62,397 nucleotides of DNA, taken from Beijerinckiaceae bacterium (GTDB lineage: Bacteria > Pseudomonadota > Alphaproteobacteria > Rhizobiales > Beijerinckiaceae). Position 1 is the first letter of the stretch; each line of letters opens with the position of its first letter. A program made the position numbers and the translations under genes. Where the stretch lies: the NCBI GenBank assembly GCA_025458025.1, contig JALOTF010000004.1, positions 1-62,397 of the forward strand, written 5' to 3'. Under the pieces are notes generated by a model that was not told where the DNA came from, made no database searches, and saw only the letters and a program-made list of their open reading frames with translations. This document shows positions 1 to 62,397 of this stretch, one piece after another.

Positions 1-1004
1 AGCGCCTGGATCATCTCGCGCTCGGGGGTGAACCAGAACCCGTAATAGACGAGTTCGGAATAGCGCGGCATGAGCGATTCCTTCAGGTGCATCGCCTCGC
101 GATCGAGCGTGATGCTCTCGATGCCGCGATGGGCCTGATGCAGGATGGTGCCGCCCGGCGTTTCGTAGACACCGCGCGACTTCATGCCGACGAAGCGGTT
201 CTCCACGAGATCCAGCCGGCCGATGCCGTTCGCCTTGCCGAGATCGTTGAGCTTGGTGAGCAGGGTCGCCGGGCTCATCGTCACGCCATCGATGGCGACA
301 GGGTCGCCCTTCACGAAATCGATGGTGATGGTCGTGGCCTTGTCAGGCGCGGCCTCGGGCGCAATCGTGCGCATATAGACCATTTCCGGCGCTTCCACGG
401 CAGGGTCTTCCAGCACTTTGCCCTCGGAGGAGGAGTGCAGGAGGTTCGCATCCACCGAGAAGGGCGCCTCGCCATATTTGTCCTTGGCGATGGGGATCTG
501 ATGCGCCTCGGCGAAGGCGATCAGCTTCGTGCGGCTGCCGAGATCCCATTCACGCCACGGCGCGATGATCTTAATCGAGGGCTCCATCGCGTAATAGGCG
601 AGTTCGAAGCGAACCTGATCGTTCCCCTTGCCGGTGGCGCCATGGCACACCGCATCTGCACCGACCATGCGGGCGATCTCGATCTGGCGCTTGGCGATCA
701 GGGGCCGCGCAATCGAGGTGCCCAGCAGATATTGCCCCTCATAAAGCGCGTTCATGCGGAACATCGGGAAGACGAAATCCTTCACGAATTCCTCGCGCAG
801 GTCGTCCATGTAGATGTTCTCGGGCTTGATGCCGAGCAGCAGCGCCTTGTCGCGCGCGGGGCCCAATTCCTCGCCCTGGCCGAGATCGGCGGTGAAGGTC
901 ACGACCTCGCAGGAATATGTGGTCTGCAGCCATTTGAGGATGACGGAGGTATCGAGCCCGCCGGAATAGGCGAGGACGACTTTCTTGATCTCGGATTTAG
1001 CCAT
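1..1004 (-). CDS. argG: Argininosuccinate synthase, C-terminal end cut off by window edge
   Basis: Joins citrulline and aspartate with ATP to make argininosuccinate, the penultimate step of arginine synthesis in the cytoplasm. The protein starts [20 protein letters not shown]; the SGGLDTS loop is the PP-loop ATP-binding motif of this family. Further in, [16 protein letters not shown] and the IAPWREW segment are typical of ArgG. About 334 residues are visible of a usual length near 400, so the last 65 or so lie left of the window. The ATG at 1004-1002 gives the canonical N-terminus. It is divergent from the MoeB-like gene with about 150 bp between. Confidence is high. Confidence 0.97.
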
Positions 1005-1155
1005 GTGCATTCGCCCGGTTTGCTGGCAGGAATCCGGAGACGATCTGCCCGGCATTCCCAAGAAAAGCTGGCGCTTCTATAGATGCTGGAACGGGGCTGG
1101 CAACCCGGACCAGATCAAACCATGGCCGAAAAACCCGCAAAGTTTTGATGGATCG

Positions 1156-1890
1156 ATGCTCTCGCCTGATGAATTGACCCGCTTCGCCCGCCATATCGTG
1201 CTGCGCCATATTGGCGGGCCGGGCCAGCAGCGTTTGCGCGCGGCACGAGTGCTGGTTGTCGGTGCGGGCGGCCTCGGCTCGCCGCTTTTGCTTTACCTCG
1301 CGGCGGCGGGCGTCGGAACCCTGGGCATCGTGGATGATGACACGGTGTCGCTCTCGAACCTGCAGCGGCAAGTGATTCATGCCGTTGGTGACCTTGAGAA
1401 ACCGAAGGTGGAAAGCGCTAGCGAAGCCGTTACCGCGCTCGATCCCGCAATCCGCGTCGTGCCCCATGCCATGCGCCTCACGGCAGAAAACGCAGCTACG
1501 GTTATCGCGAATTATGACGTGATTGCCGATGGTTCGGATAATTTCGATACGCGGTATCTGCTTGCCGATGCCTGCGCTGTGGCAAGGAAGCCGCTGGTAA
1601 CGGCGGCGGTCAACGAGATGCACGGCTCGCTGACCACACTCCGCCCGTTCGATACGCGCGCTGATGGGACGCATTGGCCGGGTTATCGCGATCTCTACCC
1701 GGAAAAACCGCCGGCGGGGGCCATACCCACCTGTTCCGAGGCGGGCGTTCTCGGGGCGCTTTGCGGGGTCATCGGCTCGCTGCAGTCGATCGAGGTGATC
1801 CGGCAGATCACGCCGTTCGGCTCGCCCCTGCTGGGCAAGATCCTGCTCGTCGATGCGCTGGATATGCGCTTCGAGACGTTCGAATACTGA
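1156..1890 (+). CDS. HesA/MoeB/ThiF family adenylyltransferase (E1-like)
   Basis: A 244-residue E1-like protein that would adenylate the C-terminal glycine of a ubiquitin-like sulfur carrier such as MoaD or ThiS. The Rossmann nucleotide site GAGGLGSPLLLYLAAAG and the IVDDDTVSLSNLQRQ segment are clear, and ADGSDNFDTRYL and GVIGSLQSIEVI are family motifs. The zinc cysteines of MoeB are missing: where family members have PCYRC this one has PGYRD, and the C-terminal CxxC is absent, leaving isolated Cys in PTCSEAG. I chose ATG 1156 because a longer start would run into the divergent argG. Which sulfur carrier it serves is not visible here. Confidence 0.87.
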   Translation: MLSPDELTRFARHIVLRHIGGPGQQRLRAARVLVVGAGGLGSPLLLYLAAAGVGTLGIVDDDTVSLSNLQRQVIHAVGDLEKPKVESASEAVTALDPAIRVVPHAMRLTAENAATVIANYDVIADGSDNFDTRYLLADACAVARKPLVTAAVNEMHGSLTTLRPFDTRADGTHWPGYRDLYPEKPPAGAIPTCSEAGVLGALCGVIGSLQSIEVIRQITPFGSPLLGKILLVDALDMRFETFEY

Positions 1891-1894
1891 GAAA

Positions 1895-2263
1895 TCAGCG
1901 CCGGCGCTTCTTGCCAACGGTAACGCTGCGCGCGCCCGACCACGGATCGATCACCGCGCGCACGCGGCCACGGCTGTTGCGCTGAAGGGCCATGCCGGAG
2001 CGGGCTTCCGTGTCCGCGCCAACATTGCGGCGTCGCGCAGGCACGCTCGCCTCGGGGTCGGCACCACCGGTGCCAACAGTGCGCGACGAGCGCTGCGCCT
2101 TGCCCGGCGCCTGGCGCGCGAGGCATTCGTTATACTGGAAAGGGCTCTGGTATTGCTCGCAATTCTCCGCAGCGGCGACGAGGCTTGTGCCCGTGATCTG
2201 CGCGACGCCCGCGAGCGCGAGAACCGCCAGAAGCCGACCTGCACGCGCCACCATACGAACCAT
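1895..2263 (-). CDS. Small exported protein of unknown function
   Basis: A 122-residue protein that I do not recognise. The N-terminus is a signal peptide (basic start, then a hydrophobic stretch LLAVLALAGVAQITGTSLVAA), followed by a short Cys-containing part (ENCEQYQSPFQYNECLA) whose two Cys could form a disulfide, and then a very basic Arg/Ser-rich tail ending KKRRR. The start at ATG 2263 follows an AGGGTGAG ribosome site; a GTG at 2272 is an alternative. It begins about 18 bp after the pheT stop on the same strand, so it is probably cotranscribed with pheT. It is likely periplasmic. Codon use matches the neighbours, so it is probably a real gene. Confidence 0.65.
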   Translation of the reverse strand: MVRMVARAGRLLAVLALAGVAQITGTSLVAAAENCEQYQSPFQYNECLARQAPGKAQRSSRTVGTGGADPEASVPARRRNVGADTEARSGMALQRNSRGRVRAVIDPWSGARSVTVGKKRRR

Positions 2264-2281
2264 TCCACTCACCCTTGTCGA

Positions 2282-4696
2282 TCAGGCGCGTAGAACCGCA
2301 CCCGTTTTCGCCTGCACTTCGCTGACGAGCTTCGTCGAGAAGGCCTCGATTTCGGCATCCGTCAGGGTCTTGTCGCGCGGCTGCAGCGTGACTGCGAGCC
2401 CAAGCGACACCTTGCCCGGCTCAATTCCCTTGCCCGCATAACGGTCAAAGATTGAAACATCCGAAACCAGCGCGCGGTCCAGTGTGCGCGCAATCTTGAG
2501 GATCGTCTCGGCCTCGACCTTCTGATCCACAAGAAAGGCGAAATCACGGCTGACCGGCTGAAGGGGCGAAAGCTCCAGCTTGGCCTTGGCCTTGGTGGGC
2601 TTCTTCTTCGGCGCTGGCAGCGCATCGAGATTGATCTCAAACACCACGGCGCGCGGATCAACACCCAAAGTTTCCGCCGCACGCGGATGGATTTCACCGA
2701 AGCAGCCGATGAGGTTCGGCCCGAAACCAAGGGTCGCCGAGCGTCCGGGATGCAGGAAGGAGGGGCCGCCCGCCTTCACCTGCAGGCCACCGGTGGGAAT
2801 GTTCAGCGCCGCGAGTAAAGCCATCACATCGGCCTTCACGTCATCCAGCGAAGCTTCCGCCGAGCCCGCCCAGTGGCGGCCCGTGCCGGAAGAGGCCGCG
2901 AGACCGCGCCGAACACCGGCAGCCGCGATGCGCTGGTCATTCTCGCCCGCGCCAAGGAAGATCTGGCCGACTTCGAAGAGCGCGACATCCGGATAGCCGC
3001 GATCCGCATTGCGCTGCGCCGCTGCGAGCAAGCCCGGCAGGAGGCTCGGGCGCATATCCGAGAGATCCGCCGCGATGGGGTTCGCGAGCTTCAGTTCCGG
3101 CTTGCCGCCCCCCATCAGCTTTGCCTGCGCCTCGGGGATGAAGGACCAGGTGACGGCCTCCACCAGCCCGCGAATGGCGAGCGCGCGCCGCGCCGTGCGC
3201 GTGCGGGTCTGCAGCAGGGTGAGCACCGGCTTGTGCACCTCATCCACGCGGCGGATGGGCTTCAGCGGCACGGAATCGACCCCCACAATGCGGGTGATTT
3301 CCTCCACGATATCGGCCTTGCCCTCGATATCCGGGCGCCAGCTCGGCACCGCGACCTTCACCACCGGGGCAGAGCCAGACATCCAGAAGCCGAGCTTTTC
3401 GAGGATGACGCGCATCTCGGTCACCGGCACGTCGAGGCCCGTCAGACGCTTCTGCTCGGCGAGCGGGAATTCGATGATCTTCTCGCCCGAGGGCACCTCG
3501 CCCGCGAGCGTGATCTCGCTCGCCGTGCCGCCGCATAAATCGACGATCATCCGCGTCGCGAGTTCGCAGCCCGGAACCGTGTAAGCCGGGTCCACGCCGC
3601 GCTCGAAGCGGTAGCGCGCATCGGTGATGATGCCGAGCTTGCGTCCGGTCTGCGCGATGTTCAGCGGCGACCAGAGTGCGCTTTCCACGAGCACATCGGT
3701 GGTGGTCTCGTCGCAGCCCGAGGCCTCGCCGCCCATCACGCCCGCGAGCGATTCCACGCCGTGATCATCCGCGATCACCACGTTGGAGGGATCGAGATGG
3801 TAGGTCTTGCCATCGAGCGCCACGAGGCTCTCGCCCTCCTGCGCGCGGCGCACAACGAGCTTGCCGGTGACCTTCTTCGCATCAAAGACGTGCAACGGTC
3901 GGCCGCGATCAAAGGTGATATAATTCGTGATATCCACCAGCGTGTTGATGGGGCGCAGGCCAATGGCGCGCAGGCGCTTCTGCATCCATTCCGGCGAAGG
4001 GCCGTTCTTCACACCGCGCACGAGGCGAAGGGCGAAAGCCGGGCAAAGCGCGCGATCATCATGCGAGAGGGCGAGTTCCACCTCCACCGGGCAGGCGCCT
4101 TCTCCGCGCACCTGCGCGTTACCGCCATCCTTCAGACGACCAAGGCCGGCCGCCGCGAGATCGCGCGCGATGCCATGCACGCCGGTCGCATCCGGGCGGT
4201 TCGGCGTGAGGTTGATCTCGATGACGGGATCGGAGAGGCCCGCCCATTCGGCATAGACCTTGCCGACCGGCGCATCCTCCGGCAGGTCGATGATGCCGTC
4301 ATGATCCTCGGAAATCTGGAGTTCCGCCGCCGAGCAGAGCATGCCGAGCGATTCCACGCCGCGGATCACGCCCTTGCCGAGGGTGATGTCCTTGCCGGGA
4401 ATATAGGTGCCGGGCGGCGAGAACACGCTCTTCATGCCCGTGCGCGCATTGGGCGCACCACACACCACCTGAACCGGATCACCCGTGCCCGTATCCACCA
4501 TGCAGACGCGCAGGCGATCGGCATTGGGGTGCTGCACCGCCGAGACGACATAGGCGATGGTGAAACCGCCGAGTTTCTTGCCGGGATCATCCACATGCTC
4601 GACCTCAAGGCCGATGCGAGTCAGCGTCTCTACGATCTGGTCGAGCGTCGCATCCGTTTCAAGGTGATCCTTGAGCCAGGAGAGCGTGAACTTCAT
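2282..4696 (-). CDS. pheT: Phenylalanine--tRNA ligase beta subunit
   Basis: The 804-residue beta subunit of the (alpha-beta)2 phenylalanyl-tRNA synthetase, needed for tRNA binding and editing. The order of domains is standard: N-terminal [18 protein letters not shown], an EMAP/OB-like tRNA-binding domain (residues ~40-150, with [20 protein letters not shown]), the B3/B4 editing domain, B5 ([12 protein letters not shown] upstream; [10 protein letters not shown] near residue 365), and the C-terminal ferredoxin-fold anticodon domain ending SFDRYAGKG-like (here [25 protein letters not shown]). pheS is not in the window; upstream on this strand lies the aminotransferase, about 100 bp away, so pheS is encoded elsewhere. 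Length is normal. Confidence 0.97.
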
Positions 4697-4799
4697 GGGA
4701 GAAACCTCGGACGAGCGGAGCGCGAGCGATGCGCGACAATGAGGGGCGGAATAGCCTTACAGCACCGCCAGATGCAAGAGATTGCGGTGAGCGCGTGCT

Positions 4800-5981
4800 T
4801 CAGGCGAGAAGGCGCAGGCGTTCCGGCAGCATGCGCAGGGTTTCCACACCCACATTCGCGAAGGCGAAGCGCAGATGCCCCTCCTGCCCCGTGCCGAAAT
4901 AGGGGCCGGGGAGTGCGAGTACGCCCGCCTCCAGCGCGAGCCGCCGCGCAACCTCGCTGGCGCTGCACCCCGGCCAGGGATGCGCGGCATAGGCGAAATA
5001 GGCCCCTGCCGAATGCAATTGCCAGCCATTGAGGCTCGCAAAGACCTCCCGCGTGGCCTGCGCGCGCTTCGCCAATTCCGCCGCCTGCGCTCTGCGCCAA
5101 TCGCGCTCGCCCTCGATTGCCTGCGCCACGACGCCCTGCGCGGTGCGGGCAGGGCAGATCTGGATGCAATCGAGCAGCTTCGCGATTTCCGTGATGACCG
5201 GCTCGCCCGCGAGGATCGCGCCAAGACGGTGCCCGGGGATCGCATGCGCTTTCGAGAAGGAATAAAGCGAGATCAGCGTTTCGCCCCAGCGCTCATCCTG
5301 AAACACGCGATGCGGCACGGATCCCGGCGGCAGGAAATCGCGATAAGTTTCATCGAGCACGAGCGCGATACCCTTCGCGCGGCAGAGCGTTGCGAAGGCG
5401 TCGATGACGGCAGGCGGATAAACAGCGCCGGTCGGGTTGTTCGGTGACACCAGAATGATCGCGCGCGTCGATGGGCCAATGAGCGATGAGGCCTCCGCGA
5501 CATCCGGCACGAAGCCGGCCTCGGGGCGCGCGGGCAGGATATCCACCTCGATACCCAGCATATCGAGCGTCATGCGGTGGTTGAAATACCACGGTGCGGG
5601 GAGGATCACGCGATCGCCCGTGCCGGCGAGCGCCATCATCACGGTCACGAAAGCCTGGTTGCAGCCAGCAGTGATGGCCACCTGCGCCTCGCGGATCGAC
5701 GCGCCGTAAAGGCGGCTCGTCTCGGCGGCATGGGCCGCGCGCAGGGCCGCATCGCCGAGGATTGGCCCGTAGCGGCTGGTGTCGCCTTGCGCGGCAGCGC
5801 GGCCCAGAGCCTCGAGCATCGAAGCGGGCGGCGGGGTGGAGGGCACGGCTTGCGAGAGATCGATCATTGGGCCGGCATCGCCGGAATAGAGCGCCTTCCA
5901 GGCCTGCGCCTCGGGGATGGGCGGGGCATCCACCGCGAGCACGCGACGGTTGAGGGTGAAGGGCGGCGGCAGGGCGTTCAT
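4800..5981 (-). CDS. Class I/II pyridoxal-phosphate aminotransferase
   Basis: A 393-residue fold-type I aminotransferase. The PLP-binding lysine is K244 in SLYSFSKAHAIPGHR, with N181 in SPNNPTG and D210 in VLDETYRDF as cofactor contacts, and R70/Y71 in the substrate region. The family includes aspartate, aromatic and broad-specificity enzymes; the substrate cannot be fixed from the sequence. It lies upstream of pheT on the same strand, with about 100 bp between, and is divergent from the helicase with only about 77 bp. I chose ATG 5981 (MNALPPPF); an adjacent ATG at 5984 is equally possible. Confidence 0.9.
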   Translation of the reverse strand: MNALPPPFTLNRRVLAVDAPPIPEAQAWKALYSGDAGPMIDLSQAVPSTPPPASMLEALGRAAAQGDTSRYGPILGDAALRAAHAAETSRLYGASIREAQVAITAGCNQAFVTVMMALAGTGDRVILPAPWYFNHRMTLDMLGIEVDILPARPEAGFVPDVAEASSLIGPSTRAIILVSPNNPTGAVYPPAVIDAFATLCRAKGIALVLDETYRDFLPPGSVPHRVFQDERWGETLISLYSFSKAHAIPGHRLGAILAGEPVITEIAKLLDCIQICPARTAQGVVAQAIEGERDWRRAQAAELAKRAQATREVFASLNGWQLHSAGAYFAYAAHPWPGCSASEVARRLALEAGVLALPGPYFGTGQEGHLRFAFANVGVETLRMLPERLRLLA

Positions 5982-6058
5982 CATGCCGCGATGTAACCGC
6001 GTTGCGCGCAGCATCGCAACCGGTGGCGAGAATCAGCCCGAGCCGCTATCGCTGCCTC

Positions 6059-7159
6059 ATGGAATTCTCACCACAGCAGGATCGCGCGCTTCAGGCGATT
6101 TCCGAATGGCACAAGGCGGCGCGCAAAGGGCGCGGTTCGCCGCTTTTCCGGCTGTTCGGCTATGCGGGATCGGGCAAGACGACGCTCGCCAAGCACATCG
6201 CGGAGGATGTCGATGGCGACGTGCTCTTTGCGGCGTTCACGGGCAAGGCCGCGGCCGTGATGCGCGACAAGGGCTGCGGCGAAGCACAGACCTTGCACTC
6301 GCTCATCTATCGCGCGCGGGAAACGAAAGCCGAAGAACCGACCTTCGTCATCAACCGCTCCTCCGATGTGAAGAAGGCGAGCCTCGTCATCATCGATGAA
6401 TGCTCGATGGTGGATCAGGAACTCGGTAACGACCTGATGAGCTTCGGTGTGCCGGTGCTGGTGCTGGGGGACCCAGCCCAGCTTCCGCCCGTGAAAGGCG
6501 GTGGCTTCTTCACCGAGGCCGAGCCGGACATCATGCTGACGGAAGTGCACCGGCAGGCGGTCGACAACCCGATCATCCGCCTTTCCATGCTGGCGCGCGA
6601 GGGCGAGAGCCTGCCGATGGGGCAATTCGGCGAGAGCCGTGTCATCTCGCGTTCGGAGATCAATGCCGAAGCGATCCTCGCGGCGGATCAGGTGCTTGTG
6701 GGCCGCAACGAAACGCGGCGGCGCTACAACATGCGCATCCGCGAATTGCGCGGCTTCACCGATGCCATGCCCGCGAAGGAGGAGAAGCTCGTCTGCTTGC
6801 GCAACAACCGCCAGAAGGGCCTGCTGAACGGCTCGACCTGGACCGTGAAACTCGCAAGCGAGCGTCGCGGCGATCTCATCCAGCTGCGCGTGGCACCGGA
6901 TGAAGGCACCGGGCCGAGCGTGAAAGTCGCGGTGCTCACCGCCATGTTCGAGGGACGCGGCGAGGAAATTCCGTGGGAAATCCGCCGCCATACGGATGAA
7001 TTCGACTATGGCTACGCGCTCACGGTGCACAAGGCGCAAGGGTCCCAGTGGGACAAGGTTGTGCTGTTCGATGAGAGCTTCGCCTTCCGCGAGCATCGCG
7101 CGCGCTGGCTCTACACAGCGGTGACTCGCGCCGCAAAAGCGCTGACAATCGTCATCTGA
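6059..7159 (+). CDS. Small RecD-like ATP-dependent helicase (superfamily 1)
   Basis: A 366-residue AAA_30-type helicase similar to the motor part of RecD/RecD2 but without their N-terminal extensions. Walker A is GYAGSGKTT (residues 34-42), Walker B is LVIIDECSMVD, followed by VLGDPAQLPPVKGGGFF (motif III) and TEVHRQAVDNPIIRLS (motif IV region). Motif VI is YGYALTVHKAQGSQWDKV near the C-terminus, followed by RARWLYTAVTRAAKAL. No RecB or RecC is nearby. I took ATG 6059, where the conserved MEFSPQQDRAL starts. It probably acts on DNA ends or stalled forks, but its partner is unknown. Confidence 0.88.
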   Translation: MEFSPQQDRALQAISEWHKAARKGRGSPLFRLFGYAGSGKTTLAKHIAEDVDGDVLFAAFTGKAAAVMRDKGCGEAQTLHSLIYRARETKAEEPTFVINRSSDVKKASLVIIDECSMVDQELGNDLMSFGVPVLVLGDPAQLPPVKGGGFFTEAEPDIMLTEVHRQAVDNPIIRLSMLAREGESLPMGQFGESRVISRSEINAEAILAADQVLVGRNETRRRYNMRIRELRGFTDAMPAKEEKLVCLRNNRQKGLLNGSTWTVKLASERRGDLIQLRVAPDEGTGPSVKVAVLTAMFEGRGEEIPWEIRRHTDEFDYGYALTVHKAQGSQWDKVVLFDESFAFREHRARWLYTAVTRAAKALTIVI

Positions 7160-7239
7160 AGGCTCAAAACTTGCCACAATCGGGTGTTCGGTTCAGTCTC
7201 ATGGCTGAACACGACAACATTCCGCTGGAAGGCGACCTG

Positions 7240-7932
7240 ATGGCTCTTCACCCCCGCCTCGGCGCGCTTACTGCGCTCGCGCTCGTTCTCATCGCCACGC
7301 CGAGCATGGCGCAGGTGCCGCCCTCCGAGAGCGAAATCGCGAGCTATACCGGTCTCTTCGCGGCCGCGCAGAAGGGCGAGTCGGCGGCGATCCGCAAGCT
7401 TGCGAAACCGGAAACGGTGAATGCGCGCGATTCCCACAACCGCACGCCCTATCTCGTGGCGGCGCATGCGAAGAACATCGCGGCCATGGAAGCGCTCGTG
7501 AAAGCGGGGGCCGACCCGCTGGCGAAAGATGCGCGAAACTACGACGCGATCACCATTGCGGCGGTGGCTGACGCGCCGGATGTGATGAGCGCCGCCATCA
7601 AGCTCGGCGGCAATCCGAAGGAAATCACGAGCCCCTATCTTGGCACGGCGCTCATTGCCGCCGCGCATCTCGGCCATGACGAGGTGGTGCGCCGGCTGAT
7701 CGCGGCGGGTGCACCGCTCGACCATGTGAACAATCTCGGCTGGACCGCGTTGATCGAGGCGGTGATCCTCGGCGATGGCGGCGCACGCCATGTCGCCTGC
7801 GCCCGCGCGCTGGTGGAGGCCGGTGCGCGGCGCGATCTCGGCGATCGCGAAGGGCGCACCCCGCTGGACCATGCCCGCCAGCGCGGCTTCACGCAGATGA
7901 TCGCCGTGCTTGAAGGGCAGAAGGCGCAGTAA
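7240..7932 (+). CDS. Exported ankyrin-repeat protein
   Basis: A 230-residue protein with a signal peptide (MALHPRLGALTALALVLIAT then PSMAQ) and about five ankyrin repeats. Repeat landmarks are NARDSHNRTPYLVAAHAKN, ALVKAGADPLAKDARNYDAI, GTALIAAAHLGHDEVVRRLI, AGAPLDHVNNLGWTALIEAV and RRDLGDREGRTPLDHARQRG. It should sit in the periplasm and bind another protein. I chose ATG 7240 because GGAAGG lies just upstream and this start places the signal peptide at the N-terminus; an ATG at 7201 has no ribosome site. It ends 6 bp from the convergent reductase gene. Its partner is unknown. Confidence 0.85.
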   Translation: MALHPRLGALTALALVLIATPSMAQVPPSESEIASYTGLFAAAQKGESAAIRKLAKPETVNARDSHNRTPYLVAAHAKNIAAMEALVKAGADPLAKDARNYDAITIAAVADAPDVMSAAIKLGGNPKEITSPYLGTALIAAAHLGHDEVVRRLIAAGAPLDHVNNLGWTALIEAVILGDGGARHVACARALVEAGARRDLGDREGRTPLDHARQRGFTQMIAVLEGQKAQ

Positions 7933-7938
7933 CAGGGC

Positions 7939-8880
7939 TCAATAGCCCGTCCTGCGGTCCACCACATCGTTCAGCCGCCCCTCGCGCTCGTGCTGCGCGA
8001 TATTCGCAAGCACAACCTCGACCAATGCTTCCGGGGTCGAATCCGCCGCGACATGCGGGGTGAGGATGACGTTCGGATGCTTCCAGAGCGGCGAGGAGAC
8101 GGGCAGCGGCTCGGTTTCAAACACATCGAGGCTCGCGGCCTTCAGCGTGCCATCGTTGAGGGCGGCAAGAATATCCGCCTCGACCTGCAAGCCGCCGCGC
8201 CCCGCATTTACAAGCACAGGCCCGCCGAGCACGCCATCACGCGCGAGCTTGCCGAAGAGGTCGCGATTGAGGATGCCGCGCGTCTCGGGTGTCAGTGGCA
8301 AAAGCACGACGAGAATATCCGTGCGTGCGAGGAATGCATCAAGTTGCGCTTCGCCGGCGAAGGTTTCCACACCCGGCATCGCCTTCGCCGTGCGGCTCCA
8401 GCCCCCCACGCGGAAACCCAAACGCTTCAGCACCTCGGCCGAATCCTGCCCCAGCACGCCCATGCCCATGATGCCGACGCGCACATCATTGGCGGAGGGC
8501 TGATCGATGGGCTCCCAGCGGGATTGCGCCTGCAACAGGCGATAGGCCTCGACCTGCCTGAGATGCATAAGGCATTGCAGGACGACATATTCGGTCATGC
8601 GCGCGGTGAGATCGGGGTTCACGATCCGGCAGACGGGCACATCCGGCAGGGTGGAATCGCCCAGAAGCGCATCAACGCCGGCGCCGAGATTGAAAATCGC
8701 CTTGAGGTTCGGCAGCCGCGCGAGGAGGCCCGGCTCCGGTTTCCACACCGCCGCGTAATGGATCGGAGCGGGATCGAACGCCTCGCGCGCATCGATCACC
8801 GGGCGGCTTCCCGCAGCGTTGCGGAAGCGCGCGACCCAAGAATCCGGCGACCAGCCGCGAATGGCGACCAAAAGCGACAT
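7939..8880 (-). CDS. D-2-hydroxyacid dehydrogenase, GhrA-like (glyoxylate/hydroxypyruvate reductase)
   Basis: A 313-residue NAD(P)-dependent reductase of the D-isomer-specific 2-hydroxyacid dehydrogenase family. The nucleotide-binding motif is GIMGMGVLGQDSAEVLKRLG, followed by GWSRTAK, where Arg after the second strand favours NADPH. The catalytic set is present: Arg in NAGRGGLQVEAD, Glu in DVFETEPLP, and His in VILTPHVAA. The pattern matches GhrA/YcdW proteins. The start at 8880 is preceded by a perfect AGGAGG about 6 nt upstream, the best ribosome site seen in this part of the window. It is divergent from anmK. Confidence 0.9.
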   Translation of the reverse strand: MSLLVAIRGWSPDSWVARFRNAAGSRPVIDAREAFDPAPIHYAAVWKPEPGLLARLPNLKAIFNLGAGVDALLGDSTLPDVPVCRIVNPDLTARMTEYVVLQCLMHLRQVEAYRLLQAQSRWEPIDQPSANDVRVGIMGMGVLGQDSAEVLKRLGFRVGGWSRTAKAMPGVETFAGEAQLDAFLARTDILVVLLPLTPETRGILNRDLFGKLARDGVLGGPVLVNAGRGGLQVEADILAALNDGTLKAASLDVFETEPLPVSSPLWKHPNVILTPHVAADSTPEALVEVVLANIAQHEREGRLNDVVDRRTGY

Positions 8881-8966
8881 CGGAAACCTCCTGAAAACCT
8901 GTGCTGATTTATCTCTGCCTTTCCCGATAGGCTGAAGCTCTTGTCGCGGCAATCTCGGAGAACCCG

Positions 8967-10049
8967 ATGCAGAAGCCTCTCGTGGCGATCGGTGCGATCA
9001 GCGGCACCTCGATGGATGCGATCGATCTCGCTCTCGTGCTTACCGATGGCGAGAACTATGTCGAGCGCATGGCCGGGCGATCCTACCCCTATCCGGCGGA
9101 TCTCAAGGTGAAGCTACTGGAATTGCTGAAAAATCCGGCAATCGCCGAGACTGATCCGCTCACCGATCTCGAAAATGCCGTGACCGATGCGTTCGGGAAC
9201 GCCATCCGCCAGTTCCAGCGCGATTTCCGCATCTCACGCGCGGATTTCATCGGCCTTCACGGCCAGACCATCTGGCACCGGCCGGAAAAGCGCTTCACAC
9301 GGCAACTGGGCGATGGCCCGCGCCTCGCGAAATTCCTGCGCATGCCGGTGGTGAACCGCTTCCGCCATGCGGATGTGATGCTCGGCGGCCAGGGCGCGCC
9401 GCTGGTGCCGCTCTACCATGCCGCGCTCGCGAGCAAGCTCGAACAGCCGCTCATCGTGCTCAATCTCGGCGGGGTCGCGAACATCACCTATCTCGACGGG
9501 CAGACAGTCATCGCCTGCGATACCGGCCCGGCCTCTGCGCTGATCGATGATCGCATGCGCCAGCTCTTCAACAAGCCGTTCGACAAGGATGGCGCGATGG
9601 CACGTCTCGGCCTTGTCGATGCCGGCGTCCTCGCTCAGCTCATGGCCAACCCGTTCTTCGCGCTGCCGCCGCCGAAATCGCTCGACCGGATGGATTTCCA
9701 TGCCCGTGCCGAGGTGGTGGACAATCTCCCGCCGGCGAATGTCATTGCCACGCTCACGGCCTTCACGGTCGAGGCCACGGCCTCGATCCTGCGATTTCTG
9801 CCGAAACGCCCGAAAAGCTGGCTCGTGACCGGCGGCGGGCGCCTCAACCGGGCCATCATGGATGGCCTCGCCGAACGGCTCGGGGTGGCGGTCCAACCGG
9901 TGGAAACCGTGGGCTGGAAGGGTGATTCACTGGAGGCCGAGTGTTTCGCCTATCTCGCGATCCGCTCAAGCCGGGGCCTGCCGCTCAGCCTGCCGACCAC
10001 CACGGGCGTGCCGCGCCCGCTGCCCGGCGGCGAAACGCATTGGCCCTAG
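8967..10049 (+). CDS. anmK: Anhydro-N-acetylmuramic acid kinase
   Basis: Opens and phosphorylates 1,6-anhydro-MurNAc released by lytic transglycosylases, giving MurNAc-6-phosphate for peptidoglycan recycling in the cytoplasm. At 360 residues it has the usual AnmK length. Key segments are AIGAISGTSMDAIDLAL at the N-terminus (phosphate loop), GLHGQTIWHRP, NLGGVANITYLDG, ACDTGPASALIDD and LVTGGGRLNRAIM. The start is ATG 8967 with GGAG nearby. MurQ, the usual next enzyme, is not in the window. It shares a divergent promoter region of about 86 bp with the reductase gene. Confidence 0.95.
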   Translation: MQKPLVAIGAISGTSMDAIDLALVLTDGENYVERMAGRSYPYPADLKVKLLELLKNPAIAETDPLTDLENAVTDAFGNAIRQFQRDFRISRADFIGLHGQTIWHRPEKRFTRQLGDGPRLAKFLRMPVVNRFRHADVMLGGQGAPLVPLYHAALASKLEQPLIVLNLGGVANITYLDGQTVIACDTGPASALIDDRMRQLFNKPFDKDGAMARLGLVDAGVLAQLMANPFFALPPPKSLDRMDFHARAEVVDNLPPANVIATLTAFTVEATASILRFLPKRPKSWLVTGGGRLNRAIMDGLAERLGVAVQPVETVGWKGDSLEAECFAYLAIRSSRGLPLSLPTTTGVPRPLPGGETHWP

Positions 10050-10090
10050 AAGAACTTGGGCCATAAAGGGAGCTTGCGCCCTGATCGACC

Positions 10091-10549
10091 CTAGCTCGCC
10101 GCACGCCCCTTGAGGCGGCCGCCGATTTCCTCGCGGATCAGCTTGTCGAGCTGCTCGCGCACCTCGCGATAGGCGAAGAGACGCTGCTCGCGCGTGCCGC
10201 CGGATTGTGTTGCATCCGGAATCGACCAGTGGATGAGTTCCACGGCCGTGGCGCGCAGCATGGTCTGGGCGCGGGCATAGGCCTCGGGTGAAAGCGCGAT
10301 GACGAGATCCACACCCTCGTAATCAACCTCTTCGAGCACATGCGGCTGGTCGCTCTCGAATTCGATGCCCACCTCGCGTAGGACCGAGAGCATGAAGGGA
10401 TCACGGTCGCTCTTCTGCAGACCGGCGGAATCGACATAGATCTGCCGGCCATAGCGGCTGCGGCACAGGGCCTCCGCCATGGGCGAACGCACCGCATTCA
10501 GCGAGCAGACGAACAGCACAGCCTGAAGCGCCGGGCGTTTGTCGCTCAT
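10091..10549 (-). CDS. Low-molecular-weight protein-tyrosine phosphatase family protein
   Basis: A 152-residue protein with the CX5R phosphate loop of LMW phosphatases and arsenate reductases: C15 to R21 in VCSLNAVRSPMAEAL. A possible general acid is the Asp in HWSIPDAT. It is the last gene of a minus-strand run hisD, UPF0262, phosphatase; its ATG overlaps the UPF0262 stop by 4 bp, so translation is probably coupled. This gene order is common in alphaproteobacteria and such proteins are often annotated as ArsC-like, but the substrate is not established. No arsenic genes are near, so arsenate reduction is less likely than phosphatase activity. Confidence 0.85.
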   Translation of the reverse strand: MSDKRPALQAVLFVCSLNAVRSPMAEALCRSRYGRQIYVDSAGLQKSDRDPFMLSVLREVGIEFESDQPHVLEEVDYEGVDLVIALSPEAYARAQTMLRATAVELIHWSIPDATQSGGTREQRLFAYREVREQLDKLIREEIGGRLKGRAAS

Positions 10550-11028
10550 CGGTCCTGCCCCTTCCAGGACAGGGCCACGATGAGGGTGAAGAGGCGACGG
10601 CCGGTCTTGTGGTCGATATCGATCTTGCCGGCGAGGCGTTCCATCACGAGGCCCGCGCCTTCGTCATGCACGCCGCGCCGGCCCATATCGATGGCCTCAA
10701 TGCGCTCGGGCGAAGCGGTGCGGATCGCCTCGTAATAGCTCTCGCAGATCAGGAAATAGTCCTTGATCTGCTTCCGGAAGGGCGACAGCGACAGGAGATG
10801 CACGACCACGGGGCTGCCATCCTCACGCCGGATATCGAAGGAGAGCTTGCCCGCAATGAGCCCGAGATGGAGCGTGAAAGGCCCATCCACCCCCGGCGGG
10901 CCGAAGAGATTTTCCTCGATCAGGTCATAGATCGCGATGGCGCGCTCATGCTCCTGATCGGGCGTGCCGCGCTCGATCGAGGTTTCGTCGAGCGTGATGG
11001 CGACAAGTCTCTTGTTCGTGCCGGGCAT
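10546..11028 (-). CDS. UPF0262 family protein
   Basis: A 160-residue protein of the UPF0262 family, which is nearly confined to alphaproteobacteria and has no assigned function. Recognisable segments are LVAITLDETSIERGTPDQEH, FGPPGVDGPFTLHLGLIAGK, SFDIRREDGSPVVVHLLSLS and SPFRKQIKDYFLICESYYEA. There is no signal peptide or membrane segment. The ATG at 11028 lies 4 bp from the hisD stop and the gene overlaps the phosphatase start, so the three genes read as one transcript. The coupling suggests a conserved functional link that is not known. Confidence 0.9.
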   Translation of the reverse strand: MPGTNKRLVAITLDETSIERGTPDQEHERAIAIYDLIEENLFGPPGVDGPFTLHLGLIAGKLSFDIRREDGSPVVVHLLSLSPFRKQIKDYFLICESYYEAIRTASPERIEAIDMGRRGVHDEGAGLVMERLAGKIDIDHKTGRRLFTLIVALSWKGQDR

Positions 11029-11032
11029 GGCT

Positions 11033-12328
11033 TCACCCTCCCGAAAGGCGCATGGCCACGGAGCGCGCATGGGCCTGAAGGCCCTCGGCCTCGGCCAGCG
11101 TCACGGCTGCCGGGCCGATAGCGCGCAATTGCTCCGGCCCGCAGCGCAGCAGCGAGGTGCGCTTCAGAAAATCCAGCACCCCAAGGCCCGAGGCGAAACG
11201 CGCCGAGCGCGCCGTAGGCAGCACATGGTTCGAGCCGCCGACATAATCGCCGATGGCCTCCGGCGTGTTCTCGCCGAGGAAGATCGCGCCGGCATCGCGC
11301 ACATCCGCCGCAACGGCATCGGGGTCTGCGGTCATGATCTCGAGATGCTCGGGCGCAAGACGATCCGAGAGGCGCGCGGCTTCCGCCATGTCCTTCACCA
11401 GCACCACCGCGCCGTTGTCGCGCCAACTCGCACCGGCAATGGCCTGCCGCTGGAGGGTCGCGAGCTGGCGATCCACCTCCCGCGCGACAGCTTCGCCGAG
11501 AGCGGCATCATCGGTGATGAGGATCGATTGCGAGGCGGCATCATGTTCGGCCTGCGCGAGAAGATCCGCCGCGATGAAATCGGGCCGGGCAGATTTGTCG
11601 GCGATCACCACCACCTCGGACGGTCCGGCGATCATGTCGATACCGACCTGCCCGAAGACGAGGCGTTTCGCTGCTGCGACGTAGGCATTGCCGGGCCCGA
11701 CAATCTTGAAGACCGGGCGAATGCTCTCCGTGCCATAGGCGAGGGCCGCCACGGCCTGCGCGCCGCCGATGCGGTAGATTTCATCCACACCACCGATTTC
11801 CGCTGCCGCGAGCACCAGCGGCGAGACGATGCCATCCGGCGCGGGCACCACCATCACCACGCGCTCCACCCCGGCAACCTTGGCCGGAATGGCGTTCATC
11901 AGCACGGAGGACGGATAGCTCGCCGAGCCGCCCGGCACATAGAGACCCACGGCGGAAATCGCCGTCCAACGCCAGCCGAGTTCTACCCCGAGGGGATCGG
12001 TGAAGCGGGTATCCGCCGGCCGCTGGCGCTCATGGTAGAGGCGGATGCGGCTCGCCGCGAGTTCGAGGGCAGCGAGATCCTCCGCCGAACAGCGCGCCCG
12101 CGCTTCTGCGATCTCCGCCGCGCTCACGCGCATCGGCACCTTGGCGAAATCGATGCGATCAAACCGGCGCGAATACTCGGCCAGAGCCGCATCGCCGCGC
12201 GCGCGGATATCAGCGACGATGGCTTCGGTCGCGCGGTTCACATCCTCCGAAACCTCGCGCTTCAGGCCCAGAAGCGCCTGAAAGCGCGGCTCGAAATCCG
12301 CATCGAGGGTCGAAAGCCGAAACACCAT
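11033..12328 (-). CDS. hisD: Histidinol dehydrogenase
   Basis: Catalyses the last two steps of histidine synthesis, oxidising L-histidinol to histidine with two NAD and a Zn ion. The 431-residue length is standard. Signature stretches are GLYVPGGSASYPSSVLMNAI, VGPGNAYVAAAKRLVFG, DMIAGPSEVVVIADKSARP, LLAQAEHDAASQSILIT and the C-terminal GGSNHVLPTARSARFASGL with its zinc-ligand region. The start is ATG 12328 (MVFRLSTLDADFE); a longer reading frame upstream has no family similarity. hisG, hisZ and hisS are about 47 kb away, so the pathway is scattered. Confidence 0.97.
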   Translation of the reverse strand: MVFRLSTLDADFEPRFQALLGLKREVSEDVNRATEAIVADIRARGDAALAEYSRRFDRIDFAKVPMRVSAAEIAEARARCSAEDLAALELAASRIRLYHERQRPADTRFTDPLGVELGWRWTAISAVGLYVPGGSASYPSSVLMNAIPAKVAGVERVVMVVPAPDGIVSPLVLAAAEIGGVDEIYRIGGAQAVAALAYGTESIRPVFKIVGPGNAYVAAAKRLVFGQVGIDMIAGPSEVVVIADKSARPDFIAADLLAQAEHDAASQSILITDDAALGEAVAREVDRQLATLQRQAIAGASWRDNGAVVLVKDMAEAARLSDRLAPEHLEIMTADPDAVAADVRDAGAIFLGENTPEAIGDYVGGSNHVLPTARSARFASGLGVLDFLKRTSLLRCGPEQLRAIGPAAVTLAEAEGLQAHARSVAMRLSGG

Positions 12329-12549
12329 GGTCGTCCAGAATCCGCATTCCCGCCGGAAAGAGGCGCTTCCTTCTGTTACCGATGGAAAGGCCCGCCCGCA
12401 ATGCGCGAAAGAGACGTGGAATGCGCGGTCCACGAGATCAATTGCCTGCGGCGCTTTAACGTTCACTGCGCTTTCAGCTTGCGGCGCTAGCATAAGCAAT
12501 GAACACTCTGGCCCTGCACGCCATGCCCCGTTCCGAAGGAGCTTATAGG

Positions 12550-12975
12550 ATGTCGATCCCGTCCCGCCTCGCCCGCAGCCTCGCCGGCGCGTTCCTCACG
12601 CTCCTGTTCGTGGGCAGCATGGCCGTTGCCCAGATTTACGTGGAGCCGGCGCCGCCGCGTCATTATCCGTCGCCGCGCTACACGCCCGTTCCCGGCACCG
12701 GCGGCTATATGACCCCGCCGCCCCGCGGCTCTTATGACCAGCGCTACGAGGATTACGATCAGCGCCCGCGTCGCCGCGTGAACCCGCGCGATGATTACGG
12801 CTATCGGGATTATCGCTACGAGGATTCTCCCCGCCCGCGCCGTCGCGCCGCGATGGGCTCGGTCTGCGTCACCTCGCGTGGGGAATGCTCGGCCGGCGGC
12901 TGGGTGCCGCTCGGGTCGGGCTGCTATTGCCGCATCCCCGGCTTCGGCCGCAAGGCAGGCAACGTGCGGTATTGA
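12550..12975 (+). CDS. Small exported Pro/Tyr/Arg-rich protein of unknown function
   Basis: A 141-residue protein. A signal peptide (MSIPSRLARSLAGAFLTLLF ending SMAVAQ) is followed by a low-complexity region rich in Pro, Tyr, Arg and Asp (residues ~30-98), then a compact Cys-containing C-terminus (GSVCVTSRGECSAGGWVPLGS, then GCYCRIPGFGR) with four Cys able to form two disulfides. I do not recognise the family. It is probably a periplasmic or surface protein. It interrupts the minus-strand murA to hisD run and is followed by a strong terminator, so it is a single-gene unit. ATG 12550 has AAGGAG about 10 nt upstream. Confidence 0.7.
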   Translation: MSIPSRLARSLAGAFLTLLFVGSMAVAQIYVEPAPPRHYPSPRYTPVPGTGGYMTPPPRGSYDQRYEDYDQRPRRRVNPRDDYGYRDYRYEDSPRPRRRAAMGSVCVTSRGECSAGGWVPLGSGCYCRIPGFGRKAGNVRY

Positions 12976-13000
12976 TCGCGCGCAACCAGCAGACACGACA

Positions 13001-13026
13001 AAGGGCGCTTTCGGGCGCCCTTTTTT
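13001..13026 (+). terminator. Rho-independent terminator after the small exported protein gene
   Basis: A perfect 8-bp stem aagggcgc / gcgccctt (13001-13008 and 13015-13022) closes a 6-nt loop and is followed by a T run. It ends the plus-strand gene 26 bp upstream. On the minus strand there is no T run, so it should not stop murA transcription. Confidence 0.85.
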
Positions 13027-13045
13027 GTGCCTTTTTTCGGGTTGT

Positions 13046-14335
13046 TCAGGCCCGGATGCGTTCGACTTCCGCACCGCAGCGCTGGAGCTTCGCCTCCAGC
13101 TGCTCGAAGCCGCGATCGAGGTGATAGACGCGGTTGATCATCGTCTCGCCTTCCGCCGCGAGCGCCGCGATCACAAGGCTCACGGAAGCACGCAGGTCGG
13201 TCGCCATCACCGGCGCCCCCTTCAGCACAGGCGTGCCTTCAACGATGGCCGTGTCGCCATCGAGGCGGATCTTCGCGCCGAAACGCGCCAGCTCCTGCAC
13301 ATGCATGAAGCGGTTCTCGAAGATGGTCTCGGTGATGCGCGCCGTGCCGTTGGCCTTCGTCATCAGCGCCATGAACTGCGCCTGCAGGTCCGTCGGGAAA
13401 CCGGGGAAGGCTTCCGTCTCGAGGCTCACCGGGGCGATGCCATTGCCATTGCGCTGGATGCGGATGGAATTCACATCGCTCGTGACGGTCGCGCCCGATT
13501 CCGCGAGGCGATCGAGCGCGGATTGCAGCAGGATCGGCTGCACATCGGTGAGGGTGACGTCACCCCCGGCCATCGCGGCCGCGAAAGCATAGGTGCCGGC
13601 CTCGATGCGATCCGGCAGCACGCGATGCTGCGCGCCATGGAGCGAACCCACGCCCACGACTTCCAGCGTAGAGCTATCGATGCCTGAAATCTTGGCGCCC
13701 ATCTTCACGAGGCAGCGGGCGAGATCGCCCACTTCCGGCTCGCGCGCCGCATTGCGGATCACGCTGGTGCCCTGCGCGAGCACTGCAGCCATCAGCGCCG
13801 TATGCGTGCCGCCCACCGTGACCTTCGGAAAATCGATCTCACCGCCCTTGAGGCCGTTCTTCGCCTTGGCGAGCACATAGCCGCGATCGATCTCGATCTC
13901 GGCGCCGAGCTTTTCGAGCGCCATGAGCAGGAAATCCACCGGGCGGGTGCCGATGGCACAACCACCGGGCAGCGACACCTTCGCTTCGCCCATGCGCGCC
14001 AGAAGCGGCGCAATGACCCAGAAGCTCGCGCGCATCTGCGAAACAAGCTCATAGGGCGCGGTTGTATCGACGATCGCGCCGGCATTGAGCTTCACGGTCT
14101 CGCCATCGTCGTCGCGCTCACCCACGCGCTTGCCGGCGACCATCACGTCCACGCCGTGATTGCCGAGAATGCGCTTGAGCATCCGCACATCGGAGAGGCG
14201 CGGCACATTCTCGAGAACGAGGGTTTCAGGGGTGAGCAGGCTCGCGATCATCAGCGGCAGGGCCGCGTTCTTCGCGCCGGAAATCGGGATCGTGCCGTTC
14301 AGCTTGGCTCCGCCCACGATCCTGATTCGATCCAT
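13046..14335 (-). CDS. murA: UDP-N-acetylglucosamine 1-carboxyvinyltransferase
   Basis: First committed step of peptidoglycan synthesis: transfers enolpyruvate from PEP to UDP-GlcNAc. The 429-residue length is usual. K22 in [11 protein letters not shown] and C126 in [16 protein letters not shown] are present; the Cys is the residue fosfomycin attacks, so the enzyme should be of the fosfomycin-sensitive type. [19 protein letters not shown] and [16 protein letters not shown] are further family marks. The start is ATG 14335 (MDRIRIVGG), with AAGGAG upstream. A 57-codon gene lies about 70 bp upstream on the same strand. Confidence 0.97.
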
Positions 14336-14407
14336 GAGGCTCACTCCTTGTTCGGATTTGCGTTCGTCTGCCATGCCGGGGCCGGAATGGCAACGCATGC
14401 GCAGGAT

Positions 14408-14581
14408 TCAGCGGGATTTCTCCTCTTTGCCGGCTTCTGCGGGCGGAACTGTGGCGGCAGCCGCACTCGTTTCACGCTGGCGGGCCTGCTCCTTCCGCTT
14501 GCGCAAATTGTCGCGCAGGGCTTGCGCCAGTCGCGCCGCGCGCTCCTTTTCTGCGGGGCTGGCCTTGACGTTTTCGCTCAT
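14408..14581 (-). CDS. Small basic cytoplasmic protein of unknown function
   Basis: A 57-residue protein starting MSENVKASPAEKERAARLAQ. The centre is a highly charged helical stretch (LRDNLRKRKEQARQRE) and the end is Ala/Glu/Lys-rich. No Cys, signal peptide or membrane segment. Short proteins of this kind between hemA and murA occur in related bacteria, but I know of no function. A ribosome-site-like AGGAG lies about 10 nt before ATG 14581 on the minus strand. It is probably cotranscribed with murA. Confidence 0.6.
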   Translation of the reverse strand: MSENVKASPAEKERAARLAQALRDNLRKRKEQARQRETSAAAATVPPAEAGKEEKSR

Positions 14582-14703
14582 TGCGCATTTCTCCGTGCCA
14601 GGAGGTCCTTGCGCCGTGTCAATGCCGAAGGCGGAGGCCCGAGGCAAGTCTAGGCATTGTTGCACTCAGCTCGCCTGCGAGCACCACAGAGGGTTGAACG
14701 GCT

Positions 14704-15942
14704 TTGTTCGATTATTCAAAAGCCTTCCGCGCTGTCCGCCAAACGCTTGAAAGCGAGAGCCGCTACCGCGTGTTCCAGGAAATCGCGCGTGACAGCGCCC
14801 GCTTTCCGTTCGCCACCTGGAACGGGCCGCAGGGCCCGCGCGAGGTGACTGTGTGGTGCACCAATGATTATCTCGGCATGGGCCGCCATCCGGATGTGAT
14901 CGCCGCGATGGTCGATGCCGCCGAGAACGGCTCCGTCGGAGCCGGCGGCACGCGCAACATCTCGGGCAATTCCTCGGCCATCGTGGCTTTGGAAGAGGAA
15001 CTCGCGGATCTCCATGGCAAGGAAACCGCGCTTGTCTTCTCCTCGGGCTATGTGGCGAACCAGTCGGCCATTGCGGCAATTGCCGGCGCGCTGCCGGATT
15101 GCGTGATCCTCTCGGATCGCGAGAACCACAATTCGATGATCGAAGGCGTGCGCCGCGCGAACCGTGAGCGCGTGATTTTCCCGCATAACGATCTCGAAGC
15201 GCTGGAAAAGCTGCTGGCCGGCATCGCGCCGGAGCGTCCGAAGCTCATCGTCTTCGAGAGCGTCTATTCGATGGATGGCGATGTCTCGCCCATCGGCGAG
15301 ATCTGCGCGCTGGCCCGGAAATACGGCGCGATGACCTATATCGACGAGGTGCATGCCGTGGGCCTCTATGGCCAGCATGGCGCGGGCTATGCCGAGGAAA
15401 CCGGCACGATGGGCGAGCTGGATGTCATTCAGGGCACGCTCGGCAAGGGTTTCGGTTGCTTCGGCGGCTATATCGCGGCGAGCCGCGAGGTCGTGGATGC
15501 GGTGCGCTCCACCGCGCAAGGCTTCATCTTCACCACCGCCCTGCCCCCGCCGGTGGCGGCGGCGGCCAAGGCTTCCATCCGGCACCTCAAGCAATCCGGT
15601 GCCGAGCGCATGGGCCAGCGCCGGCAGGTGACGCGCGCCAAAACGCGCCTTGCGGAAGCGGGAATCCCCGTGCTCGACAACCCCACCCATATCGTTCCGG
15701 TGATGGTGCGCGATTCCGCCAAGTGCAAGGAAGCGAGCGACCTGCTGCTGGAACGGCACAACCTCTACATCCAGCCGATCAACTACCCCACCGTTCCGCG
15801 CGGCACGGAGCGCCTGCGCGTGACGCCGACGCCGTTCCACACGGATGCGATGATCGAGCATCTCGTGCATGCGCTGGCGGATGTCTTCGACACGCTCGGC
15901 CTGCCGCGCGAGGCCGTGACGCATCGCCTCGCGGCGGAATAA
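14704..15942 (+). CDS. hemA: 5-aminolevulinate synthase
   Basis: Condenses glycine and succinyl-CoA to 5-aminolevulinate (C4 or Shemin pathway), the entry to heme synthesis in alphaproteobacteria. The 412 residues include the PLP lysine K248 in [27 protein letters not shown] for substrate binding, and [13 protein letters not shown]. The canonical N-terminus FDYSKAF is preceded by TTG, not ATG, and no in-frame ATG gives a plausible alternative, so TTG 14704 is the start. A GAGGG lies about 10 nt upstream. It is a single-gene unit ending in a terminator shared with the convergent phasin. Confidence 0.97.
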
Positions 15943-15966
15943 GCGGAAAGCGACGCATTCCTGAAC

Positions 15967-15996
15967 AAAAAAGCCGGGTCAAAGCCCGGCTTTTTC
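15967..15996. terminator. Bidirectional terminator between hemA and phasin
   Basis: The stem aagccggg / cccggctt (15971-15978 and 15985-15992) is flanked by A residues on the left and T residues on the right, so a T run follows the stem in either direction. It lies between the hemA stop and the convergent phasin stop and can serve both. Confidence 0.85.
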
Positions 15997-16019
15997 GTCT
16001 TTTCACGGTGCAATCGCGC

Positions 16020-16493
16020 TTATTTCTTGCGCGTCGCCTTGGTGGCCGCATCCTTGGCGGCGGCCACGGTTTTCTCCACCGTTTCGCGCGCCTTGTCCTG
16101 CGCCTTGCGGGTCTCGGTCACGAATTCGGCCGCCGCGGCGCGGGTCTGCGCCTGAAGGGTCTGGCCGGCATCCTGGATCTGGCCGCGCAGGGCCGCGAAG
16201 CTCTGCGTCATGTATTCGGTCTGGAGTTTCATCACCTCGTCGATGGATTTCGCCTTGACGAGGCGGGTCGCGAGATCGAAGGCCGCATTCACATTCTGCT
16301 CGGTAAAGGCCATGGCCTTGCGGCGCATGTCGAGCGCCTGCTTCTGGGCATTGCCGGCCTTCTCGTCGAGGCCACGGGCGGCCTCGTCGGCGGCCTGCAT
16401 CATTTTCTCGAAGCCGGTCTTCACCTGCTTCACGCTGCTATCCATGGCCTCGCGCACCTCATCGGGCACATTGAACGGCTGACCGTTGGACAT
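16020..16493 (-). CDS. Phasin family protein
   Basis: A 157-residue phasin, an amphipathic helical protein that coats polyhydroxyalkanoate granules. It starts MSNGQPFNVPDEVREAMDSS, and the family landmarks are VKQVKTGFEKMMQAADEA, FTEQNVNAAFDLATRLVKAK and EVMKLQTEYMTQSFAALRGQ. The C-terminus is an Ala/Lys-rich helix ending ATKATRKK. GGAGGA precedes the ATG. No PHA synthase is in the window, so the phasin is unlinked to phaC here. A second phasin lies at 26.5 kb. Confidence 0.9.
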   Translation of the reverse strand: MSNGQPFNVPDEVREAMDSSVKQVKTGFEKMMQAADEAARGLDEKAGNAQKQALDMRRKAMAFTEQNVNAAFDLATRLVKAKSIDEVMKLQTEYMTQSFAALRGQIQDAGQTLQAQTRAAAAEFVTETRKAQDKARETVEKTVAAAKDAATKATRKK

Positions 16494-16727
16494 GTCTTCC
16501 TCCTTCCGCGCGCCGATCGCGGATTGTCGCGACGGCTTCCCCTGAACACGGCACAGCCTAACACCGTTCCGGCGCTCCCGTTAAGGATGTTTGCGCTTTC
16601 CCGCGCGAAGAAACCACGCCTTGCATGGACCTTGCTCACCTCCAGATTTATTGAAAAACCGTAAAGAGCTGTTTCAGAATGGAGCAGCTTTCGGCCAAGT
16701 CCGGTCGAGGTGGCGTAAGAGGTGGGT

Positions 16728-19700
16728 ATGGCGAGCGATCGTGAGACCGCAGATGAGCGGCTTCTCCCGGCCCTTCTGGGACCGGAATTGGCGCGACTCC
16801 TCACCGAATCGTCGCAAGCTGCGCTGGTTCTCGCCGGAAAAGGCCTGGTCTGGGCCAATGCCGCTGCGGGCGAGACGCTTGGTTTGCCCCTCGAAACGCT
16901 CCTCGTGCGCGGCCTGCCCGGCTCCGCGCCCGGCACACAGCGCCTTGAAGCCCTGCTGGCGGATGGAGCTGGCCCCGCCACCAGCCTTGAACGCCTGCGA
17001 TTTTTCGTGGGTTTCCGGGGCGTCATGCGCCTTGCCGGTTGCCGCCGCCTGACGCTCGCGGATGGTACGACCGGGTTGATCGTCGTGTTTCTCGCGAACG
17101 AGCCCCAGCCGGGACAGCCGGAAAGCTGGCCGCCGGTGTTCTTCGCAGCAGAGCCTGAACATGTGCGAGAAGACCTCGCGACAGATGAAACCGCACAGAC
17201 CGAACTTGTGGCGACTTTGCGTCAGCCGGAAATCGCCGATTCCATCGCAGCTTCACCCGGCATCCCGCTTTGGCTCAACCAGCCCGAAATGGAACGCCGG
17301 GCGCGCCGGTTCCTGTTCTCGCTCGATGCCGAGGGGCGCGTGCTCAGCGTCACGCCCCCGCTCGCCGAGATTGTCGGTGCGCGCGCCGCTGCCATCGAAG
17401 GCCAGTTCCTGCCTGATGCCCTGCGGGCGCATGACGAGGCTGCGGCACATGCCGTTGCTGAAGCCCTGACCGCCGGCGAGACCTTCTCCGGCATACGCGT
17501 GGTCTGGCCCGTGGATGCCCAGCCGGCTTTTGTGCCCGTGGATCTCTCTGCCCTCCCGCTGGTGAGTGCGCAGGACGGGCTGACCGGCTTCTCCGGTTTC
17601 GGCCATTGCCGGATCGACCAGGCGCGGATCGAAGCGATTCCTGTCGCGGAGCCGGTCGCACCGGAATTGATCCCCAACGCTGAAGTAGAACCAGAAGACG
17701 ATGCGGCAGCAGTCGCACTTTCGCCGGAAGTACCCGCTGACAGGCCAGTAGCGCTCGGCGAACTGCAGAACGACGAATCCGATGCTGATCCCAACCAGCT
17801 CATGGCAGACATCGCAGAGGCAGATGACGCAGCTTCGTCCGCCGAAGAAGCCATGGCCGATGAAACCTTCAACGCGGCTCCCGCCGACATCACGGCGACG
17901 GCAGACAATCTGGCTGACGAGGCAGCGACCGAGGACGAAACTACCTCGGCTACGCCCTCGGACATCCCTGCACCCGAGGCTTCTTCGCCTGAAACTGTCG
18001 AGCCCGAAACCGTGACGCTCGAAAAGGTCGCGGCGGATCTCGAAGCCTTCGTGCGCGATCAGGTGCGCGATGCTGCCCCGCCTGCCGAAGTCCCGCCCGC
18101 CGAACCGGTGGATGAGGCCTCGAAGGTCGTATCCTTGCGCACCGGCCAGCCCACGCAGCCCCTGCCCGGTTTCCAGCGGCAAGGCTTGTCGATGTCCGAG
18201 CGCAACGCCTTCCGCGAGATCGCGAAGGCGCTGGGCGCGCGCTTCGATGAGGATGAGCCCGCGCCGCCTGCCGCTCCCGCCGCAACTGAAGCGAGGCCGC
18301 GCGAACCGCAATCCGCGCAGGTGGCCGAGCCACCAGCCCGCATCAGCCAGCCAGCCGAGGGCAGCCTGCTCGATCGCCTGCCGATGGGGCTTCTCGTGCT
18401 GCGCGGCGATGACACGTTGTTCGCGAACCGCACGCTGCTTGATCTCACGGGCTATACCGATCTCGCGCAGTTTCGCGCCGAGGATGGCGCCCGCGCCATT
18501 TTCCGCAAGGGCATCCGCCCGCGCGAGGCAACCGGCGTGATCGACACCGTGGTTCTCACGAGCCGCGAGGGCGAGATGATGCCCGTGGATGCGCATCTTC
18601 AGCTTATCGATTGGGAAGGCGCGCCGGCCACGCTCATCTCCCTGCGCCGCGCGGTGGAGCTGGAGCAGGGCAAGGCTTTGCGCAGCGTCGCGCTCGATCT
18701 GAAGCGCGCCCGCGCGGATGTCACCGAATTGCGCGCGATCCTCGACACCGCGACCGATGGTGTCGCGATCCTCGATGAGGCCGGTACACTGCTGGGCCTC
18801 AATGGTGCGGCGCAGGCCCTGTTCGGCGTGGACGAGAACGAGATGGTGGGCGAGAACTTCACCCAGCTTCTGCATCGTGACAGCCATGCCGATGCGCTCG
18901 ATTATCTCGAGGGCATGCGCAGCGCCTCGGGCATGCGCTCGATCTTCAATGATGGCCGCGAGATTTCGGGCCGCGAGAAGAAGGGCGGGCGCATTCCGCT
19001 TTTCATGACGCTGGGGCGCATTTCGGACGAGGAACCCAAGCGGTTCTGCGCGGTTCTGCGCGACATGACCGCCTGGAAACGCGCGGAAGCTGGCCTCACC
19101 GAGGCGCGGCAGGCCGCCGAGATGGCCAATGCGAAGAAAAGCGACTTCCTCGCCAAGATCAGCCATGAGATCCGCACGCCCATGAATGCCATCATCGGCT
19201 TTGCCGACCTGATGCAGGAGGAACGGCTCGGCCCGCTCGGCAATGCGAAATACAAGGAATATCTGGGCGATATCCGTACCTCCGGCCAGCATGTCGTGAG
19301 CCTTGTGAACGACCTGCTGGACCTCGCGAAGATCGAGGCGGGGCGGATGGAGCTGAGTTTCGCCGCAACCGATCTCAATGCAATCGTGGCCAGCACTGTG
19401 GCGCTCATCCAGCCGCAAGCGACGCAGAGCCGCGTACTCGTGCGCACCCAGCTCGCGCAGAAACTGCCGCCGGTCGTGGCCGATGAGCGCTCGATCCGGC
19501 AGATCGTGCTGAACATGCTCTCCAACGCCACGCGCTTCACGGAGGCCGGTGGTCAGGTGATCGTCTCGACCTCGCTGCTCGGCACCGGCGAGGTGACGAT
19601 CCGCATCCGCGATACCGGCATCGGCATGACCGCAAACGAGATCGAGCAGGCGCTGGAGCCGTTCAGGCAGGTAGGTCGGGATCGCGCGAAGGGCGGCACG

Positions 19701-19829
19701 GGCCTCGGCCTGCCACTCACAAAGGCTCTGGTGGAGGCCAATCGCGCGAGCTTCGGCATTTCCTCGAAGCCCGGCGAAGGCACGATGGTGGAGATCACCT
19801 TCCCGCCAACGCGCGTGCTCGCGGAGTAA
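16728..19829 (+). CDS. PdhS-like PAS sensor histidine kinase (PleC/DivJ family)
   Basis: A 1033-residue cytoplasmic histidine kinase with no membrane segments. The N-terminus (~1-300) has weak PAS-like parts. Residues ~300-520 are an acidic Ala/Glu/Asp/Pro-rich stretch that looks disordered. Two PAS domains follow at ~545-790. The dimerisation box is HEIRTPMNAIIGFADLM with phospho-acceptor H813, then LVNDLLDLAKIEAGRM, and the catalytic domain has NMLSNATRF, RIRDTGIGM and GGTGLGLPL. Length and layout match Brucella PdhS, which localises to the old pole and acts on DivK. I chose ATG 16728, just after an AGAGGTGG ribosome site. The stop abuts the convergent transpeptidase gene with no spacer. 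Confidence 0.9.
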   Translation: MASDRETADERLLPALLGPELARLLTESSQAALVLAGKGLVWANAAAGETLGLPLETLLVRGLPGSAPGTQRLEALLADGAGPATSLERLRFFVGFRGVMRLAGCRRLTLADGTTGLIVVFLANEPQPGQPESWPPVFFAAEPEHVREDLATDETAQTELVATLRQPEIADSIAASPGIPLWLNQPEMERRARRFLFSLDAEGRVLSVTPPLAEIVGARAAAIEGQFLPDALRAHDEAAAHAVAEALTAGETFSGIRVVWPVDAQPAFVPVDLSALPLVSAQDGLTGFSGFGHCRIDQARIEAIPVAEPVAPELIPNAEVEPEDDAAAVALSPEVPADRPVALGELQNDESDADPNQLMADIAEADDAASSAEEAMADETFNAAPADITATADNLADEAATEDETTSATPSDIPAPEASSPETVEPETVTLEKVAADLEAFVRDQVRDAAPPAEVPPAEPVDEASKVVSLRTGQPTQPLPGFQRQGLSMSERNAFREIAKALGARFDEDEPAPPAAPAATEARPREPQSAQVAEPPARISQPAEGSLLDRLPMGLLVLRGDDTLFANRTLLDLTGYTDLAQFRAEDGARAIFRKGIRPREATGVIDTVVLTSREGEMMPVDAHLQLIDWEGAPATLISLRRAVELEQGKALRSVALDLKRARADVTELRAILDTATDGVAILDEAGTLLGLNGAAQALFGVDENEMVGENFTQLLHRDSHADALDYLEGMRSASGMRSIFNDGREISGREKKGGRIPLFMTLGRISDEEPKRFCAVLRDMTAWKRAEAGLTEARQAAEMANAKKSDFLAKISHEIRTPMNAIIGFADLMQEERLGPLGNAKYKEYLGDIRTSGQHVVSLVNDLLDLAKIEAGRMELSFAATDLNAIVASTVALIQPQATQSRVLVRTQLAQKLPPVVADERSIRQIVLNMLSNATRFTEAGGQVIVSTSLLGTGEVTIRIRDTGIGMTANEIEQALEPFRQVGRDRAKGGTGLGLPLTKALVEANRASFGISSKPGEGTMVEITFPPTRVLAE

Positions 19830-21359
19830 TTACGGATCGATGCGCTGAACCAGCGGGCGCGGCGCGGAAGCGCGCTGCGGTGGGGCGGCATAAAGCACGC
19901 GCGGCACGTTGGACGTGGCATGCTGCGGCATCGGCTGGTCGAGATGCGCTCTCACTTTTGCTGCGGGCACGCTGCTGGTGGGGGTCTCGTCCGGGGCCGT
20001 CGCGAGGATCGCGAGCTGGTCGAGGCCATACACGTCATCGCGGAAATGCGTCATGCCATCAGGCGTGACATAGCCTGTGAGATAGGCCCAGATCACCGGA
20101 ACCGGCTCCTTCAGGCGGATATCCTTGCGGGCATCGGTGGTGAGCAGGTCATCGACATCCTTGCGGTCCCAAGGGCCGCCGCCGGGGCCAGACATCGGAG
20201 CCAGCAGCCAGGTCACGAAATCGCGCACACCCTCCACCCGCACGCAACCCGAGGAATGGAAGCGATCATCGCGTGCGAAAAGCCGCTTCGAGGGGGTATC
20301 ATGCATGTAAACCGCCTCGCGGTTCGGCATGTCGATGCGGATCTGCCCCAATGAATTGCCCGAGCCGGGATCCTGCCGAAGCGTGAAGGCGGTCGCGCGT
20401 TCCGTGTTCCAGTCGATGCGCGTCGGTTCGATTTCCGCCCCGCTCGCGCCGAAAATGCGGATTTTCGACTTCGCGAGATAGGACGGGTCCTTCTGCATCT
20501 TCGGGATGATGTCCTTCTTGATGATCGAGACCGGCACCGTCCATGTCGGATTAAAATTCACATTGGTGATGCGCGTCTCGACCTCCGGCGACGGGCGATC
20601 GGCCTTGCCGACCACCGCGATGTGGCGTCGTTCGACCTGGCCATGTGCAATGGCCTCCACCGAGGCGGAGGGGATGTTCACCACCACGTAACGCGGGCCG
20701 AAGGCGAAACTCTTGGCGCGCAGGCGCTTGGCGCTCTCGTTGAGCTGCTGGAAGCGCTCATGCGCGCTCACGTTCAGCGCCTTCAAGGTGAGTGTGCCGA
20801 CAATGCCGGTTTGGGCAAGTCCATGGCGGCCCTGGAAGGACTTCACGGCCTGTGTCAGCGTGGAATCGAACGCATTGCCCATGGCATGGGCCGCATCGAG
20901 ATCGCCCTCTCGCGCGAGGCGCTGGCGCAGCAGGGCAATGGCCTCGCTCGCCTGTCCGGCCTTGTAGGTACCCGCAGGAAGCTGCGGCCAGCCACCGCTT
21001 TCGTAGATCTGGCGATAGCGTTCGGCGGCATCCTGAATCGCATCGACCGCACCGGGAAAAACCGTGGGCCGCGGATCATCCTTCGCCACCACGCGCGTCA
21101 GCGGCATGGGCGGAGGCGCAGGCTTGGGCTTGGCTTTCGCAACGGGCTTGGGCTTCTCGGCCGCAGGTTTCGGCGCTTCGGCGGCGTGAGGTGCGGCGGT
21201 TTTCTCGCTTGTCTGGGGCGCGATGTGAGGCGCAGGCGCGGGTGGCGGCGCGGTCTGCGCGAGCGCCACCGAAGCGAGGAAAGAACCGGCAAGAATGAGA
21301 GCCGCACGCACGATGGAACGCCACTCCGGACTAATGATCCGAAGAAGGTATCGCGACAT
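19830..21359 (-). CDS. L,D-transpeptidase, YkuD domain with peptidoglycan-binding domain
   Basis: A periplasmic cell-wall enzyme of 509 residues, YcbB-like in layout. A signal segment (IVRAALILAGSFLASVALAQ) is followed by a Pro/Ala/Lys-rich linker, a PG-binding domain (LTQAVKSFQGRHGLAQTGIV), then the YkuD catalytic domain with YMHDTPSKRLFARDDRFHSS and the nucleophile in HSSGCVRVEGV. It would form 3-3 cross-links or attach proteins to peptidoglycan. I chose ATG 21359, which puts the signal peptide near the N-terminus; ATG 21413 is an alternative. Neither has a strong ribosome site. The stop codon abuts the kinase stop. Confidence 0.9.
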   Translation of the reverse strand: MSRYLLRIISPEWRSIVRAALILAGSFLASVALAQTAPPPAPAPHIAPQTSEKTAAPHAAEAPKPAAEKPKPVAKAKPKPAPPPMPLTRVVAKDDPRPTVFPGAVDAIQDAAERYRQIYESGGWPQLPAGTYKAGQASEAIALLRQRLAREGDLDAAHAMGNAFDSTLTQAVKSFQGRHGLAQTGIVGTLTLKALNVSAHERFQQLNESAKRLRAKSFAFGPRYVVVNIPSASVEAIAHGQVERRHIAVVGKADRPSPEVETRITNVNFNPTWTVPVSIIKKDIIPKMQKDPSYLAKSKIRIFGASGAEIEPTRIDWNTERATAFTLRQDPGSGNSLGQIRIDMPNREAVYMHDTPSKRLFARDDRFHSSGCVRVEGVRDFVTWLLAPMSGPGGGPWDRKDVDDLLTTDARKDIRLKEPVPVIWAYLTGYVTPDGMTHFRDDVYGLDQLAILATAPDETPTSSVPAAKVRAHLDQPMPQHATSNVPRVLYAAPPQRASAPRPLVQRIDP

Positions 21360-21451
21360 GGTAAAGGAATTGCTGGGGTTTAACCCCGTCCCGAATCGGA
21401 CGCTGCGAGACATGGATGACCGGGGCCAGCCCGGCCATGACGCTTCGAAAT

Positions 21452-22123
21452 TTAGCCCTCGACCACCACGATATGCAAAGCCCGCGGCCCATGCGCGCCG
21501 AGCAGGATGGTCTGCTCGATGTCGCCGGAGCGTGAAGGACCGGTGACGAAATTCACCGTGCGCGGCATCTCGCCCTTGCCAACCTTCTTGCGCACCCGCG
21601 CCCAGACGCTTTCGAGATCCGCCACGAGATCAGACGCATTCAGCACCACGATGTGGTTGTCCGGCAGAAAGTTCAGCGTCGTCGGGTTCTCATGGCCCGA
21701 AAGGATGGCCAAAGTGCCGGTCTCGGCAACCGCCGTCTCGGCATGGGTGATGCCGGAAAGGTCGAGCCCGTTTGAACGGCCCGTGGTGACATCCAAAGCC
21801 GTGTCCTTCCACGGCATCGCGGAAAGGCGCGGATCGTCGCCCATGCGAAGGGCAGCTGGCAGGTTGTTGTCGCGCAGGTAACGCGCCACCTCGCCGGGCA
21901 CGTCCTTCGGCGAGAGCACGCGGGCCACCGTCGCCTGCACGCCCTCGGCCTTCTCGATGAAGAGCGCGAGCTTGCCAGCAGAATCGAGCTGCGCGCGGGC
22001 CGGCACCACGCCCTTCGGCGAGCGATCGAGACGCTCATCGACAATCGTGCTGCGGATGCGCTCGTCGCCCTTCACATGCAGCGAGCGGCGGATGGAAGCG
22101 AAAATCGTGTCGCGGGAGCTCAT
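21452..22123 (-). CDS. lutC: Lactate utilization protein LutC
   Basis: A 223-residue LUD-domain protein, third subunit of the LutABC complex that oxidises L-lactate to pyruvate. Segments GITHAETAVAETGTLAILS, NFLPDNHIVVLNASDLVADL and FVTGPSRSGDIEQTILLGAH are typical of LutC/YkgG. The ATG at 22123 overlaps the lutB stop by 4 bp, with GAGGG upstream inside lutB, so translation is coupled. It is the last gene of the lutABC operon. Confidence 0.94.
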   Translation of the reverse strand: MSSRDTIFASIRRSLHVKGDERIRSTIVDERLDRSPKGVVPARAQLDSAGKLALFIEKAEGVQATVARVLSPKDVPGEVARYLRDNNLPAALRMGDDPRLSAMPWKDTALDVTTGRSNGLDLSGITHAETAVAETGTLAILSGHENPTTLNFLPDNHIVVLNASDLVADLESVWARVRKKVGKGEMPRTVNFVTGPSRSGDIEQTILLGAHGPRALHIVVVEG

Positions 22124-23544
22124 TTGCCGGCCCTCTTTTTCCACTGCGCCTGGAAGGTCTCGCCCTCGGGAACGGCAAAGTCACGGTATTGCGTCCACGC
22201 GCCGAGGCCGGGCAGGCTCTGGAACCGACCCTTGTTACGGCCCATCAGCTTCATCGCCTTGGCCGCAACGCGCGTGGAGAGGTTGTAGAGCCACGGCTTC
22301 TTCGCGAAGAACGCCCAGAAACCGAGGCCATAGCGCGCGACAGCCGGGTTGAGGTTACGCTCGAACTCACGCTCGCGCCAATGGCGCATCATCTTCGGCA
22401 GCGGGATCTTCATGGGGCACACGCTCTCGCAGCGCCCGCAGAAGGTGGAGGCGTTGGGCAGATGCCCGGCCTTGTCCACGCCGATGAGCGAGGGCGTGAG
22501 TACCGAGCCCATCGGGCCGGGATAGATCCAGCCATAAGCGTGCCCGCCGATCTGGTGATAGACCGGGCAATGGTTCATGCAAGCCGCACAGCGGATGCAG
22601 CGCAGCATGTCCTGAAACTCGGTGCCGAGCATGGCCGAACGGCCATTATCGAGCAGCACGACGTGATATTCCTCCGGGCCATCGACATCGGTCGCGCGGC
22701 GCGGGCCAGTGGAGAAGGTGGTGTAGACGCTCATCTCCTGCCCCGTCGCCGAGCGGGCGAGCACACGCAGGATCTGGCTCACATCTTCCAAAGTCGGCAC
22801 CACCTTCTCGATGGAGGCGATGACGATATGCACGCGCGGCAGGATCTGGGTTAGATCGCCATTGCCCTCATTCGTGACGATGACCGACGAGCCCGTCTCC
22901 GCGATAAGGAAGTTCGCGCCGGTGATGCCCACATCCGCCGCGAGGAATTTCTCACGCAGCATGGTGCGCGCCTCGGTGAGCAGGGAGCGCTTCTCGGTGA
23001 GGTCGCGGTTCGGATCAAGCTGCGTGTGGACGCGGCGGAAATCCTTCTCGATCTGGTCCTTCGTGAGATGGACCGCCGGCGCGATGATGTGGCTCGGCGT
23101 CTCGCCCCGGAGCTGGATGATGTATTCGCCGAGATCGGTCTCGACCGGCACGATGCCTGCGGCTTCGAGATGGCCGTTGAGACCGATCTCCTCGGAGATC
23201 ATGGACTTGCCCTTGGTCACCGTGCGGGCACCCACCTTGCGGCAGATATCCAGAACGATGTTGCGGGCTTCCGCCGAATCGACCGCGAAATGCACGTGGC
23301 CGCCGCTGTCCTTCACCTTCTGCTCGTAGCGCTCGAGATAGAGGTCGAGATGCGCGAGCGTGTGGTTCTTGATCTCGCGGGCGCTTTCACGAAGCGCCTC
23401 GAATTCCGGCAGGGCATCGACCGCCTTCACGCGCTTGTCGATAAAGTTCTGCCGCACATTCTTCAAAGCGCGCGGCACGGATCCGTCGGCAATCGCGCGG
23501 CTCGCATTGTCCTTGAAGCTGTGGGAGGTGGGATGCACGCTCAT
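22120..23544 (-). CDS. lutB: Lactate utilization iron-sulfur protein LutB
   Basis: A 474-residue protein with an N-terminal LUD domain and a C-terminal ferredoxin-like part carrying two [4Fe-4S] clusters: CIRCAACMNHCPVYHQIGGH and CGRCESVCPMKIPLPKMMRH. SMISEEIGLNGHLEAAGI and ETDLGEYIIQLRGETPSHI are LutB hallmarks. It passes electrons from lactate oxidation to an acceptor in the membrane or cytoplasm. Its start overlaps the lutA stop by 4 bp (ATG 23544). Confidence 0.96.
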   Translation of the reverse strand: MSVHPTSHSFKDNASRAIADGSVPRALKNVRQNFIDKRVKAVDALPEFEALRESAREIKNHTLAHLDLYLERYEQKVKDSGGHVHFAVDSAEARNIVLDICRKVGARTVTKGKSMISEEIGLNGHLEAAGIVPVETDLGEYIIQLRGETPSHIIAPAVHLTKDQIEKDFRRVHTQLDPNRDLTEKRSLLTEARTMLREKFLAADVGITGANFLIAETGSSVIVTNEGNGDLTQILPRVHIVIASIEKVVPTLEDVSQILRVLARSATGQEMSVYTTFSTGPRRATDVDGPEEYHVVLLDNGRSAMLGTEFQDMLRCIRCAACMNHCPVYHQIGGHAYGWIYPGPMGSVLTPSLIGVDKAGHLPNASTFCGRCESVCPMKIPLPKMMRHWREREFERNLNPAVARYGLGFWAFFAKKPWLYNLSTRVAAKAMKLMGRNKGRFQSLPGLGAWTQYRDFAVPEGETFQAQWKKRAGK

Positions 23545-24338
23545 GTTGAAGCTCCCATTTTGCCAATCGCGGGCCGGTCGGTCATGTCGGCCAGCACTTC
23601 CGCCACATGCCGCACCTCGACCTCCGAGCCCATGCGCGAGAGCTTGCCCGCGATGTTCAGGAGGCAGCCGAGATCACCGGCGAGCAGGGTTTTCGCGCCA
23701 GTGGCATTCACGTTGGTGGCTTTCTCGGTGACGATCTGATCGGAGATCGGGCCATATTTAACAGCGAAGGTGCCGCCGAAACCGCAGCAGACCTCTGAGT
23801 CCTTCAGCTCCACCATTTCCAGCCCTTCCACCGAGCCCAGCAGCTGGCGCGGCTGGCGCTTGATGCCAAGTTCGCGCAGGCCCGAGCAGCTGTCATGATA
23901 GGTGCAGGTGCCAGCATGCTTGGCCTCAACCTGCATGATGCCGAGAACATCCGTGAGGAACGAGACGAGCTCAAAGGTCTTGGCCGCGAGTTTCTGCGCG
24001 CGCACCGAAAGACCGGGATCATCCTCGAAAAGCTCGGGATAATGCTTCGCGATCATCCCGCCGCAGGAGCCCGAGGGCACAACCACATAATCAAAGCGCT
24101 CGAAGGCCTCGATCATCTGCAGCGCAAGATCGCGCGCCGTACGCCGGTCGCCGGAATTGAACGCGGGCTGGCCGCAACAGGTCTGCGGCGGCACTTCCAC
24201 CACGCATCCCGCCTTTTCGAGCAGCTTCGCCGAGGCGAAACCGATGGATGGGCGAACAAGATCGACAAGGCAGGTCGCAAAAAGCGCGACCCTTGGCCGG
24301 CTTCCCGGCTTGGGCAGATTCTGGGTTGTTTCGGACAC
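23541..24338 (-). CDS. lutA: Lactate utilization protein LutA (Cys-rich, CCG domains)
   Basis: A 265-residue protein with two Cys-rich CCG domains: QTCCGQPAFNSGD near residue 53 and EVCCGFGGTFAVKYG near 185, plus HDSCSGLRELG. These resemble the heterodisulfide-reductase and glycolate oxidase GlcF subunits. It is the first gene of lutABC. The promoter must lie in the 170 bp shared with the divergent PPTase gene. No LutR/LldR-type regulator is adjacent. The start is ATG 24338. Confidence 0.95.
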   Translation of the reverse strand: MSETTQNLPKPGSRPRVALFATCLVDLVRPSIGFASAKLLEKAGCVVEVPPQTCCGQPAFNSGDRRTARDLALQMIEAFERFDYVVVPSGSCGGMIAKHYPELFEDDPGLSVRAQKLAAKTFELVSFLTDVLGIMQVEAKHAGTCTYHDSCSGLRELGIKRQPRQLLGSVEGLEMVELKDSEVCCGFGGTFAVKYGPISDQIVTEKATNVNATGAKTLLAGDLGCLLNIAGKLSRMGSEVEVRHVAEVLADMTDRPAIGKMGAST

Positions 24339-24508
24339 GCAAAACCACGGGCGCAGGCCCGTCTCCCTTTGGTGCGCCTGTCCTTTTCTGGGCAGGACAG
24401 CGCTTTGCAGATGTTTTAGGCTTCCGGCGCCGCTGGCGGCAAGTGGTTATACAGCCAAGATTGCCTTGCGGCCCTGTGTCGCGCGCAGCGAGGGTTCACC
24501 AAAAGCGC

Positions 24509-25342
24509 ATGCCCCCCCCCCCGTCCGCTCTGATCGATGAGGCCATGCGGCATGGGATCGCCCCCCTGCCGGAACCACCGGGCGCGCCTATCGCAAAGCT
24601 GGCCGCCCGGCTCGCAGATGCGCGATTCGTCTGGTTCTTTGCCGATCTCGGACAGCTGCCGGCGGATATCACTCCTGCAAGCCCTGCCGAATTGGCCGAG
24701 GCGCAGAGCTTCCCCGCCGGGATGCAGCGCGAAGGCTGGCTCGCCCGCCGTCGCCTCGCGCGGCATGTTCTGGCCATGGCAATCGGCCTGCCAGACCCTG
24801 CTGCGCTGCGACTCGGCACCGATCCGCTCGGGCGGCCGGTGATTCTCGCTGGAGCCACCGGCTGGCATCTCTCGTTTGCGGCGCGTGACACGCTGGCGCT
24901 GGTCGCCATCGGCGATCAGCCGCTGGGCGTAGACCTCGAACTCGAACAGCCGGATCTCGTGATCCCCTTCAACATGCTGCGGGACGACGAGCGGCGCTGG
25001 CTGATGGCACAGCCCAAAGCCCTACGCGTTGCTGCCTTCTGCCGAATCTGGGCGGCGAAGGAGGCGATCACCAAGGCCATGGGGACCGGGTTCCGCATCG
25101 CGCCGGAGGATATCCGGCTTCCGGGATCGAAAGCCGGCCATGTGGATATCCGCAATTCCGGCGAATCAAGCGCGAGCGAAATCGAGAATCGGCTTGTGCG
25201 CGATATGCTGGTCTTGACGCGTGAGGGCATTCGCGTGTTTGTCTCGCGCCAATCCGGGGCGGCGCAGGGGGGACTGCAGGGCACCGGCGTTGCCGTTGCG
25301 CGCGCTATGAGGCCAGGTCCAGCCAATCCCGAAAGCGGGTAA
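24509..25342 (+). CDS. 4'-phosphopantetheinyl transferase superfamily protein
   Basis: A 277-residue Sfp-type protein that would attach phosphopantetheine from CoA to a Ser of a carrier protein. GVDLELEQPD supplies the Mg-binding Asp and Glu, and WAAKEAITKAMGTGF is the KEA motif. WHLSFAARDTLALVA is the conserved SH-type segment. The start at ATG 24509 is followed by 11 consecutive C (24512-24522), encoding four prolines. Another in-frame ATG lies at 24545. The reading frame stays open upstream to 24248, but that would overlap lutA. It ends 11 bp before terC and probably shares its transcript. Confidence 0.85.
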   Translation: MPPPPSALIDEAMRHGIAPLPEPPGAPIAKLAARLADARFVWFFADLGQLPADITPASPAELAEAQSFPAGMQREGWLARRRLARHVLAMAIGLPDPAALRLGTDPLGRPVILAGATGWHLSFAARDTLALVAIGDQPLGVDLELEQPDLVIPFNMLRDDERRWLMAQPKALRVAAFCRIWAAKEAITKAMGTGFRIAPEDIRLPGSKAGHVDIRNSGESSASEIENRLVRDMLVLTREGIRVFVSRQSGAAQGGLQGTGVAVARAMRPGPANPESG

Positions 25343-25353
25343 GGAACATCACC

Positions 25354-26100
25354 ATGGAATGGATCACGCCGTATCTGGCACCCTTGTTCAAGATCATCTG
25401 GATCGACCTGTTGCTGTCCGGCGACAATGCCGTCGTGATCGCGCTGGCCTGCCGCGCGCTCCCGCCCGAGCAGCGCCGCATGGGCATGATCCTGGGTGCC
25501 GGCGCGGCCATCGCCCTGCGCATCATCTTCGCGATCTTTATCACCTATCTTCTCAACGTGCCTTTCCTGAAGGTCATCGGCGCCCTGCTGCTGCTCTGGA
25601 TCGGCGTGAAACTCGCGGTTGGCGAAGACGAAGACGGGCATAACGTTGAATCCAGCGACAATCTCTGGCGCGCTGTGCGCACCATTGCGATTGCCGATGC
25701 CGTGATGAGCCTCGATAACGTGCTGGCCATTGCTGCGGCGGCAGGCGGCAATATCTGGCTCTTCGTGTTCGGATTGCTGCTCTCGATTCCGCTGATCATC
25801 TTCGGCTCGCAGCTTCTGTCGTCGCTGATCGACCGTTTCCCCGTCATCGTGTGGGGCGGCGCCGCTTTGCTGGGCTGGATTGCCGGCGAGATGCTCGTCA
25901 CCGATCCGATTGTCATGGATTGGATCAAGGGCCTGAACCCGGCCTATCTCACCACGGTGCAGGAATCCGACGGCCATGGCGGGATGGTCTCGAAGATCAT
26001 GCCGATCGCCACGATCTTCTATGGCGCGGCAGTGGTTGGCGCAGCAGCTGTGCTCGGGATCGGCCGGATTGTGAAGTCCCGCCGCACCTCGGCGGCCTGA
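25354..26100 (+). CDS. TerC/YjbE family integral membrane protein
   Basis: A 248-residue membrane protein with about seven hydrophobic segments. The TerC motifs are present: WIDLLLSGDNAVVIALACR near the start and IADAVMSLDNVLAIAAAAGG in the middle, each with conserved acidic residues inside the membrane. Family members have been linked to tellurium resistance, and others to manganese export or metal loading of exported proteins; the role here is not determined. AAGGA precedes ATG 25354 and the PPTase stop is 11 bp upstream. A strong terminator follows. Confidence 0.9.
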   Translation: MEWITPYLAPLFKIIWIDLLLSGDNAVVIALACRALPPEQRRMGMILGAGAAIALRIIFAIFITYLLNVPFLKVIGALLLLWIGVKLAVGEDEDGHNVESSDNLWRAVRTIAIADAVMSLDNVLAIAAAAGGNIWLFVFGLLLSIPLIIFGSQLLSSLIDRFPVIVWGGAALLGWIAGEMLVTDPIVMDWIKGLNPAYLTTVQESDGHGGMVSKIMPIATIFYGAAVVGAAAVLGIGRIVKSRRTSAA

Positions 26101-26130
26101 CTTCAGACCCTCAATGGGTTGCAATTCAAG

Positions 26131-26156
26131 ACCCGGGCTTCGGCCCGGGTTTTTTG
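26131..26156 (+). terminator. Rho-independent terminator after the TerC gene
   Basis: An 8-bp perfect stem acccgggc / gcccgggt with a TTCG tetraloop (26131-26150) followed by six T. UUCG loops of this kind are unusually stable. Confidence 0.92.
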
Positions 26157-26260
26157 TGCCCGGCCGGAGACATGCCAAGGCACGCAGCCTTGCACGATAG
26201 CGGGCATGACTGAGCGAGATGGAAAACGAAAAAAGAAGGAGAAAACGTGGCTTTCGGGAA

Positions 26261-26337
26261 TGGTACAGTCGGGTGGACTTGAACCACCGACCTTCGGAGC
26301 CACAATCCGACGCTCTAACCAACTGAGCTACGACTGC
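26261..26337 (-). tRNA. tRNA-His (GTG anticodon), CCA encoded
   Basis: On the minus strand the acceptor stem GCAGTCG pairs with CGACTGT (first pair G-T). The D-arm GCTC/GAGC, anticodon stem TCGGA/TCCGA with loop TTGTGGC (anticodon GTG), and T-arm GGTGG/CCACC all fold. The discriminator is A73, CCA is encoded at 26261-26263, and the base before G1 in the gene is T, so no G-1 is encoded. This is the form expected in the alphaproteobacterial group that lost the universal G-1. Confidence 0.95.
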
Positions 26338-26398
26338 ATCCGGCGAGAGCCCTAGAGGCAAATCGCGCCGATTTCAAGCACCTCTCGCGCGAGAGATG

Positions 26399-26432
26399 AA
26401 AAAGCCGGCGCACGCGGTTCCGCACGCCGGCT
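26399..26432 (-). terminator. Rho-independent terminator of the phasin gene at 26453
   Basis: Read on the minus strand, agccggcg pairs with cgccggct across a loop of about 14 nt and is followed by a T run (26399-26402). It lies about 20 bp past the phasin stop and just before tRNA-His. Confidence 0.8.
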
Positions 26433-26452
26433 GGATGGTGTTCCGAAACCGC

Positions 26453-27364
26453 TTATCCGCGGCGCAGCAGCATGTTCAGCGAAGCCTGCAGCGGGGCCGC
26501 GACATCATTCGCGACCTGCGTCGCGAGCGTCGTCACATCCTTGCTGCCGGCCTGCGCGCGCTCGATCTGCGCGACGAGGAACTTCTGCTGGGCCGAGAGA
26601 AGTTCCGGCAGGGTCTTCGCCGCTGCGAGCGTCTTCGTGTGGTCGAGATGGGCCTGGGTCTGCGCCTTGGCGATCTCGAAGAACTTGAAGCCCAGCGCGC
26701 GGGAGCCTTCCTGCGCAGCCTTCACGCTGTCTTCGAGCTTGATGGTGGCGGTTTCCGCGAAGGTCTTCACCTCGGCATACTGGCCGCGGAACACGGTGAT
26801 CGCCTTTTCGGTGCTGGCACGGACATTCTCCTGCAGCACGGTCACGGGCTTCAGCACGTCCAGCGCGGGGGCGGCAGGCTTCGTCTTGATCGCGGGCTTG
26901 GGCGCCGGGACGGGCTTTTCGGTTTTGGGAGCCGCAGCGGCCGGTTTCGCGGCCACAGGTGCAGTCTTGTGAGCCTCAACGGCCGGAGCGGGCTTCGGCG
27001 CGGCAACCGGTGCCGGCACGGGCACGGGCACGGGAGCAGCCTTGGCCGCCAGAACGGGCGTCGCGGCTGCGGGGACAACAGGCTTCGCTTCAACCGCCTT
27101 GGTCTCGACCGGCTTGGTCTCGGCCGGCTTTGCCGAAGCCGCCTTGGTTTCCACCGGCTTCGATTCGGACTTGATCTCGGGCTTCGCCTCAACCGGCTTC
27201 ACGGCAGGGGCGAGCGCAGGCGCCGCTTGCGACACCGCCGGCTTTGCGACCGGAGCAGGAACCGGCGCCGGAACCACGGCCTTCGGGGCGGCAGAAGGAA
27301 CGGGAGCCTGGGCAGCGGCCACCGGCCGGGAAGCGCCGAAAGGCGGCTTTTTCGAATTGGCCAT
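26453..27364 (-). CDS. Phasin family protein with long Pro/Ala/Lys-rich N-terminal tail
   Basis: A 303-residue protein in two parts. Residues ~1-180 are low complexity, built almost wholly from Ala, Pro, Lys and Val with irregular APVPAP, KPVETK and KPAETK repeats, resembling the tails of AlgP or bacterial H1-like proteins. Residues ~185-303 form a phasin domain (LKPVTVLQENVRASTEKAIT, FRGQYAEVKTFAETATIKLE, KTLPELLSAQQKFLVAQIER). The tail could bind DNA, polyphosphate or another granule protein. The start is ATG 27364 (MANSKKPPFG), preceded by GGAG. Direct repeats upstream may be operator sites. Confidence 0.88.
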   Translation of the reverse strand: MANSKKPPFGASRPVAAAQAPVPSAAPKAVVPAPVPAPVAKPAVSQAAPALAPAVKPVEAKPEIKSESKPVETKAASAKPAETKPVETKAVEAKPVVPAAATPVLAAKAAPVPVPVPAPVAAPKPAPAVEAHKTAPVAAKPAAAAPKTEKPVPAPKPAIKTKPAAPALDVLKPVTVLQENVRASTEKAITVFRGQYAEVKTFAETATIKLEDSVKAAQEGSRALGFKFFEIAKAQTQAHLDHTKTLAAAKTLPELLSAQQKFLVAQIERAQAGSKDVTTLATQVANDVAAPLQASLNMLLRRG

Positions 27365-27436
27365 AATCTTTCTCCAAGAAAGAGAGCCCAACCGGGCACA
27401 AAGGAACAACAATGGCCCGAAAGTTAACACCAGCGA

Positions 27437-27467
27437 TTGTGCATCGCAACATTTTTTGTGCAATGCA
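27437..27467. promoter_or_regulatory. Direct repeats upstream of the phasin gene, candidate PhaR-type operator
   Basis: The motif ttgtgcaNNgca occurs at 27437-27448 and again at 27456-27467, 19 bp apart (about two helical turns on one face), 73-103 bp upstream of the phasin start. PHA regulators of the PhaR type bind TGC/GCA-rich sites before phasin genes, so this is a plausible operator. No phaR gene is in the window. Confidence 0.45.
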
Positions 27468-27563
27468 GCATAATCGTCGCTTGCCTTAGTGGAATGTTCC
27501 CTGGAGGCCGAAAGCCCGCTTGACCGCCCCCCTCCCCTATGGCAAGGGCTCGCGCCTAGTGTC

Positions 27564-27638
<75 letters not shown>

Positions 27639-27657
27639 GTTTTTCCCGGCAGCGTCT

Positions 27658-29016
27658 TTACTCCGCAGCCTGCGCCCAGCGCGGCATGGCGTTCAGCGCA
27701 TTCACGAGCGGCGCCTCGTAGGAACCTGCGGGACGGATCACCCGCACCTCGCCCGCTTCCACCAGCACTTCTGCCGGCATTGGGTGCGACAGGAAGCTCA
27801 CCGGGCTGGCCGAGAGGCCGTAGGCGCCGGATTGCATCACCGCCACGAGATCGCCCGCCTGCAAGTCCGGCAGGGCCGTCTGTCGCCCGAGGGTATCGAG
27901 CGGCGTGCAGAGCGGGCCCACGAGATGCGTCTCGCCCGTCACGGGCTGATCGAGATGCGAAGGCGCAATGATCGGATAATCGCGCTTGATCACCTGCCCG
28001 AGATTGCCCGAGGCCGCGAGATGGTGGTGCATGCCGCCATCTATCACCACGAAGCGCTGGCAGCGTGATATTTTCACCGCACGCACGCGACCGATATAGA
28101 GCCCCACCGGTCCGGCCAGCCAACGCCCCGGCTCAACGAGCACATGGGCATCTTTCAACAGCGGATCAGCCGCCAATTGCGCCTTCAGGGCCGGAAGGCC
28201 CGCCCGGATAACGGCAAGATCGAGCGTCGCATCGCCGGCATGATACGGAATGCCCAGGCCGCCGCCGAGATCGATGGAGCGCAGGGGCACGCCTGCAAGT
28301 GCCGCAAGGCGACTCGCAAGGTCGAGGCCGCAGCGCCATTGATCGAGCAGCACGGCCGCATCGAGAATCTGCGTTCCGGCGAAGAGATGGATTCCCGCAA
28401 GATCGAGCGAGGGCTGGGCTTTTACCGCCGCAACCGCTTCCGCCATCTGCTCCTCGTCGATGCCGAAGGCGGAAGGCTTGCCGCCCATGCGCATGGCCCC
28501 GCCCTGCGCCTGCGAGCCCGGATTGATGCGCAACGAGACACGCGCCTTCAGGCCCAAAGTCGCTGCACGGGCCGCGACCATCGCGATTTCGTCGAAGCCC
28601 TCGAGGTGAACCTCGCCGATCCCCTCGCGCAAGACGAGATCAATTTCTGCTTCGCCCTTGCCGGGGCCCGCGAAGAGAATGCGCTTGGCGACGCAACCGG
28701 CGGAACGCGCGAGCAGGAATTCCGCACCGGAGGCGATTTCCAGCCCCGCGCCCTCTTCCACCAACACGCCGGCGATCGCCGGATTGGGGTTCGCCTTGAT
28801 GGAGTAATAGACCTCGGCGAAGCCTTCGAGCGCACTCGACAAGGCCCGGAAGCGCTTACGCAACAGGCCCGCATCATAGGCGTAAAGCGGCGTGCCGAAC
28901 CGCGCCGCGAGATCGGCCACAGCCACCCCGCCCAGCACGAGGCCCTTGGGCGAAACAGCGAAATTCTCGACGATCAGCGAGGCAGCGAGCGGGGCAACCG
29001 TGAGGGGCGTGTTCAT
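27658..29016 (-). CDS. Fold-type III PLP-dependent decarboxylase, exosortase-system type (TIGR03099-like)
   Basis: A 452-residue decarboxylase of the alanine-racemase-fold (DapDC/OrnDC) group. The PLP lysine is K74 in VYYSIKANPNP; GIHLFAGTQIL, SIDLGGGLGIPYHAGD and VEPGRWLAGPVG are the phosphate and substrate elements. In place of the usual CESGD of diaminopimelate decarboxylase it has GPLCTPLDTLG, and QSGAYGLSASPVSFLSHP follows; this pair is typical of the subfamily found beside exosortase loci. The start overlaps the ligase stop by 4 bp. By analogy with BtrK, it may decarboxylate an amino acid bound to the neighbouring ACP rather than a free one; that is inference. Confidence 0.88.
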   Translation of the reverse strand: MNTPLTVAPLAASLIVENFAVSPKGLVLGGVAVADLAARFGTPLYAYDAGLLRKRFRALSSALEGFAEVYYSIKANPNPAIAGVLVEEGAGLEIASGAEFLLARSAGCVAKRILFAGPGKGEAEIDLVLREGIGEVHLEGFDEIAMVAARAATLGLKARVSLRINPGSQAQGGAMRMGGKPSAFGIDEEQMAEAVAAVKAQPSLDLAGIHLFAGTQILDAAVLLDQWRCGLDLASRLAALAGVPLRSIDLGGGLGIPYHAGDATLDLAVIRAGLPALKAQLAADPLLKDAHVLVEPGRWLAGPVGLYIGRVRAVKISRCQRFVVIDGGMHHHLAASGNLGQVIKRDYPIIAPSHLDQPVTGETHLVGPLCTPLDTLGRQTALPDLQAGDLVAVMQSGAYGLSASPVSFLSHPMPAEVLVEAGEVRVIRPAGSYEAPLVNALNAMPRWAQAAE

Positions 29017-30527
29017 GCCGCGCGCTCCGCCACAAGGCGTTTGTAATCCACCTTGCCGTTGGGCGTCACCGGCAGTTCCGGCACAAGCTCAATGCGCGAG
29101 GGCACCATGTGGGCGGGCAGACGTTCGGCCAGTTCTTTCAGGATCTGGTCGGTATCGAGCCGCTCCTGCTGGCCCACGGCCACGGCGAGCAGGCGCTGGC
29201 CCAGCCATTCATCGGGCACGCCGATGGCCGCGACCTGCCGGAACGCGCCGGAGAGCATCAGCGCATCCTCCACCTCGCTGGGGCTTATGCGATAGCCGGC
29301 TGATTTGATCATCGCATCCTGCCGGCCCACAAAATAGAGGTAGCCTTCCTCATCCTCATAGACGAGATCGCCCGACCAGCAGACGAGTTCCGCGCCCTCA
29401 TGTGGCGCGCGCAAAGGGTTGGGCCTGAGCACGCGGGCGGTTTCTTCCGGCCGGCGCCAATAGCCCATCGAAACCGTCGGGCCACGATGCACGAGAATGC
29501 CCGGTTCGCCCGGCTTCGCGCGTCGTCCATCCGCCGTGAGCGGGAAAACCTCGCATTCGGGAATGGCCTTGCCGATGGAAGTGGGGCGGCGATCCACCTC
29601 GGCGGGGGTGAGATAGGTCGAGCGGAAAGCCTCCGTGAGGCCATACATCAGGAAAATCTGCGTTGTGGGCAGGATTTCCCGCAGGCGACGCACGGTTGCC
29701 TCGGGCACCGCACCGCCGGAATTGGTGATGTAGCGCAGATGCGGAAGGGGCGTGCGCGCGAGGCTCGGTGCCGCCTTGGTGAGGATGGCCCAGATGGTGG
29801 GAACGCCGGCAACACCGGTGATCTGGTGTTTGGCCAGTTCACGCACGATCTGGTCGCCCATCTGGAAGGTGAAGAGCACAATCGTCGCGCCCTGCTCCAC
29901 CACCGTGAGCAGCTGGTTCAGCCCGTAATCGAAGCTGAAGGGCAGGATGGAGAGGATGCGATCTTCCGCGGTGATCGACAGATAGGTGCGCACGATGCGC
30001 GTGCCCGCGACGAGATTCGCATGGCTCAGCATCACGCCCTTCGGGGCGCCGGTGGAACCGGATGTGTAGAGAATCGCGGCGAGATCCGGCCCGATGCCGC
30101 GCGCGGGCGGCGCTGGCGGCAGAGGCGGCCGATCCGCCGTGCAATCGAGCACGGAAAGACCCTCAATGCCTTCGATGGCATCGCCGAGCGCCTTGCGGTT
30201 CTCGGCATCCGTGTACAGCGCCTTCGCGCCGCTATCGACGAGGATATGGCGGATCTGCTGGGGCTTCAGCAGCGGATTGATTGGCACGAAGACCGCATCC
30301 ACACGGCTCGAAGCGAAGATTGCTGCGCATTTCTCGAGGTTCTTCGGCAGCAGAATGGCAATGCGGTCGCCGCGTTCAACGCCGGCGGCTTGGAAAACGG
30401 CGGCCAGCTTTTCCACCTCATCGGATAGCTGGCGGAACGACCAGCTCCGGCTGCCTTCAATCAGCGCAGGGCGATCAGGATCGGGTTTCGGTAAGGCGAG
30501 CAGATCGTGCAGCAGGATCGGGTTCAT
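29013..30527 (-). CDS. AMP-forming acyl/aminoacyl ligase, exosortase-system type (TIGR03098-like)
   Basis: A 504-residue ANL-superfamily adenylating enzyme. The AMP-binding core is LYTSGSTGAPKGVMLSHANL, followed by FLMYGLTEAFRSTYLTPAEV, WSGDLVYEDEEGYLYFVGRQ and a C-terminal catalytic Lys in TPNGKVDYKRL. The sequence around YGLTEAFRSTYL and RRPTSIGKAIP matches ligases annotated as exosortase A-associated. It would activate a carboxylic or amino acid as AMP ester and load the adjacent ACP. The start is ATG 30527, 7 bp after the ACP stop, and the end overlaps the decarboxylase start, so all are one operon. Confidence 0.9.
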   Translation of the reverse strand: MNPILLHDLLALPKPDPDRPALIEGSRSWSFRQLSDEVEKLAAVFQAAGVERGDRIAILLPKNLEKCAAIFASSRVDAVFVPINPLLKPQQIRHILVDSGAKALYTDAENRKALGDAIEGIEGLSVLDCTADRPPLPPAPPARGIGPDLAAILYTSGSTGAPKGVMLSHANLVAGTRIVRTYLSITAEDRILSILPFSFDYGLNQLLTVVEQGATIVLFTFQMGDQIVRELAKHQITGVAGVPTIWAILTKAAPSLARTPLPHLRYITNSGGAVPEATVRRLREILPTTQIFLMYGLTEAFRSTYLTPAEVDRRPTSIGKAIPECEVFPLTADGRRAKPGEPGILVHRGPTVSMGYWRRPEETARVLRPNPLRAPHEGAELVCWSGDLVYEDEEGYLYFVGRQDAMIKSAGYRISPSEVEDALMLSGAFRQVAAIGVPDEWLGQRLLAVAVGQQERLDTDQILKELAERLPAHMVPSRIELVPELPVTPNGKVDYKRLVAERAA

Positions 30528-30534
30528 GTGATCC

Positions 30535-30831
30535 TCACCCCTTGCGGCGACGCACGAAGGCGAGCAGCGCGCCAACGGTCTCGAAATTGTCGAGGGTGAA
30601 ATCATCATCGGCAATCTCGATGCCGAGTTCGTCCGACAGGAACGACATGAGCTGCAGGATCGCGAGCGAATCCAGCACGCCCGAAGAGAGAAGCGGCGTC
30701 TCATCCGTGAGTTCGAGATTGCGCGCGGCCGGAGACAGCTGGCGGAGGAATCCGATCAGCAGGGCACGTTCTGCCCCGTATGCATCCAGAGCCGGGATCA
30801 CCGGTGTTTCAACATGAGCCGTCGCAGACAT
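30535..30831 (-). CDS. Acyl carrier protein
   Basis: A 98-residue carrier protein. The phosphopantetheine site is Ser55 in SGVLDSLAILQLMSF, with the usual acidic helix II afterwards (DELGIEIADDDFTLDNFETV). The N-terminus has an extension of about 25 residues before helix I. It lies between the GNAT-like gene (12 bp) and the ligase gene (7 bp), which makes it a dedicated carrier for this pathway and not the fatty-acid AcpP. The PPTase at 24.5 kb is the nearest candidate to activate it. Confidence 0.93.
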   Translation of the reverse strand: MSATAHVETPVIPALDAYGAERALLIGFLRQLSPAARNLELTDETPLLSSGVLDSLAILQLMSFLSDELGIEIADDDFTLDNFETVGALLAFVRRRKG

Positions 30832-30843
30832 TCTGCCTCTCCT

Positions 30844-31686
30844 TCAAAAGTCGAACAGGGCCAGCTCCGAACCAAAATGGTCCGTCCGGTCCGGGAATGA
30901 ATCGCCCCGCGCAAACCAGATGCCATGAGGGCGGTAGCCCTGGCCGCGCCGGCCCTCGGGCCGCGCATCGATGCGCAACAGCAGCGTGCCGCGTGCCAGC
31001 ATGAAGCGCGCCAAAGCCGGCAGGCCTGCTTCGAGCGCCGCGCGGCTGCCGGCAAACAGTATGCGCGCGCCCGGCAGGCCACGCATGCGTATCGGTTTGA
31101 GAACAAGGAGATGGCGCGCCGATCCCTGTTCCAGCACAAGTGCCATGCAGCCCCAGGCGACATGCTCGGCGATGAGCGCATCCGGCGGGGCCCCCGCCGC
31201 GAGCGCTTCGCCGGGATTCCACCGACGCAGGCGCGCAGCCGAGGCGCGGAAAGCCATGAACGGCGTGCCGATCCATTCGATGCCACCGCTGGCCGGCACG
31301 AATCCGAAGGACGGCAGCATTTTCTGCACATCGGGCGTGGGTGTGAGATCGGTGAAGATCACCCGCTCGTCACGGAAAAGGGCGCGCAGCATGAGCGGTG
31401 CCTTCCAGCGATGCGTTTCGCGCACATACCAGCTGGAGACATTCACGATGGGCCGCAGCGTTTCGCCCCCGTTCATGCGCGGGGAGGCCGGCGTGAGGAT
31501 GATGCCGACCGGCTCGTTCTTGTCGATCCAGAAGAAGCCCGGCGGATAATCCAGTTCACGGTTGCCCGGCCAGGCGAACAGGCGCGCAATGGCCTTTTCC
31601 CAGAAGGCGCGGCCGCGTTCCGGAAAACCCTCCTCCAGCAATTGGAGGATCTCGGTCGCATTTTCGGGCCCGAATGGCCTCAGCAT
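30844..31686 (-). CDS. GNAT-like acyltransferase of unknown substrate
   Basis: A 280-residue protein that appears to hold an N-terminal GNAT-type domain: EILQLLEEGFPERGRAFWEK, GIILTPASPRMN, NVSSWYVRETHRWKAPLMLR as the acetyl-CoA-binding strand and helix, and FTDLTPTPDVQKMLPSFGFV. The C-terminal 130 residues resemble no family I know. It is the first gene of the operon, 12 bp before the ACP, so it may take an acyl group from the ACP and transfer it to an amine or hydroxyl. Related GNAT proteins sit in exosortase-associated clusters. The GNAT call is moderate. Confidence 0.65.
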   Translation of the reverse strand: MLRPFGPENATEILQLLEEGFPERGRAFWEKAIARLFAWPGNRELDYPPGFFWIDKNEPVGIILTPASPRMNGGETLRPIVNVSSWYVRETHRWKAPLMLRALFRDERVIFTDLTPTPDVQKMLPSFGFVPASGGIEWIGTPFMAFRASAARLRRWNPGEALAAGAPPDALIAEHVAWGCMALVLEQGSARHLLVLKPIRMRGLPGARILFAGSRAALEAGLPALARFMLARGTLLLRIDARPEGRRGQGYRPHGIWFARGDSFPDRTDHFGSELALFDF

Positions 31687-32136
31687 GCGCGCCTCACAGG
31701 GTTCTGGGCATCTTCAGGGGGCATTCTGGTACAATCACGGCCAAGACCATCCGCGCCGGCGCCGGCGCACCGACCGGGATATACGGAATAAATTCCGCAC
31801 CCACAGGTTGATCGCCGCGCCATAACCACCACTCACCTCTCGGCCCATTTGCACTAGAGTTTAGTGTGGCAGCACATGGGTGAAGATTCATCAAAAGGCA
31901 CGTTCGAGACGAATTTAAACTTAATTTTAGACTGACCACTCCCGACGAAAGGGCTGATATTTCTCTTAACCCCTCAACTTGCTCTTGAAACGGCATCAAA
32001 GACGAACAACCTTAGAGGGCAGAGTCCGGCTACCGGGTCGAATGGCCCGCCAACCGGGCGCTGTTCCCAAGCCGTTGATACCTGTTTGCCGGATTTTTCC
32101 GGTGACCTATCATCCGTCTGACGAGAAGGAGCCGCC
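31687..32136. other. AT-richer intergenic region between the ACP operon and the CPA2 antiporter gene
   Basis: 450 bp with no gene I can support, bounded by divergent genes, so it should carry both promoters. The centre (about 31905-31975) is much richer in A and T than its surroundings. A 101-codon minus-strand frame (31694-31999) is open, but its codon use is poor over the first half. A GC palindrome gccggcgccggc lies near 31760. I see no terminator or tRNA. Confidence 0.6.
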
Positions 32137-33834
32137 GTGGAGCACAATACCCCGCTCATTGCCACAATTGCCGTCGGCCTTGGGCTGGCCTTTGTGCTCG
32201 GGGTGCTGGCTCAGCGGTTCCGGCTGCCGCCGATTGTCGGTTATCTCGTCGCCGGCATCATGGTCGGGCCTTTCACGCCCGGCTTCGTTGCAGACCAGAA
32301 GCTTGCCATCGAGCTTGCCGAGATCGGCGTTATCCTGCTGATGTTCGGCGTGGGCTTGCATTTTTCGCTGAAGGATTTGCTGGCGGTGCGGGCCATCGCT
32401 GTGCCTGGCGCGATTGGGCAGATCGGGGTCGCAACGCTGCTCGGCATGGGCCTCGCATGGACCATGGGCTGGGGCATGGGGGCCGGCTTCGTTTTCGGCC
32501 TCGCGCTTTCGGTTGCGAGCACGGTGGTTTTGTTGCGCGCGTTGCAGGAGCGGCGGCAGATCGAGACTGAAAAGGGCCGGATCGCGGTCGGCTGGCTCAT
32601 TGTCGAAGATCTGGTGATGGTCATCACGCTGGTGCTCATCCCGCCGCTCGCAGCCTTCCTCGGCGGCAAAGCCCCGGCCGAGATGGCGAGCCCCGGCCTT
32701 GCGGCTTCGCTTGGCGTCGGGCCGATCTGGGGCACGCTGCTGATCACGGCGGTCAAGGTCGGGCTGTTTGTGGCGTCGATGCTTGTCTTCGGGCGCAAGC
32801 TTATCCCATGGATGCTGCATTACGTGGCCCATACGGGCTCGCGCGAATTGTTCCGGCTTGCGGTGCTGGCGATTGCCCTGGGCGTGGCCTTCGGTTCGGC
32901 GAAGCTGTTCGGTGTTTCGTTCGCGCTGGGCGCTTTCTTCGCCGGCATGGTGCTGGCGGAATCCCCGCTCAGCCATCAGGCCGCGAAGGAAACGCTGCCC
33001 CTGCGTGATGCCTTTGCGGTGCTGTTCTTCGTGTCGGTCGGCATGTTGCTCGATCCGCGCGTTTTTGCGAACCATCCCTTTGCGGTGATCGCGACCTTCA
33101 TGATCATCACGCTCGGCAAGTCGGTAGCGGCCTATCTGATCGTGCGCGCCTTCGGCCATTCGAAGAGCGTGGCGATGACCATTTCTGCGAGCCTCGCGCA
33201 AATTGGCGAGTTCTCGTTCATTCTCATCATGCTCGCCGTGAAGCTCGCGATCGTGCCGCAGGCCGCGAGCGATTTCGTGGTGGCCGGCGCGATCCTCTCC
33301 ATCCTTGTGAACCCCCTGATGTTCCTGGCGATTGACCGCTTCGCCACCCAACGCACGACCAACGAGACAGCCGGCTCTACATCGCCCTCCCCAGAGCCGC
33401 CGGCCGAGGAGGAACAGGAGGAACCAACGCACCTCGCCGGCCATGCGGTACTGGTGGGCCATGGCCGGGTGGGCTCGCGCATCCGCGCGACCTTGGCCGA
33501 ACGCGGCATTCCCCATCTCGTGGTGGAGGAAGAGGATTCCACCCTGGCCATGCTCAAGGCGCAGGGTGTGGAGGCTTTCCGTGGCCCCTGCGGCGAACCT
33601 GCGACTCTCGCGCGGCTCAATCTGGGGCAGGCGCGCTACCTCATTACAGCCATTCCCGATGCCTTCGAGGCAGGGCATCTCGTGGAGGCCGCCAAGGCTG
33701 CGAACCCCGCGATCTTTGTGGTGGCCCGGGCACACAGCACTGACGCAGTGGATTATCTCCGGAAGGTTGGTGCCGATGCCGTGCTGATGGGCGAGGAAGA
33801 GCTGGCGAAAGGCATGGCTGCGGCCTTGCCGTGA
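32137..33834 (+). CDS. CPA2-family cation:proton antiporter with TrkA-N domain (YbaL/KefB type)
   Basis: A 565-residue inner-membrane antiporter. Residues ~1-400 hold about 12 membrane helices (MEHNTPLIATIAVGLGLAFV, VGPFTPGFVADQKLAIELAE, IGVILLMFGVGLHFSLKDLL), and ~430-565 a Rossmann TrkA-N domain with GHAVLVGHGRVGSRIRATLA. It probably exchanges K+ or Na+ for H+. A Glu/Pro-rich linker (PEPPAEEEQEEPT) separates the parts. The start codon is GTG 32137, supported by GAGAAGGAG upstream. It converges with dctP. Confidence 0.92.
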   Translation: MEHNTPLIATIAVGLGLAFVLGVLAQRFRLPPIVGYLVAGIMVGPFTPGFVADQKLAIELAEIGVILLMFGVGLHFSLKDLLAVRAIAVPGAIGQIGVATLLGMGLAWTMGWGMGAGFVFGLALSVASTVVLLRALQERRQIETEKGRIAVGWLIVEDLVMVITLVLIPPLAAFLGGKAPAEMASPGLAASLGVGPIWGTLLITAVKVGLFVASMLVFGRKLIPWMLHYVAHTGSRELFRLAVLAIALGVAFGSAKLFGVSFALGAFFAGMVLAESPLSHQAAKETLPLRDAFAVLFFVSVGMLLDPRVFANHPFAVIATFMIITLGKSVAAYLIVRAFGHSKSVAMTISASLAQIGEFSFILIMLAVKLAIVPQAASDFVVAGAILSILVNPLMFLAIDRFATQRTTNETAGSTSPSPEPPAEEEQEEPTHLAGHAVLVGHGRVGSRIRATLAERGIPHLVVEEEDSTLAMLKAQGVEAFRGPCGEPATLARLNLGQARYLITAIPDAFEAGHLVEAAKAANPAIFVVARAHSTDAVDYLRKVGADAVLMGEEELAKGMAAALP

Positions 33835-33846
33835 TCAGGGCGCCGA

Positions 33847-34863
33847 TCAGGGTGCCATGCCCGTTTCACGGTGGATGGCCTCGACCAGCGCGCGGTTGAT
33901 GCGACTTGCGAAATCCTCGTGCACCGGCCGCAAAGCTTGCAGCCAGGCCGCACGATCCTCGCTTGAGAGGCGATGGAACTCCGTGCGTCCCGAAGCCTCC
34001 ATGGCCTTGAGTGCCTGCTCGTTCTCTTCCTGCGCGATGGAATTGGCATATTGCGTCGCTTCCGTCATGGCGCGACGCAGGGCCTGGCGAAGATCGCCCG
34101 GCAGGGCATCCCAGAACTTCCGGTTCACGATCACCGCATAGCCGAGATAGCCATGATCGGAGAGGGTCGTGTGCCGCTGCACCTCGTGCATCTGCTGGGT
34201 GTACATGTTGGAAGGCACGTTCTCGGTGCCATCCGCCACGCCGGCCTGCAAGGCAGCGTGAGACTCGGAGAACGCCATGGCGAGCGGGATCGCACCCAAG
34301 GCGCGCATCTGCACCTCCAGCACGCGCGAGTGCTGGATACGCATCCGCAGCCCGGAGAAATCCTCCGGCCGCTTCAGGGGCCGGTTCGCGCTCATGACCT
34401 TGAAGCCGTTATCCCAATAGGCGAGCCCGATGATACCTTTCGCCTCGAGCTTCGAGAAAAGCTGCTGCCCGATGGGGCCATTCACGACGCGTGAGAGCGC
34501 CGCGCGATCGGGGAAGATGAAGGGCAGGTCGAAAACCTCGAACTCCCGCACGCCCAGCGGAGCGAATTTCGCGAGGCTTGGTGCCAGCATCTGCACCGCG
34601 CCGAGTTGCAGGGCCTCCAGCTCCTCCTTGTCCTTGTAGAGCTGTGAATTGGGGTGAACTTCCACCTTCACACGGCCCTTCGTGTAGCGCTCCGCGAGTT
34701 CACGAAAACGCTCGGCACCCTTCCCCTTGGGGGTGTTGGGTGCCACGACATGGCTGAACTTCAGCACAATTGGCTGCTGCGCCACTGCTGAACCAGCCGC
34801 GAGCGAGCCAGCAATGAGGCTCGCCAGCGCCAACAGACATGACCGCTTCAGACGGCAGACCAT
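33847..34863 (-). CDS. dctP: TRAP transporter substrate-binding protein DctP
   Basis: A 338-residue periplasmic solute-binding protein. A signal peptide (LKRSCLLALASLIAGSLAAG, AVAQQ) precedes the DctP fold: LKFSHVVAPNTPKGKGAERF, EVHPNSQLYKDKEELEALQL, FEVFDLPFIFPDRAALSRV and RMRIQHSRVLEVQMRALGAI; the Arg in MRIQHS is the carboxylate-binding Arg of the family. It should bind a dicarboxylate or another organic acid. The membrane subunits dctQ and dctM are not next to it. It is divergent from a DctS/DctR-like pair. Confidence 0.93.
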   Translation of the reverse strand: MVCRLKRSCLLALASLIAGSLAAGSAVAQQPIVLKFSHVVAPNTPKGKGAERFRELAERYTKGRVKVEVHPNSQLYKDKEELEALQLGAVQMLAPSLAKFAPLGVREFEVFDLPFIFPDRAALSRVVNGPIGQQLFSKLEAKGIIGLAYWDNGFKVMSANRPLKRPEDFSGLRMRIQHSRVLEVQMRALGAIPLAMAFSESHAALQAGVADGTENVPSNMYTQQMHEVQRHTTLSDHGYLGYAVIVNRKFWDALPGDLRQALRRAMTEATQYANSIAQEENEQALKAMEASGRTEFHRLSSEDRAAWLQALRPVHEDFASRINRALVEAIHRETGMAP

Positions 34864-35062
34864 CGCTCCTCCCCTCTCACAAGCAACCTGCGGCTTGCCT
34901 GATCCGACAGAACCGGTTTCGTTTTTCTTCAGCGAAAGCGCCTACCCTGATGCTCCGGAGGCGGCTACGGATATCCGCACTCGCCGCCGACAGAGCGCCG
35001 CGTTAGCATGGCGGCATAACAGAAAACCGCAAGGTTTCGCGCGAAGGAGGAACGCGCAACGG

Positions 35063-37078
35063 ATGACGGAGGCGGAGCGCTCGTCCGAACCGGCCCGGTC
35101 GAAGACTCGCGTTGGCCCACGCCGACGCGAACGCATGGCGCGTGCCATGCTGGCTGCCGTTCCGTTGATGGCCATCGCGGTGCTCGCGGTGATGATTTCC
35201 GGCATTCTCTGGTATGTCGAACGCGAGGAGCAGGAGCGGCGGCGTGTCTCGCTGCTTACCGATGCCCTCTGGGTGGAACAGACCCTGCGCTTCCAGCTTG
35301 GCGTGGAAGAGGATGCCGTAGCGCGCCTCGCGCTCGATTCCGGTCGCTGGGCGACAAATGACGAAGCGCTGCTCAGCAGCGCCCGGCAGGTGATCGCCTC
35401 GAACCCGGAAATCGCTTCCATTTCATGGCTGCTGGATAGCGGCGGCATTCATCTGGCGATCCCCTCCGTGGGCGACCGGCCCTCGCTCGATACCCGCATC
35501 GAACTGATCCAGCGTTCGCTCACCGCCTCGATGCGTCCGGTCTATGCCGAGCCGCGCCTCGTCAACGGCGATCGCTACGTGATCGACATGGCCGCTCCCG
35601 TTGCGGATGGCTCCGGCCCGGCGGTGATGGTGGTTGCTACCATCGCCATCGACGCGCTGCTCGCGCGCCATGTGCCCTGGTGGATCGCCGAGAAATACGA
35701 TGTGCGCCTTGTGGATGCCGCAGGCCGCATCCTCGCCACGAAATCGCGCAGCCGGCCGGGTGAAAATCGTGAGAGCCACGCGATCAGCTTCGATCCACCC
35801 CTGCCCGGCGCGGTGTTGCAGATCGCACCGCATACAGAACCGGGGATGAATACCAATGCCGTGCTGATCAGCGCGATCATTGCGCTGGCGCTCCTCGCGA
35901 TGGTCTCGCTCGTGCTGGCGCATCGGCATGTGCGCAAAAGGCTCGATGCGGAAACGGCCCTGCGTGCGGAATCCGCCTTCCGCCGCGCGATGGAGGATTC
36001 TCTCACGGTCGGCATGCGCGCCCGGGATCTCGACGGGCGGATCATCTATGTGAACTCCGCCTTCTGCCGCATGCTCGGCGTGGAAGCGGAGACGCTGGTG
36101 GGCCAGTCGCCGCCCATGCCCTACTGGGACCCGAACGACCTGGAACGCACCCGCGCGATCCATGATCGCGTGCTCGCGGGCGATGCCCCGGCGGAAGGGT
36201 TCGAGCTGAAATTTCGCCGCGCCGATGGCTCGCTCTTCGACGTGCTGATCTACGAAGCGCCGCTGATCGACGCAGCGGGGAAGCATGCCGGCTGGATGGC
36301 CTCCGTGCTCGACATCACCGATCGAAAGCGCGCCGAGGAGATGGCGAAGGCACAGGAGGATTCACTCCAGCGCACGGCTCGTCTCGTCACCATGGGCGAG
36401 ATGGCATCCACGCTGGCGCATGAACTCAACCAGCCGCTCGCGGCCATCGCCTCGTATGGTGCCGGCTGTCTCAACCTCGTGAAGGCGACGAAGCCGGATA
36501 CCGCGCGGCTCACCGAGGCGCTCGAAAAGCTCGGCGGGCAGGCCCAGCGTGCGGGGCAGATCATCCGTCGCGTGCATGATTTCGTGCGCAAGAGCGAGCC
36601 AAAAATCGCCCCGAACCCGGTTGGGCCGATGCTCGCGGAATGCATCGCTTTCGCTGAAACCGAAACGCGCAAACACGGCGTGAACGTGGAACTCGACATG
36701 CCCGAGGACATGCCGGAGGTTGAGGCCGACCCCATCCTCATCCAGCAGGTGCTCATCAATCTCATGCGCAATGGCGCGGAGGCAATGATGCAGACCCCGC
36801 GTGCCCAGCGCCGCCTGCGCATCCGCGTGCGCGAGACCGAGGGCGGCGTTTCGATTTCCGTGGAAGATCGCGGCAGCGGCATTCCCGAGCATATCCGCGG
36901 GCGGCTGTTCGAGCCCTTCGTCTCCAGCAAGCCAGATGGCATGGGCATGGGGCTGAATATCTGCCGCACCATCGTGGAACTGCACAAGGGACGGTTGCAG
37001 GTGGCTGCACGGCCGGGCGGCGGCACGATCTTCTCGGTGATCCTTCCCTTGGCGAACAGGCTGGAGATGGCCTCATGA
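35063..37078 (+). CDS. DctS-like sensor histidine kinase
   Basis: A 671-residue membrane sensor. A first membrane helix (MLAAVPLMAIAVLAVMISGI) and a second near residues 275-297 (VLISAIIALALLAMVSLVLA) enclose a periplasmic sensor domain of about 220 residues. A PAS domain follows (RAMEDSLTVGMRARDLDGRI), then the kinase core with the phospho-acceptor His in STLAHELNQPLAAIASY and the ATP-binding parts NLMRNGAEAM, DRGSGIPEHI and GMGMGLNICR. Layout and neighbour match Rhodobacter DctS. I chose ATG 35063 (MTEAERSSEP) after AAGGAGG. Its last codons overlap dctR by 4 bp. Confidence 0.88.
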   Translation: MTEAERSSEPARSKTRVGPRRRERMARAMLAAVPLMAIAVLAVMISGILWYVEREEQERRRVSLLTDALWVEQTLRFQLGVEEDAVARLALDSGRWATNDEALLSSARQVIASNPEIASISWLLDSGGIHLAIPSVGDRPSLDTRIELIQRSLTASMRPVYAEPRLVNGDRYVIDMAAPVADGSGPAVMVVATIAIDALLARHVPWWIAEKYDVRLVDAAGRILATKSRSRPGENRESHAISFDPPLPGAVLQIAPHTEPGMNTNAVLISAIIALALLAMVSLVLAHRHVRKRLDAETALRAESAFRRAMEDSLTVGMRARDLDGRIIYVNSAFCRMLGVEAETLVGQSPPMPYWDPNDLERTRAIHDRVLAGDAPAEGFELKFRRADGSLFDVLIYEAPLIDAAGKHAGWMASVLDITDRKRAEEMAKAQEDSLQRTARLVTMGEMASTLAHELNQPLAAIASYGAGCLNLVKATKPDTARLTEALEKLGGQAQRAGQIIRRVHDFVRKSEPKIAPNPVGPMLAECIAFAETETRKHGVNVELDMPEDMPEVEADPILIQQVLINLMRNGAEAMMQTPRAQRRLRIRVRETEGGVSISVEDRGSGIPEHIRGRLFEPFVSSKPDGMGMGLNICRTIVELHKGRLQVAARPGGGTIFSVILPLANRLEMAS

Positions 37079-37695
37079 GCGAGCACGCTCCCCTCGTCCA
37101 TATTGTCGATGACGAACATGCCGTGCGCGATTCCATGGCGTGGCTGCTGCAATCGCGCGGGATCGATTCGCGCGGGTACCCTTCGGGCGAGGCCTTTCTG
37201 GACGGCTATCACGCCGATCTCGATGGCGTGGTGATCCTCGATATCCGCATGGACGGCCTCTCTGGCCTTGAGGTGCTCGACCGGCTGATGGAGAGGGGTG
37301 CGACGCAGCCGATCATCATGCTCTCGGGCCATGCGGATGTACCGGCGGCTGTGGCTGCGCTGAAGAAGGGCGCGGTGGATTTTTTCGAAAAGCCCTTCAG
37401 CGACAACCAGATGGTCGATCGCATTCTCGAACTCCACGCGATGAGCCTCGCGCGGCGCTCGGAGCGCACGGCAAGGCTAGCGGTGGAAACGCGGCTATCC
37501 AGCCTCTCCGAGCGCGAGATGGAAGTGATGGAGCGGATGATCGCGGGGCGGCTGAACAAGCAGATCGCGGGCGATCTCGGCATCGCGATGCGCACGGTGG
37601 AGGTTCACCGCGCGCGCATTCTCGAGAAGATGGGCGTGCGCAACGCCGTGGAACTCGCGGCAGTGCTGGGGCGAGCCGGCGGCCGCGACGGCTGA
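37075..37695 (+). CDS. FixJ/DctR-type response regulator
   Basis: A 206-residue regulator with an N-terminal receiver domain and a LuxR-type C-terminal HTH. The phosphorylated residue is D56 in VVILDIRMDGLSGLEVL, with acidic D12/D13 and the switch Lys in VDFFEKPF. The HTH is seen in LSEREMEVMERMIAGRLNKQ and IAMRTVEVHRARILEKMGVR. Overlap with the kinase gene makes it the cognate partner. In R. capsulatus DctR of this type activates dctPQM, so it probably controls the divergent dctP. It converges with pcaG. Confidence 0.92.
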   Translation: MSEHAPLVHIVDDEHAVRDSMAWLLQSRGIDSRGYPSGEAFLDGYHADLDGVVILDIRMDGLSGLEVLDRLMERGATQPIIMLSGHADVPAAVAALKKGAVDFFEKPFSDNQMVDRILELHAMSLARRSERTARLAVETRLSSLSEREMEVMERMIAGRLNKQIAGDLGIAMRTVEVHRARILEKMGVRNAVELAAVLGRAGGRDG

Positions 37696-37709
37696 TCCGC
37701 CTGTCCGTT

Positions 37710-38336
37710 TCACACGTCGAGGAACACCGTCTCGTTCTCGCCCTGCAGGCGGATATCGAAGCGATAGACCGGCTTGCCGTCGCGCATCTCGCGGCTGGCC
37801 ACAAGCGTCGCGCGACGATGCTGCTGCTCGATGAGGTTCAGCACCGGGTCCGCCGCGTTGGCCTGCTCCTCGTCGGCGAAATAGAGCCGCGTGTTCAGCC
37901 CGAGATTGATGCCGCGCGCGACAATCCAGAGGTTGAGATGCGGCGCCTGCAAACGCCCGTTGCGGCCCATCACCGATCCGGGCTTGATGGTCTCGAAACC
38001 CCAGAGCCCGGTATCGAACTCGGTGATCACGCGACCCCAGCCGCGAAAACCCCTCGCGACCTTGCCATAGCGCGGGTCTTCCGGGTGCGGATAGATGCCG
38101 TTCGCGTCGGCCTGCCACACCTCGATCAGCACATCCTTCACCGGCGCACCGGTGCCATCATAGACGAGACCTTCGACGCGAATGCGCTCGCCCGGCGCAT
38201 GCGGTCCGGCAATGTCGCGACCGAGTTCGTTGCCGTAGATATCGAAGCCCGCAGCGCCCGGCGCGAGGCCGATATGCACATAGGGACCGGCGGTCTGCGA
38301 AGGCGTTTCCTTCCGGTAATCCAGCTTCTGGGGCAT
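37710..38336 (-). CDS. pcaG: Protocatechuate 3,4-dioxygenase alpha subunit
   Basis: A 208-residue intradiol dioxygenase subunit that pairs with PcaH to cleave protocatechuate to 3-carboxymuconate. Segments SQTAGPYVHIGLAPGA, LIEVWQADANGIYPH and LNLWIVARGINLGLNTRLYF mark it as alpha. It lacks the complete iron ligand set found in beta, as expected. It follows pcaH by 3 bp and ends the pcaCHG operon. Confidence 0.96.
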   Translation of the reverse strand: MPQKLDYRKETPSQTAGPYVHIGLAPGAAGFDIYGNELGRDIAGPHAPGERIRVEGLVYDGTGAPVKDVLIEVWQADANGIYPHPEDPRYGKVARGFRGWGRVITEFDTGLWGFETIKPGSVMGRNGRLQAPHLNLWIVARGINLGLNTRLYFADEEQANAADPVLNLIEQQHRRATLVASREMRDGKPVYRFDIRLQGENETVFLDV

Positions 38337-38339
38337 GGG

Positions 38340-39062
38340 TTAATTCCCCTCCAGGCGATTTTCGAACATCGTGGAGCGGCGTCCCCGCAGGATGATGTCG
38401 AACTTGTAGGCGAGGCTGTCGAGCGGGATCGCGGCGTTCATGTCGAGCGGCGCAATAAGCTGTTCGATGGCCTTGGGATCGGGGATGGATGTCACGATCG
38501 GGCATTTCGCGATCAGCGGGTCGCCCTCGAAATACATCTGCGTGATGAGCCTTTGCGAAAAGCTCGAGCCGAAGACCGAGACATGGATATGCGCCGGGCG
38601 CCAATTGTTCACCCAGTTGCGCCAAGGGTAAGCGCCGGGCTTCACCGTGCGGAAGAAATAGAAGCCGTTCGCATCGGTCATCGTGCGGCCGCAGCCGCCG
38701 AAATTCGGGTCGATCGGCGCGAGATAGGTATCCTTCTTGTGCCGGTAGCGCCCCCCGGCATTGGCCTGCCAGATTTCCACCAGCGTGTTCGGCACCGGGC
38801 GGCCATTCTCGTCGAGCACGCGGCCATGCACAATGATGCGCTCGCCGATCGGGTCGCCGGTCTTGGCGTAGTTCTTGATCAGGTCGTTATCGATCGGGTC
38901 GATATCGCCATGGCCGAAAACCGGCCCGGTGACCTCGGACATCGATTGCTCGATGGAGAGCAAGGCCTGTCGGGGCGAGCGGGGCACGCTGGTCTTGTAG
39001 TTCGGCGCGAGCTGCGGCGGCTGCCAGAGCCGGTCGCGCTGGTAATATTCAGCAGGTTTCAT
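38340..39062 (-). CDS. pcaH: Protocatechuate 3,4-dioxygenase beta subunit
   Basis: The 240-residue catalytic subunit that holds non-heme Fe(III). The ligands are recognisable: a Tyr in [10 protein letters not shown], a second Tyr in [10 protein letters not shown], and the His pair in [32 protein letters not shown] and [20 protein letters not shown] are typical. It is 14 bp downstream of pcaC. With PcaG it opens the ring of protocatechuate in the beta-ketoadipate route; pcaB, pcaD and the succinyl-CoA steps are not in the window. Confidence 0.97.
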
Positions 39063-39076
39063 GGCTGCCTCCCCGT

Positions 39077-39460
39077 TCAGGCCTTGGCCTTCGCCATTTC
39101 GGCGAATGTTTCCTTGGCGATCTTGATCGCGTGGTTGGCGCGCGGCACGCCGGCATAGATCGCGACATGCAGCAAAGCTTCCATCACATCCGCTTCGCTC
39201 GCGCCGGTCTGCGTGGTGGCGCGGATGTGCATGGCAAGTTCATGGTCGTTCCCGAGGCCCGCGAGCAGCGCGATAGTGAGCATGGAGCGCTCGCGCAGCG
39301 AGATCGTCTCGCGCGACCAGACATGGCCCCACGCGGCCTCGGTAATGAGGTTGATGAAAGGCTCGTCGAATGGTGTCTTCTGGGCTTCCGATCGCGCGAC
39401 ATGCGCTTCGCCCAGCACCTTGCGCCGCGTGGCCTGCCCCTGGCTGTGTCGATCCACCAT
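39077..39460 (-). CDS. pcaC: 4-carboxymuconolactone decarboxylase
   Basis: A 127-residue CMD-family protein that converts 4-carboxymuconolactone to beta-ketoadipate enol-lactone. [40 protein letters not shown] and [20 protein letters not shown] are the family core. It is the first gene of pcaCHG. A dyad lies 67-97 bp upstream in the region shared with puuD. Single-domain form, not fused to PcaD. Confidence 0.95.
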
Positions 39461-39526
39461 GGAATGTCTCCCCGGGCGCAGATGTTGACCACCCGCCTCA
39501 TGATCATGCCGCGCAGTGTTTCAGAC

Positions 39527-39557
39527 CGCAAATGGACTGGAAAGTCCAAAGTGCGGC
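39527..39557. promoter_or_regulatory. Dyad upstream of pcaC, candidate operator
   Basis: ccgca-aa-tggact-ggaa-agtcca-aag-tgcgg: two nested inverted arms (tggact/agtcca, then ccgca/tgcgg) around a 4-nt centre. It lies between the divergent pcaC and puuD genes. Regulators of the LysR or IclR type such as PcaQ or PcaR are the usual controllers of pca genes, but none is encoded in the window. Confidence 0.4.
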
Positions 39558-39703
39558 GGGGCGCAAGAAACAGCGTTGTGCGGCATGAAATTCGCTCGGC
39601 GCGTCAAAGCGGCTTCAACCCGGGCGCGCGCTATGCTTCAGTGCGTCCGGGCGGTCGAATCCCGCTGGATCATGCCCGTTGGCAAGGCGCACAAGAGGAA
39701 TAA

Positions 39704-40921
39704 ATGGACCCGATCGTCGCGGAATGGGGCAATCTGCTGCTCCGCTGGGCGCATATCATCACCGCGATGGCCTGGATCGGCTCTTCCTTCTACTTCATGC
39801 ATCTTGATGCGACGCTGAAGGCCGTGCCGGATATTCCGGCGGGCAAGGGTGGCGCCACCTGGGAGGTGCATGGCGGCGGCTTCTACGAGGTGAAGAAATA
39901 TCTCGAGGCACCCGCGCATCTGCCGCAGGAGCTGATCTGGCACAAATGGCAGAGCTATTCGACCTGGATCACCGGATTTTTCCTGCTGATCTGGCTCTAT
40001 TATGCGCAGAGTGATCTCTATCTGATCGATCCCGCCGTGCGGCAGCTCTCGCCTTTTGCGGCGGGCGCAATCGGCCTTCTTGGCCTTGCCATTGGCTGGG
40101 GGGTTTATGACGGGCTTTGCCGCTCGCCGCTCGCCAAGAACGAACTGGCGCTGTCGGCAGTGCTGTTCGCGCTGATCGTCGGCATTGCATGGGTTTTCCA
40201 GCAATTCTTCTCCGGCCGCGGCGCGATGATCCATACCGGCGCGGTGATGGCGACGATCATGTCCGCCAATGTCTTCATGATCATCATTCCGGGACAGAAG
40301 AAGATCATCGCGGCGCTCACCTCCGGGCAGGTGCCGGACCCGGCGCTCGGCAAGCGCGCGAAGATCCGCTCGACCCATAACAACTACCTCACCCTGCCGG
40401 TGGTGTTCCTGATGGTCTCGAACCATTACCCGCTGGTCTGGTCCACGCCCTATACCTTCGTGATCGTGGGCCTTGTGATGATCGCGGGCGCGCTGGTGCG
40501 GCTTTATTTCAACCTGCATCACGCGGGCAAAGGCCACCAATGGTGGACCTGGATCGTGGCGACGATCGCGCTTGGCCTCGCGGCCTGGATCACCATGAGT
40601 GCCTCGCCCGCGGGCCGTGAGCGGCTGGGCCTCTCGCCACTGGTCGAGCCAGCCGTGGCTTCCACGTTGCCCAAGGCACCGCTGGAGGTGGAGCAGATCG
40701 TGACCTCGCGCTGCTCCATGTGCCATGCGCGCGAGCCGGTCTGGTCCGGCATGGCCATTGCGCCGAAGGGCGTGATGCTCGATACCGCCGAGCGCATTCA
40801 ACGGCAGAAGGAGGCCATTCGCCTTCATGCGGTGCTGACGCGCTCCATGCCGCCGAACAACATTACCGAGATGACCGCCGAAGAACGGCGGACGCTCTCG
40901 CTCTGGGTGAATTCGAAATGA
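39704..40921 (+). CDS. puuD: Membrane urate hydroxylase with cytochrome c domain
   Basis: A 405-residue PuuD-type protein. The N-terminal ~300 residues have about eight membrane helices (LLLRWAHIITAMAWIGSSFY, WITGFFLLIWLYYAQSDLYL), and the C-terminal ~90 residues form a c-type cytochrome with the heme motif CSMCH and a late Met (RSMPPNNITEM) as a candidate ligand. It oxidises urate to 5-hydroxyisourate and sends electrons to the respiratory chain instead of making H2O2. GAGGAA precedes ATG 39704. Its stop overlaps the allantoate amidohydrolase ATG. The known transthyretin-like and OHCU enzymes are not in view. Confidence 0.94.
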   Translation: MDPIVAEWGNLLLRWAHIITAMAWIGSSFYFMHLDATLKAVPDIPAGKGGATWEVHGGGFYEVKKYLEAPAHLPQELIWHKWQSYSTWITGFFLLIWLYYAQSDLYLIDPAVRQLSPFAAGAIGLLGLAIGWGVYDGLCRSPLAKNELALSAVLFALIVGIAWVFQQFFSGRGAMIHTGAVMATIMSANVFMIIIPGQKKIIAALTSGQVPDPALGKRAKIRSTHNNYLTLPVVFLMVSNHYPLVWSTPYTFVIVGLVMIAGALVRLYFNLHHAGKGHQWWTWIVATIALGLAAWITMSASPAGRERLGLSPLVEPAVASTLPKAPLEVEQIVTSRCSMCHAREPVWSGMAIAPKGVMLDTAERIQRQKEAIRLHAVLTRSMPPNNITEMTAEERRTLSLWVNSK

Positions 40922-42174
40922 GTGCTGTCACGCTTCCCTCCCCCGCTGATCTTGGTGCGGCTGTTCTCGCGCGGCTCGATGAGCTCGCGGCGATCACCGA
41001 CGAGCCGGGCAAGATCACGCGGCTTTACCTCTCGAAGAGCCATCGCCGCGCCGCGACCCTCGTGGAAGGCTGGATGCGCGACGCCGGCATGAGCGTGACG
41101 CTCGACCCCGTGGCGACGCTGATCGGCACCTATCCCGGCTCCGACCCCGATGCGCCGCATCTGCTGCTCGGCTCGCATATCGACAGCGTGCGCGATGCCG
41201 GGAAATTTGATGGCACGCTCGGTGTCGTCGCCGCGATCGAGATCGTGCGGCGGTTGAATGCGGCCGGAAAGCGCCTGCCTTTCGGCCTCACGGTGCTGGC
41301 CTTCGGCGATGAGGAAGGCGTGCGTTTTCCCTCCACACTCTCGGGCTCAGCGGCTGTGGCCGGACGTTTCAACGGCGCGATCCTCGACGAGAAGGACGAG
41401 GAGGGCATCACACGGCGCGCGGCGCTCGCGGAATTTGGTGCGCCGGAGGGTGATCCCGCCGCACCGTGGCAGGGGCAGAGCGGCCTCGGTTATCTGGAGC
41501 TTCATATCGAGCAGGGCCCGGTGCTGGAGGCCGAGAACCGCCCGGTGGGGCTCGTGACGGCCATTCAGGGTGTCACGCGCGGTTCCTGTCGTGTCATCGG
41601 CTCGGCGGGCCATGCCGGTACCGTGCCCATGCCGCTGCGGCGGGATGCGCTGACGGCAGCGGCCGAGATGGTGCTGGCCGTCGAGCGGATCGGGCGCGAA
41701 ACCGAGGGGCTCGTCGCCACCATCGGCCAGTTGCGCGTGCCGGGCGGGGCGGTGAACACCATTCCCGGCGTGGTGGAATTCTCGCTCGATTTCCGCTCCG
41801 AAATCGATGCCGTGCGCAAGGATGCCGAGGCGCGCATCCGCAAGGCGATCGAGGCGGTGGCATTAGCCCGCAAGGTGGAGGCAAGGCTGGCCTATACCTA
41901 TGAGGCGCCCGCCTCCGAATGCGACCCCGGCCTGCGGCTTCTGATGGCGGAAGCCGCGGAAGCCACCGTGCAGAAGCCCATCCGCCTGCTCGCCAGCGGC
42001 GCGGGGCATGATGCAATGTCGTTTCGCGGCAAATTGCCCTTCATGATGCTCTTCGTGCGCTCAAAGGCGGGCATCAGCCACAGCCCCGAGGAATTCACGA
42101 GCGAGGCTGATCTCGGCATCGCCACCGCGACCCTGTTCCGTGCCGTGCTCGATCTTGCGAAGAAGCACGCCTGA
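40918..42174 (+). CDS. Allantoate amidohydrolase (M20/AllC-type, metal-dependent)
   Basis: A 418-residue M20-family hydrolase. Metal ligands appear in LLLGSHIDSVRDAGKFDG (His, Asp), LAFGDEEGVRF (Glu pair) and GYLELHIEQGPVLE (His), with a last His in SKAGISHSPEEF. IPGVVEFSLDFRSEIDAVRK is the dimerisation lid. Sequence fits allantoate amidohydrolase (AllC) or N-carbamoyl-L-amino acid hydrolases; the puuD context favours allantoate. ATG 40918 overlaps the puuD stop by 4 bp, so the two are cotranslated. Confidence 0.9.
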   Translation: MSAVTLPSPADLGAAVLARLDELAAITDEPGKITRLYLSKSHRRAATLVEGWMRDAGMSVTLDPVATLIGTYPGSDPDAPHLLLGSHIDSVRDAGKFDGTLGVVAAIEIVRRLNAAGKRLPFGLTVLAFGDEEGVRFPSTLSGSAAVAGRFNGAILDEKDEEGITRRAALAEFGAPEGDPAAPWQGQSGLGYLELHIEQGPVLEAENRPVGLVTAIQGVTRGSCRVIGSAGHAGTVPMPLRRDALTAAAEMVLAVERIGRETEGLVATIGQLRVPGGAVNTIPGVVEFSLDFRSEIDAVRKDAEARIRKAIEAVALARKVEARLAYTYEAPASECDPGLRLLMAEAAEATVQKPIRLLASGAGHDAMSFRGKLPFMMLFVRSKAGISHSPEEFTSEADLGIATATLFRAVLDLAKKHA

Positions 42175-42210
42175 CACCCTTCACAGACTTCCCGCCGACT
42201 GGAGTTTCCC

Positions 42211-42627
42211 ATGGCCGATCTGAAAATCACCGCTGGTCCCTACGTTTTCGAGGCGCGCTTCGAGCATGAACGCGCGCCGAAGACCGTGGCCGCCTTCAAG
42301 AAGCACCTGCCCTTCGTCTCGAAGATCATCCATGTCCGCTGGTCGGGCGAAGGCGTGTGGATGCCCCTCGGCGATCTCGATTTCGGCGTCGGTTACGAGA
42401 ACAACACCTGCTACCCCTCGCCGGGCGAGATCATCCTTTATCCCGGTGGTGTCTCGGAGACGGAAATCCTGCTCGCCTATGGCTATGTGAACTTCGCCTC
42501 GAAGGCCGGCCAGCTCTCGGGCAACCACTTCATCACGCTCACAAGCGGGCTCGAGAATCTCTACACCCTGGGCCGCAAGGTGCTGCTCGAGGGCCAGCAG
42601 GACATTCGCTTCGAACTGCTGAAGTGA
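42211..42627 (+). CDS. DUF3830 family protein (cyclophilin-like fold)
   Basis: A 138-residue protein of the DUF3830 group, predicted to have a cyclophilin-like beta-barrel. FEARFEHERAPKTVAAFKKH is the cyclophilin-like start; IHVRWSGEGVWMPLGDLDFG and YENNTCYPSPGEIILYPGG are conserved. No signal peptide. Its function is unknown. It follows the amidohydrolase by 36 bp on the same strand, a placement seen with ureide and N-carbamoyl hydrolases, so it may help in purine or ureide breakdown. Confidence 0.88.
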   Translation: MADLKITAGPYVFEARFEHERAPKTVAAFKKHLPFVSKIIHVRWSGEGVWMPLGDLDFGVGYENNTCYPSPGEIILYPGGVSETEILLAYGYVNFASKAGQLSGNHFITLTSGLENLYTLGRKVLLEGQQDIRFELLK

Positions 42628-42634
42628 TGTCGGT

Positions 42635-42689
42635 TTCCGGTTCGCATTTTCTTCACGCGAACCGGCAACCACTTCGCTTGAAAATGCTC
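42635..42689 (-). repeat. Dispersed intergenic repeat, copy 1
   Basis: On the minus strand the 40-nt core (42649-42688) reads agcattttcaagcgaagtgg and continues ttgccggttcgcgtgaagaa. It matches 55037-55076 with one mismatch. Arms ccggttcgc / gcgaaccgg form a hairpin. It lies at the 3' ends of the DUF3830 and mur genes. Similar elements are common between genes in Hyphomicrobiales. Confidence 0.8.
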
Positions 42690-42693
42690 AGCG

Positions 42694-43125
42694 TCAGTTC
42701 TTCGACCGTCTCCGGCCGTAGAGTTCCAGCTTGTGCCGGATGATGTCATAGCCGAGTTCCGCCGCGATCTCGGCTTGCAGCCGTTCGATCTTTTCCGAGC
42801 GGAACTCGATCACCGCACCGGTATCGAGGTCGATCAGGTGATCGTGATGCTCGACATCGTTGTTCTCGAAACGCGAGCGGCCATCATCGAAAGCGTGGCG
42901 CTGGATGGCACCGCGCTCCTCCAGCAATTTCAGCGTGCGATAAACCGTCGAGAGCGATACAGAGGCGTCAATCGCCGAGGCGCGCAGGAACAGCGCATGC
43001 GCATCGGGGTGGTCATCGGCTTCGGCGAGCACACGCAAGATTACCTTGCGCTGCTCCGTCAACCGGATGCCCGCCGCCTTCAGATCCTGCCGGAAGCGCT
43101 CGTAGCGCTCGATTTCCCCGCTCAT
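42694..43125 (-). CDS. Fur-family transcriptional regulator, Mur-like (manganese-responsive)
   Basis: A 143-residue Fur-family repressor. The winged-helix core is GIRLTEQRKVILRVLAEADD and SLSTVYRTLKLLEERGAIQ; metal ligands lie in HHDHLIDLDTGAVIEF and EIAAELGYDIIRHKLELYG. The CxxC pair of classical Fur is replaced by D and T (HLIDLDTG), as in alphaproteobacterial Fur/Mur. It is divergent from sitABCD and two dyads sit between. In rhizobia Mur represses sitABCD when Mn is present, which is the probable role. I took ATG 43125, as the longer frame would run through the operators. Confidence 0.87.
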   Translation of the reverse strand: MSGEIERYERFRQDLKAAGIRLTEQRKVILRVLAEADDHPDAHALFLRASAIDASVSLSTVYRTLKLLEERGAIQRHAFDDGRSRFENNDVEHHDHLIDLDTGAVIEFRSEKIERLQAEIAAELGYDIIRHKLELYGRRRSKN

Positions 43126-43168
43126 GCCGGAGGCATAACGCCGGGCTGAACTGGATGCAATGTCTCTT

Positions 43169-43185
43169 TTGCGAACAATTCGCAA
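43169..43185. promoter_or_regulatory. Perfect dyad ttgcgaa-caa-ttcgcaa, candidate Mur/Fur operator
   Basis: A perfect 7-bp inverted repeat with a 3-nt spacer between the divergent mur-like and sitA genes. TGC/GCA-flanked AT dyads of this type are bound by Fur/Mur in alphaproteobacteria. It lies 44-60 bp upstream of the regulator start, so autoregulation is possible. Confidence 0.6.
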
Positions 43186-43190
43186 CTGGA

Positions 43191-43220
43191 TTGACAGATG
43201 CAAATCATTCGCAATAGCAT
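43191..43220 (+). promoter_or_regulatory. sitA promoter with overlapping Mur/Fur box
   Basis: A consensus -35 TTGACA (43191-43196) is followed 18 nt on by TAGCAT (43215-43220) as a -10. A second near-perfect dyad tgcaaat-c-attcgca (43199-43213) fills the spacer, so a bound regulator would block RNA polymerase. The sitA ATG is 28 bp downstream. Confidence 0.65.
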
Positions 43221-43248
43221 CAAGGGAGGTTCGCAAAGGAAGTCAGGC

Positions 43249-44181
43249 ATGACATCGAACGAGAGGTTCGCCGTTTCTGTCGTCTCCCCCTCCCGCCGGC
43301 ATGTGCTGATGGGCGCTCTTGCGCTCTCCGCATGGCCTGGCGCGCTCTCCGCCCAAACCCCCACGAAACTGAAGGTGGCGACCACCTTCACGATCATCCA
43401 GGACATCGCGCAGAACGTCGCGGGTGAGGCCGCGATCATCGAGAGCATCACCAAGCCGGGCGCCGAGATCCATGATTACCAGCCGACCCCGCAGGATATC
43501 GTGCGGGCGCAGGGCGCGCAGCTGATCCTGTGGAACGGGCTCAATCTCGAGCGCTGGTTTGAGAAGTTCTTCGGAAGCCTCAAGGGGGCAAAAAGCGCGG
43601 TCGTGAGCGAGGGCGTGGAGCCCATGCCGATCCGCGAGGGCGGCTATTCCGGCAAGCCCAATCCGCATGCCTGGATGTCGCCCAAAGCCGCGCTGACTTA
43701 CGTCGAGAACATCCGCAAGGCGCTGAGTGCCGTAGACCCCGCGAATGCGGCAATCTATGCCCGCAATGCCGAGACCTATGCCGCGAAGATCCGCGCGGTG
43801 GAGGAACCTCTGCGCCAGCGCCTCTCGCGCATCCCGGAAGCGCAGCGCTGGCTGGTAACCAGCGAGGGCGCGTTCAGCTATCTCGCGCGCGATTTCAACC
43901 TGCGCGAGGCCTATCTCTGGCCGATCAACGCTGATGAGCAGGGCACGCCGCAGCAGGTGCGCCGGCTGATTGATCTCGTGCGGAAGAACAGGATTCCGGT
44001 CATTTTCTCTGAAAGCACGGTCTCGGATCGCGCCGCGAGGCAGGTGGCCCGCGAGACCGGAGCCAGGTATGGCGGCGTGCTCTACGTCGATTCCCTCTCG
44101 ACGTCCGATGGGCCGGTGCCCACCTACCTGAAACTTCTGGACGTGACGGTGGACACCATCGCGCGAGGCTTCGGCACATGA
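43249..44181 (+). CDS. sitA: Mn/Fe ABC transporter substrate-binding protein SitA
   Basis: A 310-residue cluster A-I metal-binding protein. Metal ligands are the His in [12 protein letters not shown], the His in [14 protein letters not shown], the Glu in [14 protein letters not shown] and the Asp in [11 protein letters not shown]. Glu and Asp at the last two positions mark the Mn/Fe (SitA/PsaA) type, not the ZnuA type, and there is no His-rich loop. The signal sequence has a twin-arginine-like SRRHVLM followed by [21 protein letters not shown] precedes ATG 43249. Overlaps sitB by 4 bp. Confidence 0.92.
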
Positions 44182-45077
44182 AAAACCACGCACCGCCGGG
44201 TAAGGCGTTTTCGTCGAGCCTCGCGGTCTCCGATTTGTGGGTGACCTACGCGAATGGCGTGACAGCCGTGCGTGAGGCAAACTTCGCGCTGCGTGCGGGC
44301 ACTATCACCGCATTGGTGGGCGTGAACGGTTCGGGAAAATCAAGCCTCTTCAAGGCGATCATGGGCTTCCTCACGCCCACACGCGGCACGGTTATGCTCA
44401 GCGGCAAGCCCGTGCGCGAGGCGCTCAAGGCTGGCCTCGTCGCTTATGTGCCGCAGGCCGAGGAGGTGGACTGGACCTTCCCCGTTTTGGTGGAAGACGT
44501 GGTGATGATGGGCCGCTATGGCCGCATGAACCTCATGCGCATCCCCCGCGCGGCGGATCGTGCGGCGGTCAGCACCGCGCTCGAGCGCGTGGGCCTCGCG
44601 GATCTGCGCAAACGACAGATCGGCGAACTCTCGGGCGGGCAAAGGAAGCGCGTTTTTCTCGCCCGCGCCCTCGCGCAGGAGAGCGAGATCATCCTGCTCG
44701 ATGAGCCCTTCACCGGCGTTGACGTGAAGACCGAGAACGCGATCATCGCGCTGCTGCGGGCCATGCGCGATGAGGGCCGGCTGATGCTCGTTTCCACGCA
44801 TAATCTCGGCTCCGTGCCGGATTTCTGCGACGAGGTAGTTTTGTTCAACAAAACCGTGCTGGCGCAAGGGCCGACGGCCACAACCTTCACCGAGGCCAAT
44901 CTCGCGACCGCCTTCGGCGGCAGCCTGCGCCACATTCGCCTCGGGGGCGGCGCGCTACATGACGACGATGATGATCGCCGCGTCACCGTTCTCACCGATG
45001 ACGAGCGCCCCCTCGTGCTCTATGGCCCGCGCGATGCGGAAACGCTGGTGAAGCGCCCGCCGGAAGAGCCGCGCTGA
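44178..45077 (+). CDS. sitB: Mn/Fe ABC transporter ATP-binding protein SitB
   Basis: A 299-residue ATPase. Walker A is [14 protein letters not shown], the signature is [15 protein letters not shown], Walker B is [12 protein letters not shown] and the switch His is in STHNLG. The C-terminus has an unusual acidic segment, [17 protein letters not shown], after the usual end. It energises uptake through SitC and SitD. Overlaps sitA by 4 bp and sitC by 1 bp. Confidence 0.95.
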
Positions 45078-45934
45078 TGGAAATCCTGCTGGAGCCTTTC
45101 GCCTATTCCTACATGACGCGCGCGATTCTCGTCAGCGCGCTGGTGGGGGCCCTGTGCGGCGCGCTCTCGGCCTTTCTGGTCCTCAAGGGCTGGTCGTTGA
45201 TGGGCGATGCGCTGTCACATGCCGTGGTGCCGGGCGTGGCGATTGCCGCGATTGCCGGCTATCCGTTCGCGTTGGGTGCCTTCCTCTCCGGCCTGCTCGC
45301 GGCGGGTGGAATCGCTTTGGTGCGGCGTCTCACATCGCTGAAGGAAGATGTCGCGATCGGCCTCATCTTCACCGGATTCTTCGCGCTGGGCCTGCTGATC
45401 GTCTCGCTTCGGCCGACGTCCGTCAGCGTGCAGACCATCGCCTTCGGGAACATCCTCGCGATTTCTGATACGGATATCGTGCAGGTCGTGGTGATCGCGC
45501 TGCTGGCGCTTCTGCTGCTGGTCATCCGCTGGCGCGATCTCATGCTCGCCTTTTTCGATGAAGCGCAGGCGCGCATCTCCGGCCTCGATCCATGGAGGCT
45601 GCGCCTGCTGTTCTTTGCGCTGCTCTCCGCCGCGAGCGTTGCCGCGATGCAGGCCGTGGGCGCGGTTCTCGTGATCGCCATGGTGGTGACGCCAGGTGCG
45701 ACAGCCTATCTGCTGACCGACCGTTTCGGCGTGATGCTCGGTCTTGCCTCGGCGCTCGGTGCGATCTGCGGGGCAATCGGGGCCTATGCGAGCTTCTTCA
45801 TGGACGGCGCGACGGGCGGGCTGATCGTGCTGGCGCAGACCGCGCTTTTTGCCCTCGCGTTCCTCTTCGCGCCGAAGCACGGCCAGTGGCGGGCGTGGCG
45901 TTTGCGGCAGGCGGCGAAGGCGGGTGATGCATGA
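45077..45934 (+). CDS. sitC: Mn/Fe ABC transporter permease SitC
   Basis: A 285-residue ABC-3 permease with about eight membrane helices. ALVGALCGALSAFLVLKGWS and LMGDALSHAVVPGVAIA are the family N-terminal motif; VGAVLVIAMVVTPGATAYLL is the conserved late helix. It is 1 bp from sitB and overlaps sitD by 4 bp. SitC and SitD should form the channel together. Confidence 0.94.
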   Translation: MEILLEPFAYSYMTRAILVSALVGALCGALSAFLVLKGWSLMGDALSHAVVPGVAIAAIAGYPFALGAFLSGLLAAGGIALVRRLTSLKEDVAIGLIFTGFFALGLLIVSLRPTSVSVQTIAFGNILAISDTDIVQVVVIALLALLLLVIRWRDLMLAFFDEAQARISGLDPWRLRLLFFALLSAASVAAMQAVGAVLVIAMVVTPGATAYLLTDRFGVMLGLASALGAICGAIGAYASFFMDGATGGLIVLAQTALFALAFLFAPKHGQWRAWRLRQAAKAGDA

Positions 45935-46767
45935 GCCTCACGGCCCTTCTCGTCGATCCGCTGGCGCATGGTTTCATGCAGCGCGGGCTCGCGGCGGCCC
46001 TTCTGGTGGCCCTGGTTTGCGCCACGCTCTCGTGCTTTCTCGTTCTGCGTGGCTGGTCGCTGATGGGCGATGCGGTGTCGCATGCCGTGCTGCCGGGCAT
46101 TGTCATGGCCCATGTGCTCGCCTTGCCGCTGACCGTAGGCGCCTTTGCTGCGGGCCTGTTCACGGCCTGGCTCACGGGGAAGATGGCTGCTTCCAGCCGC
46201 ATCCGCCCCGATGCGGTGATGGCGATCCTGTTTTCCGGCATGTTCGCGCTGGGGCTCGTGCTGTTTCTGAAGGTCGAGACCGACCAGCACCTCACGCATA
46301 TCCTGTTCGGCAACATGCTCGGCCTCGAATGGGGTGATGTCGGTGAAATTGCGCTCATCGCCCTGCCCACCACGCTGATCGTGTTGGCGAAACGCCGCGA
46401 TCTGCTTGTCGCGGGGTTCGACCCCGCCCATGCCCGGGCGATCGGGCTCTCGGTCAGCCGGCTCGATTCGCTGCTGCTGATCCTGCTCGCGCTGGCGATT
46501 GTCGCGGCGATGAAGGCCGTGGGCGTGCTGCTGGTGGTCGCAATGCTGATAGCGCCCGGCGCGATTGCCGCGCTGCTAACGCAGCGTTTCGACCGCATGC
46601 TGCCCATCGCCATCGGCGCGGCCATGCTATCATCCATCGCTGGCGCGATGCTGAGTTTCCACGCCGATGCCGCGACCGGCCCGGCCATCGTGGTGTTTCA
46701 ATCCGTGCTGGTCGCCCTTGCGATTGCCTTGCAACGCCTCAAGGCGCGCAGGGCGGCAACCGTCTGA
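45931..46767 (+). CDS. sitD: Mn/Fe ABC transporter permease SitD
   Basis: A 278-residue ABC-3 permease, similar to SitC over its full length (LRGWSLMGDAVSHAVLPGIV; AVGVLLVVAMLIAPGAIAAL), which points to an old duplication. About eight membrane helices. It ends the sitABCD operon, 3 bp before the convergent copper chaperone gene. Confidence 0.94.
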   Translation: MSLTALLVDPLAHGFMQRGLAAALLVALVCATLSCFLVLRGWSLMGDAVSHAVLPGIVMAHVLALPLTVGAFAAGLFTAWLTGKMAASSRIRPDAVMAILFSGMFALGLVLFLKVETDQHLTHILFGNMLGLEWGDVGEIALIALPTTLIVLAKRRDLLVAGFDPAHARAIGLSVSRLDSLLLILLALAIVAAMKAVGVLLVVAMLIAPGAIAALLTQRFDRMLPIAIGAAMLSSIAGAMLSFHADAATGPAIVVFQSVLVALAIALQRLKARRAATV

Positions 46768-46770
46768 GGC

Positions 46771-46977
46771 TCAGGCCGCGGCCTGAAGTGTCGCCGGAAA
46801 GCCCGCCTTCTTCAGCGCTTCCTGCAACGTCTCCACCGACACCGGCGTTTCAATCGCGACCGTCTTCGCGCCAAGATCCGCCGCGACACGCGCCTCGGGG
46901 TCGAGTTTCTTCACCACACGCTCGATGGTGCTGACACAGCCGCCGCACCCCATATCGGGAACATGAAAGTGAGCCAT
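46771..46977 (-). CDS. Heavy-metal-associated domain protein, copper chaperone CopZ-like
   Basis: A 68-residue HMA protein. The metal site is DMGCGGCVSTIERVV (GCGGC with two Cys), on a ferredoxin-like fold (RVAADLGAKTVAIETPVSVE; ALKKAGFPATL). It should carry Cu(I) to the divergent copper ATPase. ATG 46977 has AAGGAG upstream. It is convergent with sitD. Confidence 0.87.
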   Translation of the reverse strand: MAHFHVPDMGCGGCVSTIERVVKKLDPEARVAADLGAKTVAIETPVSVETLQEALKKAGFPATLQAAA

Positions 46978-47033
46978 GGTGATCTCCTTGCCCTTGTTAT
47001 CGGCCTCGCCCACACCCAAAGAACGGGTAGGGA

Positions 47034-47045
47034 CAGAATATTCTG
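47034..47045. promoter_or_regulatory. Perfect palindrome cagaatattctg, candidate copper operator
   Basis: A 12-bp perfect palindrome in the 127 bp between the divergent copper chaperone and copper ATPase genes. No CueR or CsoR gene is near. The site does not look like a typical CueR box, so the regulator is open. Confidence 0.35.
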
Positions 47046-47104
47046 CGATGTAACGACGATGTTCGGTTCCGCACAAGGCTTCAAGGCCGGTAGATTCCTT
47101 TTCG

Positions 47105-49345
<2,241 letters not shown>

Positions 49346-49366
49346 GCCGGCTACAGGACAATGATC

Positions 49367-51286
49367 TCACCGCGCGAATCCCAACGCGCGAATGGCATCG
49401 CTCGCCGTATCCAGCGCTCCGATGAAGGCGGTGGCTTCGGGGGATGACAGCCGCTTTTCCATCACTGCAAAATCGTAATGCTCCTCGGCAAAGGGACGAA
49501 AGGCGAGGCCAAAGGCCCGCGCAATCGGCTCGATGGTCAGGCCCCAATCCGCACGCCCCTGCGCGATGGCAGCGGCCACCGCGTGATGCGAACGCGGCTG
49601 GTTGAAATAGCCTTGCGGCTCTGCGCCACTCAGCAATCCATCCAGCAGGATACGCGTTCCGGAACCAGAATTCCGGTTGACCATCAGCATGTTGGGATTG
49701 GCTGCCGCGCGCTGGATCACAGTCTCGACCGCACCCTCCTCGAAGCGCGCATCGCCCTTCCGATAGGCGAGGCCTTGCATGCGCCGCCAGCCCTTGATGA
49801 GCGTCATGCCCTCGGAAAGGAAGCCTCGATTGTATTCGCCACTCTCCGCGTGGAGAAGATGCATGGGGGCGAGGTCGCAATCGCCTCGCCGAAGAGCAGC
49901 CAGCCCGCCCATACTGCCAACAGCGACCACGCGGCTCGAGAGCTTCATTTTTGTAAGCCGGCTTATAACTTCGTCCAGTCCGGAGCAATGGCTGCCAATA
50001 ATCGTGAGTGTTGGCACGTGTAAATCGCGCCCGATGAGCCGCACGGGAACGCGTTCCTGCGCCGGCATCTGCTCGGAAAGCGCATCAATAGTGAGGAACC
50101 CGTCGGCTTGCGCGAAAGCGGTCACGGCGCCGGAGCCGCGCTGGAGCGGATGCGCCACGAGCCCTTCTGGCGTTTGCGAGAGGGCGACCATCACGAATTC
50201 CGTGCGCCCCAGTTCAGATGGCAAGCGGATGGGCAGGCGCGCCTCCACCGTCGCGGACTCGTGCTCCGGCACGCCCCCGAGCCGGCGGATCACCGGCAGA
50301 ACGATCTCATGCAGCGTGAACATCGCGGAACTCGGGAAGCCCGGCAGCGCCACCACCGCCTTGCCATTGCACACCGCGAGGCAAAGCGGCTTGCCCGGCT
50401 TCAGCGCCACGCCATGCGCGAGAATGCCCGGCGCGCCCAGTTCGCCGATCAGTTTGTAGGTGAAATCGCCCGCGCCTTTGGAGGTGCCGCCCGAGAGCAT
50501 CACCGCATCACACTCGGCATGAGCGCGTTTCAGCGCGGCACGGAGCAGTTCGGGATCATCCGTCACAATGCCATGGGGCACGGGCTCGCAACCGGCTTCG
50601 GCCAAAGTGGCGGCAATGGCCGCACCGTTGGAATCGTAAATCTGTGCGGGCCCCAGCGTGCTGCCCGGAGGCACAAGCTCATCGCCAGTGGACAAAACGG
50701 CAATGCGCGGGCGACGCCAGACCGGCACTTCGGCCTGCCCAATAGCCGCGACCATCGCAAGCTCGCGCGCCGTGAGCACGATTCCCGGCTCCAGCAGAAC
50801 CTGACCGCGCGCGATATCCGAGCCGGCGAAAGCCACATGCTGCCCCGGCAGGGCGGCCTTCGTGAAGCGCACGCCGCCGGGCGCTTCTTCCGAATCCTCG
50901 ATCATCATCACCGCATCCGCGCCGCGCGGCAGGGGCGCGCCGGTAGCGATCGGCGTCGCCGTGCCGGGCGCAACCGCGAGGCGGGGCGCGCGACCGCAGG
51001 CGAGCACTTCATCGTTGAGGCGCAAAACAACCGGATTCAGCGCATCAGCGAGCGCGAGATCCGCCGCGCGCACGGCAAAGCCATCCACACCGGAGCGATC
51101 GAAAGGCGGGGTATCGGTTCCGGCGATCACGCGCGCGCCGAGCACGCGGCCCAAAGCCTGATGCAGCGGCAAGGTCTCAAGCCCGAGCGGCTGCGGGTTG
51201 AGCGCAGCGAGGAAGCGCGCATAGGCCTCATCCCGCGAGAGAACCTGCAGGAATTGCTCCTGCCCCGAAGCGGAATGGTCGGTCAT
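49367..51286 (-). CDS. MoeA-type molybdopterin molybdotransferase fused to a PBP-like domain
   Basis: A 639-residue two-domain protein. Residues ~1-410 are MoeA, which inserts Mo into adenylylated molybdopterin: FDRSGVDGFAVRAADL (the catalytic Asp region), GAPLPRGADAVMMIED, MLSGGTSKGAGDFTYKLIGE and VVALPGFPSSAMF. Residues ~415-639 are a periplasmic-binding-protein-like domain (TLTIIGSHCSGLDEVISRLT; SVGSMGG-like VGSMGGLAALRRGDCDLAPM; VNRNSGSGTRILLDGLLSG). No signal peptide, so the domain is cytoplasmic and may sense an oxyanion or a ligand. The ATG overlaps the next MoeA-like gene by 4 bp. Confidence 0.88.
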   Translation of the reverse strand: MTDHSASGQEQFLQVLSRDEAYARFLAALNPQPLGLETLPLHQALGRVLGARVIAGTDTPPFDRSGVDGFAVRAADLALADALNPVVLRLNDEVLACGRAPRLAVAPGTATPIATGAPLPRGADAVMMIEDSEEAPGGVRFTKAALPGQHVAFAGSDIARGQVLLEPGIVLTARELAMVAAIGQAEVPVWRRPRIAVLSTGDELVPPGSTLGPAQIYDSNGAAIAATLAEAGCEPVPHGIVTDDPELLRAALKRAHAECDAVMLSGGTSKGAGDFTYKLIGELGAPGILAHGVALKPGKPLCLAVCNGKAVVALPGFPSSAMFTLHEIVLPVIRRLGGVPEHESATVEARLPIRLPSELGRTEFVMVALSQTPEGLVAHPLQRGSGAVTAFAQADGFLTIDALSEQMPAQERVPVRLIGRDLHVPTLTIIGSHCSGLDEVISRLTKMKLSSRVVAVGSMGGLAALRRGDCDLAPMHLLHAESGEYNRGFLSEGMTLIKGWRRMQGLAYRKGDARFEEGAVETVIQRAAANPNMLMVNRNSGSGTRILLDGLLSGAEPQGYFNQPRSHHAVAAAIAQGRADWGLTIEPIARAFGLAFRPFAEEHYDFAVMEKRLSSPEATAFIGALDTASDAIRALGFAR

Positions 51287-52302
51287 CGTGTAGAACTCCG
51301 GTCACGCGAGGTCATGAAGGCCCCGCCAAGGGGCGAAAGAAGGATATCGGCTCCGGCCGGCTGACCTTCTGAACCGGCGGGCAAAAGCGTCACGGCCTCG
51401 GCTTCCGCCAGTGTTGCCAGCGTCACATCACCGGTTTCAAGCGGTAACCAGCCTTCGCCCTCGCAACGCAGGAAAGCGAGTTCCGAAAAGCCGATGCCGG
51501 AGACAATCTTGCCCGCAAGCTTGCCCTCAAAGCTCATCAGGCTGGCCCCGGAAAGTGTGGCGAGAAGGGGCAAGGCCACGGCATGCCAGAGACCGGTCGC
51601 CTCGGCGAGATCGGGTGGAATGGCGAGAACCAGCGCCTCGCCATCGCGGCCAAGCGCGCCGAAACGGCCGGGCCGCAAGGCAAGGCGGGGCTCGATAAAC
51701 GCGCAGGCCTCCAGCCGGAGATGAGCCTCACGCGGATCAGCCAGGATCACGCCAAGCGCATCCGCCCAGCGCGCGAGAAGCGTGCGAACCTCGCCCGGCA
51801 AAGCTGGGTCCAGACTCATGCTCACACGCCGAACCCGGATGGAAGGCACACGCATGGCCAGAAGCAGCGCCTGCTCCACCGGGCCGACGGGTGATCCCGC
51901 CCGGAGCAACGCGCGCCCGACGGGCCAATCCTGCCTCGCGCGGCGCAAACCCTCGCCGGGGCGCAGGGTGCTGAAGGCCTCGAGGCCCAGAGGCGAGGGC
52001 GCGACGGCAGATTGCGGAAGGATGGCATCGGCACCATCCGGCAGGGCATCGCCCGCTTTCAGCAAGGGCGTGCTGGCTGGCAGGAGGGCCGGTTCATAAG
52101 CGGTCGCGCCGATCAGCATCCGTGTCCGCACGGCGTAGCCTGGCTCTCGCGCCACAGCCATCGGCGGCCAGCCTTGCGACAAAGGCACATCCTCAGCGGC
52201 CATCGCGCCGAGCGCCTCCAAGGGCGAGACCTCCGCAGCCGGGACCGGCGCGAGATTAGTGGGCAGGATTTCAGCGAGGGAGAGCAGGCGCGGCGCGTTC
52301 AT
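51283..52302 (-). CDS. Degenerate MoeA-like protein
   Basis: A 339-residue protein with MoeA-like pieces but a poor active site: where MoeA has MDGYA this has REPGYAVRTRM, lacking the Asp; LLKAGDALPDGADAILPQSA matches MoeA, but the SGG loop of the nucleotide/molybdopterin-binding domain is not seen. EGLRRARQDWPVGRALLRAG also fits MoeA. It is probably non-catalytic, perhaps a partner of the MoeA fusion encoded after it with a 4-bp overlap. The start is ATG 52302 (MNAPRLLSLAEIL). Confidence 0.7.
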   Translation of the reverse strand: MNAPRLLSLAEILPTNLAPVPAAEVSPLEALGAMAAEDVPLSQGWPPMAVAREPGYAVRTRMLIGATAYEPALLPASTPLLKAGDALPDGADAILPQSAVAPSPLGLEAFSTLRPGEGLRRARQDWPVGRALLRAGSPVGPVEQALLLAMRVPSIRVRRVSMSLDPALPGEVRTLLARWADALGVILADPREAHLRLEACAFIEPRLALRPGRFGALGRDGEALVLAIPPDLAEATGLWHAVALPLLATLSGASLMSFEGKLAGKIVSGIGFSELAFLRCEGEGWLPLETGDVTLATLAEAEAVTLLPAGSEGQPAGADILLSPLGGAFMTSRDRSSTR

Positions 52303-52463
52303 GCCACCCGATTTAGGTCGGAAGCGGCCGCTTGTCGCGGGCTGAGCCGAAGAAACACGCAGGATGCTTCGGCAGTCACGCAATCCGCGCATGCAGCCCC
52401 CCCTTCCCATCGGGGCAGGGACGCGCCACAACATGCATAATCCAGAAAAGGAAAGACCAGCCC

Positions 52464-53177
52464 ATGCCTGCCGAAGTCCTGCCGCTTGATCCCGCCATCC
52501 GCACCGCACTGGAAGGCATCACCACCGCGACGCTGACGACCGTTCTGCTGAAGAAGGGCCTGCGCAATGTGTGGATCAGAGGCGGCATGCCCTTGCGCGC
52601 CGGTGAGACGCGGAAAGTCGGCCGCGCTTTCACCCTGCGCTTCGTGCCGGCCCGTGAGGATCTCGCGACGCCCGAGAGCTGGTCCTCGCCCATTTCCACC
52701 CGCGCAGCCATCGAGGCGATGCCGGAGGGCGTGATCGCGGTCGTGGATTCCATGGGCGTGAAGGATGCCGGGATTTTCGGCGATATCCTCTGCGCCCGGA
52801 TGGCGAAGCGGAAAGTGACCGCGCTCGTCACGGACGGCGTGGTGCGCGATCTCGCGGGCGTACTTGGCACTGGCCTGCCGGTCTGGTGTTCCGGCGCGGC
52901 GGCACCGCCTTCGGTCGCGGGCCTCACCTTCGTCGGCTGGCAGGAGGGAATCGGCTGCGGCGGTGTCGCGATCTTCCCGAATGACGTGATCGTGGCCGAT
53001 GCCGATGGCGCGGTTGTCATTCCGCAGGCTCTGGTGGAGGCGGTGACCACGGCTTCCGTGGAACAGGAGCGCATGGAAGGCTGGATCATGGGCGAGGTGG
53101 AAAAGGGCGTGCCCCTGCCCGGCCTCTACCCCATGAATGCCGAGACCAAAGCCCGCTACGACGCAACGAAAGCCTGA
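52464..53177 (+). CDS. RraA family protein
   Basis: A 237-residue RraA-type protein. KGLRNVWIRGGMPLRAGETR, VGRAFTLRFVPAREDLATPE and the late GGVAIFPNDVIVADADGAVV are the family marks. Members act as regulators of ribonuclease E or as 4-hydroxy-4-methyl-2-oxoglutarate and related aldolases; this type is close to those annotated as RraA regulator but is found beside catabolic genes, so a small-molecule lyase is at least as likely. AAAGGAAAG precedes ATG 52464. It is 3 bp upstream of a DapA-family gene, which suggests a shared pathway. Confidence 0.86.
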   Translation: MPAEVLPLDPAIRTALEGITTATLTTVLLKKGLRNVWIRGGMPLRAGETRKVGRAFTLRFVPAREDLATPESWSSPISTRAAIEAMPEGVIAVVDSMGVKDAGIFGDILCARMAKRKVTALVTDGVVRDLAGVLGTGLPVWCSGAAAPPSVAGLTFVGWQEGIGCGGVAIFPNDVIVADADGAVVIPQALVEAVTTASVEQERMEGWIMGEVEKGVPLPGLYPMNAETKARYDATKA

Positions 53178-53180
53178 ACC

Positions 53181-54110
53181 ATGCGCCTCGATTCCTCCGC
53201 CTCTGGCGTTTTCCCTATCGCACCGACGCCGTTCCTCCCGGATGGCGCGATTGATTGGGCGAGCGCCGAGAAGCTCTTCGCCTTCTACAATTCCATCGGC
53301 AGCGATGGCGTCACCGTGCTCGGCATCATGGGCGAGGCGCCCAAGCTGGAGCCCGCCGAGGCGCTTCGATTGCTGAAGCTCGCGGTGAAGCATCTTGCGG
53401 GCAAGCCGGTGATTGTTGGCGTATCTGCGCCCGGTTTCGCGGCGATGCGCAGCCTCGCGCGCGAAGCGATGGAAAACGGTGCCGCAGGTGTGATGATCGC
53501 GCCGCCGAACACGCTTCGCACGGATGACCAGATCGCCGGCTATTACGCACAGGCCATCGACGCGATCGGCACGGACATTCCCGTGGTGGTGCAGGATTAT
53601 CCGCTCATCACCAATGTCATCATGACAGCGGGCGTCATCCGCCGCATCGTGAGCGAAAATGCTTCCGTTGTGATGCTCAAGGCCGAGGATTGGCCGGGTC
53701 TCGAGAAGATCTCCACCCTGCGGAAGGCGCAAGCCGATGGCGCACTTCGGCCCATCTCCATTCTCGTGGCAAATGGCGGGCTCTTCCTTGATTTCGAGAT
53801 GGAGCGCGGGGCTGATGGCTCCAATACCGGCTATGCCTTCCCGGAAATGCTGATCGACGTGGTGCGTCTCTCGAAGGCGGGCCAGCGCGATGCCGCGCAT
53901 GATCTCTTCGACGCGCATCTGCCACTGCTTCGCTACGAGCAGCAGCCGGGCGTCGGCCTCGCCGTACGGAAATATGTGCTGATGCGCCGCGGGCTTCTCG
54001 CCTCGGATGCGCAGCGCAAGCCGGGTGCCGCGATGAGCGCAACCGCGAAAGCGGAGGTGGATTACCTGCTCGCCCGCCTCGCGCGGCACGACAAGCGCGC
54101 GGCCCTCTGA
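53181..54110 (+). CDS. DapA/NAL family lyase (dihydrodipicolinate-synthase-like)
   Basis: A 309-residue class I aldolase. The Schiff-base Lys is in SVVMLKAEDWPGL and the catalytic Tyr in PVVVQDYPLIT; the start AGVFPIAPTPF-like (SGVFPIAPTPFLPDG) and VLGIMGEAPKLEPAEALRLL are family motifs. GEAPKL where DHDPS has GTTGE indicates that it is not a true DapA. The substrate is probably an oxo acid of a degradation route. It is cotranscribed with the RraA gene, 3 bp apart. Confidence 0.88.
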   Translation: MRLDSSASGVFPIAPTPFLPDGAIDWASAEKLFAFYNSIGSDGVTVLGIMGEAPKLEPAEALRLLKLAVKHLAGKPVIVGVSAPGFAAMRSLAREAMENGAAGVMIAPPNTLRTDDQIAGYYAQAIDAIGTDIPVVVQDYPLITNVIMTAGVIRRIVSENASVVMLKAEDWPGLEKISTLRKAQADGALRPISILVANGGLFLDFEMERGADGSNTGYAFPEMLIDVVRLSKAGQRDAAHDLFDAHLPLLRYEQQPGVGLAVRKYVLMRRGLLASDAQRKPGAAMSATAKAEVDYLLARLARHDKRAAL

Positions 54111-54190
54111 GGCCGCGCCTCCAAAATCATTGACGTTTCAGCGCTTTTCGATATCGACGCATGCACGCCCTGCATGCGCCCGGAGGCTCC

Positions 54191-55036
54191 ATGAGCAAGA
54201 CCTATGTGCTGACGGTATCCTGCGCCAACCGGCCGGGCATCGTCGCGGCCGTCGCGAACACCCTGTTCGAAGAGGGTCGCAACATCCTCGATGCGCAGCA
54301 ATTCGACGACATCTTCACCAATCGCTTCTTCATGCGCATGGTGTTCGATGGCGGCGAAGGTGACCCCGCTGCGCGCCTCGCGCCGGTGGCCGAGCGCTTC
54401 GCGATGCATTGGTCGCTGCGCGCGCTTCACCAGCGCAAGAAGGTGCTGGTTCTCGTCTCTAAATTCGATCATTGCCTCGCGGACCTGCTCTATCGCCACC
54501 GCATCGGCGAATTGAACATGGATCTCGTGGGCATCGTCTCGAATCATGCTGCGAGCGATCTCGCGGGCATCGATCTGACCGGCATCCCCTTCCACCATCT
54601 GCCGGTGACCAAGGAAACAAAACTCGAGCAGGAAACCGCGATCTGGAACCTCGTGCGCGAGACGGGCACGGATTTCGTGGTGCTCGCGCGTTACATGCAG
54701 GTTCTGTCGGATGGTCTCTCGGCGAAGCTCGCGGGGCGCTGCATCAACATCCACCACTCGTTCCTGCCGGGGTTCAAGGGCGCGAAGCCCTATCATCAGG
54801 CCCATGCGCGCGGTGTGAAGCTGATCGGCGCAACAGCACATTTCGTGACGAGCGACCTCGATGAGGGGCCGATTATCGAGCAGGATGTCGAGCGCATCAG
54901 CCACCGCGACAGCCCGGACGATCTCATCCGCAAGGGTCGTGATATCGAGCGGCGCGTTCTCGCCCGCGCCGTCCGTCTGCTGCTAGAAGACCGGGTATTG
55001 CTCAACGGCAAGACCACGGTTGTGTTTCCGGATTAA
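54191..55036 (+). CDS. purU: Formyltetrahydrofolate deformylase
   Basis: A 281-residue enzyme that releases formate from 10-formyl-THF. An N-terminal ACT domain ([20 protein letters not shown]) is followed by a formyltransferase domain with [20 protein letters not shown] and the catalytic Asp in [18 protein letters not shown]. It balances one-carbon units and supplies formate for purine synthesis. GGAGG lies close to ATG 54191. A dispersed repeat begins at its stop codon. Confidence 0.95.
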
Positions 55037-55103
55037 AGCATTTTCAAACGAAGTGGTTGCCGGTTCGCGTGAAGAACCGAAGGACCGCGCCCGCGAAAAT
55101 GCG
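55037..55103 (+). repeat. Dispersed intergenic repeat, copy 2
   Basis: Starts right after the purU stop: agcattttcaaacgaagtgg then ttgccggttcgcgtgaagaa (55037-55076) matches the core at 42649-42688, opposite strand, in 39 of 40 bases. The rest (to cgcgaaaatgcg) has diverged. It lies between the convergent purU and hppD genes. Confidence 0.8.
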
Positions 55104-55116
55104 ATAGTACAAATAT

Positions 55117-56226
55117 TTAAGCGACGCTTTTCAACACACCGCGACGGATCTGGTCTTCCTCGATGCTCTCGAAGAGCGCACGGAAATTGCCCTCGCCGAA
55201 GCCGTCATCGCCCTTGCGCTGAATAAACTCGAAGAAGATCGGTCCGATCACGGTCTTCGAGAAGATTTGCAGCAGGATCTTGGTCTCGCCGCCGCCGACC
55301 ACGCCTTCGCCGTCGATCAGGATGCCGTGCTTCTTCATATGCGCGATCGGCTCCTCATGGCCGGGCACACGGGCATGGCTCTTCTCGTAATAGGTTTCCG
55401 GCGGTCCGGGCATGAAGCGCACGCCGTTCTCGGCGAGGCGATCCGTGGCCGAGTAGATATCGTTGGTCGCAACTGCGATGTGCTGGATGCCCTCGCCCTT
55501 GTATTTCTTCAGGTATTCCTCGATCTGGCTGTGCTCGTCCGCGCTCTCGTTGATGGGGATGCGGATGCGCCCGCAGGGGCTGGTCAGCGCACGCGAGAAC
55601 AGGCCGGTGAGTTTCCCCTCGATATCGAAGAAGCGGATCTGCCGGAAATTGAAGAGCTTGATGTAGAAATTCGACCACTTGTCCATGTTCCCGCGGAACA
55701 CATTGTGGGTGAGGTGATCGAGGTAGAAGAAGCCAACGCCCGCAGGCTTCGGGTCTTCTGCACCGAGCCAAATGAACTCGTCGTTCGTGTAAACCGAGCC
55801 CTTCGCGCCGTATTTTTCCACGAAATAAAGCAGCGAGCCGCCGATGCCCTTGATGGCCGGCACATCCAGCACCTTGCCGGGGCCGGTATAGGGCTCGGCG
55901 CCATTCTTCACGGCATGGTCGAAGGCGTGCTGCGCATCAACCACGCGCCAGGCCATCGAGGGGGCGCAGGGGCCGTGCTCGGCCACGAATTTCGCCGCGA
56001 AGCTCTCGGGATCAGCATTCAGGATGTAGTTGATATCGCCCTGCCGATAGACCGTGATCGACTTCTTCTTGTGCCGCGCGACCGGCTTGTAGCCCATCTG
56101 CTGGAAGAGGATCGCCAGCTTTTCAGGCTGCGGATGGGCGAACTCGACGAATTCGAAGCCATCCGTACCGGCCGGGTTCTCGGCGGTGATGGTGGCGGGC
56201 GGGGCGTCATGCGGAAAGGGACCCAT
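55117..56226 (-). CDS. hppD: 4-hydroxyphenylpyruvate dioxygenase
   Basis: A 369-residue Fe(II) dioxygenase that turns 4-hydroxyphenylpyruvate into homogentisate in tyrosine breakdown. The metal ligands are the His in FYLDHLTHNVFRG, the His in GEGIQHIAVATNDIY and the Glu in IFFEFIQRKGDDGFGEGNF. The GFGEGNF segment is the C-terminal lid. I chose ATG 56226 (MGPFPHDAPP), with GAGGAAA upstream. hmgA and fahA are not in the window. Divergent from an Lrp-type regulator. Confidence 0.97.
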   Translation of the reverse strand: MGPFPHDAPPATITAENPAGTDGFEFVEFAHPQPEKLAILFQQMGYKPVARHKKKSITVYRQGDINYILNADPESFAAKFVAEHGPCAPSMAWRVVDAQHAFDHAVKNGAEPYTGPGKVLDVPAIKGIGGSLLYFVEKYGAKGSVYTNDEFIWLGAEDPKPAGVGFFYLDHLTHNVFRGNMDKWSNFYIKLFNFRQIRFFDIEGKLTGLFSRALTSPCGRIRIPINESADEHSQIEEYLKKYKGEGIQHIAVATNDIYSATDRLAENGVRFMPGPPETYYEKSHARVPGHEEPIAHMKKHGILIDGEGVVGGGETKILLQIFSKTVIGPIFFEFIQRKGDDGFGEGNFRALFESIEEDQIRRGVLKSVA

Positions 56227-56290
56227 GGGAGTTTCCTCGCTGGCTGGGAGCACATTGGCTCCGGGCTCATCTCATGGGAGCAGAATGCCC

Positions 56291-56337
56291 GGATTTGCAC
56301 GCAAGGTGCGTGCATTCTCGCGCGGGATTTGCACGCA
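56291..56337. promoter_or_regulatory. Operator-like repeats between hppD and the Lrp-type regulator
   Basis: ggatttgcacgca occurs at 56291-56303 and 56325-56337, starts 34 bp apart (about three turns). The first copy also forms an inverted repeat tgcacgc-aaggt-gcgtgca (56296-56314 region). These lie 65-111 bp upstream of the hppD start and just before the regulator, and fit an Lrp/AsnC operator with several sites. Confidence 0.55.
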
Positions 56338-56385
56338 TCGCCGCATGATCTTGCGCCCAACCCTGCCTTCATGCACAAATCATGC

Positions 56386-56859
56386 ATGGATCAGTTTGAT
56401 ATCAAGCTCCTTGATGCACTCCAGCGCGATGGACGCCTCACCAACAACGAGTTGGCGGAGAAGGTGGGCCTCTCGCCCTCGCAGTGCTCGCGCCGCCGCA
56501 GCCAGCTCGAGACGGAGGGCGCCATTCGCGGCTATCACGCAGCCCTCGAGCCCGGTGCGCTCGGTTTCGGCGTCATCGCTTTCGTGCAGGTGACGCTCGC
56601 GACCCATTCGCCGGACAATGCCCGGCGCTTCCAGCAGCTGGTGGAGCGCGTGGAGGAGGTGCAGGAGGCCTTCGCGGTGACGGGGGAAGCGGATTACCTC
56701 GTGAAGATGGTCGCGCCCGATCTTCCCTCGCTCGCGACCCTGCTGAACGACATCTTCCTGCCGCACGAGAGCGTGGCGCATGTGCGATCATCCATCGCGT
56801 TGACCACCCTCAAAGACAGCCGCCTTTTGCCGGTGACGCGCGAGACCCCGCGCCGCTGA
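56386..56859 (+). CDS. Lrp/AsnC family transcriptional regulator
   Basis: A 157-residue regulator. The N-terminal HTH is QFDIKLLDALQRDGRLTNNE and LAEKVGLSPSQCSRRRSQLE, and the C-terminal RAM domain has GEADYLVKMVAPDLPSLATL, the ligand-binding Gly region. It faces hppD, so it probably senses tyrosine, phenylalanine or a keto acid and controls hppD. ATG 56386 (MDQFDIK) is chosen; ATG 56371 would add MHKSC. No clear ribosome site precedes either. Confidence 0.9.
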   Translation: MDQFDIKLLDALQRDGRLTNNELAEKVGLSPSQCSRRRSQLETEGAIRGYHAALEPGALGFGVIAFVQVTLATHSPDNARRFQQLVERVEEVQEAFAVTGEADYLVKMVAPDLPSLATLLNDIFLPHESVAHVRSSIALTTLKDSRLLPVTRETPRR

Positions 56860-56952
56860 GGCAAAGGCTGGTATTCGGCCATAATCCGGCTAGATAAAGC
56901 TCATCGGCCGCGTCGCGCGGCTCGTCCTATGCCCCAGGGGAACAACCTGCAC

Positions 56953-59052
56953 ATGCCCGCTCTTGCCTCCTGCCGCGCGCTTGCCCTCATCATCGCCGCG
57001 ATCTCGGTTGCTGCGCTGGGCCTGAACTTCTCCGGGGCGTTGCCGGGCGTGCCCTTCTATATTTCCGCGGGCGGCCTCGCGCTGGCGGCGGCCATCATCG
57101 CCACGCCGGGGGTGGGGGCCTTCCTCACTTTCTTCATCGTGTTCTACGGCGTGGCCTATATCGGGTTGATGGCCGTGCTGATGCTCGGCGGATTGCTGAA
57201 ATTCGGCTGGGTGGCGCAAATTCCGCCGCTGACGGCGCTGACCTCCGCCGCCTTCGGCCTGCTGGCGATTCTGCTGCACCGGATTCCGGTGACGAAGCGC
57301 GTGCTTTCGGTCGCGAATGCCTATTTCGAGACCGGCGACAAGGGCACCATCACCCTCTGGCCCTTCGGCGCGATCACCGCGCGCGAGCGCTGGATCGCCT
57401 ATATGCTGCTCGGCATCATCATCATCATCAATCTCGCGCAGGTCGGCATCACGGTGCGGCTAAACCAGTGGAACCGCGAGTTCTATGATGCCATCCAGAA
57501 CAAGAACGAAGCCGAGTTCTGGCGCCAACTCGCGGTGATCTGGATTCCCATCGTCACGGTGCTGATCCTTTCGAACATCATCGAGCTGGTGCTCGTTTCG
57601 GTGTTCAAGATCCGCTGGCGCGAATGGCTCACGCAGCGCCTCACCGCGCGCTGGCTGGATGACGGCACGCATTACCGCCTGCAATTCTCCGGCGGCATCG
57701 ACAACCCGGACCAGCGCATCCAGGAGGATGTGAACAAATACGTCCAGACCACCTATTCGCTGACCATCCAGATGATCCAGCAGATTTCCTCGCTGGTGTC
57801 CTTCTCGGTCATTCTCTGGGGTCTCTCGGCCAACCTGCCCCTGCCGGGCACGGAAACGACCATTCCCGGCATGCTGTTCTGGATCGCGCTGGTCTATGCG
57901 GCCATCGGCACGATCATCACGCATTTCATCGGCCGCCGGCTCATTCCGCTGAATTTCGAGCAGGAAAAATACGAGGCGAATTTCCGCTACATGCTCGCAC
58001 GCCTGCGCGAATACAACGAGCCGATCGCGCTTCTGGGCGGTGAGAAGACCGAGAAATCCGGCCTCGCGGCGCGTTTCCGGCAGGTGGCGAAGAACTTCAT
58101 GGAGATCGTTCAGGTCCAGAAATGGCTGAATGCCTTCACGAGCTTCTACGGCATGGCGAACAGTGTGATTCCCATCGTCATCCTCGCGCCGTTCTACTTT
58201 GCTGGGAAGGTGACACTCGGCGTGATGATGCAGACGGCCTCTGCCTTCGCGCGGGTCGATGCGGCCCTCTCCTTCTTCATCGACCGCTATTCGACGCTCG
58301 CGGATTTCAAGGCCGTCGTGGATCGCCTCAACGGCTTTGAGGATTCCATCGAAAAGGCCCATGCAGCGCAGAACGCCTCGAAGATTGCGAGCGCGCCGAA
58401 TGGCAGCAATGTGCTCGCGATTCCTACACTGAAACTCGCGCTTCCCTCGGGCCAGCCGATGCTCGCCGTGAACGATCTCACGATACGCGCAGGCGAGCGC
58501 ACCCTGCTCACCGGCCCCTCGGGCTCGGGCAAATCCACGCTTTTCCGGGCCATTGCTGGCATCTGGCCCTTCGGCGATGGTCGCATCGACCTGCCATCCG
58601 AGGGCGCGATCATGCTGCTGCCGCAGCGGCCCTACATTCCCATCGGCCCATTGCGGCAGGCGGTGAGCTATCCCGCCGACGAAGGCAGCTTCAGCGACGA
58701 GGCCATCCGCGATGCCCTCACGCGCGTGCATCTCACGCATCTCCTCGGGCGGCTGGATGAGGCCACGAACTGGTCTCAAGTGCTTTCCGGGGGCGAGCAG
58801 CAGCGCCTTGCGGTGGCGCGCGCCATTCTCGCGCGGCCGGGCTGGCTTTTCCTCGACGAGGCGACCTCGGCGCTGGATGAGGGCCTGGAGGCGGCGATCT
58901 ATGGTGCCCTGCGCGAAGCGCTGCCGCAGACCACCTTGGTCTCGATCGGTCACCGCTCCAGCCTCATCGGCATCCATGACCGGCGGATAGAATTGAAGAA
59001 GGGTGAGGACGGTCTTTACAGCCCGCGCGAAACCAGCGGCGCGATGGCCTAA
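56953..59052 (+). CDS. ABC transporter, SbmA/BacA-type membrane domain fused to ATPase
   Basis: A 699-residue half-transporter (ABCD/YddA type). Residues ~1-90 have three hydrophobic helices, ~130-460 form the SbmA/BacA-like membrane domain (RLNQWNREFYDAIQNKNEAE, RWLDDGTHYRLQFSGGIDNP, DQRIQEDVNKYVQTTYS, FEQEKYEANFRYMLARLREY), and ~500-700 the ATPase (LTGPSGSGKSTLFRAIAG Walker A, LSGGEQQRLAVARAIL signature, WLFLDEATSALDE Walker B). It may move peptides, antibiotics or very-long-chain fatty acyl groups. ATG 56953 follows AGGGGA; ATG 56929 is an alternative. Confidence 0.88.
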   Translation: MPALASCRALALIIAAISVAALGLNFSGALPGVPFYISAGGLALAAAIIATPGVGAFLTFFIVFYGVAYIGLMAVLMLGGLLKFGWVAQIPPLTALTSAAFGLLAILLHRIPVTKRVLSVANAYFETGDKGTITLWPFGAITARERWIAYMLLGIIIIINLAQVGITVRLNQWNREFYDAIQNKNEAEFWRQLAVIWIPIVTVLILSNIIELVLVSVFKIRWREWLTQRLTARWLDDGTHYRLQFSGGIDNPDQRIQEDVNKYVQTTYSLTIQMIQQISSLVSFSVILWGLSANLPLPGTETTIPGMLFWIALVYAAIGTIITHFIGRRLIPLNFEQEKYEANFRYMLARLREYNEPIALLGGEKTEKSGLAARFRQVAKNFMEIVQVQKWLNAFTSFYGMANSVIPIVILAPFYFAGKVTLGVMMQTASAFARVDAALSFFIDRYSTLADFKAVVDRLNGFEDSIEKAHAAQNASKIASAPNGSNVLAIPTLKLALPSGQPMLAVNDLTIRAGERTLLTGPSGSGKSTLFRAIAGIWPFGDGRIDLPSEGAIMLLPQRPYIPIGPLRQAVSYPADEGSFSDEAIRDALTRVHLTHLLGRLDEATNWSQVLSGGEQQRLAVARAILARPGWLFLDEATSALDEGLEAAIYGALREALPQTTLVSIGHRSSLIGIHDRRIELKKGEDGLYSPRETSGAMA

Positions 59053-59159
59053 AAATTATTGGGGCAAGAGTGATCCACCTTTAGGGCGGCACGTAAAGAA
59101 AAGTGCGGTGATGAGCCGCAGGGTCTTGCGAAACATTCCCCCGATTCGCCAACCCATTT

Positions 59160-59196
59160 GAGGCCGCCAATCCCCCTGGCGGCCTCTTCCTTTTTC
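59160..59196 (+). terminator. Rho-independent terminator after the ABC transporter gene
   Basis: A perfect 10-bp stem gaggccgcca / tggcggcctc with a 7-nt loop (59160-59186) is followed by ttcctttttc. It serves the plus-strand gene; no T run follows on the minus strand. Confidence 0.85.
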
Positions 59197-59223
59197 AGGG
59201 CCTGTCTTGAAAAAATGGGCCGA

Positions 59224-60216
59224 TCAGGCCGCGTCGTTCGCCGCTTCCGGCGGAAGTGCTGCGGAAAGCCGATCAAAAAGCGGGTTTTCCGGGCTGAACG
59301 CATATTCCGGCGAGGCCACGAGCACGCGCCGCGCACCCGCCGCGACCAGCTTATCCGCGAGGTGCGGCACATTGCCCTTGGGCACGAGCAGGCTCACGAT
59401 TCCCGCCCCGCCATCGAGCAGAATCTCCCCGCCGGCTTCCGTAATGTCGCGGCTCAGCGCCTCCGGCACGCCCCCTTCGAGGAAAGCGCGAAGCTCGCGC
59501 CGCGTCGAAGCTTCCTTCTCCGCATGGATGCGCGCGAGCACCTGCCGCGCGGCCTCGCGATGCCCGGCATCCCAGTTCGCGACGCGGCTCGCGACGAGCC
59601 ACGCCTCGGATTTAAGCATGATGCCGTCATCCAGCACCTTCAGCGCATTGGCGTTCAGCGTGGAGCCCGTAGTGGTGATATCCACGATACAATCCGCCGT
59701 ACCCGCCGCCGGCGCGCCTTCCGTGGCGCCGAGGCTTTCGACGATCCGGTAATCCGCGATGCCATGCCGTTTAAAGAAACGCCGCGTGAGATTGATGTAT
59801 TTCGTCGCGACACGCAGGCGCCGGCCCTTGTCGTGCCGGAAGGCTGCCGCGACATCCTCGATATCCGCCATGGCGTGCACGTCGATCCAGGCCTGTGGCA
59901 CGGCGACGACGACATTCGCAAAGCCGAAGCCCAGCGGAACCAGCATTTCCACCTTCGCCTTGGGATCGGGCAGGGCCTCCTCGATGAGATCCGCGCCCGT
60001 AAGGCCGAAATGCACCGAGCCGCGCGCAATTTCCGCAACGATCTCGCTCGCCGAGAGGAAGGCGATCTCCACGCCCTCCAGGCCGGAAATCGCGCCACGA
60101 TAATCGCGTGCGCCGCGCGCCTGGCTCACGTTGAGTCCGGCTTTCGCGAAGAAGGCGAAGGCGTTTTCCTGAAGCCGCCCCTTGGAAGGCAGGCCGATGA
60201 TAAGCGGATTGCTCAT
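59224..60216 (-). CDS. hisG: ATP phosphoribosyltransferase catalytic subunit
   Basis: First step of histidine synthesis: joins ATP and PRPP. The 330-residue protein has IIGLPSKGRLQENAFAFFAK, SEIVAEIARGSVHFGLTGAD, the PRPP loop DCIVDITTTGSTLNANALKV, and a C-terminal part of ~100 residues. It is accompanied by HisZ, so it should be the heteromeric form that needs HisZ for activity and feedback control, with a longer C-terminus than the shortest forms. The ATG overlaps the hisZ stop by 4 bp. Confidence 0.95.
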   Translation of the reverse strand: MSNPLIIGLPSKGRLQENAFAFFAKAGLNVSQARGARDYRGAISGLEGVEIAFLSASEIVAEIARGSVHFGLTGADLIEEALPDPKAKVEMLVPLGFGFANVVVAVPQAWIDVHAMADIEDVAAAFRHDKGRRLRVATKYINLTRRFFKRHGIADYRIVESLGATEGAPAAGTADCIVDITTTGSTLNANALKVLDDGIMLKSEAWLVASRVANWDAGHREAARQVLARIHAEKEASTRRELRAFLEGGVPEALSRDITEAGGEILLDGGAGIVSLLVPKGNVPHLADKLVAAGARRVLVASPEYAFSPENPLFDRLSAALPPEAANDAA

Positions 60217-61388
60217 GCTGCGTCTCCCGCAAGGCGTTCGAGCCAGATCGCCGCACCGATGGCCGGCACCGCATGCCCGAGGCGCTCGAAGAGCCGGTCA
60301 TAACGACCACCCGCCGCCACAGGGCGATCCGCACCCGCGCGCCGGAGTTCAAACACGAAACCGGAATAGTAATCGAGATTGCGCGCGAAACCGGCCGAGG
60401 CCTGGACCTTGCCGAGGGTAAAGCCCCGCGCCTCCAGAAAGCCCGTGCGTGTCTCGAAACGGTCGAGCACGGCCGCGAGATCGAGACCCGCCTCGTCCGC
60501 CAGCGCCCGCACTTCGCGCGAGACATGATCGGGCTCGCCGGAAATCGCGAGGAAGCGCTTGAGAACGGCCTTCTGCTCCTCGCCGAGTGCCTGCGCATCC
60601 TCGCGCGCGCGATCCAGGAAGCGGCTCGCGATATCCTCCGCCGAGCGCCCGCCCACGGCGGAAATGCCCGCGAGCGAGAGCAGATCCTTCACGAAGGCCT
60701 TGGCCTCGCGCGGATCGGCATCCTTCAGGGCGTCGAGCACGCCGGAATAGCGCGTGAGGCCCCTCGCCTCGGGCTTCGCACCGGCGAGCGGCGCCTCCAG
60801 CTGGGCATCAATCCGGCCTTCGCCCAGAGCGAGGCTCAGGCGACGCGCCAGAACGGGCGAGAGGTTGAGCGTTTCGATGAGGCGCGCGAACAGCGCGAGA
60901 TCACCCACGCGAAGGGTGAGGCCATCCGCGCCGATTTCCTCCGTTACAGCACCATGCACCTCCGCGAGGAGATCGGCATCGGCCGCCTCGCGATCACTGC
61001 GCCCGAGAGACTCGGCGCTGAACTGCCAGAATTCGGCATTCTCGCCGGGGCGCTGGCGGAAAACGGGGCCAAGGAAGGCGAGATCGGCCCTGCGGCCGAC
61101 GATACCCGATTTCAGATAGGCAAGCGCGGCGGGAATGGTGAATTCGGGGCGGAGGCACAATTCCTCGCCCTCGTCATCGGAGGTGACGAACAGGCGGCGG
61201 CGAATATCCTCGCCGGAGAGTTCCAGAAACGGCTCGGCGGGCTGGAGAACCGGCACATCGGAAGCCGCATAGCCCACGCGGGCAAAGCGCGCGAGCAGCC
61301 GCGCGCCCAGCGCATTCGCGCCGTTTTCAGCCAGAGCGCCGCGCGCGAGGCGCGTTGCGCCAGAGTTTCGCCGCTGGTCCATCACCAT
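60213..61388 (-). CDS. hisZ: ATP phosphoribosyltransferase regulatory subunit
   Basis: A 391-residue HisRS paralog without tRNA charging activity. Class II synthetase folds are visible (ELCLRPEFTIPAALAYLKSG, ADLAFLGPVFRQRPGENAEF, NLDYYSGFVFELR, VAAGGRYDRLFERLG). It binds HisG and makes it sensitive to histidine. ATG 61388 (MVMDQRRN) or 61382 are possible starts. Upstream, hisS is separated by about 200 bp holding an inverted-repeat element. Confidence 0.94.
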   Translation of the reverse strand: MVMDQRRNSGATRLARGALAENGANALGARLLARFARVGYAASDVPVLQPAEPFLELSGEDIRRRLFVTSDDEGEELCLRPEFTIPAALAYLKSGIVGRRADLAFLGPVFRQRPGENAEFWQFSAESLGRSDREAADADLLAEVHGAVTEEIGADGLTLRVGDLALFARLIETLNLSPVLARRLSLALGEGRIDAQLEAPLAGAKPEARGLTRYSGVLDALKDADPREAKAFVKDLLSLAGISAVGGRSAEDIASRFLDRAREDAQALGEEQKAVLKRFLAISGEPDHVSREVRALADEAGLDLAAVLDRFETRTGFLEARGFTLGKVQASAGFARNLDYYSGFVFELRRAGADRPVAAGGRYDRLFERLGHAVPAIGAAIWLERLAGDAA

Positions 61389-61481
61389 CCCCAAAGCTCG
61401 GTTTTCGCCCCGCTTCTACCAGCGCGCGCGCGACAAGGCGACGACAAGTTCGAAACGGGATGAATCGTTTTGGTGTGTTCC

Positions 61482-61579
61482 TGTCATTCCGGACGCGGCG
61501 AAAGCCGCGAGCGGGATTCCACAATGTCGCGCAGAAGGCATGGATTCCCGCCCGGTCCTGCGGACCGTCGGGAATGACA
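61482..61579. repeat. 98-bp intergenic inverted-repeat element
   Basis: Ends tgtcattcc ... ggaatgaca are perfect complements, and inside there are further paired arms (gggattcc / ggattccc; cggacgcg and cggaccgtcg regions). It fills half of the space between hisS and hisZ. Elements of this look (gtcattcc to ggaatgac) are common mobile-derived palindromes in alphaproteobacterial genomes. Confidence 0.7.
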
Positions 61580-61587
61580 CCTGTGGC

Positions 61588-62397
61588 TCAGCGATGCCGC
61601 GCGAGAACCTCGCGCACTTTCGCCACCACATCCGAAACCGGCACGGCGAACTGCGCCTCGGCCTGCTTGGCGAGGTATTCGTTGCGATCGGCAATGCCGG
61701 TCAGTGTCGCGCCGAGGATGAGGTCCTTCACCTGAACCTCCCCCTTCTCGCGCTCGTTCGAGCCCTGGATCAGCGCCACGCGGGCGTTGCGGCGATCGGC
61801 ATATTTCAGCTGCGCCTTCATGCCGGCAGAACCGAGATAGATTTCCGAAGGAATGCCCGCGGCGCGAAGGCTCGCGACAATCTGCTGGTAGCTGGCCATG
61901 GCTTCGGGGGTCTTGTCCATCGCGAGCACGATGACCGGGCCTTCGACTTCGCCGGTCTTCTCGCCACGCATTTCCGCAAGCTTGTCGAGTGCCGCGCGCA
62001 GGCGCGAGACGCCGATGGAGAAGCCCGTGGCCGGCACGGTTTCATCGAGGAAGCGTGAGACCAAGCCATCATAGCGCCCGCCACCGCCCACCGAGCCAAA
62101 GCGGATGGGCCGGCCATCTTCTCCGGGAATGGAAAACGTAAGTTCAGCCTCGAAAACCGGCCCGGTGTAGTATTCAAGCCCGCGGACGACTGAGGGGTCA
62201 ATCAGGATTCTGTCCGAGTGGTATCCTGCTTTGTCGAACAGATTTCCCATGTCGCGCAATTCAGCAATGCCGCTCAAGAAAGTCTCATTGACTGCAAATG
62301 GCAAGGCCTCCGCATGCTTCATGGCATAGGTGCCGTCCTCAAACAGTTGGTGGCTAGCCTTAAGGTCCATCAAACCAAAAATTGCGGTGATTTGGCG
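61588..62397 (-). CDS. hisS: Histidine--tRNA ligase, N-terminal part beyond the window edge
   Basis: The C-terminal 269 residues of HisRS. SVVRGLEYYTGPVFEAELTF is the histidine-binding signature, SVGGGGRYDGLVSRFLDETV is motif 3 region, ATGFSIGVSRLRAALDKL follows, and the C-terminal anticodon-binding domain has ASLRAAGIPSEIYLGSAGMK and YADRRNARVALIQGSNEREK. It charges tRNA-His. The frame is open to the right end of the window, so the gene continues. Confidence 0.96.
   Translation of the reverse strand, partial: RQITAIFGLMDLKASHQLFEDGTYAMKHAEALPFAVNETFLSGIAELRDMGNLFDKAGYHSDRILIDPSVVRGLEYYTGPVFEAELTFSIPGEDGRPIRFGSVGGGGRYDGLVSRFLDETVPATGFSIGVSRLRAALDKLAEMRGEKTGEVEGPVIVLAMDKTPEAMASYQQIVASLRAAGIPSEIYLGSAGMKAQLKYADRRNARVALIQGSNEREKGEVQVKDLILGATLTGIADRNEYLAKQAEAQFAVPVSDVVAKVREVLARHR

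Follow-up and report, generated by a model that had tools for sequence, protein, structure and literature searches.

In the biosynthesis of vicenistatin (VinN, VinL and VinO) and of fluvirucin (FlvN, with aspartate), a ligase with a shared type of pocket works with a stand-alone acyl carrier protein (ACP) and a PLP decarboxylase that acts on the ACP-bound thioester, and VinN loads 3-methylaspartate through one carboxyl onto the free ACP (PMC11284099, PMC11253843). A comparable set, BolO, BolC and BolN of Burkholderia gladioli (respectively a VinN-like ligase, an ACP and a BtrK-like decarboxylase), has been proposed to convert aspartate to beta-alanyl-ACP on the way to bolagladin, and deletion of bolN abolished bolagladin, with beta-alanine failing to restore the product (PMC7756342). 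The vicenistatin enzymes serve a polyketide synthase together with VinM and VinK, while the bolagladin system feeds an NRPS, with N-acylation proposed to be carried out by a KAS III homologue and no GNAT mentioned in the portion of that account used here (PMC7756342). Other ligases paired with small carriers, DltA/DltC and AlmE/AlmF, act with a transferase to aminoacylate surface polymers (AlmE and DltA are listed in PMC11253843). These systems are not known to include a decarboxylase. AlmF and AlmG are part of the AlmE aminoacylation system, and the transferases of the DltA and AlmE systems are membrane proteins.

A four-gene operon with likenesses to each of these systems lies in the 62,397-nucleotide stretch of contig JALOTF010000004.1 of a Beijerinckiaceae bacterium that was analysed here (the window). 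The vicenistatin set shares its ligase pocket, carrier and decarboxylase with the operon, but the operon comes from another phylum and has a GNAT-like gene where vicenistatin has its polyketide synthase partners; the Dlt and Alm systems share ligase, carrier and transferase with it, but their transferases belong to families other than that of its gene G. The operon and a nearby gene are as follows:

31686-30844, minus strand: G, tentatively a GNAT-like (perhaps tandem-GNAT) acyltransferase of 280 aa, called as an ORF with no Pfam or NCBIfam family
30831-30535, minus strand: A, stand-alone ACP of 98 aa with attachment site Ser55 (PF00550)
30527-29013, minus strand: L, AMP-forming ligase of 504 aa with a VinN-type pocket (TIGR03098, VinN match, residues)
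29016-27658, minus strand: D, BtrK-like fold-type III PLP decarboxylase of 452 aa with Lys74 in YYSIKAN (TIGR03099, BtrK match, motifs, tree)
24248-25342, plus strand: ORF for an Sfp-type phosphopantetheinyl transferase, with a true start that is probably internal (PF01648, E 8.4e-14)

The ORF positions bear out the layout given in an earlier sequence-only reading of this DNA, namely four minus-strand genes separated by 12 bp and 7 bp and, between L and D, overlapping by 4 bp. The D clade is present in 22 of 397 genomes of the host's order, and because the complete G-A-L-D order recurs in 16 of these 22, the arrangement is a conserved operon, beyond chance. In the remaining genomes, A-L-D stands with no G close by (3/22), D is separated from the A-L pair (2/22) or contig ends cut the locus (1/22); an L-D overlap is seen in 18 of the 21 loci measured. 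In five loci an LbH serine-acetyltransferase-like gene replaces G upstream of L. The wider neighbourhood was considered as a clue to function and set aside, as the neighbours scanned (18 proteins from L064, L065, L073 and L074, and one each from L068 and L079) are unrelated and vary from lineage to lineage; they include a TRAP transporter, PHB depolymerase, RraA, FlhA and SecA. With a limited label set, no glycan gene was found in the window, in agreement with the earlier statement that it holds no polysaccharide gene, nor within about 10 kb at 14 of the 15 chromosomal full cassettes outside it. The cassette of Shinella sp. HZN7 is located within an exopolysaccharide cluster. The phosphopantetheinyl transferase could convert A to its holo form; it was rejected as a fifth operon member, since it lies on the opposite strand and tblastn gave no match to it in the relatives' 21 cassette loci (L062-L082).

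The earlier identification of L as an AMP-forming ligase stands. Its best NCBIfam model is TIGR03098, at 580.6 bits below the curated cut-off of 592.35 (the DltA model scores 178 bits), and its best single-domain PDB match is VinN, with 239 bits in a single stretch; LgrA chains outrank VinN only by summing two domains, the better of which scores 179. With the pocket segment alone, VinN again comes first, followed by CmiS6, IdnL1 and HitB (PDB entry names from PMC11253843). VinN residues D230, F231, S299 and R331, whose roles have been described (PMC11253843, PMC7756342), align without gaps to D200, Y201, S270 and R302 of L, so that L has equivalents of the Asp that holds the amino group, the bulky residue at position 231, and the Ser and Arg that hold the second carboxyl; the short beta13-beta14 loop is likewise kept ungapped. 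Each position is conserved in the clade: the D-Y-S-R pocket is found in 21/21 aligned clade ligases (19 chromosomal, including that of the window, and 2 on plasmids), as against none of seven same-genome paralogs, which were those fetched from 16 other matches in the genome. When aligned to L, the enzymes CmiS6, IdnL1 and HitB carry Ala in place of Arg331, and their substrates have no second carboxyl (PMC11284099, section 5). The pocket is not uniform, since D-A-T-R takes the place of D-Y-S-R in nine distinct relatives (four from genomes with exosortase, five others), and these may use a different substrate. By its pocket, L is predicted to be a VinN-type beta-amino acid adenylation enzyme.

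The carrier and the decarboxylase are also as first described: A scores 31.2 bits against PF00550 (threshold 20.8), with Ser55, by residue count, within VLDSLA, and D is a fold-type III decarboxylase with Lys74 in YYSIKAN. The best NCBIfam model of D is TIGR03099, at 402.7 bits below the curated cut-off of 478.45, and it also falls under the cut-off of the LysA model TIGR01048 (274.1 against 297.9 bits). Its best PDB match is BtrK of butirosin synthesis, with 265 bits against 190 for the runner-up, DapDC. The motifs RPx[LM]Y and GPxCE are characteristic of diaminopimelate decarboxylases; neither was found in D, which carries GPLCTPxD like BtrK where DapDC has GPxCE, whereas the genome's own LysA (L010) has both. 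In the tree, BtrK, the D clade and the decarboxylases encoded beside TIGR03098 ligases group together, apart from LysA (99/96), with BtrK on a long branch. DapDC or ODC function was rejected for D on its motifs, the tree and the separate LysA and ODC-like homologues in the genome. D is thus predicted to be a BtrK-type decarboxylase of carrier-bound substrates. The parallel to BtrI/BtrJ/BtrK drawn in the sequence-only reading holds for D, for which BtrK (acting on glutamyl-ACP) is the best solved relative, and not for the ligase, whose closest analogue is VinN, not BtrJ.

The VinN pocket of L, together with a BtrK-type D without diaminopimelate-decarboxylase motifs, favours a carrier-bound route. 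In such a route L would adenylate the side-chain carboxyl of a dicarboxylic amino acid, L-aspartate being the likeliest, with D200 binding the amino group and S270 and R302 the free alpha-carboxyl, and would then load it onto holo-A; D would decarboxylate the resulting isoaspartyl thioester on the ACP at its alpha-carboxyl to give beta-alanyl-ACP; and G, as a GNAT-fold transferase, would pass the beta-alanyl moiety on to an acceptor with an amine (or hydroxyl) function, for which an amino sugar in a surface glycan, or in the cytoplasmic precursor of one, is a plausible candidate. The pocket of the first step and the family of the second can be read from the proteins themselves, and the activities are predicted from them. 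That the operon builds up a short beta-aminoacyl group on its carrier protein and then hands it on is the best explanation and a fairly probable one. Carrier-bound loading and decarboxylation by L, A and D is the part that can be predicted with good confidence; aspartate is a slight favourite as substrate over glutamate or methyl-aspartate; and the proposal that G transfers the product is evenly balanced. The earlier suggestion of an amino acid loaded on the ACP and decarboxylated there is well supported by pocket, motifs and tree, and is here sharpened to a route like that of VinN/VinL/VinO (PMC11284099, PMC7756342).

Window G has no Pfam or NCBIfam family, a profile search against the PDB gave no GNAT match up to E 5, and among 25 relatives just two GNAT models gave a hit, each to a single protein (E 0.14 and 0.24). 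The GNAT-like label proposed earlier draws instead on a weak fold model of an orthologue 69% identical to G (L012, mean pLDDT 62), for which Foldseek returned a best E of 5.9e-4 and a top 50 made up mostly of acetyltransferases, at TM-scores by query length of about 0.2-0.35; the four PDB entries that matched with E <= 0.001 are acetyltransferases without exception, but with such TM-scores of only about 0.3; the model of window G itself (pLDDT 49) is a hint only. That G transfers or modifies the carrier-bound product, as the earlier reading had it, is suggested by this low-confidence fold and by gene context. Across a 25-row alignment W29, G50, G61, N82, H175 and E274 are invariant. Relatives of G occur in 20 of the 22 D-clade genomes against 32 of the 375 others, and a search of viral contigs yielded no further ones. 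An aaRS-like amino acid:carrier-protein ligase lies near the G relative in 10 of 17 loci from genomes without D, and the ligase of a Pseudochrobactrum L-A-G trio lacks the VinN pocket, indicating that G is not tied to VinN-type chemistry.

Among other readings, the butirosin precedent would have L load glutamate through its gamma-carboxyl and D make GABA-ACP, and the annotation of BtrK as L-glutamyl-[BtrI ACP] decarboxylase speaks for it. This is nevertheless unlikely: BtrJ is an ATP-grasp ligase and not AMP-forming, and L matches the VinN pocket positions, with Tyr in place of the bulky Phe231, a residue thought to push the beta-amino acid of VinN toward the short loop. (The role of Phe231 is from PMC11253843.) The sequence-only reading had also offered an alternative in which a free polyamine formed by D is acylated by G from an acyl-ACP; in this case D would release a diamine or polyamine and L would charge the ACP with a fatty acid. 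Free basic amino acids are indeed common substrates of fold-type III decarboxylases, as fatty acids are of AMP-forming ligases, but the amino-acid pocket of L with its Asp and Arg, the BtrK-type motifs of D, which has no acidic residue after the active-site Cys where the genome's LysA (CES) and ODC-like protein (CDS) have one, and the retention of those two homologues as separate genes make it very improbable.

A further possibility is N-acylation of beta-alanyl-ACP by G, without transfer, to prime a lipopeptide or siderophore made elsewhere. VinM N-aminoacylates a beta-aminoacyl-ACP in vicenistatin synthesis, N-acylation by other enzymes is proposed for bolagladin (PMC11284099, PMC7756342), and one A-L-D locus (L079) adjoins TonB receptor and FecCD transporter genes; yet a Streptomyces NRPS query, run against the window and the 21 cassette loci, matched single ligase or carrier genes only and no multidomain synthetase, and none of the four genes encodes a release enzyme, so that this reading is decidedly unlikely. 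Least credible is a supply of beta-alanine for pantothenate in place of a missing panD. PanD (PF02261) is indeed unmatched in 8 of 9 genomes tested, that of the window included, but panD and the D clade are both missing from two congeners (G026 and G339), the ACP itself first needs a pantothenate-derived cofactor, and the operon has no thioesterase.

The beta-aminoacyl-ACP route also bears on two families named for exosortases. The earlier reading had noted exosortase-associated motifs in L and D; TIGR03098 and TIGR03099 are indeed the best models, though both proteins fall below the curated cut-offs. Its remark that no exosortase lies nearby can be extended to the whole genome, where PF09721 has no match at E <= 1, and exosortase was absent from all 28 genomes of the order that were tested, compared with 4 of 34 others; an exosortase link was accordingly dropped for this genome. 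Ligases at the fetched TIGR03098 loci keep the Asp, Ser/Thr and Arg in 29/29 cases (25 above the family cut-off, 25 in exosortase genomes). The cassette differs from these systems in that D forms a separate clade in the tree and no G relative was found in the 20-kb stretches L179-L198. Rather doubtfully, the cassette and the far more numerous exosortase-associated TIGR03098/TIGR03099 loci might form a single carrier-protein system for attaching decarboxylated amino acids to surface glycans, as beta-alanyl or, at loci with a D-A-T-R pocket, as longer omega-aminoacyl groups, through interchangeable transferases: G here, the LbH acyltransferase in other lineages and others in exosortase loci. Neither a function for these families nor beta-alanyl transfer to a polysaccharide was found in the open literature searched, which leaves their absence unproven.

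TIGR03098 and TIGR03099 are "hypothetical equivalogs", named only for the company of exosortases. The VinN pocket and BtrK-type motifs lead to the prediction that they are, respectively, an aspartyl-ACP ligase and an isoaspartyl-ACP decarboxylase, and the route of L, A and D could thereby account for two enzyme families that are widespread but of unknown role. If true, the proposed pathway would extend the beta-aminoacyl-ACP chemistry of macrolactams, bolagladin and butirosin to ordinary Proteobacteria, and would bring in a GNAT-like family, so far unclassified, whose substrates may be amino acids bound to a carrier.

On the minus strand, 31686 down to 27658, the cassette runs in the order G, A, L, D with a 12-bp gap, a 7-bp gap and then a 4-bp overlap, confirming the sequence-only reading, which had described these four genes and the Ser55 of the carrier. 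The features concerned are these:

G, minus strand, 280 aa, GNAT-like protein
A, minus strand, 98 aa, acyl carrier protein (ACP) with Ser55
L, minus strand, 504 aa, AMP-forming ligase, nearest model TIGR03098
D, minus strand, 452 aa, fold-type III PLP decarboxylase, nearest model TIGR03099
24248-25342, plus strand, Sfp-type phosphopantetheinyl transferase ORF, some 3 kb away from the cassette
32137-33834, plus strand, YbaL-type antiporter, adjoining the cassette
27564-27638 and 43817-43894, a pair of tRNA-Thr(ggt) genes; about 20 bp separate the end of one from the D stop

TIGR03098 and TIGR03099, the exosortase A-associated models, are the best models for L and D, which score 12 and 76 bits under the respective curated cut-offs; for G there is no Pfam or NCBIfam match. 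At 3.29 Mb and 97% completeness, the genome carries two further decarboxylase homologues on other contigs, by motif one LysA-like and one ODC-like, and has no exosortase at E <= 1, so that the absence of exosortase from the window, pointed out in the same reading, holds genome-wide. Mapping exosortase across cassette-type genomes, as that reading proposed, found it in none of the 28 genomes of the order with D or a nearby decarboxylase; among 34 other genomes that match TIGR03098 strongly, 30 have it. Thus, these ligases and decarboxylases are not bound to exosortase.

The best single-domain solved relative of L is VinN (239 bits), LgrA chains ranking higher by summing two domains, the better of which scores 179. 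A 146-residue pocket segment of L retrieves VinN first among solved proteins, then CmiS6, IdnL1 and HitB; PMC11253843 describes all of these as ACP ligases for beta-amino acids. In the VinN pocket, as described in PMC11253843 and PMC7756342, Asp230 holds the amino group, Phe231 and a shortened loop are present, and Ser299 and Arg331 lie at the other carboxyl. Sequence alignment, ungapped here, places D200, Y201, S270 and R302 of L at these positions, and this D-Y-S-R pocket is found in 21 of 21 clade ligases (one alignment) and in none of seven paralogs from the window's genome, fetched of 16 other matches. The 29 TIGR03098-locus ligases fetched, out of 38 other matching genomes (G241 and G049, from the order, included) comprise 23 with D-Y-S-R, five with D-A-T-R and one with D-Y-T-R; 25 exceed the family cut-off, and 25 come from genomes with exosortase. 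Four exosortase genomes share the D-A-T-R pocket with Sinorhizobium, Aureimonas and Paracoccus, and it may signify a different substrate. The Pseudochrobactrum ligase L031 keeps the Asp, but its loop is longer and two of the four positions hold Leu/Cys. When aligned with the L segment, CmiS6, IdnL1 and HitB have Ala in place of the Arg, and PMC11284099 (section 5) gives their substrates as having no extra carboxyl. The Arg of L thus speaks for a substrate that bears a second carboxyl, which is what a later decarboxylase needs.

Ten other full-length adenylating enzymes in the neighbourhoods include two with a similar pocket (D-Y-T-R), both in loci that also hold a type III decarboxylase (L087 and L097). 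The latter, a Tritonibacter plasmid cluster (L097 9034-14898) likened to the bolagladin set, holds KAS III homologues, the D-Y-T-R ligase and a gene annotated as acyl-CoA dehydrogenase within which a decarboxylase match lies.

The best solved relative of D is BtrK (265 bits), followed by DapDC (190). D and BtrK share GPLCTPxD where DapDC rows have GPxCE, and the RPx[LM]Y stretch of those rows is missing from D; both motifs are kept by the genome's own LysA. In a 57-row tree, built after removal of the L087 and L097 rows, the D clade forms one group (26 rows including one identical pair, 100/99), and its sister is a group of 25 rows (100/96), decarboxylases lying next to TIGR03098 ligases or close to the D clade and called TIGR03099 by position rather than model score. 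BtrK groups with both, apart from LysA (99/96), on a long branch and under a midpoint root. VinO acts only once its substrate is an ACP thioester, and a bolN deletion is not rescued by beta-alanine, according to PMC11284099 and PMC7756342.

Coupling of the four genes recurs in the order. A three-row decarboxylase profile (E <= 1e-80) gave 28 matches in 397 genomes, 22 of them at 571 bits or more and the next at only 355. G-A-L-D stands on one strand in 16 of the 22 D-clade genomes (the window's counted), the remainder having A-L-D (three), D on another contig from the A-L pair (two) or a contig-end cut (one). L and D overlap in 18 of 21 loci measured and spacing is tight, as judged with start codons chosen to give the gap nearest zero, which favours small values. 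The cassette occurs in just two of four sampled genomes of the window's genus, with D 70% identical, and its distribution is therefore patchy. The flank is variable too, since the antiporter has no match in three congeners (E <= 1e-100); the phosphopantetheinyl transferase ORF matched no counterpart in cassette loci L062-L082. By a limited label set, glycan genes are absent from the window and from within about 10 kb of 14 of 15 chromosomal full cassettes outside it, the exception (L082) having GDP-mannose dehydratase-like, epimerase, WecB/TagA/CpsF-like and GumC-like neighbours. Two Shinella strains carry plasmid copies of all four genes within exopolysaccharide clusters, as does a Rhizobium plasmid with the ligase broken into pieces.

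In that plasmid cassette, of Rhizobium sp. CC-CFT758 (L091 12248-13885), the pieces lie in different frames, unannotated. Another locus (L079 2349-10673) has A-L-D straight after genes for a TonB receptor and a FecCD-type ABC transporter, which resembles a siderophore context. Of 18 loci scanned, L062 has its cassette by a tRNA-Thr(cgt) gene and L074 by a tRNA-Ala gene. panD had no match in eight of nine genomes tested (the window's, G000, and G404, G026, G339, G392, G078, G123 and G400), whose beta-alanine for pantothenate must therefore have another source.

An alignment of 25 G relatives has six invariant residues; two GNAT profile models matched one member each (E 0.14 and 0.24), and a profile of G found no PDB chain. 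The predicted model of a 69%-identical orthologue (pLDDT 62) has the GNAT strand and helix order, and by eye its other half looks similar. Foldseek with this model returned mostly acetyltransferases, the best being AAC(6')-Iy (E 5.9e-4); the TM-scores by query length are about 0.2-0.35, and two microtubule chains are in the top 50. At E <= 1e-10, 20 of 22 D-clade genomes hold a G relative (in 17 it is part of the cassette or split from it, in three it lies elsewhere), as do 32 of 375 genomes outside the clade. These counts take the 397 genomes of both searches as one set; the profile was made in part from cassette copies, and the lineages are not independent. Twenty non-cassette regions were viewed, covering 21 of 39 matches, and 17 were from genomes without D; in ten of these 17 the 20 kb also holds an aaRS-like amino acid:carrier-protein ligase together with an acyl-CoA dehydrogenase, directly beside G in three regions of one genus. 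Such aaRS-like ligases charge carrier proteins with amino acids. Pseudochrobactrum has an L-A-G trio with no decarboxylase annotated nearby, and at five loci an LbH serine-acetyltransferase-like gene and a GT61 gene take the place of G. The loci are:

L160-L162, L164, L165, L167, L169, L170, L174, L178 and L030: G relatives near an aaRS-like ligase and acyl-CoA dehydrogenase cluster
L084, L085, L086, L095 and L198: variant clusters of GT61, LbH serine-acetyltransferase-like gene, ligase, ACP and decarboxylase

Together, the fold model, these neighbours, the trio and the LbH replacements suggest that G may draw aminoacyl groups from carriers.

In the proposed pathway, L would use ATP to load aspartate, which we infer over glutamate, giving isoaspartyl-S-ACP; D would convert this to beta-alanyl-S-ACP and CO2, and G would pass the beta-alanyl group to a putative acceptor. 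Of the carrier-bound scheme first put forward, loading by L and decarboxylation by D are thus supported by the VinN pocket and the BtrK family, and transfer by G stays a suggestion. The predicted chemistry of the cassette is of a known kind, and its combination is new.
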